NCBI GenBank assembly: GCA_947488085.1
Contig: CANKYI010000001.1
Coordinates: 2,613,928-2,677,927 of the forward strand
Length of the DNA stretch: 64,000 bases
DNA from: an uncultured Erythrobacter sp.
GTDB lineage: Bacteria; Pseudomonadota; Alphaproteobacteria; Sphingomonadales; Sphingomonadaceae
Direction of reading: 5' to 3'
The notes under the pieces were generated by a model that made no database searches, was not told the origin of the DNA, and was given only the letters and a program-made list of their open reading frames with translations. Shown here in pieces: positions 1-64,000 of the stretch. Numbering within the stretch: the stretch's first letter is position 1; every line of letters begins with the position of its first letter. The position numbers and the translations under genes are program-made.

Positions 1-33
1 CCCGGCGCCTCGCGGGAAGAGGAGCTTTTGTCC

Positions 34-1881
34 GTGCACGCCCCCACATTGCCGCCTGTTGCAGATCCGACCGATGATCCCATCCTTCAGGACCTCGACA
101 GCGCCAAGAACTTGGTCGAATTGTTCTTCAAACGTGCCGATGAAAAGGGCGATGCACCTTTCCTCGGCCGCAAAGAGGATGGCGAATGGCGCACGCAAAG
201 CTGGCGCGAAGTGGCTCAGCAGATCAGCTTACTCGCCGAAAGCCTGCGTCGGATTGGCCTGAATGAAGGTGACCGGGTTGCGCTGGTATCGGAGAACCGG
301 CCCGAATGGTGCATCGCTGATATCGCGATCATGGCAGCGGGCTGTATCTCGGTTCCGACCTACATCACCAACACCGAACGCGATCACGCGCATATTCTCG
401 ATAATTCCGGCGCACGTGCCGTGATCGTATCGAATGCAAAGCTGTTATCCCCTCTGGTCGGGGCCATCGGTCGGACCGGGATCGTCGATCACGTCATCGG
501 GATTGAGGATTTGCAGCGGCAACAAGCGGGCAGCTTTGAATATCACAATTGGGACGCTCTGGTCGCTGGCGATGCCGATGCCGCGCGCCAAGCGGTCGAA
601 GCGCGCATTGGCGAAATCAACCGCGACGATACAGCCTGCCTAATCTACACCAGCGGCACGGGCGGCGCCCCGCGCGGAGTGAAACAGCACCATGGGTCGA
701 TCCTGTGCAACGCGGCGGGTGCAGCCGAAATCCTGATCAATGATTTTGGCATTGAGAATGAGCGCTTCCTGTCCTTCCTGCCCCTGAGCCACGCCTATGA
801 ACACACTGGCGGTCAATACCTGCCCATAGCGGTCGGAGCGGAGATCTTTTATTCGCAAGGGCTGGACAAGCTCGCATCGAATATCGAGGAAACTCGGCCC
901 ACAATCATGGTGGTGGTCCCGCGACTATTTGAAGTGTTGCGCACGCGGATCATCAAACAGGTCAGCAAACAGGGCCGCATTGCCAATTTCATGATGGATA
1001 ACGCGCTCAAGATCAGCGAACATTCCGAAGAAGGGAAAAAGCGTAAGCGCGACCGGCCGCTCGACTTCCTGATTGAAAGGACCCTGCGCCCCAAGATTCG
1101 CCAGAAATTCGGTGGACGGATCAAGGCGATGGTCTCTGGCGGCGCACCGCTTAACCCTGAGGTTGGGAATTTCTTCGACGCCATGGGGCTGACGATGCTG
1201 CAAGGCTATGGCCAGACAGAAGCCGGGCCTGTGATGAGCTGCAACCGTCCGGCAGCAGGCCTGAAGATGGATACGGTCGGTCCGCCCATGCGCGGGGTCG
1301 AGATCAAAATCGCTGATGATGGCGAGATTTTGTGCCGGGGCGAGCTGGTGATGCACGGCTATTGGCAAAACGACGCGGAAACCGCGCGCACCATCGTGGA
1401 TGGCTGGCTGCATACAGGCGATATCGGCCATCTTGATGAAAGAGGCCGGATCGTCATCACCGACCGCAAGAAAGACATGATCGTCAATGACAAGGGCGAC
1501 AATGTGGCCCCGCAAAAGATCGAAGGCATGCTGACCCTGCAACCCGAAATCGCACAAGCGATGGTGAGCGGTGACAAGCGGCCTTATGTCGTCGGCCTTA
1601 TCGTGCCTGATGCGGAATGGGCGCTCGAATGGGCGCGGGCGAATGATGAGAAATTCGACCTTAAACGCTTGCAGGAATTGCCAGCGTTTAAGAATGCCGT
1701 TCGCGGCGCTCTCGATCGGACTAACAAAGACCTGTCCGTGACCGAAAAAGTGCGCCAGTTCACCTTTGCGGATGAGGCGTTCTCAATCGAGAACGAGGAA
1801 ATGACGCCGAGCATGAAGATCCGTCGCCACAAAATCCGCGACCGCTATCAAGCGCAGATTGATGGACTTTATCGGAGTTGA
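34..1881 (+). CDS. long-chain fatty acid-CoA ligase (AMP-forming)
   Basis: An ANL-family adenylate-forming enzyme that activates fatty acids to acyl-CoA through an acyl-adenylate, feeding beta-oxidation or lipid synthesis. The P-loop-like signature YTSGTGGAPRG lies near residue 208, GYGQTEAGP near 400, and the hinge region has GWLHTGDIG and DRKKDMIV. About 615 residues is normal for the large FadD15/bubblegum-type group. I prefer the GTG at 34: the ribosome site AAGAGGAG (17-24) is 9 nt before it, while the in-frame TTG at 28 is only 3 nt away. Chain-length preference cannot be read from the sequence. A different acyl-CoA ligase starts at the far end of the window. Confidence 0.93.
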   Translation: MHAPTLPPVADPTDDPILQDLDSAKNLVELFFKRADEKGDAPFLGRKEDGEWRTQSWREVAQQISLLAESLRRIGLNEGDRVALVSENRPEWCIADIAIMAAGCISVPTYITNTERDHAHILDNSGARAVIVSNAKLLSPLVGAIGRTGIVDHVIGIEDLQRQQAGSFEYHNWDALVAGDADAARQAVEARIGEINRDDTACLIYTSGTGGAPRGVKQHHGSILCNAAGAAEILINDFGIENERFLSFLPLSHAYEHTGGQYLPIAVGAEIFYSQGLDKLASNIEETRPTIMVVVPRLFEVLRTRIIKQVSKQGRIANFMMDNALKISEHSEEGKKRKRDRPLDFLIERTLRPKIRQKFGGRIKAMVSGGAPLNPEVGNFFDAMGLTMLQGYGQTEAGPVMSCNRPAAGLKMDTVGPPMRGVEIKIADDGEILCRGELVMHGYWQNDAETARTIVDGWLHTGDIGHLDERGRIVITDRKKDMIVNDKGDNVAPQKIEGMLTLQPEIAQAMVSGDKRPYVVGLIVPDAEWALEWARANDEKFDLKRLQELPAFKNAVRGALDRTNKDLSVTEKVRQFTFADEAFSIENEEMTPSMKIRRHKIRDRYQAQIDGLYRS

Positions 1882-1891
1882 GGTGAGCGGC

Positions 1892-2422
1892 TCAAGCCGC
1901 CTCAACATCTTCCACGAATTCGGGATAGAAGCACGGCGCTTTGTCTGACCATCCCGGCGCGGTTGCGGCCGCCTCACTGAGCGATTGCAGCAGCACTTTG
2001 CGGTTTTCCGGACGGATCATTGGGAGTGCCGCCGCGGCGCAGAATGCTGCGGGCAGATAGGCACGCACTTCTGCACCGAGCAGGCGTTCGTAGAGGAAGC
2101 GGAATGCGGAAAAGCTCTCCAAACGCCCTTGCTCGAGATCGAACGCTGCGACGCGGATGAGCTTTCCGATCAAGCGCTCTATCTCACCGATAGTGCCCTC
2201 TTGGGGGATCAGGTCGCGCAGCGCCTTCAAATCTTGGTAGGCAACATATTGCCGGCGGATTGCGGCGCTCTCTGCCTCGCTATTGCCCCATAGGCGAAAC
2301 GCATCACAGCGGGCCATACCTACATCAAGGCTCCGCTTGATATAACGCTGCTCAGCGGCGCTAAAGCTCGCAAATTCGCGCATTTCGCCAATGGCAAGGG
2401 TGGCTGTCGTCGCAAGTGTCAC
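1892..2422 (-). CDS. conserved hypothetical helical protein
   Basis: A 176-residue protein I do not recognise. It is predicted mostly alpha-helical, with no signal peptide, no clear membrane segment and only two cysteines. A hydrophobic Ala-rich helix (AFCAAAALPM) lies near residue 130. The GTG start is supported by a GGAG ribosome site about 8 nt upstream. It converges on the acyl-CoA ligase with a 10-nt gap and lies downstream of the thiazole synthase gene on the same strand, but 63 nt separate the two, so an operon is possible and not certain. No function is proposed. Confidence 0.7.
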   Translation of the reverse strand: MTLATTATLAIGEMREFASFSAAEQRYIKRSLDVGMARCDAFRLWGNSEAESAAIRRQYVAYQDLKALRDLIPQEGTIGEIERLIGKLIRVAAFDLEQGRLESFSAFRFLYERLLGAEVRAYLPAAFCAAAALPMIRPENRKVLLQSLSEAAATAPGWSDKAPCFYPEFVEDVEAA

Positions 2423-2485
2423 GGGTTGTCTCCTGTTCGAAAGAGACTGTCGCTCAACGTGGTTAATTAAGCGTTAGCTATGCAA

Positions 2486-3466
2486 TTAAATGAGTCCGGC
2501 CAAAGGAGAGCTGGGATCAGCGTATTTGCGCCGCCCCATGCGTCCAGCAAGATAGGCTTCGCGGCCGCCCTCAACCGCCAATTTCATCGCGCGCGCCATG
2601 CGGAGCGGGTCTTTCGCCTCGGCAATCGCAGTGTTCATCAGGATACCATCGCAACCCAGCTCCATGCCGACCGCGGCATCAGACGCTGTGCCGACACCCG
2701 CATCAACTAGCACCGGGACATTGGCTCCTTCGACGATCAGGCGGATGGTCACCTGATTCTGAATGCCGAGCCCCGAGCCAATCGGCGCGCCCAGCGGCAT
2801 AATCGCTACCGCGCCTGCATCCTCCAATTGCTTCGCCGCAATCGGATCATCGACACAATAGACCATCGGAAGGAACCCTTCCTTAGCAAGCGTTTCTGTC
2901 GCGATCAGCGTTTCACGCATATTCGGATACAGCGTGCGCGCCTCGCCCAACACTTCGAGCTTGACCAAATCCCAGCCGCCCGCCTCTCGTGCCAGCCGCA
3001 ATGTGCGCACCGCGTCCTCGCCAGTGAAACAGCCTGCAGTGTTGGGGAGGTAGGTGACCTTTTTGGGGTCGATATAATCGGTCAGCATCGGCGCTTTGGG
3101 GTCGCTCACATTCACTCGGCGCACTGCGACAGTGACGATTTCCGCACCGCTCGCCTCAAGCGCTGCGGCGTTTTGTTCGAAATCCTTGTATTTGCCTGTC
3201 CCGACAATCAGCCGTGATTTGAACGTCCGTCCGGCCACCGTCCAAGTGTCCTCGTGATCGCCCCCACCGACGAAATGCACGATCTCCAGAGTATCGCCTT
3301 CGTTCAAAGGGGCGGCCTCCAGTGTGGAGCGTGGTACAATCGTACCATTGCATTCTACCGCGACCTTTTCAGGCAGCAATTCAAGCTGTCGGACTAAATC
3401 GGCAATCGTCGAAGCCGACGTCTGACGCGGCTCACCATTTAGGATGATGTTTTTGATATCGCTCAT
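2486..3466 (-). CDS. thiG: ThiS-ThiG fusion, thiazole synthase
   Basis: Two thiamine-biosynthesis proteins fused in one chain. Residues 1-69 form a ThiS ubiquitin-like sulfur carrier (starts [13 protein letters not shown], ends VGGG), and residues about 74-326 form ThiG, the TIM-barrel thiazole synthase that makes the thiazole phosphate from deoxyxylulose phosphate, dehydroglycine and ThiS thiocarboxylate. The ThiG catalytic lysine is visible as K169 in VKLEV, and the phosphate-binding region ends [14 protein letters not shown] and GILMNTAIA. Free ThiS must end in Gly-Gly to be thiocarboxylated; here that motif is internal. No TPP riboswitch is apparent in the short upstream gap. thiC, thiE and thiF are not in the window. 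Confidence 0.93.
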
Positions 3467-3547
3467 GCGCTCTGAAATAGGCAGATGGCGCGCCTAGGCA
3501 ACCGTGAGTTTTGATTGTGGGTGTTTGAACGGGTGCTTAGCGCACCG

Positions 3548-3928
3548 TTACCGTGACGCGCGCAGGTTCAACACATGGCCAAAGGCAACCATTCCGACGC
3601 CAATGACGGTCAAAACCGCTTCCTGCAAACCATGCGGCGATGCAAGCGCCCCGCCCATCATGCAAAGCCCGATCAGTGATATAACAAACGGTTCGCGGCG
3701 GCGATGGATCAAAGCGCCCCAGCCAATTGCGCCAGCAGCAATAATCAGCGCCGCGACAAGAGTGATCCGGTGGAATTCCTCTGCCAAGAAGAAGTTGCCA
3801 GCAACGCCAAGCCCCGACACCAGTGCAATCGTGGCCACACAATGGACCGCGCATAGCGCAGAGATGACGATGCCGCTTTTATCAAGCCGGCTGCGAATCA
3901 TCTTGGAAGGGTCAGTGGATTCATACAT
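3548..3928 (-). CDS. MerC-like small membrane protein
   Basis: About 126 residues with four hydrophobic segments, an N-terminal basic stretch and the pair C-A-V-H-C-V in the first segment, typical of MerC-domain proteins, whose founding members carry mercuric ion into the cell. Homologues without a mer operon are common in sphingomonads and their substrate is unknown. No merA, merR or merT is near. The frame stays open up to 4069, but I chose the ATG at 3928 because a Zur-like operator sits just upstream of it (3944-3960). That suggests a role in zinc or other metal homeostasis, which is inference. Divergent from ctaA. Confidence 0.75.
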   Translation of the reverse strand: MYESTDPSKMIRSRLDKSGIVISALCAVHCVATIALVSGLGVAGNFFLAEEFHRITLVAALIIAAGAIGWGALIHRRREPFVISLIGLCMMGGALASPHGLQEAVLTVIGVGMVAFGHVLNLRASR

Positions 3929-3943
3929 TGCGAGAGACCCTCT

Positions 3944-3960
3944 ATGTAACAATATCACAT
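3944..3960. promoter_or_regulatory. candidate Zur (zinc uptake regulator) operator
   Basis: The imperfect palindrome ATGTGATATTGTTACAT (minus strand) ends in ATGT/ACAT arms and matches 13 of the 16 fixed positions of the proteobacterial Zur-box consensus ATGTTATANTATAACAT as I remember it; the flanking GAA also fits. It starts 15 nt upstream of the chosen start of the MerC-like gene and lies 121 nt from ctaA, so it most likely represses the former. The zur gene itself is not in this window. Confidence 0.5.
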
Positions 3961-4081
3961 TTCGCAAGGGGCAATGATGGGAAACCTCGTCCGAAATCGC
4001 ACAGCTCTTGCGACATTCGCATGCACGCGGTGCGCAAGAAAGCTTGCAACCACCGCCTGAGCCGCACATTTACGCTCGATT

Positions 4082-5173
4082 ATGGCAACCATCGCCCCTT
4101 CATCGACAAGACATGCAAGCGGACTGCAAGACAGCGCCCGGCCTTTGGCTATTGCGCGATGGTTGGAAGTGGTCGCCGTAATTGTTGTGGTGATCGTTAT
4201 GGTTGGCGGAATCACCCGTCTAACTGAAAGCGGGCTGTCCATTACCGAATGGGAGTTGGCGACCGGTATCCTACCGCCACTAACCGAAGCCGCTTGGGCA
4301 GCGGAATTTGCAAAGTATCAGGCAACACCGGAATATCGGCTGGAGGCAAGCCTTGGCGGGATGACGCTGGCTGATTTCAAGTTCATCTATTTCTGGGAAT
4401 GGTTTCACCGCCTCCTCGCGCGGATGGTTGGGGTGATTTATGCCCTTCCTCTGCTCTGGTTTTGGGTGCGCGGCGCGATCCCTATGGGTTTTAAGGGGCG
4501 TTTGGTCGGGCTTTTGGCTTTGGGCGGGCTTCAGGGGCTATTCGGATGGCTAATGGTCAGTTCCGGCCTTGTTGGCGACATGACTGATGTCAGCCATTTT
4601 CGCCTGTCGCTGCACCTATTGACCGCTCTGCTGCTTTTGGGCGGATTGGTTTGGACCGCGCGTGATATGCGACGGATTGCGCGAGAGCCGCACGCAGGCC
4701 CCGCTCCGCTGACCAGCTCTGCTGCAGTGGTAGCGGTCGTGCTATTCATTCAGCTATTGCTTGGCGCATGGGTTGCGGGGCTAAACGCTGGTCACGCTGC
4801 CTATGATTGGCCGCTAATGAATGGGCAGATCGCGCCAAATATCGATTTTTCGCCCGGCTTTCTTTGGACGCTAACTCACGATCCCTTCCTGCTCCATTTC
4901 CTCCACCGTTGGTGGGCATGGGTGGCAGTCGCCGCGCTGGTCTATCTGGCGCGCCGAGTGCGCAAATCGGACAGGCGCGCTTCGATTGCTTTGCACAGCG
5001 CGTTTGGCATTATGATCCTTTTGGGCATTGCGACAGTCATGACCGAAGTCGAATTATGGGTCGCCGCTGCGCATCAATTGACGGGCGCGCTGCTGGTCGC
5101 CGCCACCGCTTGGGCGATGCACAGCGATGGTGTGGCACGCCAAAATGAGCAAAAAAGCGCGACTTTCGCATGA
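4082..5173 (+). CDS. ctaA: haem A synthase (COX15/CtaA)
   Basis: Integral membrane enzyme that oxidises the C8 methyl of haem O to give haem A for cytochrome aa3-type oxidase. The 363-residue protein has about eight membrane segments in two four-helix halves. Haem-ligand histidines are visible in the FHRLLARM motif of the first half and HFLHRWWAW of the second, together with the conserved GGITRLTESGLSITEW stretch after the first helix. It is of the longer COX15 type usual in alphaproteobacteria. The stop overlaps the cutA start (ATGA), so the two are probably cotranscribed. The divergent neighbour is the MerC-like gene. Confidence 0.95.
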   Translation: MATIAPSSTRHASGLQDSARPLAIARWLEVVAVIVVVIVMVGGITRLTESGLSITEWELATGILPPLTEAAWAAEFAKYQATPEYRLEASLGGMTLADFKFIYFWEWFHRLLARMVGVIYALPLLWFWVRGAIPMGFKGRLVGLLALGGLQGLFGWLMVSSGLVGDMTDVSHFRLSLHLLTALLLLGGLVWTARDMRRIAREPHAGPAPLTSSAAVVAVVLFIQLLLGAWVAGLNAGHAAYDWPLMNGQIAPNIDFSPGFLWTLTHDPFLLHFLHRWWAWVAVAALVYLARRVRKSDRRASIALHSAFGIMILLGIATVMTEVELWVAAAHQLTGALLVAATAWAMHSDGVARQNEQKSATFA

Positions 5174-5508
5174 AAACGCTAGAAGCTGCGCTGGCATGGT
5201 GCCCATTTCCCGATGCGGCAACCGCCCGCGAAATCGCCAATCAGTTGCTAGCCGAAAAGCTGATTGCGTGCGCCAATCTCTTCCCTGTGATTGAATCTGT
5301 TTTCGAATGGGAAGGTGAGACCTCAAGCGCGACGGAAGCGGTTGCATTGCTCAAAACCAGCGCGGAAAAACTAGATGAATTGGTCGCGCGCTTGGGAGAG
5401 CTGCACCCTTATGATATACCCGCAATAGTGGCTTGGAGGTGCGACGCCGCACATCCGCTGACACTACAATGGTTGGATACGACGCTTGGCACACCGCGTA
5501 TTGCGTAA
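5170..5508 (+). CDS. cutA: divalent-cation tolerance protein CutA
   Basis: A 112-residue CutA1-family protein, which forms very stable trimers with a ferredoxin-like fold related to PII proteins. It matches in length and in the motifs ANQLLAEKLIACANLFPV, the W-x-G-E turn (FEWEGE) and the C-terminal HPYDIPAIVAW. CutA was linked to copper tolerance in E. coli, but its biochemical role is unsettled. It overlaps the end of ctaA by 4 nt, which couples it to a copper-enzyme cofactor gene; whether that matters functionally is unknown. Confidence 0.93.
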   Translation: MKTLEAALAWCPFPDAATAREIANQLLAEKLIACANLFPVIESVFEWEGETSSATEAVALLKTSAEKLDELVARLGELHPYDIPAIVAWRCDAAHPLTLQWLDTTLGTPRIA

Positions 5509-5538
5509 GAGCCGGGTGGGACGATCAGAGGATTTGAG

Positions 5539-6267
5539 ATGAGGGCTACCTCTCGCCGCGGGGCGATTGGCACATTCTTGGGACTAGGATGCGCAGCGTC
5601 GCTGCCCTTTGGCTCGGGGCCAGCATTGGCGCAAACACGCGTGGCGATCCCTGATGTGCCCATGCGACTATCGCATCGTCTCGAAAGATCGCTGCGCGAT
5701 GGCGCATCGCTAAGTGTAAGCCGCAATTGGCAGGTCGATTTTGCCGATCAAGGGCGCGGGATCTCCATCACAGGCGTGCAATTGGACGCGCTGGTAGAGG
5801 CTCCTGATGCTTTGGCGGCTCTAGCCCAAATTGAGCAAAATCGCTCAACATCAGGCATGTGGCCAATCGATCTGTCTCCGGACGGAAAAATCATGGTCGC
5901 AAGAAATGGTTTGCGCGAAGACGATATGCGGGCCGCGGTAGAGGAGGCGGAACAGTTTATTGCCGACAGTCCCCTCCCCACCTCAGAGCAAGAAGCGCGG
6001 TTGCAGCATTTGCGCGCGATGCAACGCACCAACTCCACGTTGCTCGACCAGCTACCCAATGATCTGTTCTTCCCCGAGGGTACTCCGCAGCTCACCCGGC
6101 GCGCGATGGGGTTGCCTGGGGGGCTCACCGGCGAATTCGAAGTGGCCTATGAAGCGAAATGTGGGCCCGGGACCGCTTGGCTGGAAAGTGCGATCCGCCA
6201 TGTGACAACCCGCATTGGCGACAATGAACAGCGCGCATCTGAACGCTGGACGCTCGCGAAAATGTGA
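5539..6267 (+). CDS. exported protein of unknown function, Tat-like signal
   Basis: A 242-residue protein whose first 31 residues look like an export signal: a twin-arginine SRRGAIG near residue 5, a hydrophobic core (TFLGLGCAASLPFG) and a likely cleavage after ALA-Q. The mature part is mixed alpha/beta with an acidic helix around residue 140 and a single conserved-looking cysteine (AKCGPGTAW). I do not recognise the family. The start has GAGG upstream. It follows cutA by 30 nt and could share its transcript. A periplasmic location is inferred from the signal only. Confidence 0.75.
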   Translation: MRATSRRGAIGTFLGLGCAASLPFGSGPALAQTRVAIPDVPMRLSHRLERSLRDGASLSVSRNWQVDFADQGRGISITGVQLDALVEAPDALAALAQIEQNRSTSGMWPIDLSPDGKIMVARNGLREDDMRAAVEEAEQFIADSPLPTSEQEARLQHLRAMQRTNSTLLDQLPNDLFFPEGTPQLTRRAMGLPGGLTGEFEVAYEAKCGPGTAWLESAIRHVTTRIGDNEQRASERWTLAKM

Positions 6268-6328
6268 AAAGAAGGGTCCAATTTCTGGTGCGGTATTATT
6301 TTACCTCTCCTGAAAAGCCCGGTTTTGG

Positions 6329-6357
6329 TTGACTTACAGCCCATCAATCGACAAATG
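6329..6357 (+). promoter_or_regulatory. possible promoter of rplM-rpsI
   Basis: TTGACT at 6329-6334 followed after 17 nt by CAAATG gives a passable sigma-70 promoter about 120 nt upstream of rplM. The -10 is weak. The leader that follows has several short inverted repeats but I cannot assign a known ribosomal-protein leader to it. Confidence 0.3.
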
Positions 6358-6474
6358 CGCGCTTCCCAACCGTCCGGGGTCGTAAGGCCTTGCCGGGATT
6401 CGCTGGTATCGTTTGAGAAAACATATCGACGATGGAAAAACGAATTCATCTCTTTGTTTCAAGGATAGTCAGCC

Positions 6475-6954
6475 ATGAAGGCGATTAGCAAACAGACCCG
6501 GTCCATAAAGCCGGCTGAGGTCGAAAAGAAATGGCACCTGATCGATGCCGAAGGTCTGGTCGTTGGCCGCCTCGCATCACTCGTTGCCAACATTCTGCGT
6601 GGTAAGCACAAGCCAAGCTACACCCCGCACGTCGATTGCGGTGATCATGTGATCATCATCAATGCCGATAAAGTCCGCTTCACCGGCAACAAATCGACCA
6701 AGAAAATCTATTACAAGCACACCGGCCACCCTGGCGGCATCAAGGAAACCACTCCTGCCAAAATCTTGGAAGGCCAATTTCCTGAGCGCGTAATTGAAAA
6801 AGCAATTCAGCGCATGATCCCGCGTGGTCCTTTGGGTCGCGATCAGATGCGCGCTCTGCACCTCTACAACGGCACAGAGCATCCGCATGACGGGCAAAAC
6901 CCCGCCGTGCTCGACTTTGGCTCCATGAATCGCAAGAATAAGGTGAACAGCTAA
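6475..6954 (+). CDS. rplM: 50S ribosomal protein L13
   Basis: Early-assembling large-subunit protein. The 159-residue sequence carries the family core [15 protein letters not shown] near residue 20 and the signature motif around [13 protein letters not shown] and [11 protein letters not shown]. It begins after a weak AAGGA site and overlaps the rpsI start by one base (TAATG), the usual rplM-rpsI operon. A long leader upstream may carry autoregulation, but nothing specific is recognised there. Confidence 0.98.
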
Positions 6955-7484
6955 TGGCTGATGAAACCAACACCGTCTCCGACCTGTCGGACTTGAAAGA
7001 CATCGCTGGCGATGCGCCTGCTGCGGATGCAGCTGAGATCGCTGAAGTGGTCAACAACAACCCAGTAACGCCATTACGCGATCAAGAGCTTGATGCCCAA
7101 GGTCGCGCCTATGCAACCGGTCGTCGTAAAGACGCAACCGCTCGCGTTTGGGTCAAGCCCGGCACCGGCAAGATCACCGTCAATGGCAAGGATCAGGAAG
7201 TGTATTTCGCACGTCCAACTCTGCGCCTGATTATCGATCAGCCTTTCACGATCACCGATCGTCAGGGTCAATATGATGTGGTCGCCACTGTTAAAGGCGG
7301 CGGGCTTTCGGGTCAGGCCGGCGCAGTGAAGCACGGCATCAGCCAGGCTCTCACCAAATATGAGCCAGAACTGCGGGCCACTGTGAAAGCCGCTGGCTTC
7401 CTCACCCGTGACAGCCGCGTTGTCGAGCGTAAGAAATATGGCCGTGCGAAAGCGCGTCGTAGCTTCCAGTTCTCGAAACGCTAA
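6954..7484 (+). CDS. rpsI: 30S ribosomal protein S9, with acidic N-terminal extension
   Basis: Small-subunit protein whose C-terminal tail reaches the P-site tRNA; the tail ends RRSFQFSKR as expected. The S9 core runs from about residue 48 ([21 protein letters not shown]) to the end. The first 45 residues are an acidic Ala/Asp-rich extension not present in E. coli S9 but common in alphaproteobacterial versions. It is the last gene of the rplM-rpsI operon and is followed 22 nt later by a strong intrinsic terminator. Confidence 0.98.
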
Positions 7485-7506
7485 ACGTTTCGCCGATTGG
7501 CAAACG

Positions 7507-7545
7507 AAAAAGGGCGGCGCTCCATCACGGATCGCCGCCCTTTTT
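7507..7545 (+). terminator. intrinsic terminator after rpsI
   Basis: Perfect 13-bp stem AAAAAGGGCGGCG / CGCCGCCCTTTTT with a 13-nt loop, followed by more T-rich sequence. The A-run on the left arm makes it potentially bidirectional, so it could also stop transcription of the small minus-strand gene that ends at 7582. Confidence 0.9.
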
Positions 7546-7581
7546 GTATCTTGGCTTTTTGTATTTTGGGAAGAGTGCGTC

Positions 7582-7779
7582 TTAGCGTTGCAACAGCAAC
7601 AACCCCCAGAACAATCCGGTTGCCGCCAGAAAGACTGGCCATGAAAAATAGACTCTAACATCGGCAACATCGACCGACTGGATCGCCAATTGCCCACCGG
7701 CTGTCCCTTGCGAGCCAATCACAACCGCCACGCAGCAGCTGATCAGCGCCCCAAATCCCATCGCTTTCAACAGGTCCAT
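7582..7779 (-). CDS. small membrane protein
   Basis: A 65-residue protein with two predicted membrane helices (about residues 8-23 and 46-62) joined by a short polar loop. I chose the ATG at 7779 because a GGAG site lies 8 nt upstream; the open frame runs further to 7830 without a better start. It lies downstream of the phosphoesterase gene on the same strand with about 120 nt between them. No family is recognised and no function is proposed. Confidence 0.5.
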   Translation of the reverse strand: MDLLKAMGFGALISCCVAVVIGSQGTAGGQLAIQSVDVADVRVYFSWPVFLAATGLFWGLLLLQR

Positions 7780-7899
7780 CGCTTTTCTCCAACAACCCGG
7801 TCTATCCGGGCCATAACCGTCACAACCCACAAGCAGATTATCCCAAAGAACAGGTTAACAAGCGCCCGAAAAGCACAGTTAAATTCCGTTGGGTTCAGG

Positions 7900-8652
7900 T
7901 TACTCTTCGGTAGGAGTAAGCTCGCGCAGTTCGGTGGAGATGGGCCCCGACAGCTCGCATTCGATGACTCTGTATGACGGCGGTGCACCGTGACGCAGTC
8001 GGGTGGACAAGGTGCCCGCACCAATCATACGCGTAATGGACCCGGCGGATTCGCGCACTTCATCAAAGGGCGTGTGAACGTGGCCGGTCAGCATTGCATC
8101 TGCTCCGGCACTGGCAATCGCTGCAAAAGCTTTATCGCCGCCAATGGTGGGGTTTGCGCCTTTCCCTTGTGGTCCGAGTAAGGGGTGATGCCCCGTCACC
8201 AAAACATGGCGCGGATCATCGTGCAGCTGCGACAACCGCTCCAACGCTGCCGCCAGCGCCGCATCCGTCACCACGCCGTCCGACCACGGAAAGCGGCTTT
8301 GCGCGCGCACGGTCGTCTTGAGCGAAACCAGCACAACATCATCGCTTTCCAGCGTCGTGCCCACCTGATCATTCAACCGGCGAAACCGGCCATAGGGATC
8401 AGTGAACCGCTCAAGCATATTATAATAGGGCATGTCGTGATTGCCCGGCTCTAGGATCACTGGCACGCCCAGATGCTCAAACCATTCTGCGGCTGCCGCA
8501 TATTCAGAATGTTTGGCACGTTGCGTAATATCGCCCGTGCACACGACCGCATCAGGCCGCTCATCCGCAACGGCTTTGGCGACACTGGCAAGTGCGCCGC
8601 GATCCTCAACGCCGAAATGCACATCGCTGATATGGAATAACCGTGTTGTCAT
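7900..8652 (-). CDS. calcineurin-like metallophosphoesterase (class III phosphodiesterase type)
   Basis: A 250-residue binuclear metallophosphoesterase. The metal-ligand blocks are all visible: D-x-H in FHISDVHFG (residue 9 onward), GDITQ, GNHD in ILEPGNHDMP, GHHPLLG, and GHVHTPF. This order fits the CpdA-like group that hydrolyses cyclic nucleotides or related phosphodiesters, but the substrate cannot be told from sequence. It is cytoplasmic (no signal peptide). It is divergent from nothing close; the membrane-protein gene at 8720 lies upstream on the same strand. Confidence 0.9.
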   Translation of the reverse strand: MTTRLFHISDVHFGVEDRGALASVAKAVADERPDAVVCTGDITQRAKHSEYAAAAEWFEHLGVPVILEPGNHDMPYYNMLERFTDPYGRFRRLNDQVGTTLESDDVVLVSLKTTVRAQSRFPWSDGVVTDAALAAALERLSQLHDDPRHVLVTGHHPLLGPQGKGANPTIGGDKAFAAIASAGADAMLTGHVHTPFDEVRESAGSITRMIGAGTLSTRLRHGAPPSYRVIECELSGPISTELRELTPTEE

Positions 8653-8719
8653 AGGTCCGATAGTGAAGCTGGAAAGGCGTCGCTACGCAACCGCTCATTC
8701 CTGCACGGTGCGTTTCGCT

Positions 8720-9001
8720 CTAAATCCGCCCGCTCAGCATCATCCATCCCGAAACCGCATTAAGCGCCGAATATCCGGCATAGACCCAAATCACGCCGGG
8801 CCATCCATTCGCAGCCAGCAGCATTGCCGCAACCAAAACCGCGAATTCGGCCACCAGCGTCAGCCTTCCGCCCAGCAATTGCACAAAATTTGGCATTTGC
8901 TCGACCAGAGGATGCCCGCTTTCGAGCACAGCGCGGTGAATGGCGAAGTTGCCAACTCCAAAGATGAACATGATGGCAAGCGGTAGAATCACAGATGACA
9001 C
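8720..9001 (-). CDS. small integral membrane protein
   Basis: A 93-residue protein with three hydrophobic segments (about residues 3-20, 44-63 and 68-85) and a short periplasmic or cytoplasmic loop containing HRAVLESGHPLVEQM. The start is GTG at 9001 with an AGGA site about 10 nt upstream; a second GTG three codons in is possible. No family is recognised. It sits 67 nt upstream of the phosphoesterase gene on the same strand and may be cotranscribed. Confidence 0.6.
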   Translation of the reverse strand: MSSVILPLAIMFIFGVGNFAIHRAVLESGHPLVEQMPNFVQLLGGRLTLVAEFAVLVAAMLLAANGWPGVIWVYAGYSALNAVSGWMMLSGRI

Positions 9002-9219
9002 TATGGCGTAATCCTACGTCGGTTGGAAAGCGCTGCTCGTCGGCGAAACTATCGCCTCGGTCATTTCGCTTCCCGCCAATCGACAATCCAGACGGGTTTG
9101 GTCGACCATGAAATGACCATACGGCTCAGCTGCTCTATTTCTTAGTTCCAGCAGGGCAATCCGTATCCCCGTTTCGAAACCCCGCTCGAACACGGAAATG
9201 GCCTGCTCATAGGAGAGAA

Positions 9220-9540
9220 ATGATGAAGACCTTTGCCCCCTCGATCGCGATTGCCGCCGCCTCTTTCGGCTTGGCCCTCACCGCATCACCCGCTTTTGCC
9301 GGACCTGATGAACTGCCTCGGCAGGAAGTCAGCGTTGCAGGCCTCGACCTCAACACCGCAGAAGGTCAGCGGATCCTCGACCTCCGCATTGAGCAGGTTG
9401 CGCGCGAAGTCTGCCATGTTGATCGCGCCCGTGTTGGCACGCGTATTCGTTCGCAGGAAGCTCGCGAATGTGTCGTAAAAGCACGCGCCAGCGCTCAACG
9501 CCAAGTGGCTGCCATCGTCGCGAGCCAACGCGGCGGTTGA
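9220..9540 (+). CDS. UrcA family exported protein
   Basis: A 106-residue protein with a signal peptide ending near ASPAFA-GPDE, so it is probably periplasmic. The mature region has a repeatedly seen UrcA-family pattern: a beta-strand with VAGLDLNTAEGQRILDLRI, then R-E-V-C-H and A-R-E-C-V, whose two cysteines could form a disulfide. UrcA proteins are frequent in sphingomonads and have no proven function. AGGAG lies just before two tandem ATGs (9220 and 9223). A hairpin terminator follows at 9582. It stands alone, next to the two-component pair. Confidence 0.82.
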   Translation: MMKTFAPSIAIAAASFGLALTASPAFAGPDELPRQEVSVAGLDLNTAEGQRILDLRIEQVAREVCHVDRARVGTRIRSQEARECVVKARASAQRQVAAIVASQRGG

Positions 9541-9581
9541 ACAATATTCAAACTCTGCGCCCCAGTCGTTGGCGCAGATAA

Positions 9582-9627
9582 GGCAGCTCGAACCCTACTT
9601 CAGTCCCAGGGTTCGAGCCGCCTTTTT
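9582..9627 (+). terminator. intrinsic terminator after the UrcA gene
   Basis: Stem GCTCGAACCCT / AGGGTTCGAGC, extended by GGC/GCC past single unpaired bases, with an 11-nt loop and then TTTTT at 9623-9627. On the minus strand the hairpin lacks a T-run, so it acts mainly for the plus-strand gene. Confidence 0.85.
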
Positions 9628-9648
9628 CTGTTTTAGAAACAAGCGGTG

Positions 9649-10428
9649 TTAGCGTCCAGCCATCGCCTTCACTTTGGACAGGTACGTCCGGCCAATCCGT
9701 AAGGCGTCGCCATTCTGCAATTCCGCTGACCATACACCCAACCCATCGTGGCGCAGGCCGCGAATATTGTCGCGGCGCAGAATGGTTGAGCGATGGATGC
9801 GAATGAATTGCTCTGGATCAAGCCGCGCTTCGAGCCCGGCGATTGTCTGCAACAACAGATAGGATCGAGGCGGTTCGCCCTGTTCACCCGCATTACTGAC
9901 ATGCAATCGCACATAATCGCGCTCAGCATCGATCTGATGCACTTGGTTCACCGCAATCCGTAGCAATTCAGAGCGATGTGGAACCCACAATTCATCAAGC
10001 CACTGACCCGGTGCTTCCTTACGCTCTCCACGGCGCGCCACCGCCCGTTCGATTGCGCGCTCCAACCGTTCAGCGGAAACGGGCTTGAGTACGTAATCGA
10101 TTGCCTCAAGATCAAACGCTTCAACAGCAAAATGATCGTGCGCCGTTACAAAGATAACAGCAGGCGGTTCATCGAAACCGGCGAGTTTCCGCGCAACTCC
10201 CAATCCGTCCAATGCTGGCATCGTCATGTCAAGCAACACCAAATCAGGACTGAGCTTCTCCGCCAACCGCAACGCAGCCGCGCCGTCGCTGGCTGTGCCC
10301 ACCACATTGATCGCCGAGATTTCAGCGCAAATGACCTGAATACGCTCAACCGCCAGCGGTTCGTCGTCGACAATCAGGGTGCGAAGGGGTTGTTCGGCAG
10401 CTTCGTTGTTGTTTTCAGTATCAGCCAT
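9649..10428 (-). CDS. LytTR-family response regulator
   Basis: A 259-residue DNA-binding response regulator. The receiver domain has the acidic pair VDDEP, the phosphorylatable aspartate D67 in LVLLDMTMP, the threonine in FVTAHD and the lysine in YVLKPVS. The C-terminal LytTR domain shows RDYVRLHV, F-I-R-I-H-R-S-T-I-L-R and GRTYLSK. The ATG at 10428 has GAAGG 5 nt upstream and is preferred to a TTG 12 nt earlier. It lies 14 nt after its kinase gene, so the two form an operon. Target genes are unknown. Confidence 0.95.
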   Translation of the reverse strand: MADTENNNEAAEQPLRTLIVDDEPLAVERIQVICAEISAINVVGTASDGAAALRLAEKLSPDLVLLDMTMPALDGLGVARKLAGFDEPPAVIFVTAHDHFAVEAFDLEAIDYVLKPVSAERLERAIERAVARRGERKEAPGQWLDELWVPHRSELLRIAVNQVHQIDAERDYVRLHVSNAGEQGEPPRSYLLLQTIAGLEARLDPEQFIRIHRSTILRRDNIRGLRHDGLGVWSAELQNGDALRIGRTYLSKVKAMAGR

Positions 10429-10442
10429 GATCGCCTTCAATG

Positions 10443-11684
10443 CTATGCAGGGCGGGATAGGGGAATGCGGATTTCGGTCTTATAACCGCCAGGCAGGGGA
10501 GCCGATGTAAAGGCTATATCAGGACCAAAACGGGCCACAATTCGATCCCGCACATTCGCCAATCCAATGCCAAAGCCATGTGGTGCACCCTCAGGAACGC
10601 CGGGGCCGTCATCGCTAACCGTCACGACCAGCCGGTCAAATTCTTCGCGCGCAGAGACGGTGATCGTAATTGGACGCGCAACCGCAGAGACCGCGTATTT
10701 AACAGAGTTTTCAACCAAAGGTTGCAAGATCATCCCTGGCACTCGCGCCTTTTGCAGATCTTCGGGAAGTTCAAAATTGGAACGCAGCCGATCAGGAAAA
10801 CGCACCTCTTCAATGTCGAGATAAAGCTTTTGAAGGTCAAATTCGTCTTCGAGATAGACATCATTGGTCGGATCATCGGCAAGCGAGTGGCGATAGAAGC
10901 GGCTGATGGTTTGAATCATCCGTTCCGCGCTGTCGGTCTTGCCAGTCATCACCAGAGCAGAAAGCGAATTGAGCGTGTTGAACAGGAAATGCGGGTTCAC
11001 CTGATACCGCAAGCTGCGCAGTTCAGCCGCCTTAGCCGCAGAGCGGAATTGTTGTTCACGCCGCTCAGCGGTGCGGGCTTGAACCCCAGCCAACAGGGCG
11101 AAATAGGTTGATGCCCATGCGAGCAGCAGGAAATATCGTCCAAGCGCGATTTCCAGCACCGTTTTCCAAGTTTCGTCACGCATTGACGCCGGAGCGACAA
11201 TCAATGACTCGGAAATTTGCGGACGCCCCGAACCCTCTGGACCCGGCGCTTTAATTTTCACGCCTTCAGGAAGGTCGTAGAGCAGGTTGCCTTCAGCATC
11301 GAAGCGAAAGCCGCGCTCCTCTGCGAAGCGCTGCTCCAACTCCTCCTGAACGTCTTCGAACGCGAAATGATTGATCTGGCCAATCGCGATCGCGACCGGA
11401 ATTGCAAACAGAATAGCCGCGCCGATCTTTGCCCATAAAGGCTTTCGATCCACCAACCGCAGCAACGCCCACAACACTACCGTTAGGCCAATCCCGGCAG
11501 CCGTCACCAATGCGCGCCGCAGTGCCATCTCGCCCTGCATGTCTAAGTCGAAGATATAGCTGCGCAGGGTGATCAGGATGAAATATGTCGACCACAAGAC
11601 CACCATCGACAACAGCACCGTGCGAAACGGGACGCTGATTGGCGCTACTTTTTCGGGCGCTTTGGGGGTTTCGTTGAAATCCAT
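10443..11684 (-). CDS. LytS/YehU-type sensor histidine kinase
   Basis: A membrane sensor kinase of about 413 residues. Four membrane segments are seen at roughly residues 20-40, 56-78, 84-104 and 175-200, with a 70-residue acidic periplasmic loop before the last. The His_kinase motif NPHFLFNTLNSL carries the phospho-accepting H232; the ATPase part has LQPLVENSVKYA (N box) and DDGPGVP plus GFGIGLANVRDR (G boxes). The start is uncertain: ATG 11684 or TTG 11717, neither with a good ribosome site. It pairs with the adjacent LytTR regulator. The signal is unknown. Confidence 0.93.
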   Translation of the reverse strand: MDFNETPKAPEKVAPISVPFRTVLLSMVVLWSTYFILITLRSYIFDLDMQGEMALRRALVTAAGIGLTVVLWALLRLVDRKPLWAKIGAAILFAIPVAIAIGQINHFAFEDVQEELEQRFAEERGFRFDAEGNLLYDLPEGVKIKAPGPEGSGRPQISESLIVAPASMRDETWKTVLEIALGRYFLLLAWASTYFALLAGVQARTAERREQQFRSAAKAAELRSLRYQVNPHFLFNTLNSLSALVMTGKTDSAERMIQTISRFYRHSLADDPTNDVYLEDEFDLQKLYLDIEEVRFPDRLRSNFELPEDLQKARVPGMILQPLVENSVKYAVSAVARPITITVSAREEFDRLVVTVSDDGPGVPEGAPHGFGIGLANVRDRIVARFGPDIAFTSAPLPGGYKTEIRIPLSRPA

Positions 11685-11812
11685 ATCGAACAGGCGAAAT
11701 AGCGCTTCATATCGCAAAGCGCCAACCGGTCGTCGGTCTGCGTGCTCGTTTTGTCGATTGAAAGGGGCTTTGGAGCCGAACTCGCAGCGTCAGCCCCGCT
11801 CTAATCGTCCCT

Positions 11813-13258
11813 CTAGGCTCGGGGTTTGATCATATCAGCGGGCACAACCCACTCGGCAAATTGCTCTTGAGTGAGCAACCCAAGCTCAAGCGCCGATTCG
11901 AGAAGCGTCGTACCATCGGCATGCGCTTTCTTCGCAATCTTGGCCGCATTGTCATAGCCGATATGCGGGTTGAGCGCGGTGACCAGCATCAGGCTTTCAT
12001 TCATCAGCTGATCGATCCGGGCCGTGTTGGCCTCAATCCCAGTCACGCAATTATCGGTAAAGCTGCGCGCCGAATCGCTGAGCAGCCGGATCGATTGCAG
12101 CACAGCATTGATCATAACCGGCTTGAAAACGTTGAGCTCCAGATGCCCATGTGAGCCCGCGACGCTGACCGTTGTGTTGTTACCCATCACCTGCGCACAA
12201 ACCATAGTGAGCGCTTCGCATTGAGTCGGATTGACTTTGCCCGGCATGATAGAGGAGCCCGGCTCATTCGCGGGCAATGCAATCTCACCCAGACCAGAGC
12301 GCGGACCAGAGCCGAGCAGGCGGATGTCGTTTGCAACCTTCATCAAGCTGACCGCATTGGAATTGAGCGCACCGGACAATTCCACCAGCGCATCATGCGC
12401 AGCGAGCGATTCAAATTTGTTGGGGGCCGTGACGAAATCATGCCCAGTGATCGCGGCGACATGGGCCGCAAATCCTTCTGCAAAGCCAGCTTTGGAGTTA
12501 ATGCCAGTGCCAACTGCGGTGCCGCCTTGCGCAAGTTCGAGTACGCGGGGGAGCGCATTCTTAAGCCGCTCAATCCCGTACTCAACCTGTTTGGCGTAGC
12601 CCGAAAACTCCTGACCCAGTGTCAGCGGCGTCGCGTCCTGTAAGTGCGTGCGCCCGATCTTGACGATATCGGCATAGCTGCTTGCCTTGGCATGCAGCGC
12701 ACCGTGCAGATGCGTGAGAGCCGGGATTAGCTGCTCAATAGTCTCACTTGCCGCCGCGATGTGCATTGCGGTTGGGAATGTGTCGTTCGAGCTTTGCCCC
12801 ATATTACAGTGGTCATTGGGGTGGACCGGGTCCTTGCCGCCCAATTGCCCCGTGAGGATCTGATTCGCACGGCTCGCGATCACTTCATTGGCATTCATAT
12901 TCGATTGCGTGCCAGAGCCGGTTTGCCACACGCTCAAGGGGAATTGATCCGCCAGTGTTCCGTCGATCACCTCTGCGGCTGCCGCGACGATTGCATCACC
13001 CAGCTTCGCATCGAGTACGCCAAGATCCATGTTCGTCTTGGCAGAGGATTGTTTTTGAATGCCCAGCGCTTTGACCAGCGGCGCAGGCATAGTCTCTGTA
13101 CCGATGGCAAAGTTCGCCAGACTGCGCTGGCTTTGTGCGCCCCAATGCGCATCCACGGGGACCGCGACATCGCCCAACGAATCGGATTCAATCCGAACTG
13201 CGCCCGTTGCGCCAAAAATTTCACCGTTGTTCTGCGTAGCAGCGCCAATGTCACTCAT
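11813..13258 (-). CDS. fumC: fumarate hydratase class II
   Basis: TCA-cycle enzyme converting fumarate and L-malate, iron-independent, homotetrameric. The 481-residue sequence has the superfamily signature [11 protein letters not shown] near residue 328, the catalytic loop region, [13 protein letters not shown], and [18 protein letters not shown]. The ATG at 13258 has an excellent AGGAG site 8 nt upstream, so I reject the longer frame to 13312. Upstream divergent gene is the pcm-like one. It appears monocistronic. Confidence 0.97.
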
Positions 13259-13413
13259 CGAAGTTCTCCTGGTATCGGTCGAAACCGTGTCCCGGTCCCC
13301 CCATCCGATCAATATGCACCCCTTATGACGCGGCCCGGTGACAGGTCAAAGGGAAGCTGACCCTAACACGTGCCAAATCGCTTGGAACTGCCGCGCGCGA
13401 TGGCTAGGAAGGG

Positions 13414-13445
13414 TTGACGAACTGTGTTGTTCCAATAATACAGTT
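13414..13445 (+). promoter_or_regulatory. promoter of the pcm-tolC-popZ-like run, with an inverted repeat
   Basis: TTGACG (13414-13419), 16-nt spacer, TAATAC (13436-13441), ending 17 nt before the ATG at 13459. The arms AACTGT (13420-13425) and ACAGTT (13440-13445) form an inverted repeat across the spacer and -10, a plausible repressor site. The promoter position also rules out translation starting at the upstream in-frame TTG. Confidence 0.5.
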
Positions 13446-13458
13446 CCACGGAGTAGAC

Positions 13459-14076
13459 ATGAGCACGACCACTATCATGACCAAAACCCCAGATTCCAGC
13501 AGCACTGCGGTCGCCCGCAAGGCGATGATTGATAGTCAATTGCGCACCAGCGGCGTGAATGAAGAGTTTGTGCTGGGCCGGATGATATCGGTCGCGCGCG
13601 AGGACTTCCTGCCAGAAGACAAAGTGAGCCTCGCCTATATCGACCGTTCGGTCGCCTTGGGCGAAGACGGGCATTTGGCATCGCCACTATTTTACGGAAA
13701 GCTTTTGCTAGAGGCAGCACCCAACCCCACCGACCGAGTGTTGGTCGTTGAAGGCGGCACGGGATACCTCGCCGAATTGCTCGGGCCTCTTGTTGCAAAA
13801 GTAACCACCGTCTCCGCAGCTGACGCAGCCAAAGGCGCGCTACCTGAAGGGCAATTTTCGCTTGTGCTGGTCGATGGCGCAATCGAACAGATGCCAGCCG
13901 CATTGGGCAAGACCGTTGAAGAGGACGGACAGATCGTCTCAGGCCTGATGCTGCGCGGTGTGACCCGGCTTGCATCGGGACGCAATGTTGCAGGGCATCT
14001 TGGGCTAGAGCCGGTGGAAGATATGGGGATCCCGGTGCTGCACGCATTTGATCGCCCGAAAAGCTGGACGTTCTAA
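13459..14076 (+). CDS. protein-L-isoaspartate O-methyltransferase-like protein, probably degenerate
   Basis: A 205-residue member of the PIMT family, which methylates damaged isoaspartyl residues using SAM. The N-terminal half keeps the family pattern MIDSQLRTSGV, VPRE-like AREDFLPE and AYIDRSVALG. The SAM-binding motif is altered: DRVLVVEGGTGYLAELL replaces the usual E-I-G-x-G-S-G-Y, and the region after it is shortened. Catalytic activity is therefore doubtful. This short form precedes tolC in many alphaproteobacteria. ATG 13459 has GGAG upstream and a promoter fits just before it. Its stop overlaps the tolC start by one base. Confidence 0.8.
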   Translation: MSTTTIMTKTPDSSSTAVARKAMIDSQLRTSGVNEEFVLGRMISVAREDFLPEDKVSLAYIDRSVALGEDGHLASPLFYGKLLLEAAPNPTDRVLVVEGGTGYLAELLGPLVAKVTTVSAADAAKGALPEGQFSLVLVDGAIEQMPAALGKTVEEDGQIVSGLMLRGVTRLASGRNVAGHLGLEPVEDMGIPVLHAFDRPKSWTF

Positions 14077-15566
14077 TGAGCCCTCGCTCCCGCCTTTTGA
14101 CCACCGCAAGAGCGGCTGCGAGCCTGTCGGCGATCGCTTTGGCAGGATCAGCGGTTGCGGCTCAGGCGGAGACTCTGCGCGATGCGTTGGTGGCGGTATA
14201 CAACACTAATCCGACGATTGAGGGCGCACGCGCGAGCCAGCGGGCGACAGATGAGGATGTGCCGATCCAACGCGCGGCGGGCTTGCCCAGCGCCAATGCG
14301 ACCGCGACACATATTGAGTTTCTCAGACAGTCGGCGAACTCTTTCACCGCACCTGAGCGCAATTTGGGCGTCAATGCTCAACTGACCGTGCCGGTTTATT
14401 CGGGCGGCGCCGTTCGCAATGGCATCGCAGCAGCTCAGGAACGCGTAGCCGCCGGTCAGGCTGACTTACGCGGTACAGAGAGCTCAATCTTTAGCCAGAC
14501 GGTCGCCGCCTATATGGATGTGCTGCGAACTGAGGCTTTGGCGCAGCTGGCTGGCAATCAAGTCGAAGTGCTGCGAGTGACGTTCGAATCGACAAGCGAT
14601 CGGTTCGAAATTGGTGACCTGACACGCACTGATGTGGCGCAAGCTCAGTCACGGCTCGCCGTGGCTCAGGGCGATCTGCAAACTGCCTATGCCAATGTCA
14701 TCAATGCGCGTGAAACCTATATTCAACTCGTTGGCCGGATGCCGATGAACCTTGAAGCGCCGCCGCCGTTGCCCGGTCTGCCCGAAACGGTTGGCATGGC
14801 GGTTGTGACGGCGCTTGAAAGCAACCCCGACCTTATCGCTGCCAAAGAGCGCGCTGAGGCGGCGGGATACGACACTGAGGTAGCCGGATCGAGCCGGCTA
14901 CCCACAGTCGGGCTGTTCGCCAACTACGATTACAGCAACTTTTTCGGAACACTGGGCGGCCCTGTCGCTTCGGATTTCCAACAACGCGAAGCCACCGCGA
15001 ATGCCGGCGTTCGGATCACCATTCCAATCTTTCAAGGTGGTCGACCAGCAGCGTTGCAACGTCAGGCTGGCGCGCGCGAAACGGCCGCGTTGGAGCAGGT
15101 CATTGTCACCGAACGCTCCATCATCCAACAAACCCGATCCGCCTATTCGAGCTGGGAAGCGTCGAACGCGGTGATCGAAAGCTCTCAAACCGCTGTCGAG
15201 GCCGCTGAGTTGAGCCTAGAGGGAGTTCGCGCAGAGAATTCGATCGGAAATCGCACAATTATCGATGTGCTCAATGCTGAGCAGGAATTGCTTTCTGCCA
15301 GAGCGCAATTGGTGACCGCACGCCGCAATGCCTATGTCGCGGGTTTCACCCTGCTCGCGGCAATGGGCAAAGCCGAAGCGCGTGATTTGAACCTCGATAC
15401 GGGCGGTCCGCTTTACGATCCGCAGGTTAACTATGAACGCGTTCGCGGACGGTTTTGGGACTGGGATCGCGATCCAGAACCTGCGCCGAATTCGACCAGA
15501 ACCGTTGACATTCCCCCTTCTGATGGATTGATAGGCCCAGTATTGGAGCCAAACGAACAACGCTAA
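14076..15566 (+). CDS. TolC-family outer-membrane efflux channel
   Basis: A 496-residue outer-membrane factor. A signal peptide ends near AVAAQAE, and two repeated OEP domains follow (about residues 35-235 and 255-445), each mostly long coiled-coil helix with a short beta-strand segment. Typical motifs are NPTIEGARA near the start and LLSARAQLVTARRNAYVAGFTLLAAMG at the end of the second repeat. It would form the trimeric exit duct for type I secretion or RND/MFS efflux; no adaptor or pump gene is adjacent, so the partner is unknown. It is translationally coupled to the pcm-like gene. Confidence 0.94.
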   Translation: MSPRSRLLTTARAAASLSAIALAGSAVAAQAETLRDALVAVYNTNPTIEGARASQRATDEDVPIQRAAGLPSANATATHIEFLRQSANSFTAPERNLGVNAQLTVPVYSGGAVRNGIAAAQERVAAGQADLRGTESSIFSQTVAAYMDVLRTEALAQLAGNQVEVLRVTFESTSDRFEIGDLTRTDVAQAQSRLAVAQGDLQTAYANVINARETYIQLVGRMPMNLEAPPPLPGLPETVGMAVVTALESNPDLIAAKERAEAAGYDTEVAGSSRLPTVGLFANYDYSNFFGTLGGPVASDFQQREATANAGVRITIPIFQGGRPAALQRQAGARETAALEQVIVTERSIIQQTRSAYSSWEASNAVIESSQTAVEAAELSLEGVRAENSIGNRTIIDVLNAEQELLSARAQLVTARRNAYVAGFTLLAAMGKAEARDLNLDTGGPLYDPQVNYERVRGRFWDWDRDPEPAPNSTRTVDIPPSDGLIGPVLEPNEQR

Positions 15567-15610
15567 CCCGCGTGATTCGAATGGTTAACGCGAGCACTAG
15601 GGACATATTC

Positions 15611-16114
15611 GTGGCGAATGAAAGCGAAGCATCGGTTGATGAGATTCTTGAGTCGATCAAGAAGGTGATCGCTCGCGACAGCCGCGAAAACGCTGCAGAA
15701 GCGCGCCAGCGCAAAGTCGATATTGACGAAGCAGTCGAACAGGTCGCAGCCGAAATGCCGGACCGCGTGGAGTTGAGCGAAGACGCCGAAATCGCTGATC
15801 AGGCGTCCGAAGAGGTGCTTGACCTTGCCGAAATGGAACTTTCAGAGGCGGTCGATATGGACGATGACAGCGAAAAGCCGCTGATCACCGATGAAGTGCG
15901 CGGCGCGATGCAGGATAATCTGGCCGCATTGGCAATGCTCGCAGAGCCGGGTGCGAAACCGCAGATTGTTCGTTCGGGTGAAACTTCGCTCGAAGGACTG
16001 ACACGCGAATTGCTGCGCCCGATGCTTGCTGAATGGCTGGATGAAAATCTGCCCGGCATGGTCGAGAAAATGGTTCAGGCCGAAATCTCTCGGATCGCGG
16101 GCAAACGCAGCTAA
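15611..16114 (+). CDS. popZ: PopZ-like DUF2497 polar organising protein
   Basis: About 167 residues with the PopZ plan: an N-terminal short helix (SVDEILESIKKVIARD), a disordered strongly acidic linker of about 80 residues, and a C-terminal helical assembly domain (GLTRELLRPMLAEWLDENL then MVEKMVQAEISRIAG). In Caulobacter PopZ forms a polar matrix that anchors ParB-parS complexes. Assignment rests on these end motifs and the acidic linker. GTG 15611 has AGGGA 7 nt upstream; starts further upstream (15572 or 15581) are possible. It follows tolC closely. ParA, ParB and parS sites lie 17-21 kb away. Confidence 0.75.
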   Translation: MANESEASVDEILESIKKVIARDSRENAAEARQRKVDIDEAVEQVAAEMPDRVELSEDAEIADQASEEVLDLAEMELSEAVDMDDDSEKPLITDEVRGAMQDNLAALAMLAEPGAKPQIVRSGETSLEGLTRELLRPMLAEWLDENLPGMVEKMVQAEISRIAGKRS

Positions 16115-16171
16115 TTTGCTGCAAAAAGCCGCCGGTTTCACTGGAAACTGCGCAATTCTCGCGTTAATCTC

Positions 16172-18349
16172 ATGACTATGGGATTAAATTTCACAAAGTG
16201 CGCCGCTTTCGCAGCGACATCGCTTCTCGCATCGGCACCACTGGCCGCCGAAAATCACACAGACAACAGCGCAGAGACATCGATCGAAGGCTTGGTGAAG
16301 CCGCCGATGTCGGCGCAAGACCTCATCGCGATGCCGCGGCTCGGGTCGCCCACCGTTGAGCCATCGGGCCGCTATGCAGTGTATTCGGTCACGAGCACCG
16401 ATCCGGAGACATATGAGCGTTCGCCAACGCACTACCTGCTCGATCTGATGGTTCCGGGCGCCACGCCTGTCGCGTTCGATCTGGGGATTGCCGGTTTTGC
16501 GCTGCACTTTGGGCCAGACAGCTTCCTTTACTTCCTCAGCTATGAAAGCACCGATGAAGAGGCCCCTGAGCGCGCGCGCCTCTGGAGGGTCGCACTAGAG
16601 GGAAATGGCAATGTCACAGGGCCTATGCCCGTCGCAGATATGCCCGGCACTGACATCGCCGGCTACTCAATCGCACCCAGCGGCAACCGCATAGCCCTTT
16701 GGTCCGAGATCGACCGAGATTGCGATCAATTGGCTTGCGAAGCCACGGCGCAAGAACTGGGAACCGGACGTCTCTATGAGGGCGACGCTGGTTTCTATCG
16801 CCATTGGGACCGCTGGATCGAGCCCGGCGTGTTCAACCGTGTGTTCGTCTACGGATTGGAAAATGGCCGAGTAACCGGCGAGGGCATCGCTGTTGATGGA
16901 GGCAGCGACGACGATGCCATTATCGCCAACACGCCGACTATGCCATTTGGCGGCGGTGAAGATGTTGCTTGGGCACCCGACGGTTCGGGAGTTTATTTTG
17001 TCGCGCGCGAAACGGGCTCAGCCGAGCCAATGTCGACCGATCTCGACATCTATTGGTCGGACCTTTCCGGCGGAGCGCCCACTGCGCTGACCCCGAACAA
17101 TCCTGCACATGATTCCTCACCAGCTCCGTCACCCGATGGTCGCCATCTCGCCTATCTTGCAATGGCTCGGCCCGGTTATGAATCGGATCGCCTCGTGGTG
17201 CAGATGCGCGACCTTGCGACCGGACAGACGCGCGCTTTGACGCAAGACACCGATCTATCGTTTGGCGGATTAAGCTGGAGCGAAGATGGCTCCTACTTGC
17301 TCGCAAGCGCCGCCGATGTGCTCGACACGCCAGCCTATCGGATTGACCCGCAAACGGGCTCAGTCACCGAATTGGACCTGATCGCAGGCAATGAAGCGCA
17401 TCTTGGCAATGTCACCGCGCTGCCAGGTGATAGGTTGCTCTTCACCCGGGATTCCATCGGAGCACCAAGCGAGCTCTATCTCGCGGAGGAAGGTGCCAAA
17501 GCACGTCCGCTCACCGATATCGTCACCACCCGCATGGGCACAATGGCATCCACAGTGACCACCCGTTTCAGCTTTGAAGGCGCAGAAGGTGACACCGTCT
17601 GGGGCCAAATCACGCGGCTAGAAAACCAAGAGGGGCCGATCCCCGTCATCCTCTATATCCATGGCGGGCCGCAAGGATCATTCCGCGATGGCTGGTCCAG
17701 CCGCTGGAACCCGCGCGTTGTCGCCAGCCAAGGGTATGCCGTTGTCTCCGTCGATTTCCACGGAAGCGCGGGATATGGGCAGGAGTTCATGGACTCCATT
17801 AACCGCGATTGGGGCGGAAAGCCGCTCGAAGATTTGCAAAAAGGCCTCGCCGCCGCGCTTGAACTCGACACTCAAATCGACGGTTCACGTGCTTGTGCAA
17901 TGGGCGCAAGCTATGGCGGATATATGGTCAATTGGATCGCGGGCAAATGGCCTGACCGCTTCGATTGCTTGGTTCAGCATGACGGCCTGTTCGACATGCG
18001 CAGCTTTTATTACTCGACCGAGGAATTGTGGTTTCCACGCTGGGATTTTGGCGGATCCTATTCTGAAGCTAGCGAGACCTATGAGCGCTGGAACCCGGTC
18101 AATCACGTCGATGAATGGCGCACACCAATGCTGGTGATCACCGGCGAGCGGGATTTCCGCGTGCCCTATACTCAAGGCCTACAAAGCTTCACTGCCTTGC
18201 AGGAACGCAATATCCCGTCGCAATTGCTGGTGTTCCCGGATGAGAACCACTGGGTTTTGGGCGCGGAAAATTCGGCGCAATGGCACGGCACTGTTTTTGC
18301 GTGGCTCGACCGTTGGTTGAAACCACAAAGCGAAGACGCGCCGGAATGA
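16172..18349 (+). CDS. S9 family (prolyl oligopeptidase-type) serine peptidase, exported
   Basis: A 725-residue exported peptidase. A signal peptide ends near [12 protein letters not shown]. The middle (about residues 50-440) is a beta-propeller with WD40-like strands, and the C-terminal alpha/beta-hydrolase carries the catalytic triad S580 (GASYGGYM), D661 (ERDFRVPY) and H693 (DENHWV), in the order expected for the S9C acylaminoacyl/dipeptidyl group. HGGPQGSF provides the oxyanion region. It probably trims peptides in the periplasm. The next gene overlaps its stop by 4 nt. Confidence 0.93.
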
Positions 18350-18753
18350 GCATGCAGGATCTGCTGGCGGCTAAAACAGCGCTGGCAAAGAAATACGGCT
18401 CCACAGGCGATGGAATCGAACGGCACATCTTCCTTTGCGGTATGTCGGATAAGCAGAAATGCTGTTCGCGCGTCGAGGGAGAGATTGCGTGGCAGCACCT
18501 CAAAGACACTTTGAAAAACCGCGGTTTAGTCGGGCCTCAACGGACACAGAACCATCCGCGCGGCCCCGGCGGCGGAATACAGCGGACCAAAGCGGATTGT
18601 TTGCAGATCTGCTCTGCCGGGCCGGTTGCCGTCGTATGGCCCGAAGGCGTCTGGTATCATTCATGCAGCCCGCAAGTGCTGGATCGGATCATCGATGAAC
18701 ATTTGATCGGCGGCAATCCGGTTGAGGAATTTCGCCTAACGCCGCCTGCTTAA
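18346..18753 (+). CDS. thioredoxin-like [2Fe-2S] ferredoxin
   Basis: A 135-residue protein of the thioredoxin-like 2Fe-2S ferredoxin family (related to the NuoE fold). The likely cluster ligands are the cysteines in [14 protein letters not shown] and [20 protein letters not shown]; the V-A-V-V-W-P-E-G stretch is typical. It is cytoplasmic and probably an electron carrier. The start codon overlaps the S9 peptidase stop (ATGA), giving translational coupling with a gene of no obvious redox link. A second ATG two codons in is possible. The redox partner is unknown. Confidence 0.88.
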
Positions 18754-18763
18754 TGACAGTCGC

Positions 18764-19084
18764 TTAGGGTTTGTCATCGTCCTTGGGCGCCCAAAGCTCA
18801 TCGCTGCTGGGTAATCGGTTATCGACCGATTCGTCGTGCCCGGTCCCAGCAGACAGAAAAGCCAATCCCATCAGGCCCCCTGCGAGCAGCATCGTAAAGC
18901 TGATGCCCAGCGCCACTGCGATATAGAAATGCACTGAGATCATGCCGTTAAAGGCATAGAGAATACCGATCGCCAACAGCACCGTGATCACAGTCACGGT
19001 CAGCAACAGCTTCATAATCTTGCGATAACGCGCCCAGGCGTGCGCCGCATTTTCCGGGTCGTCCAAGGGGGATTTTTTGACCAT
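18764..19084 (-). CDS. small membrane protein with two helices
   Basis: About 106 residues: a charged N-terminal region with DDPENAAHAWARYRK, two membrane segments (about residues 25-45 and 53-78) and a hydrophilic acidic tail ending PSSDELWAPKDDDKP. I recognise this as a conserved sphingomonad-type hypothetical, not as a named family. ATG 19084 is preferred to a GTG two codons upstream. It converges on the ferredoxin gene with a 10-nt gap. Confidence 0.68.
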   Translation of the reverse strand: MVKKSPLDDPENAAHAWARYRKIMKLLLTVTVITVLLAIGILYAFNGMISVHFYIAVALGISFTMLLAGGLMGLAFLSAGTGHDESVDNRLPSSDELWAPKDDDKP

Positions 19085-19227
19085 CACCACCCCATGCGGT
19101 CCACCACACAGCTTTGCAAGATGACTTTATGCAATTGCGGTTTCAACCAAGGCAAGACCCTACGGTCTCTCTCGGACTCGCTATTTGCCCCGGTTAGTGG
19201 CACTTTCGTTGGTGAGAGGAGCGAGCC

Positions 19228-19659
19228 ATGACAATTGCCAAGATCATTGGAGACCGGGATTCATCGGATATCGTAGCCTGCGATGTCACCACTCCGGTCG
19301 CCGAAGCTGTCTCCCTGCTGGCCGGAAAACGGATCGGAGCTGTGCCGGTCCTGCGCGATGGAAAGGTTGCAGGGATTCTGTCTGAGCGGGACATCATCTA
19401 TCGTCTCGCGGAAATGGGTAGCACTTGCCTCGATGCCCCGGTTGAAGCGATTATGACTTCGCCCGCTATCACAGTTGAGCCCAGCACTCTGATTGATGAT
19501 GCTTTGGCTTTGATGACGCGCCGCAGGTTTCGCCACTTTCCTGTTGTCGAGAATGACAAGCTGGTCGCATTCATCTCCATCGGCGACCTTGTGAAGAGCA
19601 AGATCGATGAAGTTGAGCACGAGGCGGCGGCCATGCGCGATTATATCCAGACGGTTTGA
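19228..19659 (+). CDS. CBS-domain pair protein
   Basis: A 143-residue stand-alone Bateman module with two CBS domains (about residues 8-62 and 73-130). Diagnostic stretches are RIGAVPVLRDGKVAGILSERDIIYRLAE in two halves and MTRRRFRHFPVVENDKLVAFISIGDLVK. Such modules bind adenosine nucleotides (AMP, ATP, SAM or NADH) and regulate partner proteins; no partner is encoded next to it. GAGGAGCGAGCC precedes the ATG. Confidence 0.93.
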   Translation: MTIAKIIGDRDSSDIVACDVTTPVAEAVSLLAGKRIGAVPVLRDGKVAGILSERDIIYRLAEMGSTCLDAPVEAIMTSPAITVEPSTLIDDALALMTRRRFRHFPVVENDKLVAFISIGDLVKSKIDEVEHEAAAMRDYIQTV

Positions 19660-19672
19660 ACGCACTTGCCAC

Positions 19673-19701
19673 TTGAGCATCGCTGCATGGACACCTAAAT
19701 T
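19673..19701 (+). promoter_or_regulatory. promoter of erpA, possibly giving a leaderless mRNA
   Basis: TTGAGC (19673-19678), 17-nt spacer, TAAATT (19696-19701). Only six bases separate the -10 from the ATG at 19708, so transcription would begin at or next to the start codon. No ribosome-binding site is present, which agrees with leaderless translation. Confidence 0.4.
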
Positions 19702-19707
19702 AAGAGT

Positions 19708-20037
19708 ATGGCCGAAACACTCACCTTGACCCCTGCCGCTGCAAAGCGGGTTGCTTGGATTGCGGAAAAGCAGACCAAGCCTGCGATCCTGCGCCTCTCG
19801 GTCGAAGGGGGCGGTTGTTCGGGTTTCCAGTATAAATTTGACCTCGCGGATGCGGCCGATGGCGATGACAGCGTGAGCGAAACCGACGGGGTGCAATTGG
19901 TCGTCGATCCGATCAGTCTCGATCTGGTCGGCGGCAGTATAGTCGACTTTGTTGAATCGCTGGGCGGCGCTGCATTCAAAGTTGAAAACCCGCAAGCCGC
20001 CGCTGGGTGTGGCTGCGGCTCCAGTTTCGGTATCTGA
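19708..20037 (+). CDS. erpA: iron-sulfur cluster insertion protein ErpA
   Basis: A 109-residue A-type carrier that delivers iron-sulfur clusters to apoproteins. The three invariant cysteines are present: one in VEGGGCSGFQY (residue about 38) and two in AAGCGCGSSF at the C terminus. Length and motif spacing fit ErpA/IscA-type HesB proteins; which of the two roles it plays is not certain without the isc/suf context, which is not in this window. It follows the CBS gene by 48 nt but seems to have its own promoter. Confidence 0.92.
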   Translation: MAETLTLTPAAAKRVAWIAEKQTKPAILRLSVEGGGCSGFQYKFDLADAADGDDSVSETDGVQLVVDPISLDLVGGSIVDFVESLGGAAFKVENPQAAAGCGCGSSFGI

Positions 20038-20104
20038 CGCTGTAAACCTCCGCATCGCTACCTTGTGATGGACGCGCGCGATTGCATCCTGCAAAGGTGC
20101 GCGC

Positions 20105-20911
20105 ATGAAAATTGCCACATACAATATCAACGGGATCAAGGCGCGGCTGCCGCGGCTTAAAGAATGGCTGACCGAAACGCGGCCCAGTGTCGCGTGCCTC
20201 CAAGAAGTCAAATCTCAGGACAAAGACTTCCCCGCATCCGAGTTTGAAGAGCTAGGCTATCAGGTGATCTGGCATGGTCAAAAGAGCTTCAACGGCGTCG
20301 CGATCCTTGCCGACACGCAGGCCGGCTACTCGATTAGCGAAGTGCAGCGCGGGCTGGGTATTGATGGACCGAAAGAGGGGGAGGGTGAACAAGCCCGCTA
20401 TCTCGAAGCGGACATCACAAAAAATGGTACGGCAACGCGGATCATCTGCATCTACCTACCCAATGGCAACCCGCATCCCGGCCCAAAATTCGACTACAAG
20501 ATCGCCTGGATGGAGAAATTGCGCGAACGTATGGCGCAAATTTGGGCAGATGAAGTACCCGCAGCCGTGCTCGGCGATTACAATGTCATTCCCGAAGATG
20601 ACGATGTCTATGCGGTCAAGGCGATGGCGTCTGACGCTTTGATGCAGCCACAATCACGTGCTGCCTATGCGCGCCTTTTGGCTGATGGTTGGTGCGATGC
20701 GGTGCGCACTCTCAACCCGCGTGGGGGTGTTTGGACCTATTGGGATTATCAGGCCGGCGCATGGCAACGCGACCACGGCTTTCGTATCGATCACATCCTG
20801 CTTTCGCCCGAACTCGCCGATCGGTTGAATAGCGTCGGTGTGGACCGCGATCATCGTGGTCGCGAAAAAGCGAGCGATCACGCACCCACATGGGCGATTT
20901 TGCGCGACTAG
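20105..20911 (+). CDS. xth: exodeoxyribonuclease III / AP endonuclease
   Basis: A 268-residue member of the EEP nuclease superfamily that cuts DNA at abasic sites and trims 3' ends in base-excision repair. The family landmarks are present: MKIATYNINGIKARLP, the metal-binding glutamate in CLQEVKSQD, NGNPHPGPKFDYKIAWM, the D-x-N pair in LGDYNVIPED and the catalytic HAPTWA at the end with FRIDHILLS before it. A bidirectional hairpin terminator separates it from the convergent cell-wall hydrolase gene. Confidence 0.96.
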   Translation: MKIATYNINGIKARLPRLKEWLTETRPSVACLQEVKSQDKDFPASEFEELGYQVIWHGQKSFNGVAILADTQAGYSISEVQRGLGIDGPKEGEGEQARYLEADITKNGTATRIICIYLPNGNPHPGPKFDYKIAWMEKLRERMAQIWADEVPAAVLGDYNVIPEDDDVYAVKAMASDALMQPQSRAAYARLLADGWCDAVRTLNPRGGVWTYWDYQAGAWQRDHGFRIDHILLSPELADRLNSVGVDRDHRGREKASDHAPTWAILRD

Positions 20912-20931
20912 CTCTGCAAGGTGCTACAAAC

Positions 20932-20964
20932 AAAAACCCCCGCCGGATTAGAGCGGGGGTTTTG
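20932..20964. terminator. bidirectional terminator between xth and the cell-wall hydrolase gene
   Basis: Stem AAAACCCCCGC / GCGGGGGTTTT with a loop of about nine bases. It has an A-run on the left and a T-run on the right, as expected for a terminator shared by two convergent genes. Confidence 0.88.
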
Positions 20965-20984
20965 AAATTCCTAGAAGCACCGCT

Positions 20985-21650
20985 TCACCGATAGAACACG
21001 TGCGTGTCAATCTGTGTCAGCCGCGTTTTCGAACGGCTCCAGCGCGGACGGACGTAGTTTGCGTGGAAATACACCGCATCGGCGGCTTCGGATTCCCACA
21101 TATTGTCATGCGCGATCTGGGCAACCGCTTTGGCGCGGTTCCATGCAGATGACGAGGTGTTGATCGAAGGCATCCGGCCACCGCGCACAAATGAGAATTG
21201 CGAACGTTGGTAGACAACGCCGCAGTAGCTGGCGGGCCAACGACGATCCTCAGAGCGGTTGATGACTACATGTGCCACGGCCAATTGCCCGGCGAGCGGC
21301 TCACCGCGCGCTTCGAAATAGACAGCGCCTGCAAGGCAACGCATTTGCTCGCTCAGTTGCGCGTCAGTGTCCACACTGCCAACCAACTCACGCAAAGATG
21401 ACGCGTTGGAGGTGATCTCTAGGGCTGGGGTTGGTTCTGGAATCGGCTGAGCCACTTCCTGTGAAATAAACACAGGTTGCTCGGGCACGATCTCGATTGG
21501 CTGAGCAATCGGTTCTGGGGTTTCGACCTGCGCCGCTGTATCAACAGTGGCATCTTGGGCGAAAGCTTCGGCGCCATCGGCGCTAGAGAAGCTCAAACTG
21601 GCCGTCGCTGCAATTGCGAGGGCACTTAAGGAATAAGTCTTACGACTCAT
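20985..21650 (-). CDS. SleB-type cell-wall hydrolase, exported
   Basis: A 221-residue exported protein. A signal peptide (residues 1-31) is followed by a Pro/Glu-rich spacer of about 65 residues and a C-terminal SleB/hydrolase_2 domain from about residue 98. The domain shows CLAGAVYFEARGEPLAGQ with the catalytic glutamate, VAHVVINR, and YCGVVYQRSQFSF, and ends in an H-A-N-Y-V-x-P-x-W block. It probably cleaves peptidoglycan (lytic transglycosylase-like) in non-sporulating cells. A promoter candidate lies about 170 nt upstream. Confidence 0.93.
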   Translation of the reverse strand: MSRKTYSLSALAIAATASLSFSSADGAEAFAQDATVDTAAQVETPEPIAQPIEIVPEQPVFISQEVAQPIPEPTPALEITSNASSLRELVGSVDTDAQLSEQMRCLAGAVYFEARGEPLAGQLAVAHVVINRSEDRRWPASYCGVVYQRSQFSFVRGGRMPSINTSSSAWNRAKAVAQIAHDNMWESEAADAVYFHANYVRPRWSRSKTRLTQIDTHVFYR

Positions 21651-21820
21651 ATGTTCTAGCTATTCGTGCGGTGAACAAGCCCAGACGCAGGTGGGACCAA
21701 GTGCGATTTCTCGCAGCTTAGAGGGTGATCCAATGAACCTGCCGGCTGCCCCCCGTCTGCGTGCCAAGTCAGGCGGCCGAAATGCCGCTCGCAAAGCCTG
21801 CGCGTTTGGAAGTTGAAGGG

Positions 21821-21848
21821 CAAATAGTCTCGAATGAAACCAGGTCAA
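21821..21848 (-). promoter_or_regulatory. candidate promoter for the cell-wall hydrolase gene
   Basis: On the minus strand TTGACC (21848-21843) and TATTTG (21826-21821) are separated by 16 nt. It gives a leader of about 165 nt before the ATG at 21650; no known structure is recognised in that leader. Confidence 0.4.
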
Positions 21849-21849
21849 G

Positions 21850-22185
21850 TTAACGCGGCAAAAGTTCGATGAAGCGTTCTGGATTGTCGATATCCACCTC
21901 CAAAACCCAGATATCGGGATCTTGGGAACGGCGTCGCTCAATGTACTCTGAAAATTCATAAGGTTTTTCAGTGTCTTGACATTTTGTCGCAACGAAAGAA
22001 CGCGTTCCATCCATTTGGGGCATTCTTTCGTAAAGTTTCGCATCCTCACCGCGACACATACTGACGATTAAGATTGTTCCAGCATCCCGCTCCCCCTTAG
22101 CGAGCACCATGGCGCTGCCCCCATTCGATTCGCAGAGGCGGATCAGACTAGCAATCTCAAGGTGAGCAGGGAGCCTCGTCGTCAT
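21850..22185 (-). CDS. DUF1491 family protein
   Basis: A 111-residue cytoplasmic protein typical of alphaproteobacteria and of unknown function. It starts MTTRLPAHLEIASLIR and has the family's GGSAMVLAKGERDAGTIL strand-turn-strand block and a conserved C-terminal VLEVDIDNPERFIELL. The ATG at 22185 lies 10 nt after the thioesterase stop, so the gene is probably the last of the ptsN-thioesterase-DUF1491 run. The open frame extends upstream to 22275 but only within the previous gene. Confidence 0.85.
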   Translation of the reverse strand: MTTRLPAHLEIASLIRLCESNGGSAMVLAKGERDAGTILIVSMCRGEDAKLYERMPQMDGTRSFVATKCQDTEKPYEFSEYIERRRSQDPDIWVLEVDIDNPERFIELLPR

Positions 22186-22195
22186 TATCAGGGGA

Positions 22196-22651
22196 TTAAG
22201 CCGAGTAGCCTGGCAGGCTCGACAGAGCGATCCGCGAGCGCATGAAGGTGCCAGTACCGCGCCCGATCTCATCACCCTCCGCGTCGATCAAGCGCGACTC
22301 CGCCACAAGCACCCGGCGCTTGCCGCTGACCCATCGCCCTTCGGCAACAACTTCGCCTTCGCGCACCGGTTTGGTGAAGTGCAGGTTGAAACTGGTGGTC
22401 AGCAGGAAGCGATCCGTCGCAAGCGTGTTGGCAGCGTAGAACGCTGCATCGTCAAGCATCTTGAAATAGATCGTCCCATGCGCTGCACCTGCGGCATGAT
22501 AGACGGATTCTGTCACGGTAAAGGTCAGGCGTGACTTTCCTTCGCCAGTGATCTGCATCTTGGAATCAAACACAGCGTTGACAGGAGCGGACGCATAGAG
22601 TCGCTCCAGCGCTTTATAGTGCAGATCCGCGCCGACAGGCTTAGGCGGCAT
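22196..22651 (-). CDS. PaaI-type hotdog-fold thioesterase
   Basis: A 151-residue acyl-CoA thioesterase of the hotdog fold. The long hot-dog helix and active-site region is HAAGAAHGTIYFKMLDDAA, and the strands FNLHFTKPVREGEVVAEGRWV and VLVAESRLIDAEGDEIGRGTGTF follow in the expected order. The substrate is unknown. Its start lies 11 nt inside the end of ptsN, so translation is coupled, an unusual partner for a PTS regulator. Confidence 0.88.
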   Translation of the reverse strand: MPPKPVGADLHYKALERLYASAPVNAVFDSKMQITGEGKSRLTFTVTESVYHAAGAAHGTIYFKMLDDAAFYAANTLATDRFLLTTSFNLHFTKPVREGEVVAEGRWVSGKRRVLVAESRLIDAEGDEIGRGTGTFMRSRIALSSLPGYSA

Positions 22652-23102
22652 CGCGCAGGAATTGGTTGGTCAACACCGCAAACAAAGCCTCAGCATCTGG
22701 TGCATCATTAAGAGCGCTCAACATCGCCTCATCGCGAAGTAGCCGCGAAATCGCCGCCAGCGCGTGGAGGTGAGTTGCACCGGCATTTTCAGGCGAAACC
22801 AATCCGAAAACCAATGCAACAGGCATCGCATCAGCAGCTTTGAAATCTATCGGGTTTTCAAGTTTCAACACAACCATCGTCGGGCGCTTCACCGCATCGC
22901 TGCGGCAATGTGGAATCGCTGCGCCCCGGCCAAAGCCAGTGCTGCCAAGCGCCTCACGCTGTTCCAACCCTTCAAGCACGATTTGCGCGTCAAGTCCGTA
23001 AACTTGCGCAAAGAGGTCTGCGAGCTTTGAGAGAATTTGCTGACTGTTTTCCGGGCGGGCGAGAGCGACCGCTTCCGGCACGATTGAAATATTTACGTCC
23101 AT
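22641..23102 (-). CDS. ptsN: nitrogen-regulatory PTS enzyme IIA (PtsN)
   Basis: A 153-residue EIIA-Ntr, the last protein of the nitrogen phosphotransfer chain (PtsP-NPr-PtsN), which regulates potassium, carbon and nitrogen responses by protein contacts. The phosphorylatable histidine is in GAAIPHCRSD (about residue 67 of this start), preceded by the typical L-x-x-R-E-x-x-G-S-T-G-F-G. The ATG at 23102 (MDVNISIVPE) was preferred to the frame's first start at 23162. It lies downstream of hpf, as in many proteobacteria, but rpoN is not upstream here. Confidence 0.92.
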   Translation of the reverse strand: MDVNISIVPEAVALARPENSQQILSKLADLFAQVYGLDAQIVLEGLEQREALGSTGFGRGAAIPHCRSDAVKRPTMVVLKLENPIDFKAADAMPVALVFGLVSPENAGATHLHALAAISRLLRDEAMLSALNDAPDAEALFAVLTNQFLRDAA

Positions 23103-23245
23103 TGTGAACTCGTAATCCCATAAACTCTGGTCTCGGGGAAAGACCAACAAAACCGCAGACACGCCGCAGACCTTGCTATCTATTTCTTGGGTTGGACCGA
23201 CCCGGTTACTCTACGGCTCCCTACCGTTACCGAGTTGTTTTGATC

Positions 23246-23809
23246 CTAGCTCGGTTCGACCCATCCGATCGAACCATCTGAGCGGCGATAAACCATATTA
23301 TGCCTTTCAGTGCCAGCATTTTTGAAAAACAGCGCGGGCGTGTCGCGCAAGTCGAGCATCATTACAGCGTCCGCAACACTGCTGGTTGGGATGTCGATAC
23401 TGGTTTCAGCGATCACCGGAGGCGCGTCTGCGACGACCTCCTCTTCGGGTTCATCTGCAGCGAAGATGGTGTAGGCCGCATCCTCTTCGGCACGGACCTG
23501 CATTGCGCGTTCATGGTGATCTTTGAGGCGCCGCTTATACCGGCGTAGCTGTTTTTCGATCTTTGTAGCTGATTCGTCGAGAGCAACATGCGCATCATGC
23601 GCATTGCCGTGCGCCTTCAAGATCATTCCTTGCGCAACATGCGTTACGATATCGCAGCTAAAGGAACCGCCGGGCGCTTTGCCAAAGGTGACATGCGATG
23701 AAATTGCGCGGTCAAAGTGCTTTTCGACTATCCCGCCCAGCCGATCTGACACGTGTTCCTGTAGCGCTGCACCGGTTTCAACCTGGTGACCTGAGATACG
23801 GATATCCAT
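23246..23809 (-). CDS. hpf: long-form ribosome hibernation promoting factor
   Basis: A 187-residue long HPF that dimerises 70S ribosomes into inactive 100S particles in stationary phase. The N-terminal RaiA domain (1-95) starts MDIRISGHQVETG and includes LRRYKRRLKDHH. An acidic linker (about 105-140) leads to the C-terminal dimerisation domain with VMMLDLRDTPALFFKNAG and VYRRSDGSIGWVEP. AAGGAGG lies about 10 nt before the ATG. ptsN follows 143 nt downstream. Confidence 0.96.
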   Translation of the reverse strand: MDIRISGHQVETGAALQEHVSDRLGGIVEKHFDRAISSHVTFGKAPGGSFSCDIVTHVAQGMILKAHGNAHDAHVALDESATKIEKQLRRYKRRLKDHHERAMQVRAEEDAAYTIFAADEPEEEVVADAPPVIAETSIDIPTSSVADAVMMLDLRDTPALFFKNAGTERHNMVYRRSDGSIGWVEPS

Positions 23810-23869
23810 CGTGGTGTGTCCTCCTTGTTTGGGCAGATGGCGGCACCAGGGATCTAGCCGCGCAACCTG

Positions 23870-24568
23870 TCATCTTGACCAAATCGCCTTTTCAATACCG
23901 GCAACAAATTCCGAATGGTGTGCCAATTCATGGGCAGAGGCGCTGTGTGGCCTTGGCTCGCGACGATCGCGGGCCGGCCGCCTAGCTGCCGGCGCTTCTA
24001 CTTCCAGCGTCGCAGCAGATTTGGCAGAGGCCTCCGTCGCCAGCTCCAACCCGATCTGCCGTCCACCATTCAGTTCGACATAGACCTGTGCCAACAGTTC
24101 CGCATCAAGCAGCGCTCCGTGTTTCACGCGGTGGCTGCGATCAACGCCATACCGGTTGCACAAAGCATCGAGCGATAATTTGGCGCCGGGATGTTTTTTG
24201 CGCGCGATTGCGACAGTATCGATCATCCGATCCATCGAGATGGGCGTTCGACCTATCCGCTCAAGCTCTGCATTAAGAAATCCGAAGTCAAAACCAGCAT
24301 TATGCGCAACCAACGGCGCATCGCCCAAAAATTCAAGCAATTCATCGGCGGTATTCGCAAAAAGCGGTTTACCGGACAGAAATGAGCTCGAGAGGCCGTG
24401 AACCGCTTCCGCAGCAGCAGGCATGTCCCGTTCCGGGTTGTAATAAGCGTGGTAACTCTCACCGGTTTCGACCCGGTCGACCATTTCAACGCATCCAATT
24501 TCGACCATGCGGTCCCCAGTTTTGGGGTCTAGACCAGTCGTCTCTGTGTCAAAGATCACTTCACGCAT
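23870..24568 (-). CDS. dnaQ: DNA polymerase III epsilon subunit (3'-5' proofreading exonuclease)
   Basis: A 232-residue DEDDh exonuclease. Exo I is FDTETTGLDPKTGDRMVEIG, Exo II is LVAHNAGFDFGFLNAEL, and Exo III is HRVKHGALLDAELLAQVY, with the catalytic His just before the last Asp. The C-terminal tail is long enough to contact the polymerase alpha subunit, and is rich in Arg/Ala. It is the last gene of the maf-aroE-coaE-dnaQ group that neighbours the putative replication origin. Confidence 0.96.
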   Translation of the reverse strand: MREVIFDTETTGLDPKTGDRMVEIGCVEMVDRVETGESYHAYYNPERDMPAAAEAVHGLSSSFLSGKPLFANTADELLEFLGDAPLVAHNAGFDFGFLNAELERIGRTPISMDRMIDTVAIARKKHPGAKLSLDALCNRYGVDRSHRVKHGALLDAELLAQVYVELNGGRQIGLELATEASAKSAATLEVEAPAARRPARDRREPRPHSASAHELAHHSEFVAGIEKAIWSR

Positions 24569-24626
24569 CGGCGATACTATTGACCCTCAATCGGTATAGC
24601 GCAAGGGGGCAAACTTGCTGCTCTGC

Positions 24627-25223
24627 TTATCGCTTTGACCGCAACACAGTGACCAGTTCAGCAACCTGCGTGTCCGTCTCTGCCAGTGTCAAGCCGGTGT
24701 CGATGATGTGATCGGCGCGATTGCGTTTCTCCGCGTCGGGCGTTTGCAGACTTAAGATATGCTCAAACTTCTCGACTGTCATTCCCGGGCGGGCCAACAC
24801 ACGTTCGCGTTGAACATCTGCGGGCGCTGAAACCACCACTACGGTATCCACTCCGGCATCGCCCCCGCGTTCAAAAAGCAGCGGGATATCGAACGCGATC
24901 ATCTCGGCGGTTGCGTTATCTTTCATGAATTGCGCACGCTTTGCACCCACCGCCGGGTGGACGATTGCCTCTAACGTTGCGAGCTTCTCTTTGTCCGCGA
25001 AGACCAGCTTGCCCAACGCATCGCGGTCCACACCATCTGGACCGGTCGATCCGGGGAAAGCCGCCTCTATCGCAGCGATCAATTCGCCGCCTTGGCCTTG
25101 CAGAGCGCGAACTTCAGCATCCGCATCGAAGACCGGCACGCCAGCGCGCTCAAACATGGCTGCAACGGTTGACTTGCCCATCCCGATAGAGCCGGTGAGG
25201 CCGATAATGAGAGGGCGGGTCAT
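24627..25223 (-). CDS. coaE: dephospho-CoA kinase
   Basis: Last step of coenzyme A synthesis: ATP-dependent 3'-phosphorylation of dephospho-CoA. The 198-residue protein has the Walker A loop GLTGSIGMGKST at residue 9, the conserved D-A-D-A (VFDADAEVRAL), HP in AIVHPAVGAKR, and the lid with R in EKRNRADHIIDTG. Its start overlaps the end of aroE by 4 nt (ATGA), so it is translationally coupled to it. Confidence 0.97.
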   Translation of the reverse strand: MTRPLIIGLTGSIGMGKSTVAAMFERAGVPVFDADAEVRALQGQGGELIAAIEAAFPGSTGPDGVDRDALGKLVFADKEKLATLEAIVHPAVGAKRAQFMKDNATAEMIAFDIPLLFERGGDAGVDTVVVVSAPADVQRERVLARPGMTVEKFEHILSLQTPDAEKRNRADHIIDTGLTLAETDTQVAELVTVLRSKR

Positions 25224-26086
25224 CGGGTCAAAAGCTCCATCAACTTACCATCATGTTCGCGCGGAGGCGCGGTACCGAAGAACTTCTCAAACGCAATGGC
25301 GGCTTGTCCGATCAACATGGCAAGTCCGTTTATGACCGGATGACCAGCTTCACGCGCTGCTTGAAGGAACGGTGTCTCCAGCGGATTGGTAACAATGTCA
25401 TAGGCGATCGAACCAGGCGGCGCATGGCTCCAATCGAAATCCACAGGTGGGCTGCCTTGCATACCCAATGGCGATGCGTTGACGATCAGGTCGAGACACC
25501 CTTCACGATCATCGAATACAAATTCAGTTGGCTCGGCAAAATGCGAAAGATGGACCGCGTGATGTTCTCCATTGAGTGCTAACTCATCGAGAAGCGCACG
25601 CGCTTTATCAGGGTCTCGTCCAGCAACCACGAGTGTAAATCCATGCTCAGCAAGTGCCGCAATAATCGCTCGCGCTGCACCACCCGTCCCAAGAATGCGC
25701 GCCATCCGAAACAGGTGCTTCTTCTCAAGCTCTGGCAAAAGCGGCTCGAGAAAACCCTCTGCATCTGTGTTGAAACCGGTGAGAGTGTCATCAGGCTGCC
25801 GCACAACCGTGTTCACCGCGCCCAATTTGCGTGCCAGTGGATCCAGAGTGTCGAGCTCACCGATAATCGATTGTTTGTGCGGCATGGTTACATTGCATCC
25901 AATCCACGCCTGTTGCGCACGCGCCGAGCTCAAATATTCTGCTAGGGCACCAGCGGCGACCGGTTGTTTGGAATATTCGGCCTTGATCTGAAGCTTCTCC
26001 AGCCAAAACCCATGGATCAGCGGCGATTTCGACTGCGCAATCGGATCACCGATCACATGCGCAAAAGGCAGGGAGGTCTCCTTCAT
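25220..26086 (-). CDS. aroE: shikimate dehydrogenase
   Basis: NADPH-dependent reduction of 3-dehydroshikimate in aromatic amino-acid synthesis. The 288-residue protein shows the shikimate-binding GDPIAQSKSPLIH, the catalytic Lys in NVTMPHKQ, the dinucleotide loop GTGGAARAII and the C-terminal NGLAMLIGQAAIAFEKFFG. It overlaps coaE downstream and maf upstream by 4 nt each. Confidence 0.97.
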   Translation of the reverse strand: MKETSLPFAHVIGDPIAQSKSPLIHGFWLEKLQIKAEYSKQPVAAGALAEYLSSARAQQAWIGCNVTMPHKQSIIGELDTLDPLARKLGAVNTVVRQPDDTLTGFNTDAEGFLEPLLPELEKKHLFRMARILGTGGAARAIIAALAEHGFTLVVAGRDPDKARALLDELALNGEHHAVHLSHFAEPTEFVFDDREGCLDLIVNASPLGMQGSPPVDFDWSHAPPGSIAYDIVTNPLETPFLQAAREAGHPVINGLAMLIGQAAIAFEKFFGTAPPREHDGKLMELLTR

Positions 26087-26679
26087 GAACGCAACACAGA
26101 ATGCTCTCGCAACGCACCAAGCACCGGAATTAGCGGCATTCCTAAGACTGTGAACTGATCGCCTTCGATCCGCTCAAACAATTGCACACCCATCGCCTCT
26201 ATCCGGAAACACCCGACCGTATAGCCAATCTCAGGCCACTCACTCTCCAGATAATGCTCAATGAAATCTTCGGACAGTTCGCGAACCGAGAGCTTCGCGC
26301 AGTCTGTATGACTCCATTCGCAGGCATTCCCGCGGACCAAAGCCGCCGCGCTGTGCAATTCGATCACCTTGCCGGAGAAATAGTGCAGATGGTCGGCCGC
26401 ATCTTCGCGCGATTTCGGCTTATTAAACCGCTTACCCTCAACCACGACCAGAGAGTCGCTGCCCAAGACCAACGCCTCTGCATTGGTCGCCGCAATCTCC
26501 GCCGCCTTAGCAATACTCAACGCTTCGGCGATTTCGGCGAAAGTCGCGCCGCGCAAGTTTTCCTCGATAGCGCGCTCATCAATATCAGCAGGCACGGCGT
26601 CATAGGTAACGCCAGCCGCATCGAGCATTGCCCGACGTGATGCGGATTTTGAGGCAAGGATAAGATGAGGCGAACTCAT
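26083..26679 (-). CDS. maf: Maf-type nucleotide pyrophosphatase
   Basis: Maf/HAM1-like house-cleaning enzyme that hydrolyses non-canonical or canonical nucleoside triphosphates. The 198-residue protein carries the family start LILASKSASRRAMLDAAG, the pocket acid region VLGSDSLVVVEG, the K-P in NKPKSREDAADHL and the C-terminal YTVGCFRIEAMG. The protein overlaps aroE by 4 nt and its own start overlaps the ppsR stop by 4 nt. Confidence 0.95.
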   Translation of the reverse strand: MSSPHLILASKSASRRAMLDAAGVTYDAVPADIDERAIEENLRGATFAEIAEALSIAKAAEIAATNAEALVLGSDSLVVVEGKRFNKPKSREDAADHLHYFSGKVIELHSAAALVRGNACEWSHTDCAKLSVRELSEDFIEHYLESEWPEIGYTVGCFRIEAMGVQLFERIEGDQFTVLGMPLIPVLGALREHSVLRS

Positions 26680-27521
26680 ATGGGTTTCCCCACACCATCA
26701 ACGGGTCTGTCGCGTCTCTGGCGTTCCTGCACAAGCCGAATAATTGCCGCCGCGCTTTCCTCAATGGATCGGCGAGTGACATCGATCACGGGCCAGCCAT
26801 TGTCAGAGAACATGCGCCGAGCGAATTGGATCTCCGACCGGACCCGTTCATTGTCGACATAAGACGTCTCAGTACCCTCATTTAGCGACAACAACCGATT
26901 GCGCCTGATTTGAACCAACCGCTCTGGCGCGGTGGTCAAGCCGACGACCATCGGATGACGCAGGCCGAACAAAGCCTTGGGCGGAGGACTTTCCACCACC
27001 AGGGGGATATTGGCGACTTTGTACCCGCGATTGGCGAGATAGATGCTTGTGGGCGTCTTTGAGCTGCGCGAGACACCGGCCAGCACAATGTCAGCTTCCT
27101 CCCAATCCTCATGCGCGATGCCATCATCATGGGCTATCGTGTATTGGATCGCATCAACCCGCTTGAAATAGTCGTCATCCATCAAATGCTGACGTCCGGG
27201 ACGTCCATGCGCCTCCTGACCCAATTGCGCCTCAAGCGCCGCGGTCACCTGATCAAGCACGGGCACTGCGGGCAGGCCGAGATGGCGACAATGCTCCTCT
27301 AACCGCGCGCGTGTATCCGGGTTTACCAGCGTAAACAGCACGAGACCCGGATTGTCGGCAAGATCAGGTACGATACGGTCCAAATGCTGGCGCGAACGGA
27401 CCATAGGCCAGAAATGGCGGCTAATATCTGCATCATCGAACTGAGCCAGAGCCGCCTTCGCTATCATTTCCAGCGTTTCACCCGTGGAATCGGATACGAG
27501 ATGCAAATTGAGGCGTTTCAT
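26676..27521 (-). CDS. ppsR: pyruvate/PEP dikinase regulatory kinase-phosphotransferase (PPSR/PDRP)
   Basis: A 281-residue DUF299 protein that switches phosphoenolpyruvate synthase or pyruvate phosphate dikinase on and off by ADP-dependent phosphorylation and phosphorolysis of its regulatory residues. The signature LHLVSDSTGETLEM starts at residue 4 and the P-loop ADIVLAGVSRSSKTPTS lies in the middle, followed by a HPMVVGLTTAP block. The ATG at 27521 (MKRLNLHLVS) is the family start; the frame stays open to 27575. It is the first gene on the minus side of the putative origin. Confidence 0.94.
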   Translation of the reverse strand: MKRLNLHLVSDSTGETLEMIAKAALAQFDDADISRHFWPMVRSRQHLDRIVPDLADNPGLVLFTLVNPDTRARLEEHCRHLGLPAVPVLDQVTAALEAQLGQEAHGRPGRQHLMDDDYFKRVDAIQYTIAHDDGIAHEDWEEADIVLAGVSRSSKTPTSIYLANRGYKVANIPLVVESPPPKALFGLRHPMVVGLTTAPERLVQIRRNRLLSLNEGTETSYVDNERVRSEIQFARRMFSDNGWPVIDVTRRSIEESAAAIIRLVQERQRRDRPVDGVGKPI

Positions 27522-27850
27522 AGGGCGATTCGTCGGCGCTCTTGCGGCTTGTGGACAGTCACGGGCATAAACCACGGGAGAGAACGGTCGACAAGCATGG
27601 GAGGAAAAACCATGCCCGAAATCAGCTTTTTCGTGAGACCATTTTTCTACACGGGATGAGCGATGTCGACAGGCTGGGGAGAGTGGGGATAGATCGCGCT
27701 TGACTAGGGATTAGTGCGGATTCGCGAGGTCGTGAAATCCCCTAAGTAGTCTTACAAAACGGGCAACAGCCGGTAATTCCCGCTTTCCACAGGGCCAACA
27801 GACTCCATCAATCCTTTTAAATATCTATTATATTTGTTTAGAGGGACGTT
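27522..27850. other. candidate chromosomal replication origin (hemE-linked oriC)
   Basis: A 329-bp gap between divergent ppsR and hemE, the longest in the window. Its right end (27814-27841) is strongly AT-rich, TTTTAAATATCTATTATATT, unlike the surroundings, and could be the unwinding element, the hemE promoter, or both. DnaA-box-like 9-mers with 7/9 matches lie at 27550-27558 (TGTGGACAG), 27684-27692 (TGGGGATAG) and 27783-27791 (CTTTCCACA); none is perfect. TTAA-N7-TTAT at 27817-27831 is one base from a CtrA box. Gene orientation switches here on both sides. Caulobacter oriC lies in the same place next to hemE. Confidence 0.55.
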
Positions 27851-28867
27851 ATGCCCGGTCCTTTGCTCGAAACCTTGAATGGTCAAATCCACGATATCGC
27901 TCCTGTCTGGCTCATGCGTCAGGCCGGTCGATACCTACCCGAATATCGCGAATTGCGCGCTGAAAAAGGCGGCTTTCTAGAGCTTGTCTATGATAGCGAG
28001 GCTGCTACTGAGGTTACAGTGCAGCCTATCAGGCGGTTCGGTTTTGATGGGGCTATTCTGTTCTCTGATATCTTGATCGTACCGCATGCCATGGGTCAGG
28101 GGCTTGCCTTTATGGCTGGCGAGGGGCCGAAGCTCAGTCCCACTCTGCTCGAAGCGAAGCTCGACGATTTCACGAGTGCGCATGAACGGTTTGACCCGGT
28201 CTATGAGACTGTTCGACGCACACGAGTACAGATCAGCGACGATGTGACCATGCTTGGCTTTGCGGGCTCTCCATGGACGGTTGCGACTTATATGATTGCC
28301 GGCGAAGGATCGAAGGATCAAGGACCAGCACGATTGCTGGCTTATCGCGATCCTGCTCGGCTTGAGGCGATTTGCGAAGCGATCATCACGGTCACAATCG
28401 AATATCTGCGCGGTCAGATCGATGCGGGAGCTGAGGCGATCCAATTGTTTGACAGTTGGGCTGGCAGTCTGGCTCCGGATGAGTTTGAGCGCTGGGTTAT
28501 TGCGCCTAATGCGAAAATCACCGCGGCAATCAAGCAATCGCATCCTGATGTGCCTGTAATAGGCTTTCCGAAGGGGGCAGGGGCTAAACTTCCTGCTTAT
28601 GCGCGTGAGACGGGTGTGGATGCGGTTGGCCTTGATGAATCGCTTGACCCTGCATGGGCGAATTCGGTCCTCCCCGAAGGTATGCCGGTCCAAGGCAATC
28701 TTGACCCGCTCTTGGTCGAAGCAGGCGGTCCTGCTCTGCCTGTGCGCGTAAAGGAAGTTCTGGAGGCGTTTGAAGGGCGTCCTCATGTCTTCAACCTTGG
28801 TCACGGTATCGGCCAATTTACACCGATCGAACATGTCGAGCAGCTTCTCAAAGCTGTAAGGGGTTAG
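27851..28867 (+). CDS. hemE: uroporphyrinogen III decarboxylase
   Basis: Haem biosynthesis enzyme that removes four acetate carboxyls from uroporphyrinogen III to give coproporphyrinogen III. The 338-residue protein has the N-terminal signature PVWLMRQAGRYLPEYR (with the catalytic arginines), FGFDGAILFSDILIVPHAMG, GFAGSPWTVATYM and the C-terminal FNLGHGIGQFTP. GAGGGA lies just before the ATG. It is followed 4 nt later by hemJ. Its upstream gap is the candidate origin, as in Caulobacter. Confidence 0.97.
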   Translation: MPGPLLETLNGQIHDIAPVWLMRQAGRYLPEYRELRAEKGGFLELVYDSEAATEVTVQPIRRFGFDGAILFSDILIVPHAMGQGLAFMAGEGPKLSPTLLEAKLDDFTSAHERFDPVYETVRRTRVQISDDVTMLGFAGSPWTVATYMIAGEGSKDQGPARLLAYRDPARLEAICEAIITVTIEYLRGQIDAGAEAIQLFDSWAGSLAPDEFERWVIAPNAKITAAIKQSHPDVPVIGFPKGAGAKLPAYARETGVDAVGLDESLDPAWANSVLPEGMPVQGNLDPLLVEAGGPALPVRVKEVLEAFEGRPHVFNLGHGIGQFTPIEHVEQLLKAVRG

Positions 28868-28871
28868 GGCG

Positions 28872-29318
28872 ATGCAAGACGCGCTGCTCGCGATTTCGGA
28901 TTGGCTGAGGATCGGCCATGTAATCTTCATGGTGTTCTGGCTTGCCGGGCTCTTTATGCTGCCGCGTCAATGCATTTACATGCTCGATCATGCGCCCGGA
29001 TCAGAGGGCGAGGCGAAATGGGCCGTGCGTATGGGCAAATTGCGCAAGATCATTTTGACACCGAGCCTGATCCTCGTTTGGATTTTTGGCTTGTCGATCG
29101 CGATACCGGGTCAGTATTTTGTCGGTGCAGGCTGGCTTCACGCGAAACTGACCCTTGTTGTGATCCTAAGTGGTTATCACGGTTGGCTGGTTGCTCAGAC
29201 GAAGAAGATGGCTCGCGGCGAACGACCCTTGAGCGAGAAGACACTGCGACTGATTGGGGAAGTGCCCGGCCTGTTGCTCGTGCTGATTATCGTGCTGGTT
29301 TACCTCAAGCCGTTTTGA
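28872..29318 (+). CDS. hemJ: HemJ-type protoporphyrinogen oxidase
   Basis: A 148-residue membrane protein with four helices, the length and layout of HemJ, the protoporphyrinogen IX oxidase used by many alphaproteobacteria lacking HemG/HemY. The conserved histidine H16 (RIGHVIFMVFWLAGL) and the lysine K92 in GWLHAKL are present, as is the L-P-R after the first helix (LFMLPRQC). It directly follows hemE (4-nt gap), so two haem-pathway steps share a transcript. Automated tools may call it a CopD-family protein. Confidence 0.85.
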   Translation: MQDALLAISDWLRIGHVIFMVFWLAGLFMLPRQCIYMLDHAPGSEGEAKWAVRMGKLRKIILTPSLILVWIFGLSIAIPGQYFVGAGWLHAKLTLVVILSGYHGWLVAQTKKMARGERPLSEKTLRLIGEVPGLLLVLIIVLVYLKPF

Positions 29319-29346
29319 GGAAATGTGCGAATTTGCAAACCTGTGA

Positions 29347-29375
29347 TTGACCTCAGCGCTCGCTAGGCATAATTT
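29347..29375 (+). promoter_or_regulatory. promoter of rho
   Basis: TTGACC, exact 17-nt spacer, TAATTT: a strong sigma-70 promoter that gives a leader of about 145 nt before rho. In E. coli rho is autoregulated by attenuation in a long leader; the leader here has short inverted repeats but no clear terminator. Confidence 0.6.
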
Positions 29376-29525
29376 GCGATTATCACCTCGGCATTGGCCT
29401 CGCATAATGCGCGGCCAGGTCTGCTTTCTCCAAGCCCACGCTCTGCCCCGGTACCACATAGATAGGTCATCATTTCGCAGAGCCACTGACCCGCCGGCCA
29501 TTCCCTTTATTGGAACGAATACACA

Positions 29526-30791
29526 ATGCATCTCAAAGACTTAAAAACACGCACTCCGGCCGAGCTGGTCGCAATGGCTGAAGAATTAGGCGTGGAAAGT
29601 GCATCGACCATGCGCCGTCAGGACCTGCTGTTCAGCATCCTGCGCGAGCTGGCTGAAGACGAAGAATACGAAGAAAAAATCATGGGCATCGGCACTATCG
29701 AAGTGCTGCAGGACGGTTTTGGCTTCCTGCGTAGTCCAGAGGCCAACTATCTCGCTGGCCCTGATGATATCTATGTTTCGCCTAACCAGATCCGCAAATG
29801 GGGCCTGCGCACTGGCGATACAGTTGAAGGTGAGATACGCGCGCCCAAAGGCGAAGAGCGGTATTTTGCTCTCACCGGCCTAAGCACGGTGAACTTTGAA
29901 GAGCCGGATGCGGTGCGGATGCGCACCAACTTTGACAATCTCACTCCTCTGTATCCTGACGAGAAACTGTCGCTCGATACGCTTGATCCCACGGTTAAGG
30001 ACAAATCCGCGCGTGTGATCGATATCATCTCGCCGCAGGGTAAAGGCCAGCGTGCGCTGATCGTTGCGCCGCCGCGCACTGGTAAGACGGTGCTGTTGCA
30101 GAACATCGCGAAAGCGATCACCGATAACCATCCGGAAGTGTTCCTATTGGTCCTGCTGGTCGATGAACGTCCGGAAGAAGTCACCGATATGCAGCGCAGC
30201 GTAAAAGGCGAGGTGATCTCCTCAACCTTTGACGAACCAGCCAATCGCCACGTTCAAGTCGCTGAAATGGTTATTGAAAAAGCCAAACGGCTAGTTGAGC
30301 ACAAGAACGATGTTGTGATCCTGCTGGACTCGATCACTCGCCTTGGTCGCGCTTACAACACGGTCGTGCCAAGCTCAGGTAAAGTGTTGACCGGGGGTGT
30401 GGATGCAAACGCACTCCAACGTCCCAAACGATTCTTTGGTGCGGCGCGTAACATCGAGGAAGGCGGTTCGTTGTCGATCATCGCCACGGCCCTGATCGAC
30501 ACTGGCAGTCGCATGGATGAGGTTATCTTTGAGGAATTCAAAGGCACCGGCAACTCCGAGATCGTCCTGGATCGCAAAGTCTCCGACAAACGCATCTTCC
30601 CATCACTCGATGTGGGCAAATCCGGCACGCGTAAGGAAGAGCTGCTGGTGGAGAAGGATAAGCTTTCGAAAATGTGGGTCCTGCGCCGCATCCTCATGCA
30701 GATGGGCACCGTCGACGCGATGGAATTCCTGCTCGACAAGATGAAGGATTCGAAGACCAACGAAGACTTCTTCGACACTATGAATCAATGA
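29526..30791 (+). CDS. rho: transcription termination factor Rho
   Basis: Hexameric RNA-dependent ATPase that ends transcription. The 421-residue protein has the N-terminal Rho_N helix ([20 protein letters not shown]), the cold-shock-like primary RNA site with [13 protein letters not shown], and the RecA-type core with Walker [26 protein letters not shown], Walker [17 protein letters not shown] and the Q/R-loop [10 protein letters not shown]. It is standard length without insertions. A hairpin follows the stop. Position between hemJ and mnmE fits origin-proximal gene order in this group. Confidence 0.99.
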
Positions 30792-30804
30792 TCGGCATCC
30801 GCGT

Positions 30805-30835
30805 TTGGGGCAGGGCGCTTTGATCTCTGCCCCAA
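30805..30835. terminator. hairpin between convergent rho and NTF2-like genes
   Basis: Stem TTGGGGCAG / CTGCCCCAA with a 13-nt loop. There is no T-run on either side, so it is a weak or non-canonical terminator, or an mRNA end-stabilising hairpin. Confidence 0.4.
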
Positions 30836-30842
30836 CTCGCAG

Positions 30843-31253
30843 CTAAGCTTTCTGGCGCTCCAACTGGGCGCCCATCATTTCCCACACCTTATTCACCGCC
30901 TTCAATGGGCGGATCATCACTTTGAAATCGGTGATCAGGCCGGCATCGTCAAAAGTGATGATATCGACCCCGTTGACGTGAATACCATCCATTTGGGTTT
31001 CAAATTCGAGCACGATTGTATCGCCGCTTAAAACTTCGCGCAGATAGCGGAAATTGCCGTTGCCCAGAGTCTCTCCTGCAGCAGATAGGTAAGCGATCAC
31101 GATCGGTTTGCCTTCTTGCGGAGTGTGGACGACGGGGGAGTGAAAAACTGCATCCTCGTGCAATATCCCACTCAGATCCTCGGCAGTTTGGCCCTTTGAG
31201 ACCACTGTGTGCCATTTTTCGAGGCACTCTTCGATTGAAACGGTGTTTGCCAT
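30843..31253 (-). CDS. NTF2-like (SnoaL-type) family protein
   Basis: A 136-residue single-domain protein with the cone-shaped NTF2-like fold pattern: an N-terminal helix pair (ECLEKWHTVVSKG, DLSGILHEDAVFHSP) followed by strands with VLEFETQMDGIHVNGVDIITFDDAGLITDFKVMIRP. The family includes isomerases, hydrolases and binding proteins, so no reaction can be assigned. It stands alone, convergent with rho, and divergent from the next small gene. Confidence 0.82.
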   Translation of the reverse strand: MANTVSIEECLEKWHTVVSKGQTAEDLSGILHEDAVFHSPVVHTPQEGKPIVIAYLSAAGETLGNGNFRYLREVLSGDTIVLEFETQMDGIHVNGVDIITFDDAGLITDFKVMIRPLKAVNKVWEMMGAQLERQKA

Positions 31254-31378
31254 AGGCGGGACGCTACGTCAGATTGTGAGGTGATGCAAAGGTACTGTAG
31301 TGGGAGCATTGTCGTTGCACATTGCGATATGGGGCAGGGTAACCCAAATAGGCATGAAATAGCTCAAGGGAGAGAGAC

Positions 31379-31663
31379 ATGAAGGTCAATATTGAAATTG
31401 AGTGCACTCCAGAAGAAGCACGCACCTTCATGGGCCTGCCGGATGTGAGCCAAGCCAACAATGTCTATGTTGATAACATCACTAAGGCGATGAAGGGCGT
31501 AAGCAGCCCAGACCAGCTCCAGGAATACGCTCAGGCTTTGGCGCCGATGGGCCAGGTCGGACTGAAAATGTTCCAGAACTTTGTTGAGAGCGGCATGAGG
31601 GGGGCATCATCTGGCTCATCATCATCTCGGCGCAAGAAATCATCCGATGATAAAGCTGACTGA
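31379..31663 (+). CDS. DUF6489 family small protein
   Basis: A 94-residue protein that starts MKVNIEIECTPEEARTFMGLPDV, a pattern I associate with DUF6489 proteins of sphingomonads. A helical middle (VDNITKAMKG, LAPMGQVGLKMFQNFVESGM) leads to a Ser/Lys-rich disordered tail. No signal peptide. GGAGAGAG lies before the ATG. Function is unknown; it may be a phasin-like helical protein, but that is a guess. The mnmE gene follows on the same strand. Confidence 0.72.
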   Translation: MKVNIEIECTPEEARTFMGLPDVSQANNVYVDNITKAMKGVSSPDQLQEYAQALAPMGQVGLKMFQNFVESGMRGASSGSSSSRRKKSSDDKAD

Positions 31664-31709
31664 GGTTCTTAACTAAGCTTCGCCAGTGCCAAAGAAAGGC
31701 TTCCCGTCG

Positions 31710-32996
31710 ATGGGTGCGGAAAACGCCACAATTTTTGCGGTGTCGAGCGGCTCGCCTCCTGCAGCAATTGCTGTGATTCGGATCAGCGGACCGCGGGCCG
31801 GCGACGCCTTGGTGTCGCTTATAGGCAAACCGATAGCGCCGCGAAGAGCCAGCCTAGCGAAGTTGCATGATGCGTCGGGCAATCTGCTTGATGAAGCGCT
31901 CGTCTTGTGGTTTCCCGGCCCTCAGTCTGCGACAGGCGAAGACTGTGCTGAATTGCAGTGCCATGGGGGCAGGGCAGTCCTTGCAGCGGTTTCCTTGGCG
32001 CTGGGCGCGATCGAAGGGTTGAGACCAGCGCAGGAAGGGGAGTTCACCCGCCGGGCCTTCGCCAATGGACGGCTTGATCTTGCTGAAGCTGAGGCGCTGG
32101 CCGATCTTCTTGAGGCTGAGACAGAATTGCAGCGCGCAGCTGCGGTCGCGAATGCCAGCGGCTCTTTATCATCTAAGGTAGAGGCTTGGCGCGAGAGGGT
32201 CTTGATGCTTTCTGCCCAAATCGAAGCGGCGCTGGATTTCTCTGACGAGGACGATGTGAGCGAGATACCAGATGGTTTCACGTGGAACATCGGTGAATTG
32301 TCCCGGGAACTGGCAGCGCTGCTGGACCAGCCTAGATCAGAGAAGTTGAAGGAGGGATTCCGTGTCGTGTTGGCTGGGCCTCCCAATTCAGGGAAATCGA
32401 CTCTCTTCAACGCTTTGGTCGAGAGTGAAGCGGCCATCACTTCGGCGATTGCGGGGACCACGCGCGATCTTATTGAGCGTTCAGTTGGTATTGGGGGAGT
32501 TCCGTTCTCATTCGTCGACACCGCTGGCCTGCGCGATGAGGCGGCGGAAGAGATCGAAGAGATCGGCATAGAGAGGGCTAGGGCTGAATTCGCAAAGGCT
32601 GACGTGGTTTTGTGGCTTGGACCTCAAGCGACAGGACCAGCGGGTAGTTGGGAAGTAGCAGCGCGACTTGATGCGAGCGATTTTGTTGCAAAGACTGCTC
32701 CCGTATTCTCGGTCTCCGCTGTTTCTGGTGAAGGTCTGGCGGCCCTGAAGGAAGCTCTGATCGAAGCGGCGCGCACCGCCTTGCCAAAACCGGGAGAGGC
32801 GGCACTCAATGCGCGGCAATTCGCCAGGTTGGGTGAGGCGAGAGATGGCTTACAAGGCGCCGGTTCACACACTGACTTGCTGCTTATTGCCGAGGAGTTG
32901 AGACAGGCTCGTGTGGCTTTTGATAGGTTGATTGGGTGTGCGACCACCGAAGATATGCTCGACGCACTGTTTGGTCGGTTCTGTATCGGGAAATAG
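31710..32996 (+). CDS. mnmE: tRNA U34 modification GTPase MnmE
   Basis: With MnmG it installs the carboxymethylaminomethyl group on wobble uridine 34. The 428-residue protein has the N-terminal folate-binding domain (IFAVSSGSPPAAIAVIRISGP), GEFTRRAFANGRLDLAEAEA, the G domain with GPPNSGKSTLFNAL, the switch region ITSAIAGTTRDL and DTAGL, and the catalytic C-terminal FCIGK. ATG 31710 is chosen; a GTG at 31686 would add eight residues. A parS-like site is embedded in the coding sequence at 32274. Confidence 0.97.
   Translation: MGAENATIFAVSSGSPPAAIAVIRISGPRAGDALVSLIGKPIAPRRASLAKLHDASGNLLDEALVLWFPGPQSATGEDCAELQCHGGRAVLAAVSLALGAIEGLRPAQEGEFTRRAFANGRLDLAEAEALADLLEAETELQRAAAVANASGSLSSKVEAWRERVLMLSAQIEAALDFSDEDDVSEIPDGFTWNIGELSRELAALLDQPRSEKLKEGFRVVLAGPPNSGKSTLFNALVESEAAITSAIAGTTRDLIERSVGIGGVPFSFVDTAGLRDEAAEEIEEIGIERARAEFAKADVVLWLGPQATGPAGSWEVAARLDASDFVAKTAPVFSVSAVSGEGLAALKEALIEAARTALPKPGEAALNARQFARLGEARDGLQGAGSHTDLLLIAEELRQARVAFDRLIGCATTEDMLDALFGRFCIGK
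32274..32289. other. parS-like site 1 (inside mnmE)
   Basis: GGTTTCACGTGGAACA matches the bacterial parS consensus TGTTTCACGTGAAACA at 14 of 16 positions, and the core TTTCACGTG is intact. It lies within the mnmE coding sequence, near the codons for FTWN. Confidence 0.7.
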
Positions 32997-33020
32997 CGGA
33001 GATTGATTAACACGGTGCGG

Positions 33021-33036
33021 TGTTTCACGTGAAACA
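33021..33036. other. parS site 2 (mnmE-mnmG gap)
   Basis: TGTTTCACGTGAAACA is an exact match to the universal parS palindrome bound by ParB. It sits in the 79-nt gap between mnmE and mnmG, 2.6 kb before parA and 5.2 kb from the candidate origin. Confidence 0.93.
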
Positions 33037-33075
33037 GCTTTGACGAAATTCCGCACAGGCCCTATCTGACAACCC

Positions 33076-34929
33076 ATGCATTCATTTGATGTTCTTGTGA
33101 TCGGCGGAGGACACGCCGGAGTTGAAGCGGCGTGTGCCGCCGCACGCATGGGTGCATCCACAGGATTGGTCAGCTTTGACCTCGAAGCGGTCGGTGCAAT
33201 GAGCTGCAACCCCGCGATCGGCGGCTTGGGCAAGGGTCACTTGGTCCGGGAAGTCGATGCTCTTGATGGTGTAATCGGCCGAGCGGCGGACGCTGGTGCG
33301 ATCCATTATCGGATGCTCAACCAGTCAAAAGGCAGTGCTGTCTGGGGACCACGCGTTCAAGCAGACCGCGTGTTGTTCAAAGCATCGGTACAAAGAACTG
33401 TTCAATCACAGCAGAACCTTACCTTGATTCAAGGCGAGGCTGCGGCCCTCCTACTAGAAGGAGGGCGAGTTGCCGGCCTAGAGTTGGCCGATGGAGCCTT
33501 GCTTCGCGCGACCCAGGTCATTGTATGTACCGGAACATTCCTGGGCGGTGTTTTGTTCCGTGGTGAAGAGCGTTTTGAAGGTGGGCGAATAGGCGAAAAC
33601 GCTGCCGCTCGATTGGCGCAACAATTGCGCGGGGCAGAGCTTCCGATGGCTCGCCTGAAGACTGGCACACCACCGCGCCTTGACGGTCGAACAATTGATT
33701 GGTCGGCTCTCGATGTCCAACCTTCTGACGACGCGAATTGGACAATGTCTCCGATGTCCAAGGCGCGCGCGAACCCACAGGTCTTTTGTGCGATCACGCG
33801 GACGACGCAGGAGGCGCATGATGTCATTCGAGCAAACCTCCATCGCTCGCCTCTCTTTTCAGGTGCGATCGATGCTGCGGGACCGCGTTATTGCCCTTCT
33901 ATCGAGGACAAGATCCACCGCTTTGGTGACCGGGATGGCCATCTTGTCTTCTTAGAACCAGAGGGGCTGTCGACGCACCTTGTCTATCCAAATGGGATCA
34001 GCACGTCGCTCCCCGTCGATGTCCAACTTTCCATGCTCCGTGCAATGCCTGGGTTAGGGTCGGTAGAGATGGCGGTGCCGGGCTATGCCGTCGAGTATGA
34101 CCATATCGATCCGCGAGCCCTTGCCCCTGATCTGCAGGTTCGTGCGATTCCGGGCCTCTACTGTGCTGGGCAGATCAATGGAACAACCGGGTATGAGGAG
34201 GCGGCTGCCCAAGGCTTAGTCGCGGGACTTGAGGCTGCCGCAGCTGTACTTGGCAGGCAAGCGCCAGCATTGGACCGCGCAAACTCGTACATCGCCGTCA
34301 TGGTGGATGATCTGACATTGCAGGGTGTAAGTGAGCCCTATCGCATGCTGACTTCGCGTGCTGAGTATCGCCTGCGGTTGAGAGCCAATAACGCGTCGAG
34401 CCGCTTAACCGCACTCGGGTTGGAAGCCGGATGCATCGGGGACGAGCGATCGGCTTGGTTCGATGCTCGCGAGAAGATGCGCGATGGTTTTGCTGATATG
34501 TTCGGTCTTAAAATCCATGCCAAGGAACTGGCGGAGCATGGTTTCCCTGTACGTCGCGATGGCGGTGAAAAATCTGTCGGGGAATGGCTCAGGCATGATG
34601 GAATAGACTTGCCCGCGCTTGCTCCGTGGATTGGTGATATCGCGCAGAATGATCCCTTGCTGACGGAGGAAATGGCTGAGGATGCCGCCTATGCGCCTTA
34701 CCTTGTGCGGCAAGAAGCTGAATTGCGTGACTTGAGGGCGAGTGAAGAACTGCCGCTGTCGTCCGACTTTCCATACTTGGATGTGCCAGGTCTCTCCAAC
34801 GAGATGGTTGAACGTTTAACGTCGGCTTCTCCAACAACTTTGGCAGCGGCAGGACGGGTTCCTGGTGTGACGCCTGCGGCTCTGTCGGCTCTGCTTGTTC
34901 ATGCCCGCCGTTGGCAACGCGCTGCATGA
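33076..34929 (+). CDS. mnmG: tRNA U34 carboxymethylaminomethyl modification enzyme MnmG (GidA)
   Basis: FAD-dependent partner of MnmE. The 617-residue protein has the FAD dinucleotide loop [19 protein letters not shown] near the start, [37 protein letters not shown] with two-domain signature, [13 protein letters not shown] and the C-terminal helical domain that binds MnmE. Its stop overlaps the rsmG start by 4 nt. A perfect parS lies 40 nt upstream of the start. Confidence 0.98.
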
Positions 34930-35555
34930 GTGAACGGCGCATGCTTGCTGATGAGAATGAGGCTCGCTCCTATGTTGAGAAGGTGTGTGCGGATCCTCAG
35001 GCATGGGATCGGATTGGGTTGTTCGCCCAACTGTTGTTGGCCGAGAATCAGAAGCAGAACCTAATCAGCAAGGCCTCTGAGGAGAATTTATGGGTTCGCC
35101 ATCTCGCAGATGGTGCGCAATTGCTCGAGTATGCTTCACGTGAAACATCTGGCCCTTGGTTGGATCTCGGCAGCGGCCCGGGCCTACCTGGGTTGGTGAT
35201 CTCGATTCTCCGTCCCGAAATTGAGTGCGTTTTGGTCGAATCCCGAGGTCGACGTGTCGATTTTCTAGAGCACTGCGTGTCAGAACTGGGCCTCGACAAT
35301 TGTCGCATTGAGGGGCGTCGTTTGGAGCAGGTTGCCCCGTTCGAAGCTGCTGTGATTTCCGCAAGAGCCTTCGCTCCATTGGAAAAGCTCCTCCGTTTAT
35401 CCGCACCGTTCTCCACAAAGACGACGCGCTTCATCTTGCCCAAAGGCCGTTCAGCAGCGCACGAACTAAAACAGATGAAATTTTCGATTCGGAAGATGTT
35501 TCACGTGGAACAATCATTGACCGACCCCGATGCAGGCATCATCGTGAGTGCTTGA
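34926..35555 (+). CDS. rsmG: 16S rRNA m7G527 methyltransferase RsmG (GidB)
   Basis: SAM-dependent methyltransferase for G527 of 16S rRNA. The 209-residue protein has [13 protein letters not shown], the SAM loop [28 protein letters not shown] and [13 protein letters not shown]. The ATG at 34926 overlaps the mnmG stop. Two parS-like sites lie inside it: one near residue 70 and one at the C-terminal MFHVEQ codons, a common place for parS in alphaproteobacterial rsmG. Confidence 0.97.
35132..35147. other. parS-like site 3 (inside rsmG)
   Basis: TGCTTCACGTGAAACA matches the parS consensus at 15 of 16 bases. It lies in the middle of rsmG, spanning the codons for ASRET. Confidence 0.85.
35497..35512. 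other. parS-like site 4 (3' end of rsmG)
   Basis: TGTTTCACGTGGAACA matches the parS consensus at 15 of 16 bases. It encodes MFHVEQ near the C terminus of RsmG and lies 110 nt upstream of the parA start. Confidence 0.85.
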
Positions 35556-35621
35556 CGCTCCGATGTGCTTGGAAATTGCGAATTGGCGCCGTTCCGACGG
35601 GCCTCAGTAAGGAAAAGAGCG

Positions 35622-36398
35622 ATGTTGACCATTGCCATTGCGAACCAAAAGGGTGGGGTGGGTAAGACCACCACGGCCATCAACATGGCAACTGCCATGG
35701 CCGCGACGGGTTGGCGCACCTTGCTCATCGATCTCGACCCCCAGGGAAATGCATCCACTGGCATGGGCATCAGCTCTGATGCGCGTGAGGTGTCGAGCTA
35801 TGATCTGTTGGTGGACGAAGTACCACTGGGTGAGGCGACGCTTGAAACCGACATTCCTCGACTGGATATCGTCCCTGCAACCGTGGACCTTAGCGGCGCT
35901 GAAATAGAGCTCGTTTCGGTTGATGGGCGCACAGATCGGTTGCGCAATGCTCTGGCTGATCATGATGGCCATGAGATTTGCTTCATTGACTGCCCACCAT
36001 CGCTCGGTCTCCTTACGCTCAATGCGTTGTGCGCAGCAGATACGTTGTTGGTGCCGTTGCAATGCGAATTCTTCGCGCTTGAGGGCCTGAGTCAGCTTTT
36101 GCAGACTGTGGAGCGCATTCAGCAGCGCTTTAATCCGAAACTCGATATCATCGGCGTTGCTTTGACGATGTATGATCGCCGCAATCGCCTCACCGACCAA
36201 GTGGCCGATGATGTTCGTGATTGTCTTGGCAAATTGGTGTTCGACACAGTCATCCCGCGCAATGTTCGACTGTCTGAAGCGCCCAGTCATGGGATGCCGG
36301 CACTGATTTATGACAACAATTGCGTGGGCAGCCGGGCCTATATGGCGTTGGCACGTGAATTGATCGGACGATTTCCCCCAACGAGGCAAGCAGCATGA
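35622..36398 (+). CDS. parA: chromosome-partitioning ATPase ParA
   Basis: Walker-type ATPase that binds DNA non-specifically and moves ParB-parS complexes to the new pole. The 258-residue protein has the deviant Walker A NQKGGVGKTTTAIN at residue 8, LLIDLDPQGNAST, and the Walker B/motif FIDCPPSLGLLTLNAL. ATG 35622 (MLTIAIANQKGG) has AAGGA upstream and is the family start; the frame is open further back to 35565. It overlaps parB by 4 nt. Chromosomal type, without an N-terminal HTH. Confidence 0.97.
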   Translation: MLTIAIANQKGGVGKTTTAINMATAMAATGWRTLLIDLDPQGNASTGMGISSDAREVSSYDLLVDEVPLGEATLETDIPRLDIVPATVDLSGAEIELVSVDGRTDRLRNALADHDGHEICFIDCPPSLGLLTLNALCAADTLLVPLQCEFFALEGLSQLLQTVERIQQRFNPKLDIIGVALTMYDRRNRLTDQVADDVRDCLGKLVFDTVIPRNVRLSEAPSHGMPALIYDNNCVGSRAYMALARELIGRFPPTRQAA

Positions 36399-37390
36399 GT
36401 AAGAACTCCTCACATACCACAGAAGTGTCGACATCACCGCGCAGCAGTGCGGCAGGGCGCAAGAAGAAGCTTGGTAAAGGCCTTGGTGCACTTTTGGGTG
36501 AGACTAAGCGGGAAGAGCCACTTGTTCGATCCGCAGAAGAAGCTGAAAGTGGACTGGATACGGGCACGGGTGCGGCAACTGCGTCTGATTCTGCGCTGAA
36601 ATCGCTAGCTATATCTTCGATCGAACCGCTTCCAGGTAACCCTCGCAAGCACTTCGACGAAGGGGCGTTGGATGAATTGGCTGCGTCGATCGCCACGCGT
36701 GGTGTGATTCAGCCCATTATCGTGCGTCCAAAAGGGGGTGGGCGATATCAGCTCGTTGCCGGTGAGCGACGCTGGCGTGCCGCGCAGAAAGCGCAATTGC
36801 ATCAGATCCCCGCATTGGTCCGCGATCTGGATGAGCGCGAGGTGATGGCGCTAGCGTTGATTGAGAACCTTCAACGCGAAGATCTCAATCCCGTAGAAGA
36901 AGCGCGCGCCTATCAGCGATTGTCCGATCAAGAAGGTATGACGCAGGCTGAGATTGCGCGCATGGTCGAGAAATCACGCAGCCACATTGCGAATATTCAG
37001 CGGCTCTTGGGCTTGCCCGATGATGTATTGAACCTTGTTGAGGTCGGGAGCCTATCTATGGGGCATGCGCGAGCTCTGATTGGTCAGGACGATGCGGCCG
37101 CATTGGCCAAGAGGGCTGTGAACGATAGTCTCTCTGTCCGAGAGGTTGAAAAACTTGTGCGACAGGCGGCGAAGGCCAACCAAAATCATGCGACCTCCGG
37201 GAAAGCCTCATCAACACCTGGCGCGAACGCTGACATTGTGGCGGTCCAGCGGCACTTGGAGGAGTTTCTCGGGTTGACGGTGCGCATCAAGCCCGATGCT
37301 GACCTCAGTTCGGGTTCAATTTCAATCAGTTACAAGACGCTCGATCAACTAGACATGGTTTGCCAACGTCTAACGGGTGGCGATATTTAG
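36395..37390 (+). CDS. parB: chromosome-partitioning CTPase ParB
   Basis: CTP-dependent DNA clamp that loads at parS. The 331-residue protein has a basic N-terminal region with KKKLGKGLGALLGE (ParA-contact type), the CTP-binding motifs PRKHFDE and GERRWRAAQKA, ENLQREDLNPVEEARAY, the parS-binding HTH (TQAEIARMVEKSRSHIANIQRLL) in two parts and a C-terminal dimer domain. It overlaps parA. A 17-bp perfect inverted repeat follows its stop. Confidence 0.97.
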   Translation: MSKNSSHTTEVSTSPRSSAAGRKKKLGKGLGALLGETKREEPLVRSAEEAESGLDTGTGAATASDSALKSLAISSIEPLPGNPRKHFDEGALDELAASIATRGVIQPIIVRPKGGGRYQLVAGERRWRAAQKAQLHQIPALVRDLDEREVMALALIENLQREDLNPVEEARAYQRLSDQEGMTQAEIARMVEKSRSHIANIQRLLGLPDDVLNLVEVGSLSMGHARALIGQDDAAALAKRAVNDSLSVREVEKLVRQAAKANQNHATSGKASSTPGANADIVAVQRHLEEFLGLTVRIKPDADLSSGSISISYKTLDQLDMVCQRLTGGDI

Positions 37391-37418
37391 CCTCGCTCTA
37401 GCTGTCGAATGCCAAGGG

Positions 37419-37463
37419 AATCAAAGGGCGAAAGTTGCATGGCGCGACTTTCGCCCTTTGATT
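37419..37463. terminator. long perfect hairpin after parB
   Basis: Arms AATCAAAGGGCGAAAGT (37419-37435) and ACTTTCGCCCTTTGATT (37447-37463) pair perfectly over 17 bp with an 11-nt loop. The right end touches the stop codon of the convergent glycine-zipper gene, so it probably acts for both genes. The T-tract is interrupted, so it may work as a terminator or as a strong mRNA-end structure. Confidence 0.7.
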
Positions 37464-38395
37464 CAATTGCCTTTGATGTAACGCGGCTGACGCGGCACCG
37501 GCACAGGGCGCGGTGCCGGGATCACACGAGCGGCGCCTGGAACGATTTCCTCGCGCACTGTCTCACGCACGATCACCCGTTGTTGTTGTTCGTATTGAAC
37601 CGGCACATAGACGATCTGTTGTGGTGGCGCGTATGTGTAGGGCTGATATGCTGGCGCATAGCCATAGCCATATTGCACAGGGGCTGCGTAAGCTGGCGCA
37701 GGGATGGTTCGCGCCGCGACACGGGCAACAGGATAAGCGCCGGGCTGGCCATGTTGTGACAGGTAGCTGTCCAGCGCGGCTTCGCAATCATAGTCGCCGC
37801 GGCTATTGCGACCACCACCAATCAAATTTCCGAGAACCAGGCCACCCAGACCGCCAACACCAGCACCGATCAAAGTGCCGCCAAGGCGTTCGCTATCAGA
37901 AACGCGGTTGCCGATTAGGCCACCAGCAATTGCGCCTAGCAGACTGCCGATTATACCGCCCTTTTCGCGATCTCCACGCCCGTTGGTGCGCGCTTCACAT
38001 TCATCGATCCACTCATCTCGCTCAAATACCGTTGCTGCGGGCGCGTAACCGTAGGCAGGTGCATAGCCCTGAGCTGGCACGTATCCCTGCGTGGGGGCAT
38101 AGCCCTGAAGTTGGCCTGTGTGTGTTGTTGTCGCCGGGTAAGACGATTCGATCCGGCGTGTGCGAGTAATCGTTTCGACGCCATCTGCGCCGATGCTCGT
38201 TTCGGCGAAGTCTGTGTCTACCGTTGTGGTCACCGGGCCCGATTGCAGCTCAGGTGGAAGCGATTGAACATCCACATCCGTCATTGGTGGCACGATCTGG
38301 GCCTGTGCAGCAGCCGGCAGCGCCAACGCTGTCGCGGCAATTCCGATGGCGCCCATTGCGGTCGCTTTGCGGAGAGAATTGGTCGTGATTGTCAT
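37463..38395 (-). CDS. glycine-zipper surface-antigen-like exported protein
   Basis: A 310-residue exported protein. After a signal peptide ending AAAQA-QIV comes a Pro/Tyr-rich region with a near-repeat of GYAPTQGYVPAQGYAPAYGYAP type (about residues 98-118), then a glycine-zipper 2TM domain (KGGIIGSLLGAIAGGLIGNRV and GGTLIGAGVGGLGGLVLGNLIGG in two helices), then another Pro/Tyr/Gln-rich tail. It resembles rickettsial 17-kDa antigen-type outer-membrane proteins. The likely site is the outer membrane. Function unknown. It converges on parB with a shared hairpin. Confidence 0.85.
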   Translation of the reverse strand: MTITTNSLRKATAMGAIGIAATALALPAAAQAQIVPPMTDVDVQSLPPELQSGPVTTTVDTDFAETSIGADGVETITRTRRIESSYPATTTHTGQLQGYAPTQGYVPAQGYAPAYGYAPAATVFERDEWIDECEARTNGRGDREKGGIIGSLLGAIAGGLIGNRVSDSERLGGTLIGAGVGGLGGLVLGNLIGGGRNSRGDYDCEAALDSYLSQHGQPGAYPVARVAARTIPAPAYAAPVQYGYGYAPAYQPYTYAPPQQIVYVPVQYEQQQRVIVRETVREEIVPGAARVIPAPRPVPVPRQPRYIKGN

Positions 38396-38553
38396 AAGGC
38401 TTCCCCGGGAGAAATGCGCGACTCGTGCGCTGTCAGTTAGATGCGTTGGTTACCGAAGTATTACCATTGGCAGACTGAACCGACCAAGCGGCAAGGGGGC
38501 GTTGTCTCGTTTCGGGGCGATCTGGCGAGTAAAAATTTGTGTTGAAACAGCGC

Positions 38554-39051
38554 TTAAACCCGATCACTGAGCAATAGCGCCAGTTTTTCGAGGCCATCTG
38601 CATCGCCTTGTGAGAAGCGCGCCTTGGTTGGACTGTCGCAATCGATAATGGCGACCACTTTTCCATTGCGAACAATCGGCACGACCACTTCAGACTCGCT
38701 TGCGGCATCGCAGGCAATGTGGCCGGGGAAGGCGTGGACGTCCTCCACCAATTGGGTCGTGGCATCCGCGGCAGCAGTTCCGCAGACACCTTGACCAACG
38801 GGAATTCGGATACATGCAGGGCGTCCGACAAAAGGGCCGAGCACCAATTCATCCTCTCCCGCAGCATTCGCGCCCATGCGGTAAAACCCTGCCCAATTCA
38901 GGTCGGGCACAAATTCCCAAATCAAGGCGGCGACATTGGCCATGTTGGCGACCGCATCTGGCTCCCCTTGGGTCAAGGCGTCCGCAGCGTCGCACAATTG
39001 GCGGTAGAGCTCTGCTGTATCGAGCGAGGCGTCCGGCTTGAAATCATACAT
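38554..39051 (-). CDS. msrC: free methionine-R-sulfoxide reductase (GAF-domain fRMsr)
   Basis: A 165-residue GAF-domain enzyme that reduces free methionine-R-sulfoxide. The catalytic cysteines fit: VGRPACIRIPVGQGVCGTAA carries two, and the third is in ASESEVVVPIVRNGKVVAIIDCDSP. The WAGFYRM stretch forms the substrate pocket. Length matches the family. It stands between two plus-oriented or unrelated genes and shares no operon. Confidence 0.92.
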   Translation of the reverse strand: MYDFKPDASLDTAELYRQLCDAADALTQGEPDAVANMANVAALIWEFVPDLNWAGFYRMGANAAGEDELVLGPFVGRPACIRIPVGQGVCGTAAADATTQLVEDVHAFPGHIACDAASESEVVVPIVRNGKVVAIIDCDSPTKARFSQGDADGLEKLALLLSDRV

Positions 39052-39101
39052 TTTCGACTATCCTGTTGTCGGCAGCGAGCCGCTGACCTATTTCCCTCCA
39101 C

Positions 39102-40577
39102 ATGGCTATTTTACGTAAACTCGCAATCTTTATTGTCGTCTTCGTCGTTGTGGCGGGAGCAGGGCTGTTTTTCCTGTCGCGCGGGGATACTGCCGACCTC
39201 ACCGTCGCAGAAGTCAGTGGCACCGAACCAACTCTGCAAGAACCGGAAGCCGAGAGCTTTCCAACGGTCCAGATCGCCAAACCCGTGGGGTGGGAAGATG
39301 GGCAAGCTCCCGGCACAGCTGACGGCTTAAGCGTCAATCGCTTTGCCGAAGGGTTGGATCATCCACGTGTTCTCTACGCGCTACCCAATGGCGATGTCCT
39401 CGTGACTTTGACCCGTTCGCCTGCAAGCGGGGACGATGCTGATAGCGGAATCATGGCTACCATCCGAGGTTGGGTTGCGAGCTATCTCTTCTCCGAAGCT
39501 GGGGCAGCAGGCGAATCCGCGAACCAAATCGTGTTGTTACGCGACGCCGATGGTGATGGCGCTGCTGAATTGCAGCAGGTGATTGCTTCTGGCGGGCTTG
39601 ATTCGCCATCGGGCATGAGTTGGGCCGATGGCACCTTGTATGTAGCTAATCACGATGCCGTTCTGGCGTTCCAATACGAGCTGGGCAGTGATGCGGTGAG
39701 TGGTGAGCCTCGCAAGTTGATGGATTTGCCACCGGGCGGCGGTCACTGGATGCGCAATATGGAGATCCACCCGGACGGCGACCGCCTCTACATCGCGGTC
39801 GGTTCGGTCAGCAACATCGGCGAATCTGGGATGGCGGTCGAAGAGGGCAGAGCGATGATCTGGGAGTATAATCTGGAGAATGGCAGCGCCCGTCAGTTTG
39901 CTGCGGGTTTGCGCAACCCCAATGGCTTGGATTTTAGCCCATGGTCAGGTGAGCTTTGGACGACCGTGAATGAGCGTGACATGCTCGGTTCTGACCTAGT
40001 GCCCGATTACCTGACCAATGTTCCGATTGGCGCGCAATATGGTTGGCCGTGGATCTATTATCGCGACAACTTTGACCGCCGGGTCGAAGCCGCAATGCCG
40101 CGCTTTCTCGATAGCTATGTGCGCAATCCCGAATACGCATTGGGTCCGCACGTTGCGGCGCTTGGCTTGGTCTTCACAGCCGAAGGGCACCGATTGGGTG
40201 ATGATATGGGCAGCGGCGCATTCATCGCGCGCCACGGTTCGTGGAATCGCAAGCCTGCCTCGGGCTATGATGTGGTTTATGTTGCGTTCGATGAATTGGG
40301 CAATCCGCAGGGACAGCCCGTTCCTGTGCTCACAGATTTCCTCAATGAAGATGGCACCACCAAAGGCCGTCCGACTTGGGTTGAATGGGCGGGTGATGGA
40401 TCGCTGTTGGTGTCGGACGACACAGCTGGGATCATCTGGCGCACCCTTGCCCCGAACAGTGAGCCGGGTGCCGGTATTGAGCGCCTATCGGGTGAACCAC
40501 TGAGGCCACAAGGCGAACTGATCGACCCGCGCGCATCGTTTGAAGAGGATTACTTGCGCCGCGAAGCAGGCCAGTAG
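39102..40577 (+). CDS. membrane-anchored PQQ-type sugar (sorbosone/glucose) dehydrogenase
   Basis: A 491-residue protein of the glucose/sorbosone dehydrogenase beta-propeller family. An N-terminal anchor helix (residues 5-25) places the rest in the periplasm. Landmarks are FAEGLDHPRVLYALPNGDVLVT, HWMRNMEIHPDGDRLYIAVGSVSN, RNPNGLDFSPWSGELWTTVNERD and HGSWNRKPASGYDV, which provide the PQQ-binding and active-site blocks. No PQQ biosynthesis gene is nearby, so cofactor supply and the true substrate are unknown. It converges on the ATPase gene with a 6-nt gap. Confidence 0.9.
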   Translation: MAILRKLAIFIVVFVVVAGAGLFFLSRGDTADLTVAEVSGTEPTLQEPEAESFPTVQIAKPVGWEDGQAPGTADGLSVNRFAEGLDHPRVLYALPNGDVLVTLTRSPASGDDADSGIMATIRGWVASYLFSEAGAAGESANQIVLLRDADGDGAAELQQVIASGGLDSPSGMSWADGTLYVANHDAVLAFQYELGSDAVSGEPRKLMDLPPGGGHWMRNMEIHPDGDRLYIAVGSVSNIGESGMAVEEGRAMIWEYNLENGSARQFAAGLRNPNGLDFSPWSGELWTTVNERDMLGSDLVPDYLTNVPIGAQYGWPWIYYRDNFDRRVEAAMPRFLDSYVRNPEYALGPHVAALGLVFTAEGHRLGDDMGSGAFIARHGSWNRKPASGYDVVYVAFDELGNPQGQPVPVLTDFLNEDGTTKGRPTWVEWAGDGSLLVSDDTAGIIWRTLAPNSEPGAGIERLSGEPLRPQGELIDPRASFEEDYLRREAGQ

Positions 40578-40583
40578 GCTCTA

Positions 40584-41408
40584 TTATAGATTGAGGCCGG
40601 CGCGCCCCGCGAGCTCACATGCGAATTGATGGGCGGTCCGTCCTGAACGGCCTCCGCGTGCGATGGCGAAGGCCAGCGCTTCTTCTTCGTCCAAGTCAAT
40701 GCCCAAAGGATCGGTGTAGACCCGCAAGATCGTGAGGAAAGTCGCACGGTCGCATGGGTGAAAGCCCAAAGTGAGTCCGAAACGATCTGCAAGCGCGAGA
40801 GCATTGTCACGTTCATCGCGTTCATGCCGCGCCTCGCTCTCATCATTGTCGCGCTGGACGATGGCGCGCCGGTTTGAGGTAACGGCGATGCGGATATTGG
40901 CTGGTCGTGCCACCACTCCGCCATCGAGTAGGCTTCGGAGACCCAAATTGCTTTGAGCATCCCCTTCGCCAAAACTAAGATCGTCGATGAAAATCAGAAA
41001 TGCTCGATCTATGTCGCTCAATTCGTCCATCAGCTTGGGGAAGGTTGCTAGTGCATCTGCGCCAACCTGGACCAAAGCGAGAGCACCGGGCTTGGTTTCA
41101 CAAAGGGCCTGAACGGCAGACCGGATCAAAGCAGATTTACCCATACCGCGCGATCCCCACAGCAGCATGTCATGCGCTGCGACTCCACTCGCCAGGCGAT
41201 CAAGATTAGCGCAGACGGCAGTCTTTTGATCATCGATGCCACAAAGTCGATCCAGCGGGAGCGCCTCTAACCGTTCGATTGCACGGGCATTCTCGCCATC
41301 CCACAGATATGCCGGGCTAGTTAGCCAATCGATTGGAGCAGGCGCGGGTGGTGCAACCCGCTCTAGCGCCGCAGCGATCCGTTCCAACACGTCGCGCTGC
41401 TCCGTCAT
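40584..41408 (-). CDS. DUF815 AAA-type ATPase
   Basis: A 274-residue ATPase of the DUF815 family. Walker A is LWGSRGMGKSALIRS near residue 83, Walker B is FLIFIDDLSFGEGD, and sensor-like ITSNRR follows (IRIAVTSNRR). An N-terminal region with ERVAPPAPAPIDWL precedes the core. The family resembles loader-type AAA proteins, but its substrate is unknown. It starts 6 nt from the stop of the acyl-CoA dehydrogenase gene upstream on the same strand, so both are probably cotranscribed. Confidence 0.9.
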   Translation of the reverse strand: MTEQRDVLERIAAALERVAPPAPAPIDWLTSPAYLWDGENARAIERLEALPLDRLCGIDDQKTAVCANLDRLASGVAAHDMLLWGSRGMGKSALIRSAVQALCETKPGALALVQVGADALATFPKLMDELSDIDRAFLIFIDDLSFGEGDAQSNLGLRSLLDGGVVARPANIRIAVTSNRRAIVQRDNDESEARHERDERDNALALADRFGLTLGFHPCDRATFLTILRVYTDPLGIDLDEEEALAFAIARGGRSGRTAHQFACELAGRAGLNL

Positions 41409-41414
41409 TGTGGA

Positions 41415-43157
41415 TCAACCCGCCAGCTTATCGGCGGGCAGGGCATAGAGCAGGTCGGCACCAGCAATGGCCCCGGCCTTTAAACCAGCTGCTTCTGGTA
41501 CGATCCGATCGAGGAAGAACCGCACAGTGACAGGCTTGGTCTCCGCCAGTGACGGCGATGCGCCATTGGCGACCGCTTGTGCTTGCTTCATCAATTGCCA
41601 TCCAGCGACCACAACGGCGGCCATGGTGCAAAATGGCACGCTGCCAGCCAAGCGGTCATCAAGGCTAGCCTCATCGCGCATCCAGCGCGCGATATTGGCG
41701 CAATCCATGGCCAGAGCGGCCAGGCCTGCCTCGTCCCCGGCATCGCGGACAATGTCTTCGAACAAAGCAATCATCGTATCACCGCCTTCGAGCCCCAGCT
41801 TACGCGTGACCAGATCGGCGGCTTGAATGCCATTGGTGCCCTCGTAAATCGGAGCGATCCGGGAATCGCGCCAATGCTGAGCTGCGCCGGTTTCCTCCAC
41901 AAAGCCCATGCCGCCGTGGATCTGGATGCCGATCCCCGCGACTTCGACGCCGATATCCGTGCCCCATGCTTTGACCAGGGGAACAAGGATCTCAGACCGG
42001 TTAGCGGCATCGCTTTCGCCGATAGTGCCCAGATCAACCTGACCTGCGCAATAATAGAGCAGTGCGCGAACGCCTTCGGTCAGAGCCTTCATGCGCAAGA
42101 TCATGCGCCGCACATCGGGATGCTCGATAATGGCAACCGGGTTCTTATCCGGAGACCCCGCGCGCGCCGATTGCACTCGGTCGGTCGCATAGGCGATGGC
42201 TTGCTGCGTTGCGCGTTCGGCGATTTGAGTGCCTTGGTTGCCGACATTGATACGTGCATTGTTCATCATCGTGAACATGGCCATTAGGCCGCGATTTTCG
42301 GCTCCAACCAGCTCACCAATGCACTCACCATTGTCGCCATAGCTCATGACGCAAGTGGGTGACGCGTTTATGCCAAGCTTGTGCTCGAGGCTAACCGGGC
42401 GCACATCGTTGCGTGGGCCCAGCGAACCATCAGCATTCACATGATACTTTGGCACGACGAATAGCGAAATACCGCGCGAACCCTCTGGCGCATTGGGCAG
42501 GCGTGCCAGGACGAGGTGGATAATGTTGTCGGCCAGCTCATGATCGCCCCAAGTGATATAGATCTTCTGTCCAACGATCCGGTATTTGCCTGCGTGCTCA
42601 CCATCTTCAATTGGTTCTGCGGTTGACCGCAAGGCGCCGACATCGCTTCCCGCGGCGGGCTCTGTCAGGTTCATCGTACCCGACCATTTGCCGCTGATCA
42701 GGTCGGGGAGGTACTTGGCCTGCTGATCCTTGCTTCCGTGATGCGACAGTGCCTCTATCGCGCCGACAGACAGCATGGGGAGCAGAGTGAATGCCATATT
42801 GGCGGCGCCCATATTCTCCAGCACGTTGCAGCCCAAAGTGAAGGGTAGGCCTTGACCGCCAAAATCGGGCGAACTCGCAATCGAATTCCAGCCCTGCTCG
42901 ATATAGGTCTCGTATGCCTCTTTGAACCCGTCGGGCAGGCGCACCACGCCGTTCTCAAGCTTTGCCCCTTCAAGATCGCCCACGCGGTTAAGAGGTGCAA
43001 ATTCTCCAGCGGCGAATTGACCGACACCTTCGACGATGGCCTCAACCAGATCGGGTTCTGCGTGCGCGAACTTCTCACTGGTCGCGAGATGCTCAATCCC
43101 GGCATTCACACGAATGGCAAGCAGCTGGTCTTGGGTGGGCGGAGTGTAAGGTGTCAC
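41415..43157 (-). CDS. acyl-CoA dehydrogenase, DmdC-like large form
   Basis: A 580-residue FAD acyl-CoA dehydrogenase with the extra C-terminal helical domain of the DmdC/AcdB-type group. Seen are the N-terminal helix pair, the FAD block MNLTEPAAGSDVGALRSTA, ITWGDHELADNIIHLVLARL, and the catalytic-base region QIHGGMGFVEETGAAQHWRDSRI with YEGTNGIQAADLV. Group members oxidise 3-methylmercaptopropionyl-CoA or medium-chain acyl-CoA; the substrate is not settled by sequence. It begins with GTG 43157 after AGGAT. The ATPase gene follows on the same strand. Confidence 0.93.
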   Translation of the reverse strand: MTPYTPPTQDQLLAIRVNAGIEHLATSEKFAHAEPDLVEAIVEGVGQFAAGEFAPLNRVGDLEGAKLENGVVRLPDGFKEAYETYIEQGWNSIASSPDFGGQGLPFTLGCNVLENMGAANMAFTLLPMLSVGAIEALSHHGSKDQQAKYLPDLISGKWSGTMNLTEPAAGSDVGALRSTAEPIEDGEHAGKYRIVGQKIYITWGDHELADNIIHLVLARLPNAPEGSRGISLFVVPKYHVNADGSLGPRNDVRPVSLEHKLGINASPTCVMSYGDNGECIGELVGAENRGLMAMFTMMNNARINVGNQGTQIAERATQQAIAYATDRVQSARAGSPDKNPVAIIEHPDVRRMILRMKALTEGVRALLYYCAGQVDLGTIGESDAANRSEILVPLVKAWGTDIGVEVAGIGIQIHGGMGFVEETGAAQHWRDSRIAPIYEGTNGIQAADLVTRKLGLEGGDTMIALFEDIVRDAGDEAGLAALAMDCANIARWMRDEASLDDRLAGSVPFCTMAAVVVAGWQLMKQAQAVANGASPSLAETKPVTVRFFLDRIVPEAAGLKAGAIAGADLLYALPADKLAG

Positions 43158-43236
43158 GAGCGGTTTCTATCCTGATCAAGGTGGATTGGGCCAAGCCTGC
43201 ATCTTGGCAGGAGCACGCTTAGAATATAGCGACCAG

Positions 43237-44196
43237 ATGATGAGCGGCAAGAACGTTACGGAAGTGGTGCCGGCCGATGCCGAGGGAATCGCAAAAGCTG
43301 TGCGAATCCTTGCTGCGGGCGGAATTGTCGCTGTGCCAACAGAGACGGTCTATGGTCTTGCTGCGCGGGCCGATAGGGCCGAGGCGGTTGCGAAGATCTA
43401 CGCTGCCAAGGGGCGACCCGATTTCAACCCGTTAATTGTGCATGTTCGCGATGTCGATCAGGCAAAACACTTTGGCGATTTTGACCGTGCGAGTGAACGT
43501 GTGGCGAGAGGCGAATGGCCAGGGCCGATCACTCTGGTTGTTCCCGTCGCAGATAATGCGCCAATCGCCCTTGCTGTGACCGCTGGCCTTCCGAGCATCG
43601 CGTTGCGCGCGCCCAATCATAAAGTGATGCGCGCGGTTTTAGAGCAATGCGACTTTCCGCTGGCTGCTCCATCGGCGAACCGTTCGGGTTTTATCAGTCC
43701 CACCAGCGCAGCGCATGTTCTGGCATCGTTGGATGGAAGGATTGATCTGATCCTTGATGGAGGGGCCACTCAGGCCGGGCTGGAATCCACAATTCTCGTC
43801 GTTCGCGCCGATGGCACATGGCAAGTGTTGCGGCCAGGTCCCGTGAGCGAGGCCTATATCGTGGAGACTTACTTTGACGGTAGAAGCGCCTTAACTGCTG
43901 GATCGGACGCGAAGTTGGAAGCGCCAGGGCAGCTTGCCAGTCACTATGCTCCGGGCAAACCCGTCCGACTCAATGCGACCGAACCGGGCGTCGACGAATT
44001 TATGATCGGCTTTGGCTCAGTCTCCGGCGACTGCATGCTGTCGGATCACTCATTGGAAGAAGCAGCGGCGCGATTGTATGAGTGCCTGCATCAGAGCGCG
44101 GCATCGGCAAAACCCAGAATTGCGGTAGCACCCATTCCCAATGATGGGGTTGGCGCGGCGATCAATGATCGCCTCAACCGCGCGGCTGCGGACTAA
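43237..44196 (+). CDS. L-threonylcarbamoyladenylate synthase (Sua5/TsaC type)
   Basis: Makes threonylcarbamoyl-AMP for the t6A37 modification of tRNAs. The 319-residue protein has the YrdC core: GGIVAVPTETVYGLAARAD, AAKGRPDFNPLIVHV, WPGPITLVV, PSANRSGFISPTSAAHV and a LILDGG block, followed by a C-terminal Sua5 domain (about residue 215 on, ASHYAPGKP). This is the long bacterial Sua5 form. ATG 43237 is chosen; 43240 is possible. It overlaps the convergent lipoprotein gene by 4 nt. Confidence 0.95.
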   Translation: MMSGKNVTEVVPADAEGIAKAVRILAAGGIVAVPTETVYGLAARADRAEAVAKIYAAKGRPDFNPLIVHVRDVDQAKHFGDFDRASERVARGEWPGPITLVVPVADNAPIALAVTAGLPSIALRAPNHKVMRAVLEQCDFPLAAPSANRSGFISPTSAAHVLASLDGRIDLILDGGATQAGLESTILVVRADGTWQVLRPGPVSEAYIVETYFDGRSALTAGSDAKLEAPGQLASHYAPGKPVRLNATEPGVDEFMIGFGSVSGDCMLSDHSLEEAAARLYECLHQSAASAKPRIAVAPIPNDGVGAAINDRLNRAAAD

Positions 44197-44537
44197 TCAT
44201 CGGCTGGCTCGACCGGGATGGTCGGCAAGAGCTCCTGAATCTCTGCATAGACCTCGCGGGCTTCTTCGCACGCGCTACGCTTCCCGTCTTCGCATTCTTC
44301 GGTAAGATCTTCATATTCTCGCTCAAGCTTACCCAACTGCTCCTCGCGGCGGCGGATTTCACGCCCGCGATTTTCATCTGCTTCGGATTGGCTGGTGGTC
44401 GCTAGATCCACTGCGCGCGAACCGATCCGCACAGGAGCAGTAACGACGTCGGCCGCCATCTTGGCAAGACAGCCCGAAAGCATGAGTGACATAGCCATAA
44501 GGCCCAAAAGCGAAGGAGCGCGCATAACGATCATCAT
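44193..44537 (-). CDS. small lipoprotein with coiled-coil
   Basis: A 114-residue putative lipoprotein: a short signal peptide with lipobox LSGC (Cys at about residue 23), then KMAADVVTAPVRIGSRAVD, a charged heptad-rich region (ENRGREIRRREEQLGKLEREYEDLTEEC) predicted to be coiled-coil, and a Pro/Glu tail. It may be anchored to the outer or inner membrane. Family and function are not recognised. GGGAG precedes the tandem ATGs. Its end overlaps the convergent Sua5 gene by 4 nt. Confidence 0.72.
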   Translation of the reverse strand: MMIVMRAPSLLGLMAMSLMLSGCLAKMAADVVTAPVRIGSRAVDLATTSQSEADENRGREIRRREEQLGKLEREYEDLTEECEDGKRSACEEAREVYAEIQELLPTIPVEPADD

Positions 44538-44585
44538 GCGCGCTCCCGAACATAATGCAAGCTAGGGTAAACCCCAGCCAGCGGA

Positions 44586-45380
44586 TTATTCGCCCGCCGC
44601 GTCCTCTTCAGTCCCTTCAGTCGCAGCCTCTGCTGTTTGTTCGGGCGCAGGGCGACATGTCAATGAACCAGATCCGGCGCTGCTAACCGTGCAACTGGCC
44701 GATCCAGTGACGACCACATCGCCTGATCCGGCGATGCTGGCAGAGACGCTGCCATTCGAGGAAAGCGCAACATCGCCAGACCCGGCGATGCTGATTGAAA
44801 CAGTGTCGGCCATCACGTCAGCAAACTTCACATCGCCATTGCCTGCGACACTTATGTCTAGCTCTTTGGCGGTTCCGGATGCAGAGACCGTGCCTGATCC
44901 CGCAATGTCGATTTCGAGATCGTCAGCTTCGAGAGTGTTGACTGTGACGTTGCCGGATCCTGCGATGTCGACCTCCGCACTCTTTGCCAAAGCTGCGGCT
45001 TCGATGTCACCACTGCCAGCTATCTCCAGGTTTTTGGGTGCGGGCATAGTTATGCGAACCAATGCGGTGCCTGATCCGTCAAAGATGCTGCGGTCACGAG
45101 CAATGGTCAATTCACCGCCATTGCGATCAAACCGCAAAGCCTCGCTAGCTTGTTCATCGCCTTCAAGCGTGATCGTCAAGCCTTCGCCTTCAGTGATGAT
45201 GACTTTGTCAGGCCCAGCGAGTTCGATTGTGTCAGGCGCGTCGCCTGACATGTCCAAGTCTCCAATCGTGACACCATCCACTTCGTCCCAATCACCGACG
45301 ATATAGGCGCATCCTGACAGTGAAGCGCCAAGCGCAAGCACCACCAGCGGGGCAGCGCGCCGTGTAAACGAATTGAACAT
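44586..45380 (-). CDS. GIN-domain (DUF2807) lipoprotein with a repetitive beta-helix
   Basis: A 264-residue putative lipoprotein. The lipobox LSGC lies after a hydrophobic segment, and the mature part is a right-handed beta-helix of DUF2807 (putative auto-transporter adhesin head) built on repeats such as IAGSGDI, IAGSGNV, IAGSGTV, VAGNGDV and IAGSGDV. The C-terminal tail is acidic. It is likely an outer-membrane surface structure; no function is proven. The ATG at 45380 has GGAG upstream. Confidence 0.88.
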   Translation of the reverse strand: MFNSFTRRAAPLVVLALGASLSGCAYIVGDWDEVDGVTIGDLDMSGDAPDTIELAGPDKVIITEGEGLTITLEGDEQASEALRFDRNGGELTIARDRSIFDGSGTALVRITMPAPKNLEIAGSGDIEAAALAKSAEVDIAGSGNVTVNTLEADDLEIDIAGSGTVSASGTAKELDISVAGNGDVKFADVMADTVSISIAGSGDVALSSNGSVSASIAGSGDVVVTGSASCTVSSAGSGSLTCRPAPEQTAEAATEGTEEDAAGE

Positions 45381-45464
45381 CAAACTATCTCCATCACAAA
45401 CTGTGTTGCCGGTATAATACACCAATTGGCTTGATGCAAGGCTCAAGACGAGAGCAACCCAATG

Positions 45465-45491
45465 AAAAAGGGCCACCCCATGGGGCAGCCC
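45465..45491 (-). terminator. intrinsic terminator of carD
   Basis: On the minus strand GGGCTGCCC / GGGTGGCCC pair (two G-U wobbles) around a short CATG loop, followed by TTTTT. It lies 26 nt after the carD stop. Confidence 0.85.
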
Positions 45492-45516
45492 TTGATCTTG
45501 TGACTAGGAAAAAGCC

Positions 45517-46050
45517 TCAGCTCTCTTCAGTACTCTCGTAATATTGTGGAGCGTGTTCGCGCAGCACTTCGAGGATTTTCTCAAGCGCCGTTGCTTCGTC
45601 GGTTTCTTCCATCGCGCCTAGCTCACGGGCCAGACGGCTGGAGGCCGCTTCGAAGATTTGACGCTCTGAATAGCTCTGCTCAGGCTGATCGTCAGGGCGG
45701 AACAGGTCGCGGGTCACCTCGGCAATCAAGACGATCTCGCCGGAGTTGATCTTCGCTTCATATTCTTGCGCGCGGCGTGACCACATGGTGCGTTTGACCT
45801 TGGGCTTGCCCTTCAGCGTTTCCATCGCCTCTTTCAAAGTCTTGTCAGAGGACAGTTTGCGCATCCCTATCGCTTCGACCTTATTGGTGGGTACGCGCAG
45901 CGTCATGCGCTCTTTTTCAAAGCGCAAGACATAGAGCTCGAGCTGCATGCCAGCGATCTCTTCATTCTGCAGTTCAATCACGCGGCCAACGCCGTGCTTT
46001 GGATAGACAACATAGTCGCCGACTGTGAAGGCGGTTGCGCTGCTTGCCAT
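45517..46050 (-). CDS. carD: CarD-family transcriptional regulator
   Basis: A 177-residue RNA-polymerase-binding factor that stabilises open complexes at rRNA and other promoters. The N-terminal RID (Tudor-like) domain has FTVGDYVVYPKHGVGRV and MQLELYVLRFEKERMTLRVPTNK; the C-terminal helical domain includes RTMWSRRAQEYEAKINSG and ends in an acidic tail. ATG 46050 has AAGGA upstream. A perfect -10 (TATAAT, minus strand at 46231-46236) lies about 180 nt before the start, and an intrinsic terminator follows. Confidence 0.96.
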   Translation of the reverse strand: MASSATAFTVGDYVVYPKHGVGRVIELQNEEIAGMQLELYVLRFEKERMTLRVPTNKVEAIGMRKLSSDKTLKEAMETLKGKPKVKRTMWSRRAQEYEAKINSGEIVLIAEVTRDLFRPDDQPEQSYSERQIFEAASSRLARELGAMEETDEATALEKILEVLREHAPQYYESTEES

Positions 46051-46345
46051 GCGAATTCCTTTTCTCAAGAGCCTGCCAGAACTCACGAAACGGACGAGTT
46101 TTCCTAGCGGTCAGACTTTTCGGATTTGAAAAGCGTGGACCGATAAGGAGCCGTTCGAAACGAATGATGCTGGTGTGCGGCCTTTCTAATGTTCGTCGCC
46201 TGCGCCGGGACCAACCAGCGCGGTTGCAGCATTATATAACACATCCGCAACAATATTGCGAGTCGCAGAATTTGATGCAACTTTCGCGACTCAATGTACG
46301 CATCTGAACAGAACGAAGTGCCCAGATTATTACGGGCTGTGCGAA
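46051..46345. promoter_or_regulatory. gap between carD and fdxA with a minus-strand -10 and an inverted repeat
   Basis: A 295-bp gap. TATAAT reads on the minus strand at 46236-46231 and would serve carD; its -35 is weak. Arms GAGTCGC (46260-46266) and GCGACTC (46286-46292) form a 7-bp inverted repeat just upstream, a possible operator. No small gene is supported in the rest. Confidence 0.4.
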
Positions 46346-46684
46346 CTAATCGCCTTCGCCAGGCTCGGCGCTGAAATACTTCTCAAACTTACCCTTTTCG
46401 CCCTTATGCTCATCAGCGTCGGCGGGTGGGTCTTTTTGGCCGGTAATATTGGGCCATTCGGCGGAGAATTTGGTGTTCAGCTCCAGCCATTTTTCCAAAC
46501 CGTCTTCGGTATCTGGCAAAATCGCCTCTGCTGGACATTCAGGTTCGCATACGCCGCAATCGATGCATTCGCTGGGATTGATCACCAGCATGTTGTCGCC
46601 TTCGTAAAAGCAGTCGACCGGGCACACTTCGACACAGTCGGTGTATTTGCATTTGATGCAGTCATCGGTGACGACGTAAGTCAT
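46346..46684 (-). CDS. fdxA: 7Fe ferredoxin (FdxA, [3Fe-4S][4Fe-4S])
   Basis: A 112-residue bacterial ferredoxin of the FdII type. Its cysteine pattern [23 protein letters not shown] followed by [19 protein letters not shown] gives one 3Fe and one 4Fe cluster. The C-terminal extension is charged and ends in a GEGD-type tail, as in alphaproteobacterial FdxA. Electron partner unknown. It sits between the S4 protein gene and carD, a widely kept alphaproteobacterial order. Confidence 0.95.
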
Positions 46685-46755
46685 TGAGCGTCTTTCATTT
46701 GGGCAAAAGTGTTTGGATCAATCGGTAAGTTGAAGTCCGGCGCTGCTAAAGGCAA

Positions 46756-47061
46756 TTAGCTATAAGGGTCAAGCTCCCGATAATGAGACTGGGCCAACGC
46801 GGGCGATGACCGGCGTGTTGGCAATGATGTTACTTCGATCACCTTAACATCGTTGCCGATCATCAAAGTGAGCACGTCGCCAATAGCCACATTCTCGCTA
46901 ACGCGCTGCACATGTTTTCTATTTCGCCGCAAAGCGCGACGTTCAATCATGGTGCGCGCGGCGGAGCGAGTTCGGGCAAAGCGCAGATAGACCAGCAGCC
47001 GGTCAAGCCGCATTGATTGCCTGATTGTAGGCTCTATCGCACTGGACCCGCTTGCGCTCAT
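46756..47061 (-). CDS. S4-domain RNA-binding protein (Hsp15-like)
   Basis: A 101-residue S4-domain protein with MRLDRLLVYLRFARTRSAARTMIER, the alpha-L RNA-binding core, and a short beta strand block (VAIGDVLTLMIGNDVKVIEV). Hsp15 recycles stalled 50S subunits carrying peptidyl-tRNA. ATG 47061 overlaps the stop of the SUV3-like helicase (ATGA), so the two RNA proteins are translationally coupled. Confidence 0.88.
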   Translation of the reverse strand: MSASGSSAIEPTIRQSMRLDRLLVYLRFARTRSAARTMIERRALRRNRKHVQRVSENVAIGDVLTLMIGNDVKVIEVTSLPTRRSSPALAQSHYRELDPYS

Positions 47062-49730
47062 CCGCCCAACAGGTCAGCGAGTTTGTCGAAGGCACCGCTT
47101 GCGCGCGCTGGACCTGTATCGGGTTTTGCTATCGGCTTACCGTTATGTTTGCCGCGAGGACTGCCGCCCTTGCGCGGAGCCTTGGGTTTGCCTGGCTTGC
47201 GTTGACTATGGCGTGGTGCGCCGTGCCCCCTATGTCTTGCATTTTCGCCAGCATGGCGTGGTCGCCAGGTCCAGCTATCTGGCGCAGCGGGGCCGAGTGT
47301 GCCCTCCGCCAAAGCGCGGGTGCGCTGCAAGCGAAACCCTGCGCTGCCAAGCAAGCGGCGCGCATTCTCTTCTTCCAACCCGACTGAAATCGGCAAAGCG
47401 AGATCAAGTCGGAAGCGCGGATTGCGCTCTTTCGAAGCTTTACCGGTTGCCTTTGTGCGCGCATCAAAGGCAGCGCGCAGGATTTTTTCCGCCAGATCAA
47501 CCCTGATCAGTTGCCCACCCGCCAATCGATATCCGGCTGGCACACTGTTTGTTTCCGCCAACACGGGCAGCATCATGTCTTGCAAAGGCCGCCGGTCTAG
47601 ACCCAGCGCATGCAGCAGTCGGCGCGGTGCAGGCTTAAGCAATGGGGCGCAGTAAATATCTAGCGCGCCAAAAGTCACGCCCAGTTTGCGCAGGAATGGC
47701 CGCATCTCTTTTGGAAGGTGTTCAAGGCCGGCTTTCTCGCGGCTGACCACACCGCGTGCCTCGGTCAAAGTGATCAGCAAAGCGCGCGCTTCGCTGCCCG
47801 CTTGTGGATCGCGCGCTGCCTCTGCCAATTTCCGCAACGGGGTCAGGGGCTCCAACTGCGCCGTTAGCCATGTCAGCAGACCAGCCTCGAAACTCGCGCG
47901 TGCGGCGTCTGGCAAGGCCACAATCTCGCGTGGGAATTCCAGACGCGGATCGCCCAGATCATCGGGCATCGTAATCGTGGCGATGGTTCGCCCGTGCCAA
48001 AGGATCGCGCCGCGCTCCACCACCAGCTCCGAGATGCCATCTGTGAGCAACCATTCGGCTCTTTGCGAAAGAATACCGGGCAGTGCCTTTTCGCCCGCCG
48101 CCAACAGCATCTTGCGATCCGCAACGCCCGCGTCGGGATCTACCGAGAAGCGAAAGCCATCGAGTTTGCCAATAGTCTCACCCTCGACACTCAACATGCC
48201 GTTGGGCTCCAGTGTTACGGGCAAGGCGCTGCCATCCTGTCCCAGTGATTTCATCAAAATTGTAGTCCTTCGGTTGACGAAACGTTCCGTTAGCCGCGCA
48301 TGCAACGCATCGGAAAGCCTGGCTTCGACCGCTCGAGCGCGCGCGGCCATTTCATCGCGCGCGAGCACCCAATCGGGTCTTTGGCAGATATAGGCCCAGG
48401 AACGGATCGCGGCTATCCTTCCTTGCAAAGTATCAATGTCGCCGCCGGTGCGGTCCAGTTCTGCAATGCGCGCGGCGACGAAATCTGCACCCAGATAGCC
48501 GCCTTGCAAATCGTCCCACAATCGCGCGACAAAGCGAGCATGAGGATCAACACCGACTTGGCGGAAATCGGGTAGCGAACACGCTTCCCAAAACCGGCGG
48601 ACGCTGCCCGCGCCTTTGATGGTCTCTGCCAAGGGTTCGCTGGACAGACGTTTGAGTACTGCGAGGTCAATCGCTTCGGGAGCGGCGCGCAAGACATCAT
48701 CGTGCGGTCGCGCCTCAAGGTCGCCGACCAGCACATTGAGCGTATCAAAGCGCGGTTCCGCATCTCGCCAATATAGCTTTGTGAGCGGCTGGAATTGATG
48801 CTCTTCGATTGCAAAGATCTCTTCCTCTGCAAATTCCAGGGGTGCTCCCGAACGACTGCCACCACCGGTCAGCGTGCCAAAACTGCCATCGCGTTGATGC
48901 CGCCCGGCGCGCCCTGCGATTTGGGCCATTTCAGCAGGGGTCAGTCGCCGCTTGCGCCGCCCATCAAATTTGGAAAGCGCGGCAAACGCAACATGGTGCA
49001 GGTCAAGGTTGAGCCCCATGCCAATCGCATCAGTGGCAACGATGTAATCAACCTCACCATTCTGAAACAATTCGACCTGTTTGTTGCGTGTCTCTGGTGA
49101 AAGCGCGCCCATCACCACCGCCGCACCACCGCGAAACCGCCTCAGCGCCTCTGCCATGGCATAGACCTGCTCAATCGAGAATGCGACGACTGCGCTGCGC
49201 GGCATCAGGCGCGACAGTTTGGCGGTGCCGGAATGGGTAAGCGTGGAAAAGCGCGGTCGCTCAACCATTTCAGCGCGTGGGATCAATTGGCGCACAATCG
49301 GCTCCAAAGTCGCCGACCCAAGGATCATCGTCTCCTCTCGCCCGCGTGCATTGATCAGCCGGTCAGTAAAGATATGCCCGCGTTCAGGGTCCGCCCCAAT
49401 CTGCGCCTCATCAATCGCAACAAAAGCATGCGGGCCATTAGCGCCCGCGCCCAAACGATCCATCGCCTCCATCGTGCAACAGAAGTAGCGCGCATTGGGC
49501 GGCTCAATCCGTTGCTCACCTGTGATCAGCGCAACTGCATCATCACCCTTGATCGCGCGCACCCGATCATAGACCTCACGGGCGAGCAGTCGCAGTGGAA
49601 AGCCCATCATGCCCGATGAATGCGCGCACATCCGCTCAATCGCGAGATGCGTTTTGCCGGTATTGGTCGGCCCCAGAACCGCTTTGACGCGGCTTTCGTC
49701 TGGCTTTCGGGTGAGGGAGTTGAACGTCAC
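47058..49730 (-). CDS. SUV3-like ATP-dependent RNA helicase
   Basis: About 890 residues, the size of SUV3-type helicases known from mitochondria and alphaproteobacteria. Walker A is GPTNTGKTHLAIERM near residue 22, motif II is AIDEAQIGADPERG, and motif VI is AQIAGRAGRHQRDG. A C-terminal SUV3 region follows and ends in a Lys/Arg/Pro-rich tail. Mitochondrial SUV3 acts with a degradosome; bacterial roles are less clear. GTG 49730 is a likely start, but TTG 49766 is also in frame. The S4 protein gene overlaps its stop. Confidence 0.93.
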   Translation of the reverse strand: MTFNSLTRKPDESRVKAVLGPTNTGKTHLAIERMCAHSSGMMGFPLRLLAREVYDRVRAIKGDDAVALITGEQRIEPPNARYFCCTMEAMDRLGAGANGPHAFVAIDEAQIGADPERGHIFTDRLINARGREETMILGSATLEPIVRQLIPRAEMVERPRFSTLTHSGTAKLSRLMPRSAVVAFSIEQVYAMAEALRRFRGGAAVVMGALSPETRNKQVELFQNGEVDYIVATDAIGMGLNLDLHHVAFAALSKFDGRRKRRLTPAEMAQIAGRAGRHQRDGSFGTLTGGGSRSGAPLEFAEEEIFAIEEHQFQPLTKLYWRDAEPRFDTLNVLVGDLEARPHDDVLRAAPEAIDLAVLKRLSSEPLAETIKGAGSVRRFWEACSLPDFRQVGVDPHARFVARLWDDLQGGYLGADFVAARIAELDRTGGDIDTLQGRIAAIRSWAYICQRPDWVLARDEMAARARAVEARLSDALHARLTERFVNRRTTILMKSLGQDGSALPVTLEPNGMLSVEGETIGKLDGFRFSVDPDAGVADRKMLLAAGEKALPGILSQRAEWLLTDGISELVVERGAILWHGRTIATITMPDDLGDPRLEFPREIVALPDAARASFEAGLLTWLTAQLEPLTPLRKLAEAARDPQAGSEARALLITLTEARGVVSREKAGLEHLPKEMRPFLRKLGVTFGALDIYCAPLLKPAPRRLLHALGLDRRPLQDMMLPVLAETNSVPAGYRLAGGQLIRVDLAEKILRAAFDARTKATGKASKERNPRFRLDLALPISVGLEEENARRLLGSAGFRLQRTRALAEGTLGPAAPDSWTWRPRHAGENARHRGHGAPRHSQRKPGKPKAPRKGGSPRGKHNGKPIAKPDTGPARASGAFDKLADLLGG

Positions 49731-49822
49731 AGCTAATCTTCTGTCAGGGTTGGATCGAAGGGGCAATGTGCGGGTGGTGCCAAAGTTGGGGGCGGAGTGT
49801 GGTCAGTTTATGACGAGCAATC

Positions 49823-49858
49823 TGGGACGGTCATATTGGGACGGCCAAATTGGGACGG
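49823..49858. repeat. three direct repeats with a 14-bp period
   Basis: TGGGACGG begins at 49823, 49837 and 49851, exactly 14 bp apart, and the spacers are alike (TCATAT, CCAAAT). The repeats lie in the gap between divergent suv3 and the M23 gene, so they may be regulator-binding sites, or a short tandem duplication. Confidence 0.75.
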
Positions 49859-50012
49859 GGCGCATAGGGGACTTGGCAAATACGTAGAACGCCTTATCGC
49901 ACCAAGACCGAAAAAGACGGTGTGTTAAGTGGACATTTACCTTGTTTGGCCATTCATCAGGTCCAAATAACGGCGTCAGCGCCATTAACGTGGGAACGAC
50001 AGAGCAAAGCAA

Positions 50013-53281
<3,269 letters not shown>

Positions 53282-53285
<4 letters not shown>

Positions 53286-53848
53286 CTGCACATCCCGGTG
53301 CGAATATCATTTCGATCCACGGCAAAACGCCCAAAATCCACGAAACCGCCTTTATTGCGCCCGGATCGACAATCATCGGCGATGTGGAGATCGGTGCAGG
53401 CAGCTCCATTTGGTACAATTGCGTGGTGCGCGCGGATGTTTTTACCATTCACATCGGTGAGCGGACCAATGTGCAAGATGGCAGCGTCCTTCACTGCGAT
53501 CCACCACGTCCGGGCGATGAGGAAGGCTCACCACTCATTATCGGAGACGATGTGCTGATCGGCCATATGGCGATGGTGCATGGCTGCCGGATTGAGGATC
53601 GCGGCTTTGTCGGCCTTGGAGCGATTGTGATGAACAAGGCTGTCATCGGCTCCGACGCCATGTTAGCCGCCGGAGCAATGCTGACAGAGCGCAAGATTAT
53701 GGGCGAGCGCGAGCTTTGGGCAGGACGGCCCGCCAAAATGCTCAAAGAACTATCTGATGCCGCGATCTTAGGCATGAAAGTGGGCACCGCGCATTACGCG
53801 GAGAACGCGAAGCATCATGCAGCGGCGGTTGCCGCAGCGCTCAGCTAG
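53282..53848 (+). CDS. gamma carbonic anhydrase family protein
   Basis: A 188-residue left-handed beta-helix protein with hexapeptide repeats. It has the zinc-site histidine in VLHCD and in IGHMAMVHGC (three histidines in all, of the gamma-CA spacing). The N-terminal HETAFIAPGSTIIGDVEIG and the C-terminal helix (AGRPAKMLKELSDAAI) are typical. The GNAT stop overlaps its start. Members may be real CO2 hydratases or non-catalytic; activity here is not tested. Confidence 0.93.
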
Positions 53849-53852
53849 CCGA

Positions 53853-54365
53853 TCAACTGGGTCCCTTGGTCATATACCGCATCATGTGCGGCATAAAATC
53901 GATCTTGCCGAGCTCCAACCCCTCCATGCGCAGGATTGCATAGGCGGTTGTGAGGTGGAAATAGAAATTCGGCAGCGACCAATCGCGCACATATTCTTCC
54001 GCGTTCATCGTGAAGTCCATCCCATTGGGTAGGTCGAGCACAATCGTCGCATCCGCCGCGATCAGGTCTGATGCAGCCACCCCGTCGAGTAGCTTAGCGG
54101 TTTCTGCTAAGGTGGCCTTTGCGGCAGCAAGCGTCGTTTCATTGTCATCGCGCGACGTGAACTCGCGGTCTGACAGTCGGGGCAGCGCCTCACCTGGAAG
54201 ATTGGCGACAAAACGGATTTGCGTTGCAAGCGGGTGCATGTCGTCTGCAAGCTTTGCCTCCAGCAGCGCGTCGCCTTTGGTGTGTGCTTCGGCCTTGGTC
54301 AGCATCCCGATCAGTGTGTCGATACGGCTGCGGTAAACGGCAATGGATTGGTCATGCAGGGTCAT
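53853..54365 (-). CDS. DUF1993 family protein
   Basis: A 170-residue cytoplasmic helical protein that fits DUF1993: starts MTLHDQSIAVYRSRIDTLIGML, has HPLATQIRFVANLPGEALPRL, ends with FYFHLTTAYAILRMEGLELGKIDFM. The fold is a DinB-like four-helix bundle; the metal-ligand histidines (HPLATQ and FHLTTAYA) are placed as in that fold. No function is known. It converges on the carbonic anhydrase with a 4-nt gap. Confidence 0.85.
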   Translation of the reverse strand: MTLHDQSIAVYRSRIDTLIGMLTKAEAHTKGDALLEAKLADDMHPLATQIRFVANLPGEALPRLSDREFTSRDDNETTLAAAKATLAETAKLLDGVAASDLIAADATIVLDLPNGMDFTMNAEEYVRDWSLPNFYFHLTTAYAILRMEGLELGKIDFMPHMMRYMTKGPS

Positions 54366-54414
54366 GGATTTTCTCCTCTGCAGCTACAATACCAAGCAAG
54401 TTGCGTTTTGCAAC

Positions 54415-56013
54415 CTAGTCACGCACCAATGCTCGCAAAGTTTCGATCCGGTCCCCTTCATGCACTGGTTTGTCCCAGCGAATGCGATGGATACGGGGAA
54501 AGCGCATGGCGAGGCCGCTTTTGTGGCGCTTGGATGTGTGAACACTGTCAAAAGCGACTTCGAAAACCAAAGTGCGCTCCACCTCGCGCACAGGGCCAAA
54601 GCGATTGAGGGTTGTCTGACGGACAAGCTTGTCGAGCTTCTTGAGCTCAGCATCAGTGAAGCCGGAATAGGCTTTGCCCACGGGCAGCAATTCCGCGCCT
54701 TTGTCGGGGTCGCCGTCCCAACACCCAAAAGTGTAGTCAGAGTAAAAGCTCGACCGCTTGCCACTCCCACGCTGCGCATACATCAACACACAGTCGATGA
54801 GCAGCGGATCGCGCTTCCATTTGTACCAAAAGCCAACCTTGCGCCCCGCAATATAGGGGCTATCGCGGCGTTTGAGCATCAGCCCTTCGATCGCATCTTC
54901 GCGCGCGCCTTCACGAATTTCGGCAAGATGGTCAAAATCGCGGGCCTCGACCACATGAGACAAGTCAAAATGGCTTGATGGTAATTGCGTTATCAATACC
55001 TCCAGGGCCTTGCGACGCGCATTCCAGGGCTGTTCGCGCAAATCACTGTCTTCGATAATCAGCACATCGTAGAGCCGCACAAAGGCAGGCGCTTCGGCCA
55101 GCATTTTCTTCGATACAGTTTTGCGCCCAAGCCGTTGCTGCAACGCGTTGAAACTCGCCGCTCCGCCGGCCTCGCCACCTTGGGCATTGCCCCGGACCAG
55201 CAATTCGCCATCCAATGCCCCATCCATTGGTAAAACGTCCAACAGCTCTGGGAAAGTGGTCGAAATGTCATCGCCGCTGCGCGAATATAGCCGTGTTTCC
55301 CCGCCCACTCGCACGATCTGAACACGGATGCCGTCCCATTTCCACTCCGCGGCATAGTCAGCGAGATCGACCTTGGTCTCCTCCAAGGGATGCGCAAGCA
55401 TGAAGGGGCGAAAACGCGGCGTTCCCGCTACATCGGGGGGGTCCCCGCCATCGGCTGCCCAAGCGAACAGATCGGCATAGGGTGGGGTGAGCGCGTGCCA
55501 ATATTCCTCGACATCCTCAACCGATACATCAAACGCGCGCGCAAATGCTGTCTTTGCCAATCGCGCCGAAATGCCGATCCGCATTCCTCCCGTTGCCAGC
55601 TTAATCAGAGCAAATCGACCATTGGCGTCCAGCTGATTGAGCAATCCGGGCAATTGCTTTGGGGCGGTATTGCGATTGAGCGAAGCCAAAAGATCAACGG
55701 TTTCGGAAAGTGTCGGCGGATCTTCTGAACTGCCCTCATCTCCCTCTGGCCAAAGGAGGCTCACAGTCTCGGCAGTATCACCCACAAAATCCCGGCTCAG
55801 CGTCCAAAGCACCGGATCGACCCGGTCTTTCATCAGATTGCGCACAGTCGAGCTTTTGACCGCCGGAAAGTCGAGTTCTCCGGTTAGCGCTGCCAAAGCC
55901 CAGCCGCGATCCGGGTCAGGTGTCTCGCGCAAATAGGTCGCGATGAGATCAAGTTTGCGGTTTCGGCTGGTCGTGTAGACCAAAGTATCCAGTAGAGCAG
56001 CAAAGGCCTTCAT
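54415..56013 (-). CDS. ATP-dependent DNA ligase (LigB/LigC-type, DNA damage response)
   Basis: A 532-residue single-chain ATP-dependent ligase of the kind found with an MBL nuclease in alphaproteobacteria. The N-terminal DNA-binding region (1-200) precedes the adenylation lysine K225 in EWKWDGIRVQ. GALDGELLV, EGLMLKRRDSPY and WYKWKRDPLLID complete the nucleotidyltransferase motifs, and an OB-fold tail follows. It probably seals breaks in repair. The partner nuclease is at 56431, with a small gene on the opposite strand between them. Confidence 0.92.
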   Translation of the reverse strand: MKAFAALLDTLVYTTSRNRKLDLIATYLRETPDPDRGWALAALTGELDFPAVKSSTVRNLMKDRVDPVLWTLSRDFVGDTAETVSLLWPEGDEGSSEDPPTLSETVDLLASLNRNTAPKQLPGLLNQLDANGRFALIKLATGGMRIGISARLAKTAFARAFDVSVEDVEEYWHALTPPYADLFAWAADGGDPPDVAGTPRFRPFMLAHPLEETKVDLADYAAEWKWDGIRVQIVRVGGETRLYSRSGDDISTTFPELLDVLPMDGALDGELLVRGNAQGGEAGGAASFNALQQRLGRKTVSKKMLAEAPAFVRLYDVLIIEDSDLREQPWNARRKALEVLITQLPSSHFDLSHVVEARDFDHLAEIREGAREDAIEGLMLKRRDSPYIAGRKVGFWYKWKRDPLLIDCVLMYAQRGSGKRSSFYSDYTFGCWDGDPDKGAELLPVGKAYSGFTDAELKKLDKLVRQTTLNRFGPVREVERTLVFEVAFDSVHTSKRHKSGLAMRFPRIHRIRWDKPVHEGDRIETLRALVRD

Positions 56014-56093
56014 CGAAACCCCCTCGCTTCATCATCCAGACATGTGCAAACGGTATTCGTTCTGCAACTTCGTTTAAACAGGGACCCCGTTCG

Positions 56094-56393
56094 ATGAAAT
56101 TCATGCCAATTGCCGCGCTTTTGCTCACCGCTACCGCCGCAACGCCTGCCTTTGCTGATGCCCATAGTGAAGCGCCTGCTGCTGCACTCAGCATAAACAC
56201 GCCTATTGTTCAGTTGATGGCGGACGAGAGCGCAAAAGCGGTTGTGCTCAAGCATCTGCCGGGGATTGATGAGCACCCTGCTTACGAAGACTTCAAGTCT
56301 ATGAGCCTCGTTGCGTTGAAGCCTTGGTCGCAAGGCGTGATCACCGACGAGATCATCGAAAAGATCACCACCGACCTCGCCGCATTGGCTTGA
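56094..56393 (+). CDS. small exported protein of unknown function
   Basis: A 99-residue protein with a signal peptide ending ATPAFADA-HSE, then a helical mature part: INTPIVQLMADESAKAVVLKHLPGID, and YEDFKSMSLVALKPWSQGVITDEIIEKITTDLAALA. The pattern is reminiscent of small periplasmic helical proteins seen in sphingomonads; no named family. The gene is opposite in strand to both neighbouring DNA-repair genes, and sits between them. It starts 80 nt from the divergent ligase gene. Confidence 0.72.
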   Translation: MKFMPIAALLLTATAATPAFADAHSEAPAAALSINTPIVQLMADESAKAVVLKHLPGIDEHPAYEDFKSMSLVALKPWSQGVITDEIIEKITTDLAALA

Positions 56394-56430
56394 GTTCGCA
56401 TTGGTAACAGGGCTGGAGTGGGTGAGAGTG

Positions 56431-57435
56431 CTAGTCATCCTCATCCTCTCGCCCGACCAAGGCCAGCGCACGAGCGCGGCGTTGGCTTAGCTCGCACCAG
56501 CGCAGCAGCGCCTCTTCGCGACCATGAGTGATCCACGTTTCGTGCGGGTTCACATCTTCAATGGTTTGCGTCAGCTCGCTCCAGTCTGCATGGTCTGAGA
56601 TGATCAGCGGCAGTTGCACTCCGCGCTGGCGGGCGCGTCCTCGCACTCGCATCCACCCACTCGCCATGGCGGTGATCGGATCAGGTAGACGACGCGACCA
56701 AGTGCTGCTCAGTGCAGAGGGCGGAGCGATGACGATTGAACCGCGCATATCGTCCTTTGTATGATCGGCCACGAGACGCAGCTCGCCCAGATCCACTCGG
56801 TGCTCCTGATAGAGGCGGCACATCTTCTCCATCGCTCCATGAAGATAGATCGGATGTGTATGCCCAGCGGCGCGCAACTCGGCGATCACGCGCTGCGCCT
56901 TGCCCAGAGCATAGGCGCCCACCAGCACACATTGATCGGGGTTATCGGTAAGCGCTCTCAGCAGCTTGGTCATCTCATCTGCAATGGGCGGGTGCACAAA
57001 GACTGGCAGGCCGAACGTCGCCTCTGTGATGAAGATATCGCACGGGGTGACTTCGAAGGGCGCACAGGTCGGGTCAGTACGGCGCTTATAGTCTCCGGTA
57101 ATCACCACTCGCTCGCCAGCATGTTCCAGCAGGATCTGCGCCGATCCCAGTACATGCCCTGCCGGAATAAAGGTTGCATCAACCCCTCCGGGTAGCCGGA
57201 GGGTCTCGCCATGTTGCACCGGCGTAGCGCCCTCGCGGGTATTGTAGCGAAGCTCCATTATGGCGAGTGTTTCGGGTGTCGCGATGGTTTCCCCGTGACC
57301 GCCGCGCGCGTGGTCGGCGTGACCATGCGTGATCAGCGCCTTGCCGACCGCGCGGCTGGGGTCAATCCAGCAATCGGCTGGGACGACGTGCACACCCCAA
57401 GGGTGCGGCTGGATCCAGGAAAACGGCGCGCTCAT
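56431..57435 (-). CDS. ligase-associated DNA damage response exonuclease (MBL fold)
   Basis: A 334-residue metallo-beta-lactamase-fold nuclease of the beta-CASP/SNM1-like group. The zinc motif HGHADHARGGH lies near residue 40, GHVLGSAQILLEHAGERVVITGDYK follows, and SDHADWSELTQTIEDV and HGREEALLRW complete the ligands. This family occurs next to an ATP-dependent ligase and is thought to process ends before ligation. ATG 57435 is preferred to a TTG 9 nt upstream. The helicase component of the same set is not in the window. Confidence 0.93.
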   Translation of the reverse strand: MSAPFSWIQPHPWGVHVVPADCWIDPSRAVGKALITHGHADHARGGHGETIATPETLAIMELRYNTREGATPVQHGETLRLPGGVDATFIPAGHVLGSAQILLEHAGERVVITGDYKRRTDPTCAPFEVTPCDIFITEATFGLPVFVHPPIADEMTKLLRALTDNPDQCVLVGAYALGKAQRVIAELRAAGHTHPIYLHGAMEKMCRLYQEHRVDLGELRLVADHTKDDMRGSIVIAPPSALSSTWSRRLPDPITAMASGWMRVRGRARQRGVQLPLIISDHADWSELTQTIEDVNPHETWITHGREEALLRWCELSQRRARALALVGREDEDD

Positions 57436-57447
57436 GTGTTCCAAACG

Positions 57448-57485
57448 AAAAGAGCGCGAGACGGTTTCCCGGCCCGCGCTCTTTT
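57448..57485 (-). terminator. intrinsic terminator of clpA
   Basis: Arms AAAAGAGCGCG (57448-57458) and CGCGCTCTTTT (57475-57485), 11 bp, with a 16-nt loop. On the minus strand the hairpin ends in TTTTCG-T, giving a short U-tract after clpA; it also lies just upstream of the nuclease start. Confidence 0.8.
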
Positions 57486-57502
57486 AAACGGTCTCTTGGT
57501 GA

Positions 57503-59902
57503 TCAGCTTTCCTTGTCGCTGCCCGATTCTTCTGGCTTGTTCTCACCAGCGTCTTTCGTGGGTGGCGTCTTTTTCGCGACCGGTTTTTTCTTTGCCGGAG
57601 CTTTGCGCTTTGGTTTGGCCTTAGGCGGTGCCGGCGTCAGTTCAAAGCTTGGCTTACCGTCCTTGACCGTAACGTGCACCTCGCCGCCATCGGCAAGTTT
57701 GCCAAACAACAATTCTTCGGCGAGCGGTTGTTTGATCTTGTCCTGGATCAAGCGGCCCATTGGGCGCGCACCATACAACCTATCATAGCCCTTATCAGCC
57801 AACCAATCGCGCGCATCGCCATCAAACTGGATATGCACGTTCTGTTCGGCGAGTTGCAATTCGAGTTCGAGGATGAACTTGTCGACCACGCGGGCAACCG
57901 TGCTGCGGCCAAGATAGGCAAACGGAACGATCGCGTCCAAACGGTTGCGGAACTCGGGGGTGAACATCTTTTTCACCGCTTCTGAGCCTGCGTCTTCCTT
58001 GGACACATCGCCGAATCCGATGCCTTGGCTCGCCATCGCAGCTGCACCTGCATTGGTCGTCATGATGAGTACGACGTTGCGGAAATCGACCGTTTTACCG
58101 TGGTGATCAGTCAGGCGGCCATTATCCATGACTTGCAACAGGATGTTGAACAGGTCGGGATGCGCTTTCTCGATCTCATCGAGCAGCAACACGCAATGCG
58201 GGTTTTGATCAACCGCATCGGTGAGCAATCCGCCCTGATCATATCCGACATAGCCCGGAGGCGCACCGATAAGTCGCGAAACACTATGGCGTTCCATATA
58301 TTCGGACATATCGAACCGTTTCAGCTCAATCCCCATGATGCTGGAGAGCTGGCGCGCGACTTCGGTTTTACCAACGCCGGTGGGGCCGCTGAACAGGAAT
58401 GAGCCGATGGGCTTATCTGGATCGCGCAGGCCAGCGCGCGAGAGCTTCATCGCGGTTGCAAGACGGGTAATCGCCTCATCCTGACCAAACACGACATGTT
58501 TCAGATCGCGGTCGAGATTTTCGAGTGCTTTCTTATCGTCCTTCGACACAGATTTGGGCGGGATGCGGGCCATAGTCGCGATGACCTGCTCGATCTCACG
58601 CGCAGTGATTTTCTTTTTGCGGCGGCTCGGCGGAACCAGCATCTGCATCGCGCCAACCTCGTCGATCACATCGATGGCTTTGTCGGGCAATTTGCGATCG
58701 TTGATATAGCGCGCTGACAGCTCGACCGCGGTTTTCAGCGCGTCGGGTGTGTACTTAACATTGTGATGCTCTTCGAAGGCCGTGCGCAGGCCTTTGAGGA
58801 TCTTAATCGTATCCTCAATTGTCGGCTCATTCACATCGATTTTCTGGAACCGGCGCAGTAGCGCTCGATCCTTTTCGAAGTGGTTGCGGAACTCTTTGTA
58901 AGTGGTCGACCCGACACAGCGGATCGTGCCGCCTGACAATGCCGGTTTCAGCAGGTTGGAGGCATCCATCGCTCCGCCGCTGGTTGCACCAGCACCGATC
59001 ACGGTGTGAATTTCGTCGATGAAGAGGATTGCGTCGGGCATCCCCTCCAATTCGGTAACAACTTGTTTCAAGCGTTCTTCGAAATCGCCGCGATATCGCG
59101 TTCCGGCCAGCAATGCGCCCATATCAAGCGAATAGATCACCGCATCAGTCAACACTTCGGGCACATCGCCTTCGACGATTTTGCGCGCCAGACCTTCGGC
59201 AATCGCAGTCTTACCAACGCCAGGATCGCCGACATAGAGTGGGTTGTTCTTTGAACGGCGACAGAGGATTTGCACCGTGCGATCAACCTCTGGCCCACGC
59301 CCGATCAACGGGTCGACTTTGCCCGCTTCGGCTTTGGCATTGAGGTTCACAGTAAACTGATCGAGCGCGGTCTCTTTCTTGTTCCCGCCCTCTTTGGAAC
59401 CGCCTTCTGCTTCGGCAGCAGGCTCTTCATTGCCCTGCGGAGCTTTCGATTCAAGCTGACGTCCGCCTTTGCCTATGCCGTGGCTGATATAGCTCACCGC
59501 ATCCAAGCGGCTCATGTCCTGCTGTTGCAGGAAGTAGACCGCGTAAGAATCCCGTTCCGAAAACAGCGCGACCAGGACATTCGCACCCGTAACCGTATCC
59601 TTGCCCGAGCTTTGCACATGCAGGATCGCCCGCTGAATCACCCGTTGGAAGCCGGCGGTCGGCTGCGGATCGGCATCGTCTTCCGTTTTAAGTGACTGAT
59701 ATTCCTGATCGAGATATTGCTTCACCACCTCACCCAATTCGGCAAGGTCCACTCCGCAAGCACCCATGACTGCTGCGCCATCTTCGTCATCGATCAGCGC
59801 GAGCAGCAAATGCTCCAAAGTCGCATATTCGTGACGCCGCTCAGATGCGTGAGCGAGTGCGTTGTGCAGGGTCCGTTCGAGGTTCTGAGCGAAACTGGGC
59901 AT
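57503..59902 (-). CDS. clpA: ATP-dependent Clp protease ATP-binding subunit ClpA
   Basis: A 799-residue class I Clp/Hsp100 unfoldase that feeds ClpP. The N-terminal Clp_N repeat region (MPSFAQNLERTLHNALAHA) is followed by two AAA modules: Walker A GDPGVGKTAIAEGLAR in the first and FSGPTGVGKTEVARQL in the second, with FIDEIHTVIGAGA and LLDEIEKAHPDLFNILL. The C-terminus carries a long Lys/Pro/Ala tail (from about residue 758) longer than in E. coli. No clpS is adjacent, unlike many genomes. Intrinsic terminator downstream. Confidence 0.97.
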   Translation of the reverse strand: MPSFAQNLERTLHNALAHASERRHEYATLEHLLLALIDDEDGAAVMGACGVDLAELGEVVKQYLDQEYQSLKTEDDADPQPTAGFQRVIQRAILHVQSSGKDTVTGANVLVALFSERDSYAVYFLQQQDMSRLDAVSYISHGIGKGGRQLESKAPQGNEEPAAEAEGGSKEGGNKKETALDQFTVNLNAKAEAGKVDPLIGRGPEVDRTVQILCRRSKNNPLYVGDPGVGKTAIAEGLARKIVEGDVPEVLTDAVIYSLDMGALLAGTRYRGDFEERLKQVVTELEGMPDAILFIDEIHTVIGAGATSGGAMDASNLLKPALSGGTIRCVGSTTYKEFRNHFEKDRALLRRFQKIDVNEPTIEDTIKILKGLRTAFEEHHNVKYTPDALKTAVELSARYINDRKLPDKAIDVIDEVGAMQMLVPPSRRKKKITAREIEQVIATMARIPPKSVSKDDKKALENLDRDLKHVVFGQDEAITRLATAMKLSRAGLRDPDKPIGSFLFSGPTGVGKTEVARQLSSIMGIELKRFDMSEYMERHSVSRLIGAPPGYVGYDQGGLLTDAVDQNPHCVLLLDEIEKAHPDLFNILLQVMDNGRLTDHHGKTVDFRNVVLIMTTNAGAAAMASQGIGFGDVSKEDAGSEAVKKMFTPEFRNRLDAIVPFAYLGRSTVARVVDKFILELELQLAEQNVHIQFDGDARDWLADKGYDRLYGARPMGRLIQDKIKQPLAEELLFGKLADGGEVHVTVKDGKPSFELTPAPPKAKPKRKAPAKKKPVAKKTPPTKDAGENKPEESGSDKES

Positions 59903-60000
59903 GGATGGCTCTTCTTATTGAGGGGCGGTTGAGAGGTCGTTTGAGTTATATGGGGCATCGAGGCGCAATTGCGAATCCCAACTGTGGAGGAATTGCGCCA

Positions 60001-60204
60001 TTACGAACCTGATTTCTTAAAAAATGCATCAGCTGCGGCGCGGTGTGCGCTGGACTTTTCGCTATGTGCTCTCACTCGCGCAATTTCTGTTTCCAGTATT
60101 GCTATCCGCTCGGCGAGTTCGTCTTGCGAATAGGGAGCAAGGTCTTCTGAGCAGAGCTTGCTGGCGGCATCGCCTTGCATTCTAGGGAGGTCGGGTTCTT
60201 CCAT
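60001..60204 (-). CDS. DUF1192 family small protein
   Basis: A 67-residue protein of DUF1192: MEEPDLPR at the start, then DLAPYSQDELAERIAILETEIARVRAHSEKSSAHRAAADAFFKK-type coiled helix. Short, probably a coiled-coil oligomer, unknown function. ATG 60204 is chosen on family form; ATG 60216 is in frame too. Like many alphaproteobacteria, it sits divergent from the quinone oxidoreductase gene. Confidence 0.85.
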   Translation of the reverse strand: MEEPDLPRMQGDAASKLCSEDLAPYSQDELAERIAILETEIARVRAHSEKSSAHRAAADAFFKKSGS

Positions 60205-60360
60205 CAGGCCGAGCATCGCAAGTCATGCGGCGTCCTGTCAACGTGAATAGGGCTGCCAACGCGAATAGTCGCAAATTTGCTGGCATCACGCCAACACTTC
60301 AGCGTATGGGCCACCCAAGAGACATGACCGGTCAGTTGGGGCAACAACGAGGGGCTTACC

Positions 60361-61383
60361 ATGGTTGAGGCAATCGCGCCTGTTCTGCCAAGAACAATGC
60401 GAGCAATCGGATTTGCTGCGCCGGGCGGGCCAGAAGTGCTCACTGCCGAGAGCGTTGCAGTGCCAGAACTTGGCCCAGACGATGTTCTTATTAAGGTGGC
60501 GTATGCTGGCGTAAATCGGCCTGATTGCATTCAGCGCGCAGGCCATTATCCCGCGCCGCCGGGCGCATCGCCAGTGCTGGGTTTGGAGGTTGCCGGTGAA
60601 GTCGCGGCGGTTGGTGCCAATGTTCCTGCCGAGATGCTGGGCACCCGCATTGCAGCGCTGACGCCTGGCGGCGGTTATGCCGAATATTGCACCGCCCCGT
60701 GGCAGCATTGTTTGCCTGTGCCTGACAACATGGGTTTGAAGTCCGCGGCAGCCTTGCCCGAAACGCTGTTCACGGTGTGGCACAACGTTTTTGAGCGCGG
60801 CATGGCCCGCGATGGCGAGACTTTGCTGGTCCATGGCGGCACGTCGGGCATCGGCACGATGGCGGTAATGCTGGCCAAAGCCTTTGACCTGAAAACCATC
60901 GTCACCTGCGGTGATGAGGCCAAGTGCGTTGCTGCTCGCAAAGTTGGGGCTGATCTGGCGATCAATTACCGTGAGGCAGACTTTGTCGAGGCGGTCAAAG
61001 AACACACAGGTGGCAAGGGTGTCGACATTGTGCTCGATATGGTTTCGGGTGACTATGTCCCGCGCAACCTCAAATGCCTCGCCGAAGACGGGCGGCATGT
61101 GACTATTGCAGTATTGGGCGGTGCCAAAGCGGAGCTGTTCATGCCCATGGTGATGATGCGACGGCTGGTTCTGACCGGCTCGACCCTGCGCCCGCGCTCG
61201 GACGCTTTTAAAGCCGCGCTGGCTGATGAAATTGCGATCAATGCCTGGCCGCTTTTCACCAGCGGTGAGCTGTCGCCGATCATGGATCAGACCCTTCCTT
61301 TGGCCGATGCTGCTGCGGCGCATGCCCGGATGGAAGCGGGCGAGCATATCGGCAAAATCGTGCTGGAGGTTGCAGGCGGATAG
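60361..61383 (+). CDS. NAD(P)H quinone oxidoreductase (zinc-independent MDR, PIG3-like)
   Basis: A 340-residue medium-chain dehydrogenase/reductase of the quinone oxidoreductase group. It begins MRAIGFAAPGGPEVL after a leader of about 12 residues, has YAGVNRPDCIQRAGHYPAPPG, LGLEVAGEVAAVG and the nucleotide loop VHGGTSGIGTMAVMLAKAF. It lacks structural and catalytic zinc ligands. AGGGG precedes ATG 60361. The GT4 gene follows 8 nt after the stop and may share the transcript. Confidence 0.93.
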   Translation: MVEAIAPVLPRTMRAIGFAAPGGPEVLTAESVAVPELGPDDVLIKVAYAGVNRPDCIQRAGHYPAPPGASPVLGLEVAGEVAAVGANVPAEMLGTRIAALTPGGGYAEYCTAPWQHCLPVPDNMGLKSAAALPETLFTVWHNVFERGMARDGETLLVHGGTSGIGTMAVMLAKAFDLKTIVTCGDEAKCVAARKVGADLAINYREADFVEAVKEHTGGKGVDIVLDMVSGDYVPRNLKCLAEDGRHVTIAVLGGAKAELFMPMVMMRRLVLTGSTLRPRSDAFKAALADEIAINAWPLFTSGELSPIMDQTLPLADAAAAHARMEAGEHIGKIVLEVAGG

Positions 61384-61391
61384 GAGGCCGC

Positions 61392-62507
61392 GTGAACGAG
61401 CAGACGCACTTTCCCATCGAAGCCGACACCAATGAAGCGCGCACGCATTGCGGGTCCGCGCCCAAATCCATCGCGATCATCACGGATGCATGGTACCCAC
61501 AAATAAATGGCGTCGTGCGCACGCTTTCCACCACTTGCGATATGTTGCGTAGCTGGGGGCACGACGTCACCGTTATCTCACCCGAGCAATATCGCAGTTT
61601 TCCCGCGCCTACCTATCCTGAGATCCGGCTTGCCCTGACCGCTCCCGGCTCAGTCGATCGGCAACTGGCCAAGATAAAGCCGGATGCCATCCATATCGCG
61701 ACCGAGGGACCATTGGGTTATGCTGCGCGACGATATTGTGTGCGGCGCAAACTGCTTTTTACCACCGCCTATCATACGCAGTTCCCGGACTACTTCGCGC
61801 GTCGCACTGGCCTGTCCTCGGCCGTGTTTTGGCCCTATATTCGCTGGTTCCACCGTCCCGCTCGCCGGATCATGGTGGCGACTGAGACAATCCGAAAACA
61901 ATTGCGCGAACAGGGGCTGACGCAGCTAAGCCATTGGAGCCGCGGGGTCGATCTGACCTGTTTCTCTCCCGACGCGCCGATACCCGATGAATATGCCGAT
62001 ATTGAGGGGCCAATCTTGCTCTATGTCGGACGTATTGCGGTTGATAAGAATATCGAGGCGTTTCTATCCTGCAAAACCCCAGGCACAAAGGTAGTGGTCG
62101 GTGATGGCCCAGAGCGTGCGGCGTTAGAAGCACGTTTCCCAGAGGCGCGCTTTATGGGCAGGCGCACCGGACGCGAACTCGCCGGATTTTACGCAGGCGC
62201 TGACGTCTTTGTGTTCCCAAGCAAAACGGACACATTTGGACTGGTGATGATCGAAGCGCTCGCTTGTGGGGTCCCCGTCGCCGCCTTTCCCGTCGCCGGG
62301 CCGGTTGATATTGTAACCGATGAGTTTGGCGGGCTTTGCGATGATCTGGCCGAGGCCATCGATGCCGCTCGCCGATGCGATCGTGGTCTGTGTGCAGAGC
62401 TTGGCAAAAGCTATTCATGGGAAGCAGCGACCCGGCAGTTCCTGTCCGCTCTAGCCCCCGTGAAGCAAGACGATGCGATGCGACCTCAGCCCGCGCCTGC
62501 GCTCTGA
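61392..62507 (+). CDS. GT4-family glycosyltransferase
   Basis: A 371-residue glycosyltransferase of GT family 4, mannosyltransferase-like (MgtA/PimB group). It shows AWYPQINGVVRTLSTTC at the N-terminus (acceptor domain), HIATEGPLGYAARRYC and YHTQFPDYFARRT, the donor-domain LLYVGRIAVDKNIEAFL and FVFPSKTDTFGLVMIEALACG with the EX7E-like motif. Donor and acceptor are unknown, perhaps GDP-mannose to a glycolipid. GTG 61392 has AGGAGG 6 nt upstream. Gene order with the quinone oxidoreductase suggests cotranscription. Confidence 0.92.
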   Translation: MNEQTHFPIEADTNEARTHCGSAPKSIAIITDAWYPQINGVVRTLSTTCDMLRSWGHDVTVISPEQYRSFPAPTYPEIRLALTAPGSVDRQLAKIKPDAIHIATEGPLGYAARRYCVRRKLLFTTAYHTQFPDYFARRTGLSSAVFWPYIRWFHRPARRIMVATETIRKQLREQGLTQLSHWSRGVDLTCFSPDAPIPDEYADIEGPILLYVGRIAVDKNIEAFLSCKTPGTKVVVGDGPERAALEARFPEARFMGRRTGRELAGFYAGADVFVFPSKTDTFGLVMIEALACGVPVAAFPVAGPVDIVTDEFGGLCDDLAEAIDAARRCDRGLCAELGKSYSWEAATRQFLSALAPVKQDDAMRPQPAPAL

Positions 62508-62619
62508 CCGCTGCAATCGCACGAACACCTTGCCGTTTGCGCGGCTATGCCCTATCTGCACCCCTGCAATGGCCGCTCCGAAAGGGGTGGCCCTTATCAT
62601 TTTGAACGGAGATTTCCCC

Positions 62620-63411
62620 ATGGCTAGCAAGGATCAGCCAACCCCGCTGATGCCCCACGCCACTGCGACCTGGCTAGTCGATCACACTGGCTTGTCGTTC
62701 GAACAGATCGCGCAATTCTGCGGTTTGCACATTCTTGAAGTGCAGGCGATGGCGGATGATCTGGCGGGCAGCAAGTACACGGGTCGTGATCCGGTCCACG
62801 CAGGCGAATTGACGCTGCAAGAGATTGAGCTGGGTCAGGCGGATCCGGAATACGCGCTGAAAATGCACAAGGCCCCGGTCGAGGTGACCCGGACCAAAGG
62901 ACCGCGCTACACCCCCGTGTCAAAGCGGCAGGACAAGCCCGACGGCATTGCGTGGATTTTGCGCAGCCACCCAGAGGTGTCGGACGCGCAAATCTCCAAG
63001 CTGATCGGCACAACACGCAATACAATCGGCGCGATTAAAGAGCGTTCGCATTGGAACATTCAGAACATTCAGCCCAAGGATCCTGTGACTTTGGGCCTGT
63101 GTTCACAGCGTGAGTTGGATGCAGTGGTTGCTAAGGCAGCCAAGCGCGCGGGTATTACGGACGATGCAGCCGTGGTTGAGAATGTCGATGGCCGCTCCGA
63201 TAAGGAAAAGCTGATCGAAGAGCTGCGCGCAGAACGCGAAGCGAACGTGAAAGCTGCCGCCGAGGCTGCGCAAGAAGCCGAAGCCGAAGCTTGGTTGGCC
63301 AAAAAGCGCGAAGCGGAAGAAGCAGGCGAGGTCGCGCCGCCAACTCCCGGTTTTGCTCAACCACCGAGCGAAGAGTCCACTGAGAGCGAAGACGAAACGC
63401 CAGCTGAGTAA
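62620..63411 (+). CDS. trcR: cell-cycle transcriptional regulator TrcR (DUF1013)
   Basis: A 263-residue DUF1013 protein. The N-terminal HTH-like block ATWLVDHTGLSFEQIAQFCGLHILEVQAMADD (in parts) is followed by SHPEVSDAQISKLIGTTRNTIGAIKERSHWN, a second HTH, and a C-terminal Ala/Glu-rich coiled-coil with an acidic tail. TrcR is a conserved alphaproteobacterial regulator linked to cell-cycle control. ATG 62620 has ACGGAG upstream; the frame is open from 62473 but only inside the previous gene end. Confidence 0.93.
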   Translation: MASKDQPTPLMPHATATWLVDHTGLSFEQIAQFCGLHILEVQAMADDLAGSKYTGRDPVHAGELTLQEIELGQADPEYALKMHKAPVEVTRTKGPRYTPVSKRQDKPDGIAWILRSHPEVSDAQISKLIGTTRNTIGAIKERSHWNIQNIQPKDPVTLGLCSQRELDAVVAKAAKRAGITDDAAVVENVDGRSDKEKLIEELRAEREANVKAAAEAAQEAEAEAWLAKKREAEEAGEVAPPTPGFAQPPSEESTESEDETPAE

Positions 63412-63511
63412 TTCAGCCAGAGAATAGTCTGAGCGGCGGTTCCGTTACAACTTGATGCAAAAACCTCAGCTTTGGGGGCACATTCGCTTGTGCCTGCGAG
63501 GGTGATCGGCC

Positions 63512-64000
63512 ATGCTTGCTGACATGAATGTTAATACGTGCCTCTATCACCATCCCACGCCATGGGATGCCGATTTTGAACCGTTATCACTGCCTGAGAT
63601 GTTTGAAACGACGGTTCAGCATGATCCCAATGCGCCGTTTCTGCACTTTCTTGGGCGGACATTTTCGTATCAGGACGTTTATACAGAGGCGAAGCGGTTT
63701 GCCGCTGGGTTGATTGGGCGCGGGATCAAAAAAGGCGACCGGGTCGGCCTGTTCCTGCCCAATGTGCCGATTTACGCCTCCGCCTATTATGGCGCGATGA
63801 TGGCAGGCGCAGTGGTGGTCAATTTCTCGCCGCTCTATTCGGTCGAAGAGCTTTCGTGGCAGGTTGCAGACAGCGGCACGCGAGTGCTCGTCACCGTCGA
63901 TGTGCCCGAATTGTATGGCAATGCCGCAGAGGTCTTGGAGAAGTCCGAGCTTGAAACGCTTGTTGTGGGCTCGCTCTCCGAGATGCTGCCTTGGATCAAA
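63512..64000 (+). CDS. long-chain acyl-CoA ligase, N-terminal part (cut by window edge)
   Basis: The first 163 codons of an AMP-dependent acyl-CoA ligase. It starts MLADMNVNTCLYHHPTPWDA and has FSYQDVYTEAKRFAAGLIGRG and GDRVGLFLPNVPIYASAYYGAMMAGAVVV in separate blocks, the standard N-terminal ANL pattern. The AMP-binding motif would lie past the window end. ATG 63512 or 63524 is the start. It is a different paralogue from the ligase at the left edge. Confidence 0.9.
   Translation, partial: MLADMNVNTCLYHHPTPWDADFEPLSLPEMFETTVQHDPNAPFLHFLGRTFSYQDVYTEAKRFAAGLIGRGIKKGDRVGLFLPNVPIYASAYYGAMMAGAVVVNFSPLYSVEELSWQVADSGTRVLVTVDVPELYGNAAEVLEKSELETLVVGSLSEMLPWIK

Follow-up and report, generated by a model that had tools for sequence, protein, structure and literature searches.

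Where the chromosome of an Erythrobacter-like sphingomonad starts its replication is a question raised by a 329 bp intergenic region (27522–27850) in the stretch of 64,000 nucleotides analysed here (the window, G000:C1:2613928-2677927, from an assembly of 3,421,068 bases in six contigs). A first-pass annotation had placed a candidate origin next to hemE, where the gene strand switches. A cumulative GC skew minimum, the gene address, conserved internal blocks, an AT-rich edge and adjoining parS sites and parAB genes form the computed basis for assigning this gap as oriC, and leave us with little doubt that it is the single chromosomal origin. The features discussed below are collected in Table 1.

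Genomic location and conservation of the gap

The gap has a G+C content of 51%, compared with 57% for the window, and separates ppsR on the minus strand from hemE on the plus strand. The strand layout described in the first-pass annotation was confirmed, with genes running minus to the left of the gap and plus to the right up to position 37390, with the exception of one (30843–31253). A crude gene model of the window placed the ppsR start at an upstream GTG, and contained two gaps (18350–18763, and 21651–22195, which holds a 129 aa ORF) longer than the present one, which the first-pass annotation had called the longest intergenic stretch of the window; the ATG at 27521 matches the ppsR start in aligned relatives. 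The gene names given earlier were largely upheld, as dnaQ, coaE, aroE, maf, ppsR, hemE, rho and the ParB domain pass the curated NCBIfam cut-offs, whereas HemJ scored below its own cut-off and the ParA candidate below those of ParA-type models.

HemE searches found hemE in 41/41 near genomes and in 137/137 genomes across the order. A divergent ppsR was located beside hemE at 25/25 same-genus loci (one cut by a contig), at 15/16 loci of other families, with the sole miss at a contig end, and in 37/40 further order-wide regions of 731 bp, the three misses having no ppsR inside the fetched piece. The length of the gap was 312–347 bp in all 25 same-genus genomes, with the same flanking genes, and 62 of the 358 columns in the same-genus alignment were invariant. 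Median identity to the gap of the window was 0.63 (12 genomes), versus 0.505 for the hemJ-rho gap and 0.485 for the mnmE-mnmG gap (12 genomes each); two more neighbouring gaps, disturbed by inserts, were comparable in 4 and 8 genomes only. By these identities, the gap is better conserved than its neighbouring gaps.

GC skew and replication arms

In a contiguous 340 kb stretch of contig C1 (2,500,001–2,840,000), the cumulative GC skew reached its minimum at position 2641410, corresponding to position 27483 of the window. This is 39 bp left of the gap, and not tens of kb away, which the first-pass annotation had named as evidence against its proposal. Chromosome-wide skew was sampled over 800 kb (23% of the assembly), giving an incomplete curve. 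On C1 it was mostly positive from the origin round to ~0.93 Mb, whereas negative values predominated between 0.95 and 2.61 Mb; deviating stretches were found at 0.45 Mb, at 2.1 Mb and, as several short pieces, close to the origin. The left arm is ~1.7 Mb long, and the right arm comprises 1.35 Mb plus the chromosomal share of the five remaining contigs (0.36 Mb); the sign pattern of the sampled skew indicates that the arms are roughly equal. The terminus was placed by skew alone, since no dif site was found using an E. coli-like pattern with up to three mismatches.

In relatives (the G037 stretches were left out of this test), the G-C skew was higher to the right of hemE than to the left in 13/13, and the left skew was negative in 9/13. 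A local skew minimum within 1 kb of hemE was found in just 4/13, in stretches of 20–40 kb, which are too short. The hand count in the first-pass annotation, with C/G of 38/25 in the 120 nt on the left and 32/35 in the 120 nt on the right, was not reproduced, as a recount gave 31/29 and 36/29, respectively, with C exceeding G on both sides. The large-scale skew does support the origin, although the hand count fails.

Partition sites next to the origin

A search with the parS pattern, allowing one mismatch, gave four hits in the assembly, of which two were exact and two had one mismatch, and all were located 4.4–7.7 kb from the gap; a control pattern gave one hit. Exact parS sites were likewise located 4–9.4 kb to the right of hemE in relatives (13/13 tested), and parAB has been described as a good anchor for the origin in Sphingomonadales (PMC8116508, in excerpt). 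Two DnaA-like words with one mismatch, 12 bp apart, are located at 35397 and 35409 on the plus strand, with the parS site of 35497 following approximately 90 bp further on. With the skew minimum, the parS sites and an address conserved across Sphingomonadales, the proposal of an origin beside hemE at the strand switch stands.

Table 1. Features of the ppsR-hemE gap and its surroundings (window positions)
Feature	Position	Strand	Remarks
ppsR (DUF299/COG1806), left neighbour	26676..27521	-	NF003742, 334.7 bits, cut-off 225
Very probable oriC in the gap separating the divergent genes ppsR and hemE	27522..27850	.	Skew minimum 39 bp to the left; conserved address
DnaA-like box CTGTCCACA (7/9)	27550..27558	-	TGTGGA core nearly invariant in clade
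Conserved element GCATAAACCACGGGAG	27565..27580	+	Unlike DnaA, CtrA or IHF sites; hardly varies among 91 distinct origins
Conserved GACAAG block	27590..27595	+	
DnaA-like box TTTTCTACA (7/9)	27643..27651	+	
Conserved TGTCGACA followed by GGCTGGGGA	27664..27671	+	Possible degenerate DnaA box (putative assignment)
DnaA-like box CTATCCCCA (7/9)	27684..27692	-	
Conserved CTTGAC	27699..27704	+	Possible -35 of a promoter towards hemE (putative function)
GANTC (GATTC), CcrM-type methylation site	27719..27723	.	Same aligned position in 91/91 distinct clade origins
DUE-side DnaA-like box CTTTCCACA	27783..27791	+	TCCACA nearly invariant
GC-rich spacer GGGCC	27792..27796	+	Between box and unwinding tract
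Tract AACAGACTCCATCAATCC	27797..27814	+	Place of C-initial trinucleotide repeats in other families; DnaA-trio-like, degenerate here
Second GANTC (GACTC)	27801..27805	.	Inside tract 27797-27814; same position in 58/91
AT-rich block	27815..27841	+	Likely duplex unwinding element (DUE)
hemE, right neighbour	27851..28867	+	TIGR01464, 382.1 bits, cut-off 302.95
parS-like site	32274..32289	.	One mismatch
parS site TGTTTCACGTGAAACA	33021..33036	.	
parS-like site	35132..35147	.	One mismatch
parS site	35497..35512	.	
parA-like and parB genes	35565..37390	+	Origin-proximal partition system; TIGR00180 parB_part 185.5 bits, cut-off 58.45; ParA-type models below cut-off

A conserved element distinct from DnaA boxes

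New in this study is the conserved non-DnaA element at 27565–27580. Its word GCATAAACCACGG was found exactly once in 800 kb of the genome, and together with the adjacent box it makes up a composite hallmark with fixed spacing, consisting of TGTGGA, nine bases and then GCATAAACCACGG-N-A. Genomes of 84,980 species were scanned for exact matches, and this composite word was detected in at least 120 stretches. Among the 80 matches listed, all 80 composite words were located at ppsR and/or hemE (72 with both genes, seven with ppsR alone and one with hemE alone in the fetched DNA), and the titles of these matches named Erythrobacter, Novosphingobium, Qipengyuania, Porphyrobacter and kin, or were unresolved names. 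A looser form (CATAAACC followed by GG) was present in 10/23 other same-family regions and in 0/17 other-family regions. We know of no DnaA, CtrA or IHF consensus that the element resembles, and it is probably the binding site of an origin factor, either specific to the clade or yet to be recognised, or else an unusual contact for DnaA.

The set of clade origins used in the following comparisons combined the 25 same-genus gaps with 72 of the 80 listed loci, giving 97, of which 91 were distinct; outside this set were the eight loci with one flanking gene missing from the fetched DNA and four other-family gaps.

DnaA boxes and the unwinding region

The gap contains four words matching the DnaA box at seven of nine positions (27550 and 27684 on the minus strand, 27643 and 27783 on the plus strand), one more than the three reported in the first-pass annotation, and none of these reaches 8/9, a weakness that counts against the origin assignment. 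At a single place, the probability of four such words in 329 bp is ~0.003 (0.59 are expected). The number of boxes is poor evidence by itself, since in 800 kb of the genome three other places had five such words and 20 places, the gap included, had four, and DnaA-box density was accordingly rejected as sole proof of an origin. Better DnaA-like clusters elsewhere, which had been named as counter-evidence, thus exist in the formal sense that three places hold more 7/9 words, and as far as tested these places lack other origin marks. The positions of the boxes are conserved in the clade alignment, in which 23/91 origins have no box within one mismatch and only 5/91 have exact boxes; exact TTATCCACA boxes are present in the gap in 11/16 loci of other families of the order.

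The AT-rich block noted earlier as closing the gap was confirmed, with 86% A+T at 27814–27841, and this unwinding-type region adjoins the DnaA-like box at 27783. Arrangements similar to the DUE-side core, TCCACA-GGGCC-AACA followed by AT-rich DNA, were found in other families as well, and are thus more widespread than the clade. We also searched for DnaA-trios, requiring a minimum of three NAN trios no more than 16 bp from a box, a rule taken from PMC8287927 (in excerpt). No such run was present in this origin, where the longest run was one trio, and such runs were found in 16/91 clade origins versus 33/910 shuffled copies, with 12/91 in the reverse orientation.

The sequence from the DUE-side box to the AT-rich block was observed, in the order's other families, to be a run of C-initial triplets (CTA, CAA, CCA), whose middle base on the top strand is often A. 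This run may represent a DnaA-trio variant with a varying middle base. Runs of four or more C[ATC][ATC] in the last 165 bp, a pattern framed after seeing the sequences, were present in 10/17 other-family regions (11/170 shuffles), in 28/91 clade origins (59/910) and in just 3/13 other same-family regions (19/130), a group in which L283 was placed by the pattern used even though it has the conserved element. An NTN pattern did not discriminate (15/17 versus 135/170 shuffles). The C-initial triplet reading is a lead and not a result, as it is post hoc and weak in the other same-family regions.

GANTC sites at fixed positions

GANTC sites were present in all 91 clade origins with a mean of 4.1 (computed from the summed counts), versus 1.2 in shuffles, and were also enriched in 13 regions from elsewhere in the family (on average 4.2 versus 1.2), with no enrichment in 17 other-family regions (1.3 versus 1.5). 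The gap of the window has three, compared with a genome mean of 0.43 per 329 bp and with 1.7% of such windows having three or more. A GANTC site within 25 bp of the last WTCCACA was found in 64/89 origins versus 328/4450 shuffles (two of the 91 origins have no WTCCACA box). The genome encodes a CcrM-type methylase with a RAMA domain (69.6 bits, cut-off 35.2), and the conserved GANTC sites are likely to be methylated by this homologue. GANTC motifs have already been reported in the origin (Cori) of Caulobacter and kin (PMC3973325, in excerpt), and thus the new part here is their fixed positions, with one located inside the unwinding tract.

Divergence of DnaA

DnaA is diverged in this genus, which is a new finding: the DnaA score was 473.5–487.6 bits in 13 same-genus genomes versus 556.5–577.9 bits in four genomes from other families. 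In DnaA of the window's genome, for example, SRLGWGL is changed to SRLSMGL and ELEGALNR to ELVGGLNK, at runs that are alike in the four other-family DnaAs, and the box-reading GGRDH(T/S)TV stretch is kept. Relative to DnaA of four other families in the order, it is the AAA+ domain of the same-genus DnaA that is unusually diverged. The origin and DnaA may have diverged together.

Dispersed parS palindromes in the same genus

Exact TGTTYCACGTGRAACA palindromes were detected in 10–69 copies in 46/114 same-genus genomes, in 6–9 copies in two and in 0–5 copies in 66, without hits for the control, and in 0–4 copies in other genera of the order (131 genomes). Mapping of the copies in two genomes, G003 and G022, placed them between genes around the whole chromosome, with an additional cluster at the origin. 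All eight dispersed sites examined in G022 (55 exact copies) have 2–4 GGGTCT words within 150 bp, and 17/20 dispersed sites of G003 have at least one within 300 bp, at a background of 0.25–0.35 per kb, compared with 0/16 origin-proximal sites of both genomes within 150 bp. GGGTCT repeated every 11 bp was found in 39/114 genomes, with six or more hits in 24 genomes, all of which have at least 10 palindromes, and in G003 17/22 array places are within 100 bp of a palindrome. As no GGGTCT array is present in 16 of the genomes having 10 or more palindromes, palindromes and arrays are associated, but not bound together. An assembly scan of the window's genome detected neither GGGTCT arrays nor dispersed palindromes, and we found no description of dispersed parS in this group in the literature by title or abstract. 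These palindromes raise the question of why part of one genus has dozens of centromere-like sites off the origin, often beside phased repeats.

Alternative explanations

The gap could be no more than a long two-way promoter and leader region of ppsR and hemE, with the true origin elsewhere. The conserved CTTGAC block could indeed be a -35 sequence, and CcrM-regulated promoters reportedly also often carry GANTC sites. A promoter-only gap is difficult to reconcile with the nearby skew minimum and the adjoining parS cluster, with the DUE-like edge beside a conserved box, with clusters of exact DnaA boxes at the same address in other families, and with published origin predictions for the family (PMC4741004, in excerpt), which makes this explanation extremely improbable. 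An origin near dnaA, as is common in bacteria outside this group, would match the contigs of G021 and G022, which start 484 bp before the dnaA match, a start chosen by the depositor or a pipeline. In the window's genome dnaA maps to a different contig (C2:103673-105031), which puts it 0.41 Mb or more away from the gap if C2 is taken to follow C1, and it is ~0.44 Mb from hemE in G021 and ~0.41 Mb in G022; furthermore, the skew is still positive at both ends of C1, and dnaA is described as not conserved near the origin in Sphingomonadales in the excerpt of PMC8116508. An origin at dnaA was rejected on the grounds of skew, distance and this publication, and its probability is close to nil. In G037, hemE is no more than 500 bp from the contig end, whereas the contigs of G021 and G022 start just before dnaA, and hence deposited chromosomes differ in their start point.

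With the ppsR-hemE gap taken as the origin, its repression by CtrA as in Caulobacter has to be considered, as the near-CtrA site TTAA-N7-TTAT noted in the first-pass annotation does start at 27817, and is also present in one close relative (L023). Across relatives the site is at chance level: a CtrA site (TTAA-N7-TTAA) within one mismatch was found in 13/91 clade origins versus 98/910 locally shuffled copies. The site moreover falls in the AT-rich block, whose composition readily gives rise to such words, and loss of ctrA gave no growth defect in Sphingomonas melonis (PMC8116508, in excerpt). Control by CtrA at this origin was rejected on the basis of the site frequency, and is very improbable.

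Proposed initiation and comparison with known origins

We propose that DnaA would bind the several weak boxes cooperatively, and that the DUE-side box at 27783 and the GGGCC spacer may direct a DnaA oligomer rightward over 27797–27814 into the AT-rich block at 27815–27841, which would then melt and allow loading of the helicase. Two forks would leave, one via hemE and one via ppsR, each co-directional with the neighbouring genes, after which ParAB and the parS cluster may part the two new origins. If the GANTC sites are methylated by the CcrM homologue, as is likely, the origin would be hemimethylated after firing.

The oriC of E. coli has adenine-methylation sites (GATC) inside its unwinding region, which belong to the Dam/SeqA system. 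The origin described here is similar in having adenine-methylation sites in the unwinding region, but with GANTC/CcrM in place of GATC/Dam. A more far-reaching and doubtful possibility is that the initiation machinery of the clade has been rebuilt, with a DnaA changed at otherwise conserved AAA+ positions acting on degenerate boxes, a dedicated factor on the 16 bp element at 27565–27580, and a CcrM site in the unwinding tract that may let methylation gate opening, following a Dam/SeqA-like logic that would have evolved separately.

An oriC near hemE was predicted for most Sphingomonadaceae (PMC4741004, in excerpt), and the placement next to hemE and COG1806 has precedents in Caulobacter and Rickettsia (PMC1914354, in excerpt), and thus the gap is a correct call of an already known origin type. 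With the hemE-type oriC of Sphingopyxis granuli TFA (PMC4741004) it shares the location close to hemE, the presence of conserved boxes and a DUE lying between the genes, but the Erythrobacter/Novosphingobium clade has weaker boxes and conserved blocks of its own. As in Cori of Caulobacter crescentus (PMC1914354, in excerpt), the region lies between hemE and ppsR (COG1806) and contains an AT-rich block and DnaA boxes, as well as GANTC sites (PMC3973325). Five CtrA sites and one for IHF are described in Cori (PMC1914354), whereas here CtrA-like sites are at chance level and the best IHF match in the gap has two mismatches; IHF matches within one mismatch were found in 32/91 origins versus 59/273 shuffles, a weak difference for the consensus used. 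The order of box, GC-rich spacer, tract and AT-rich block, in the same orientation, is shared with the basal unwinding system of Bacillus subtilis (PMC8287927, in excerpt), but the three NAN trios within 16 bp of the box are absent here.

Fixing the origin for this genome makes its replication arms, gene-dosage gradient and metagenome growth-rate estimates readable. The conserved element and the GANTC sites provide precise targets for studying how this clade controls initiation of replication without evident CtrA sites at the origin.
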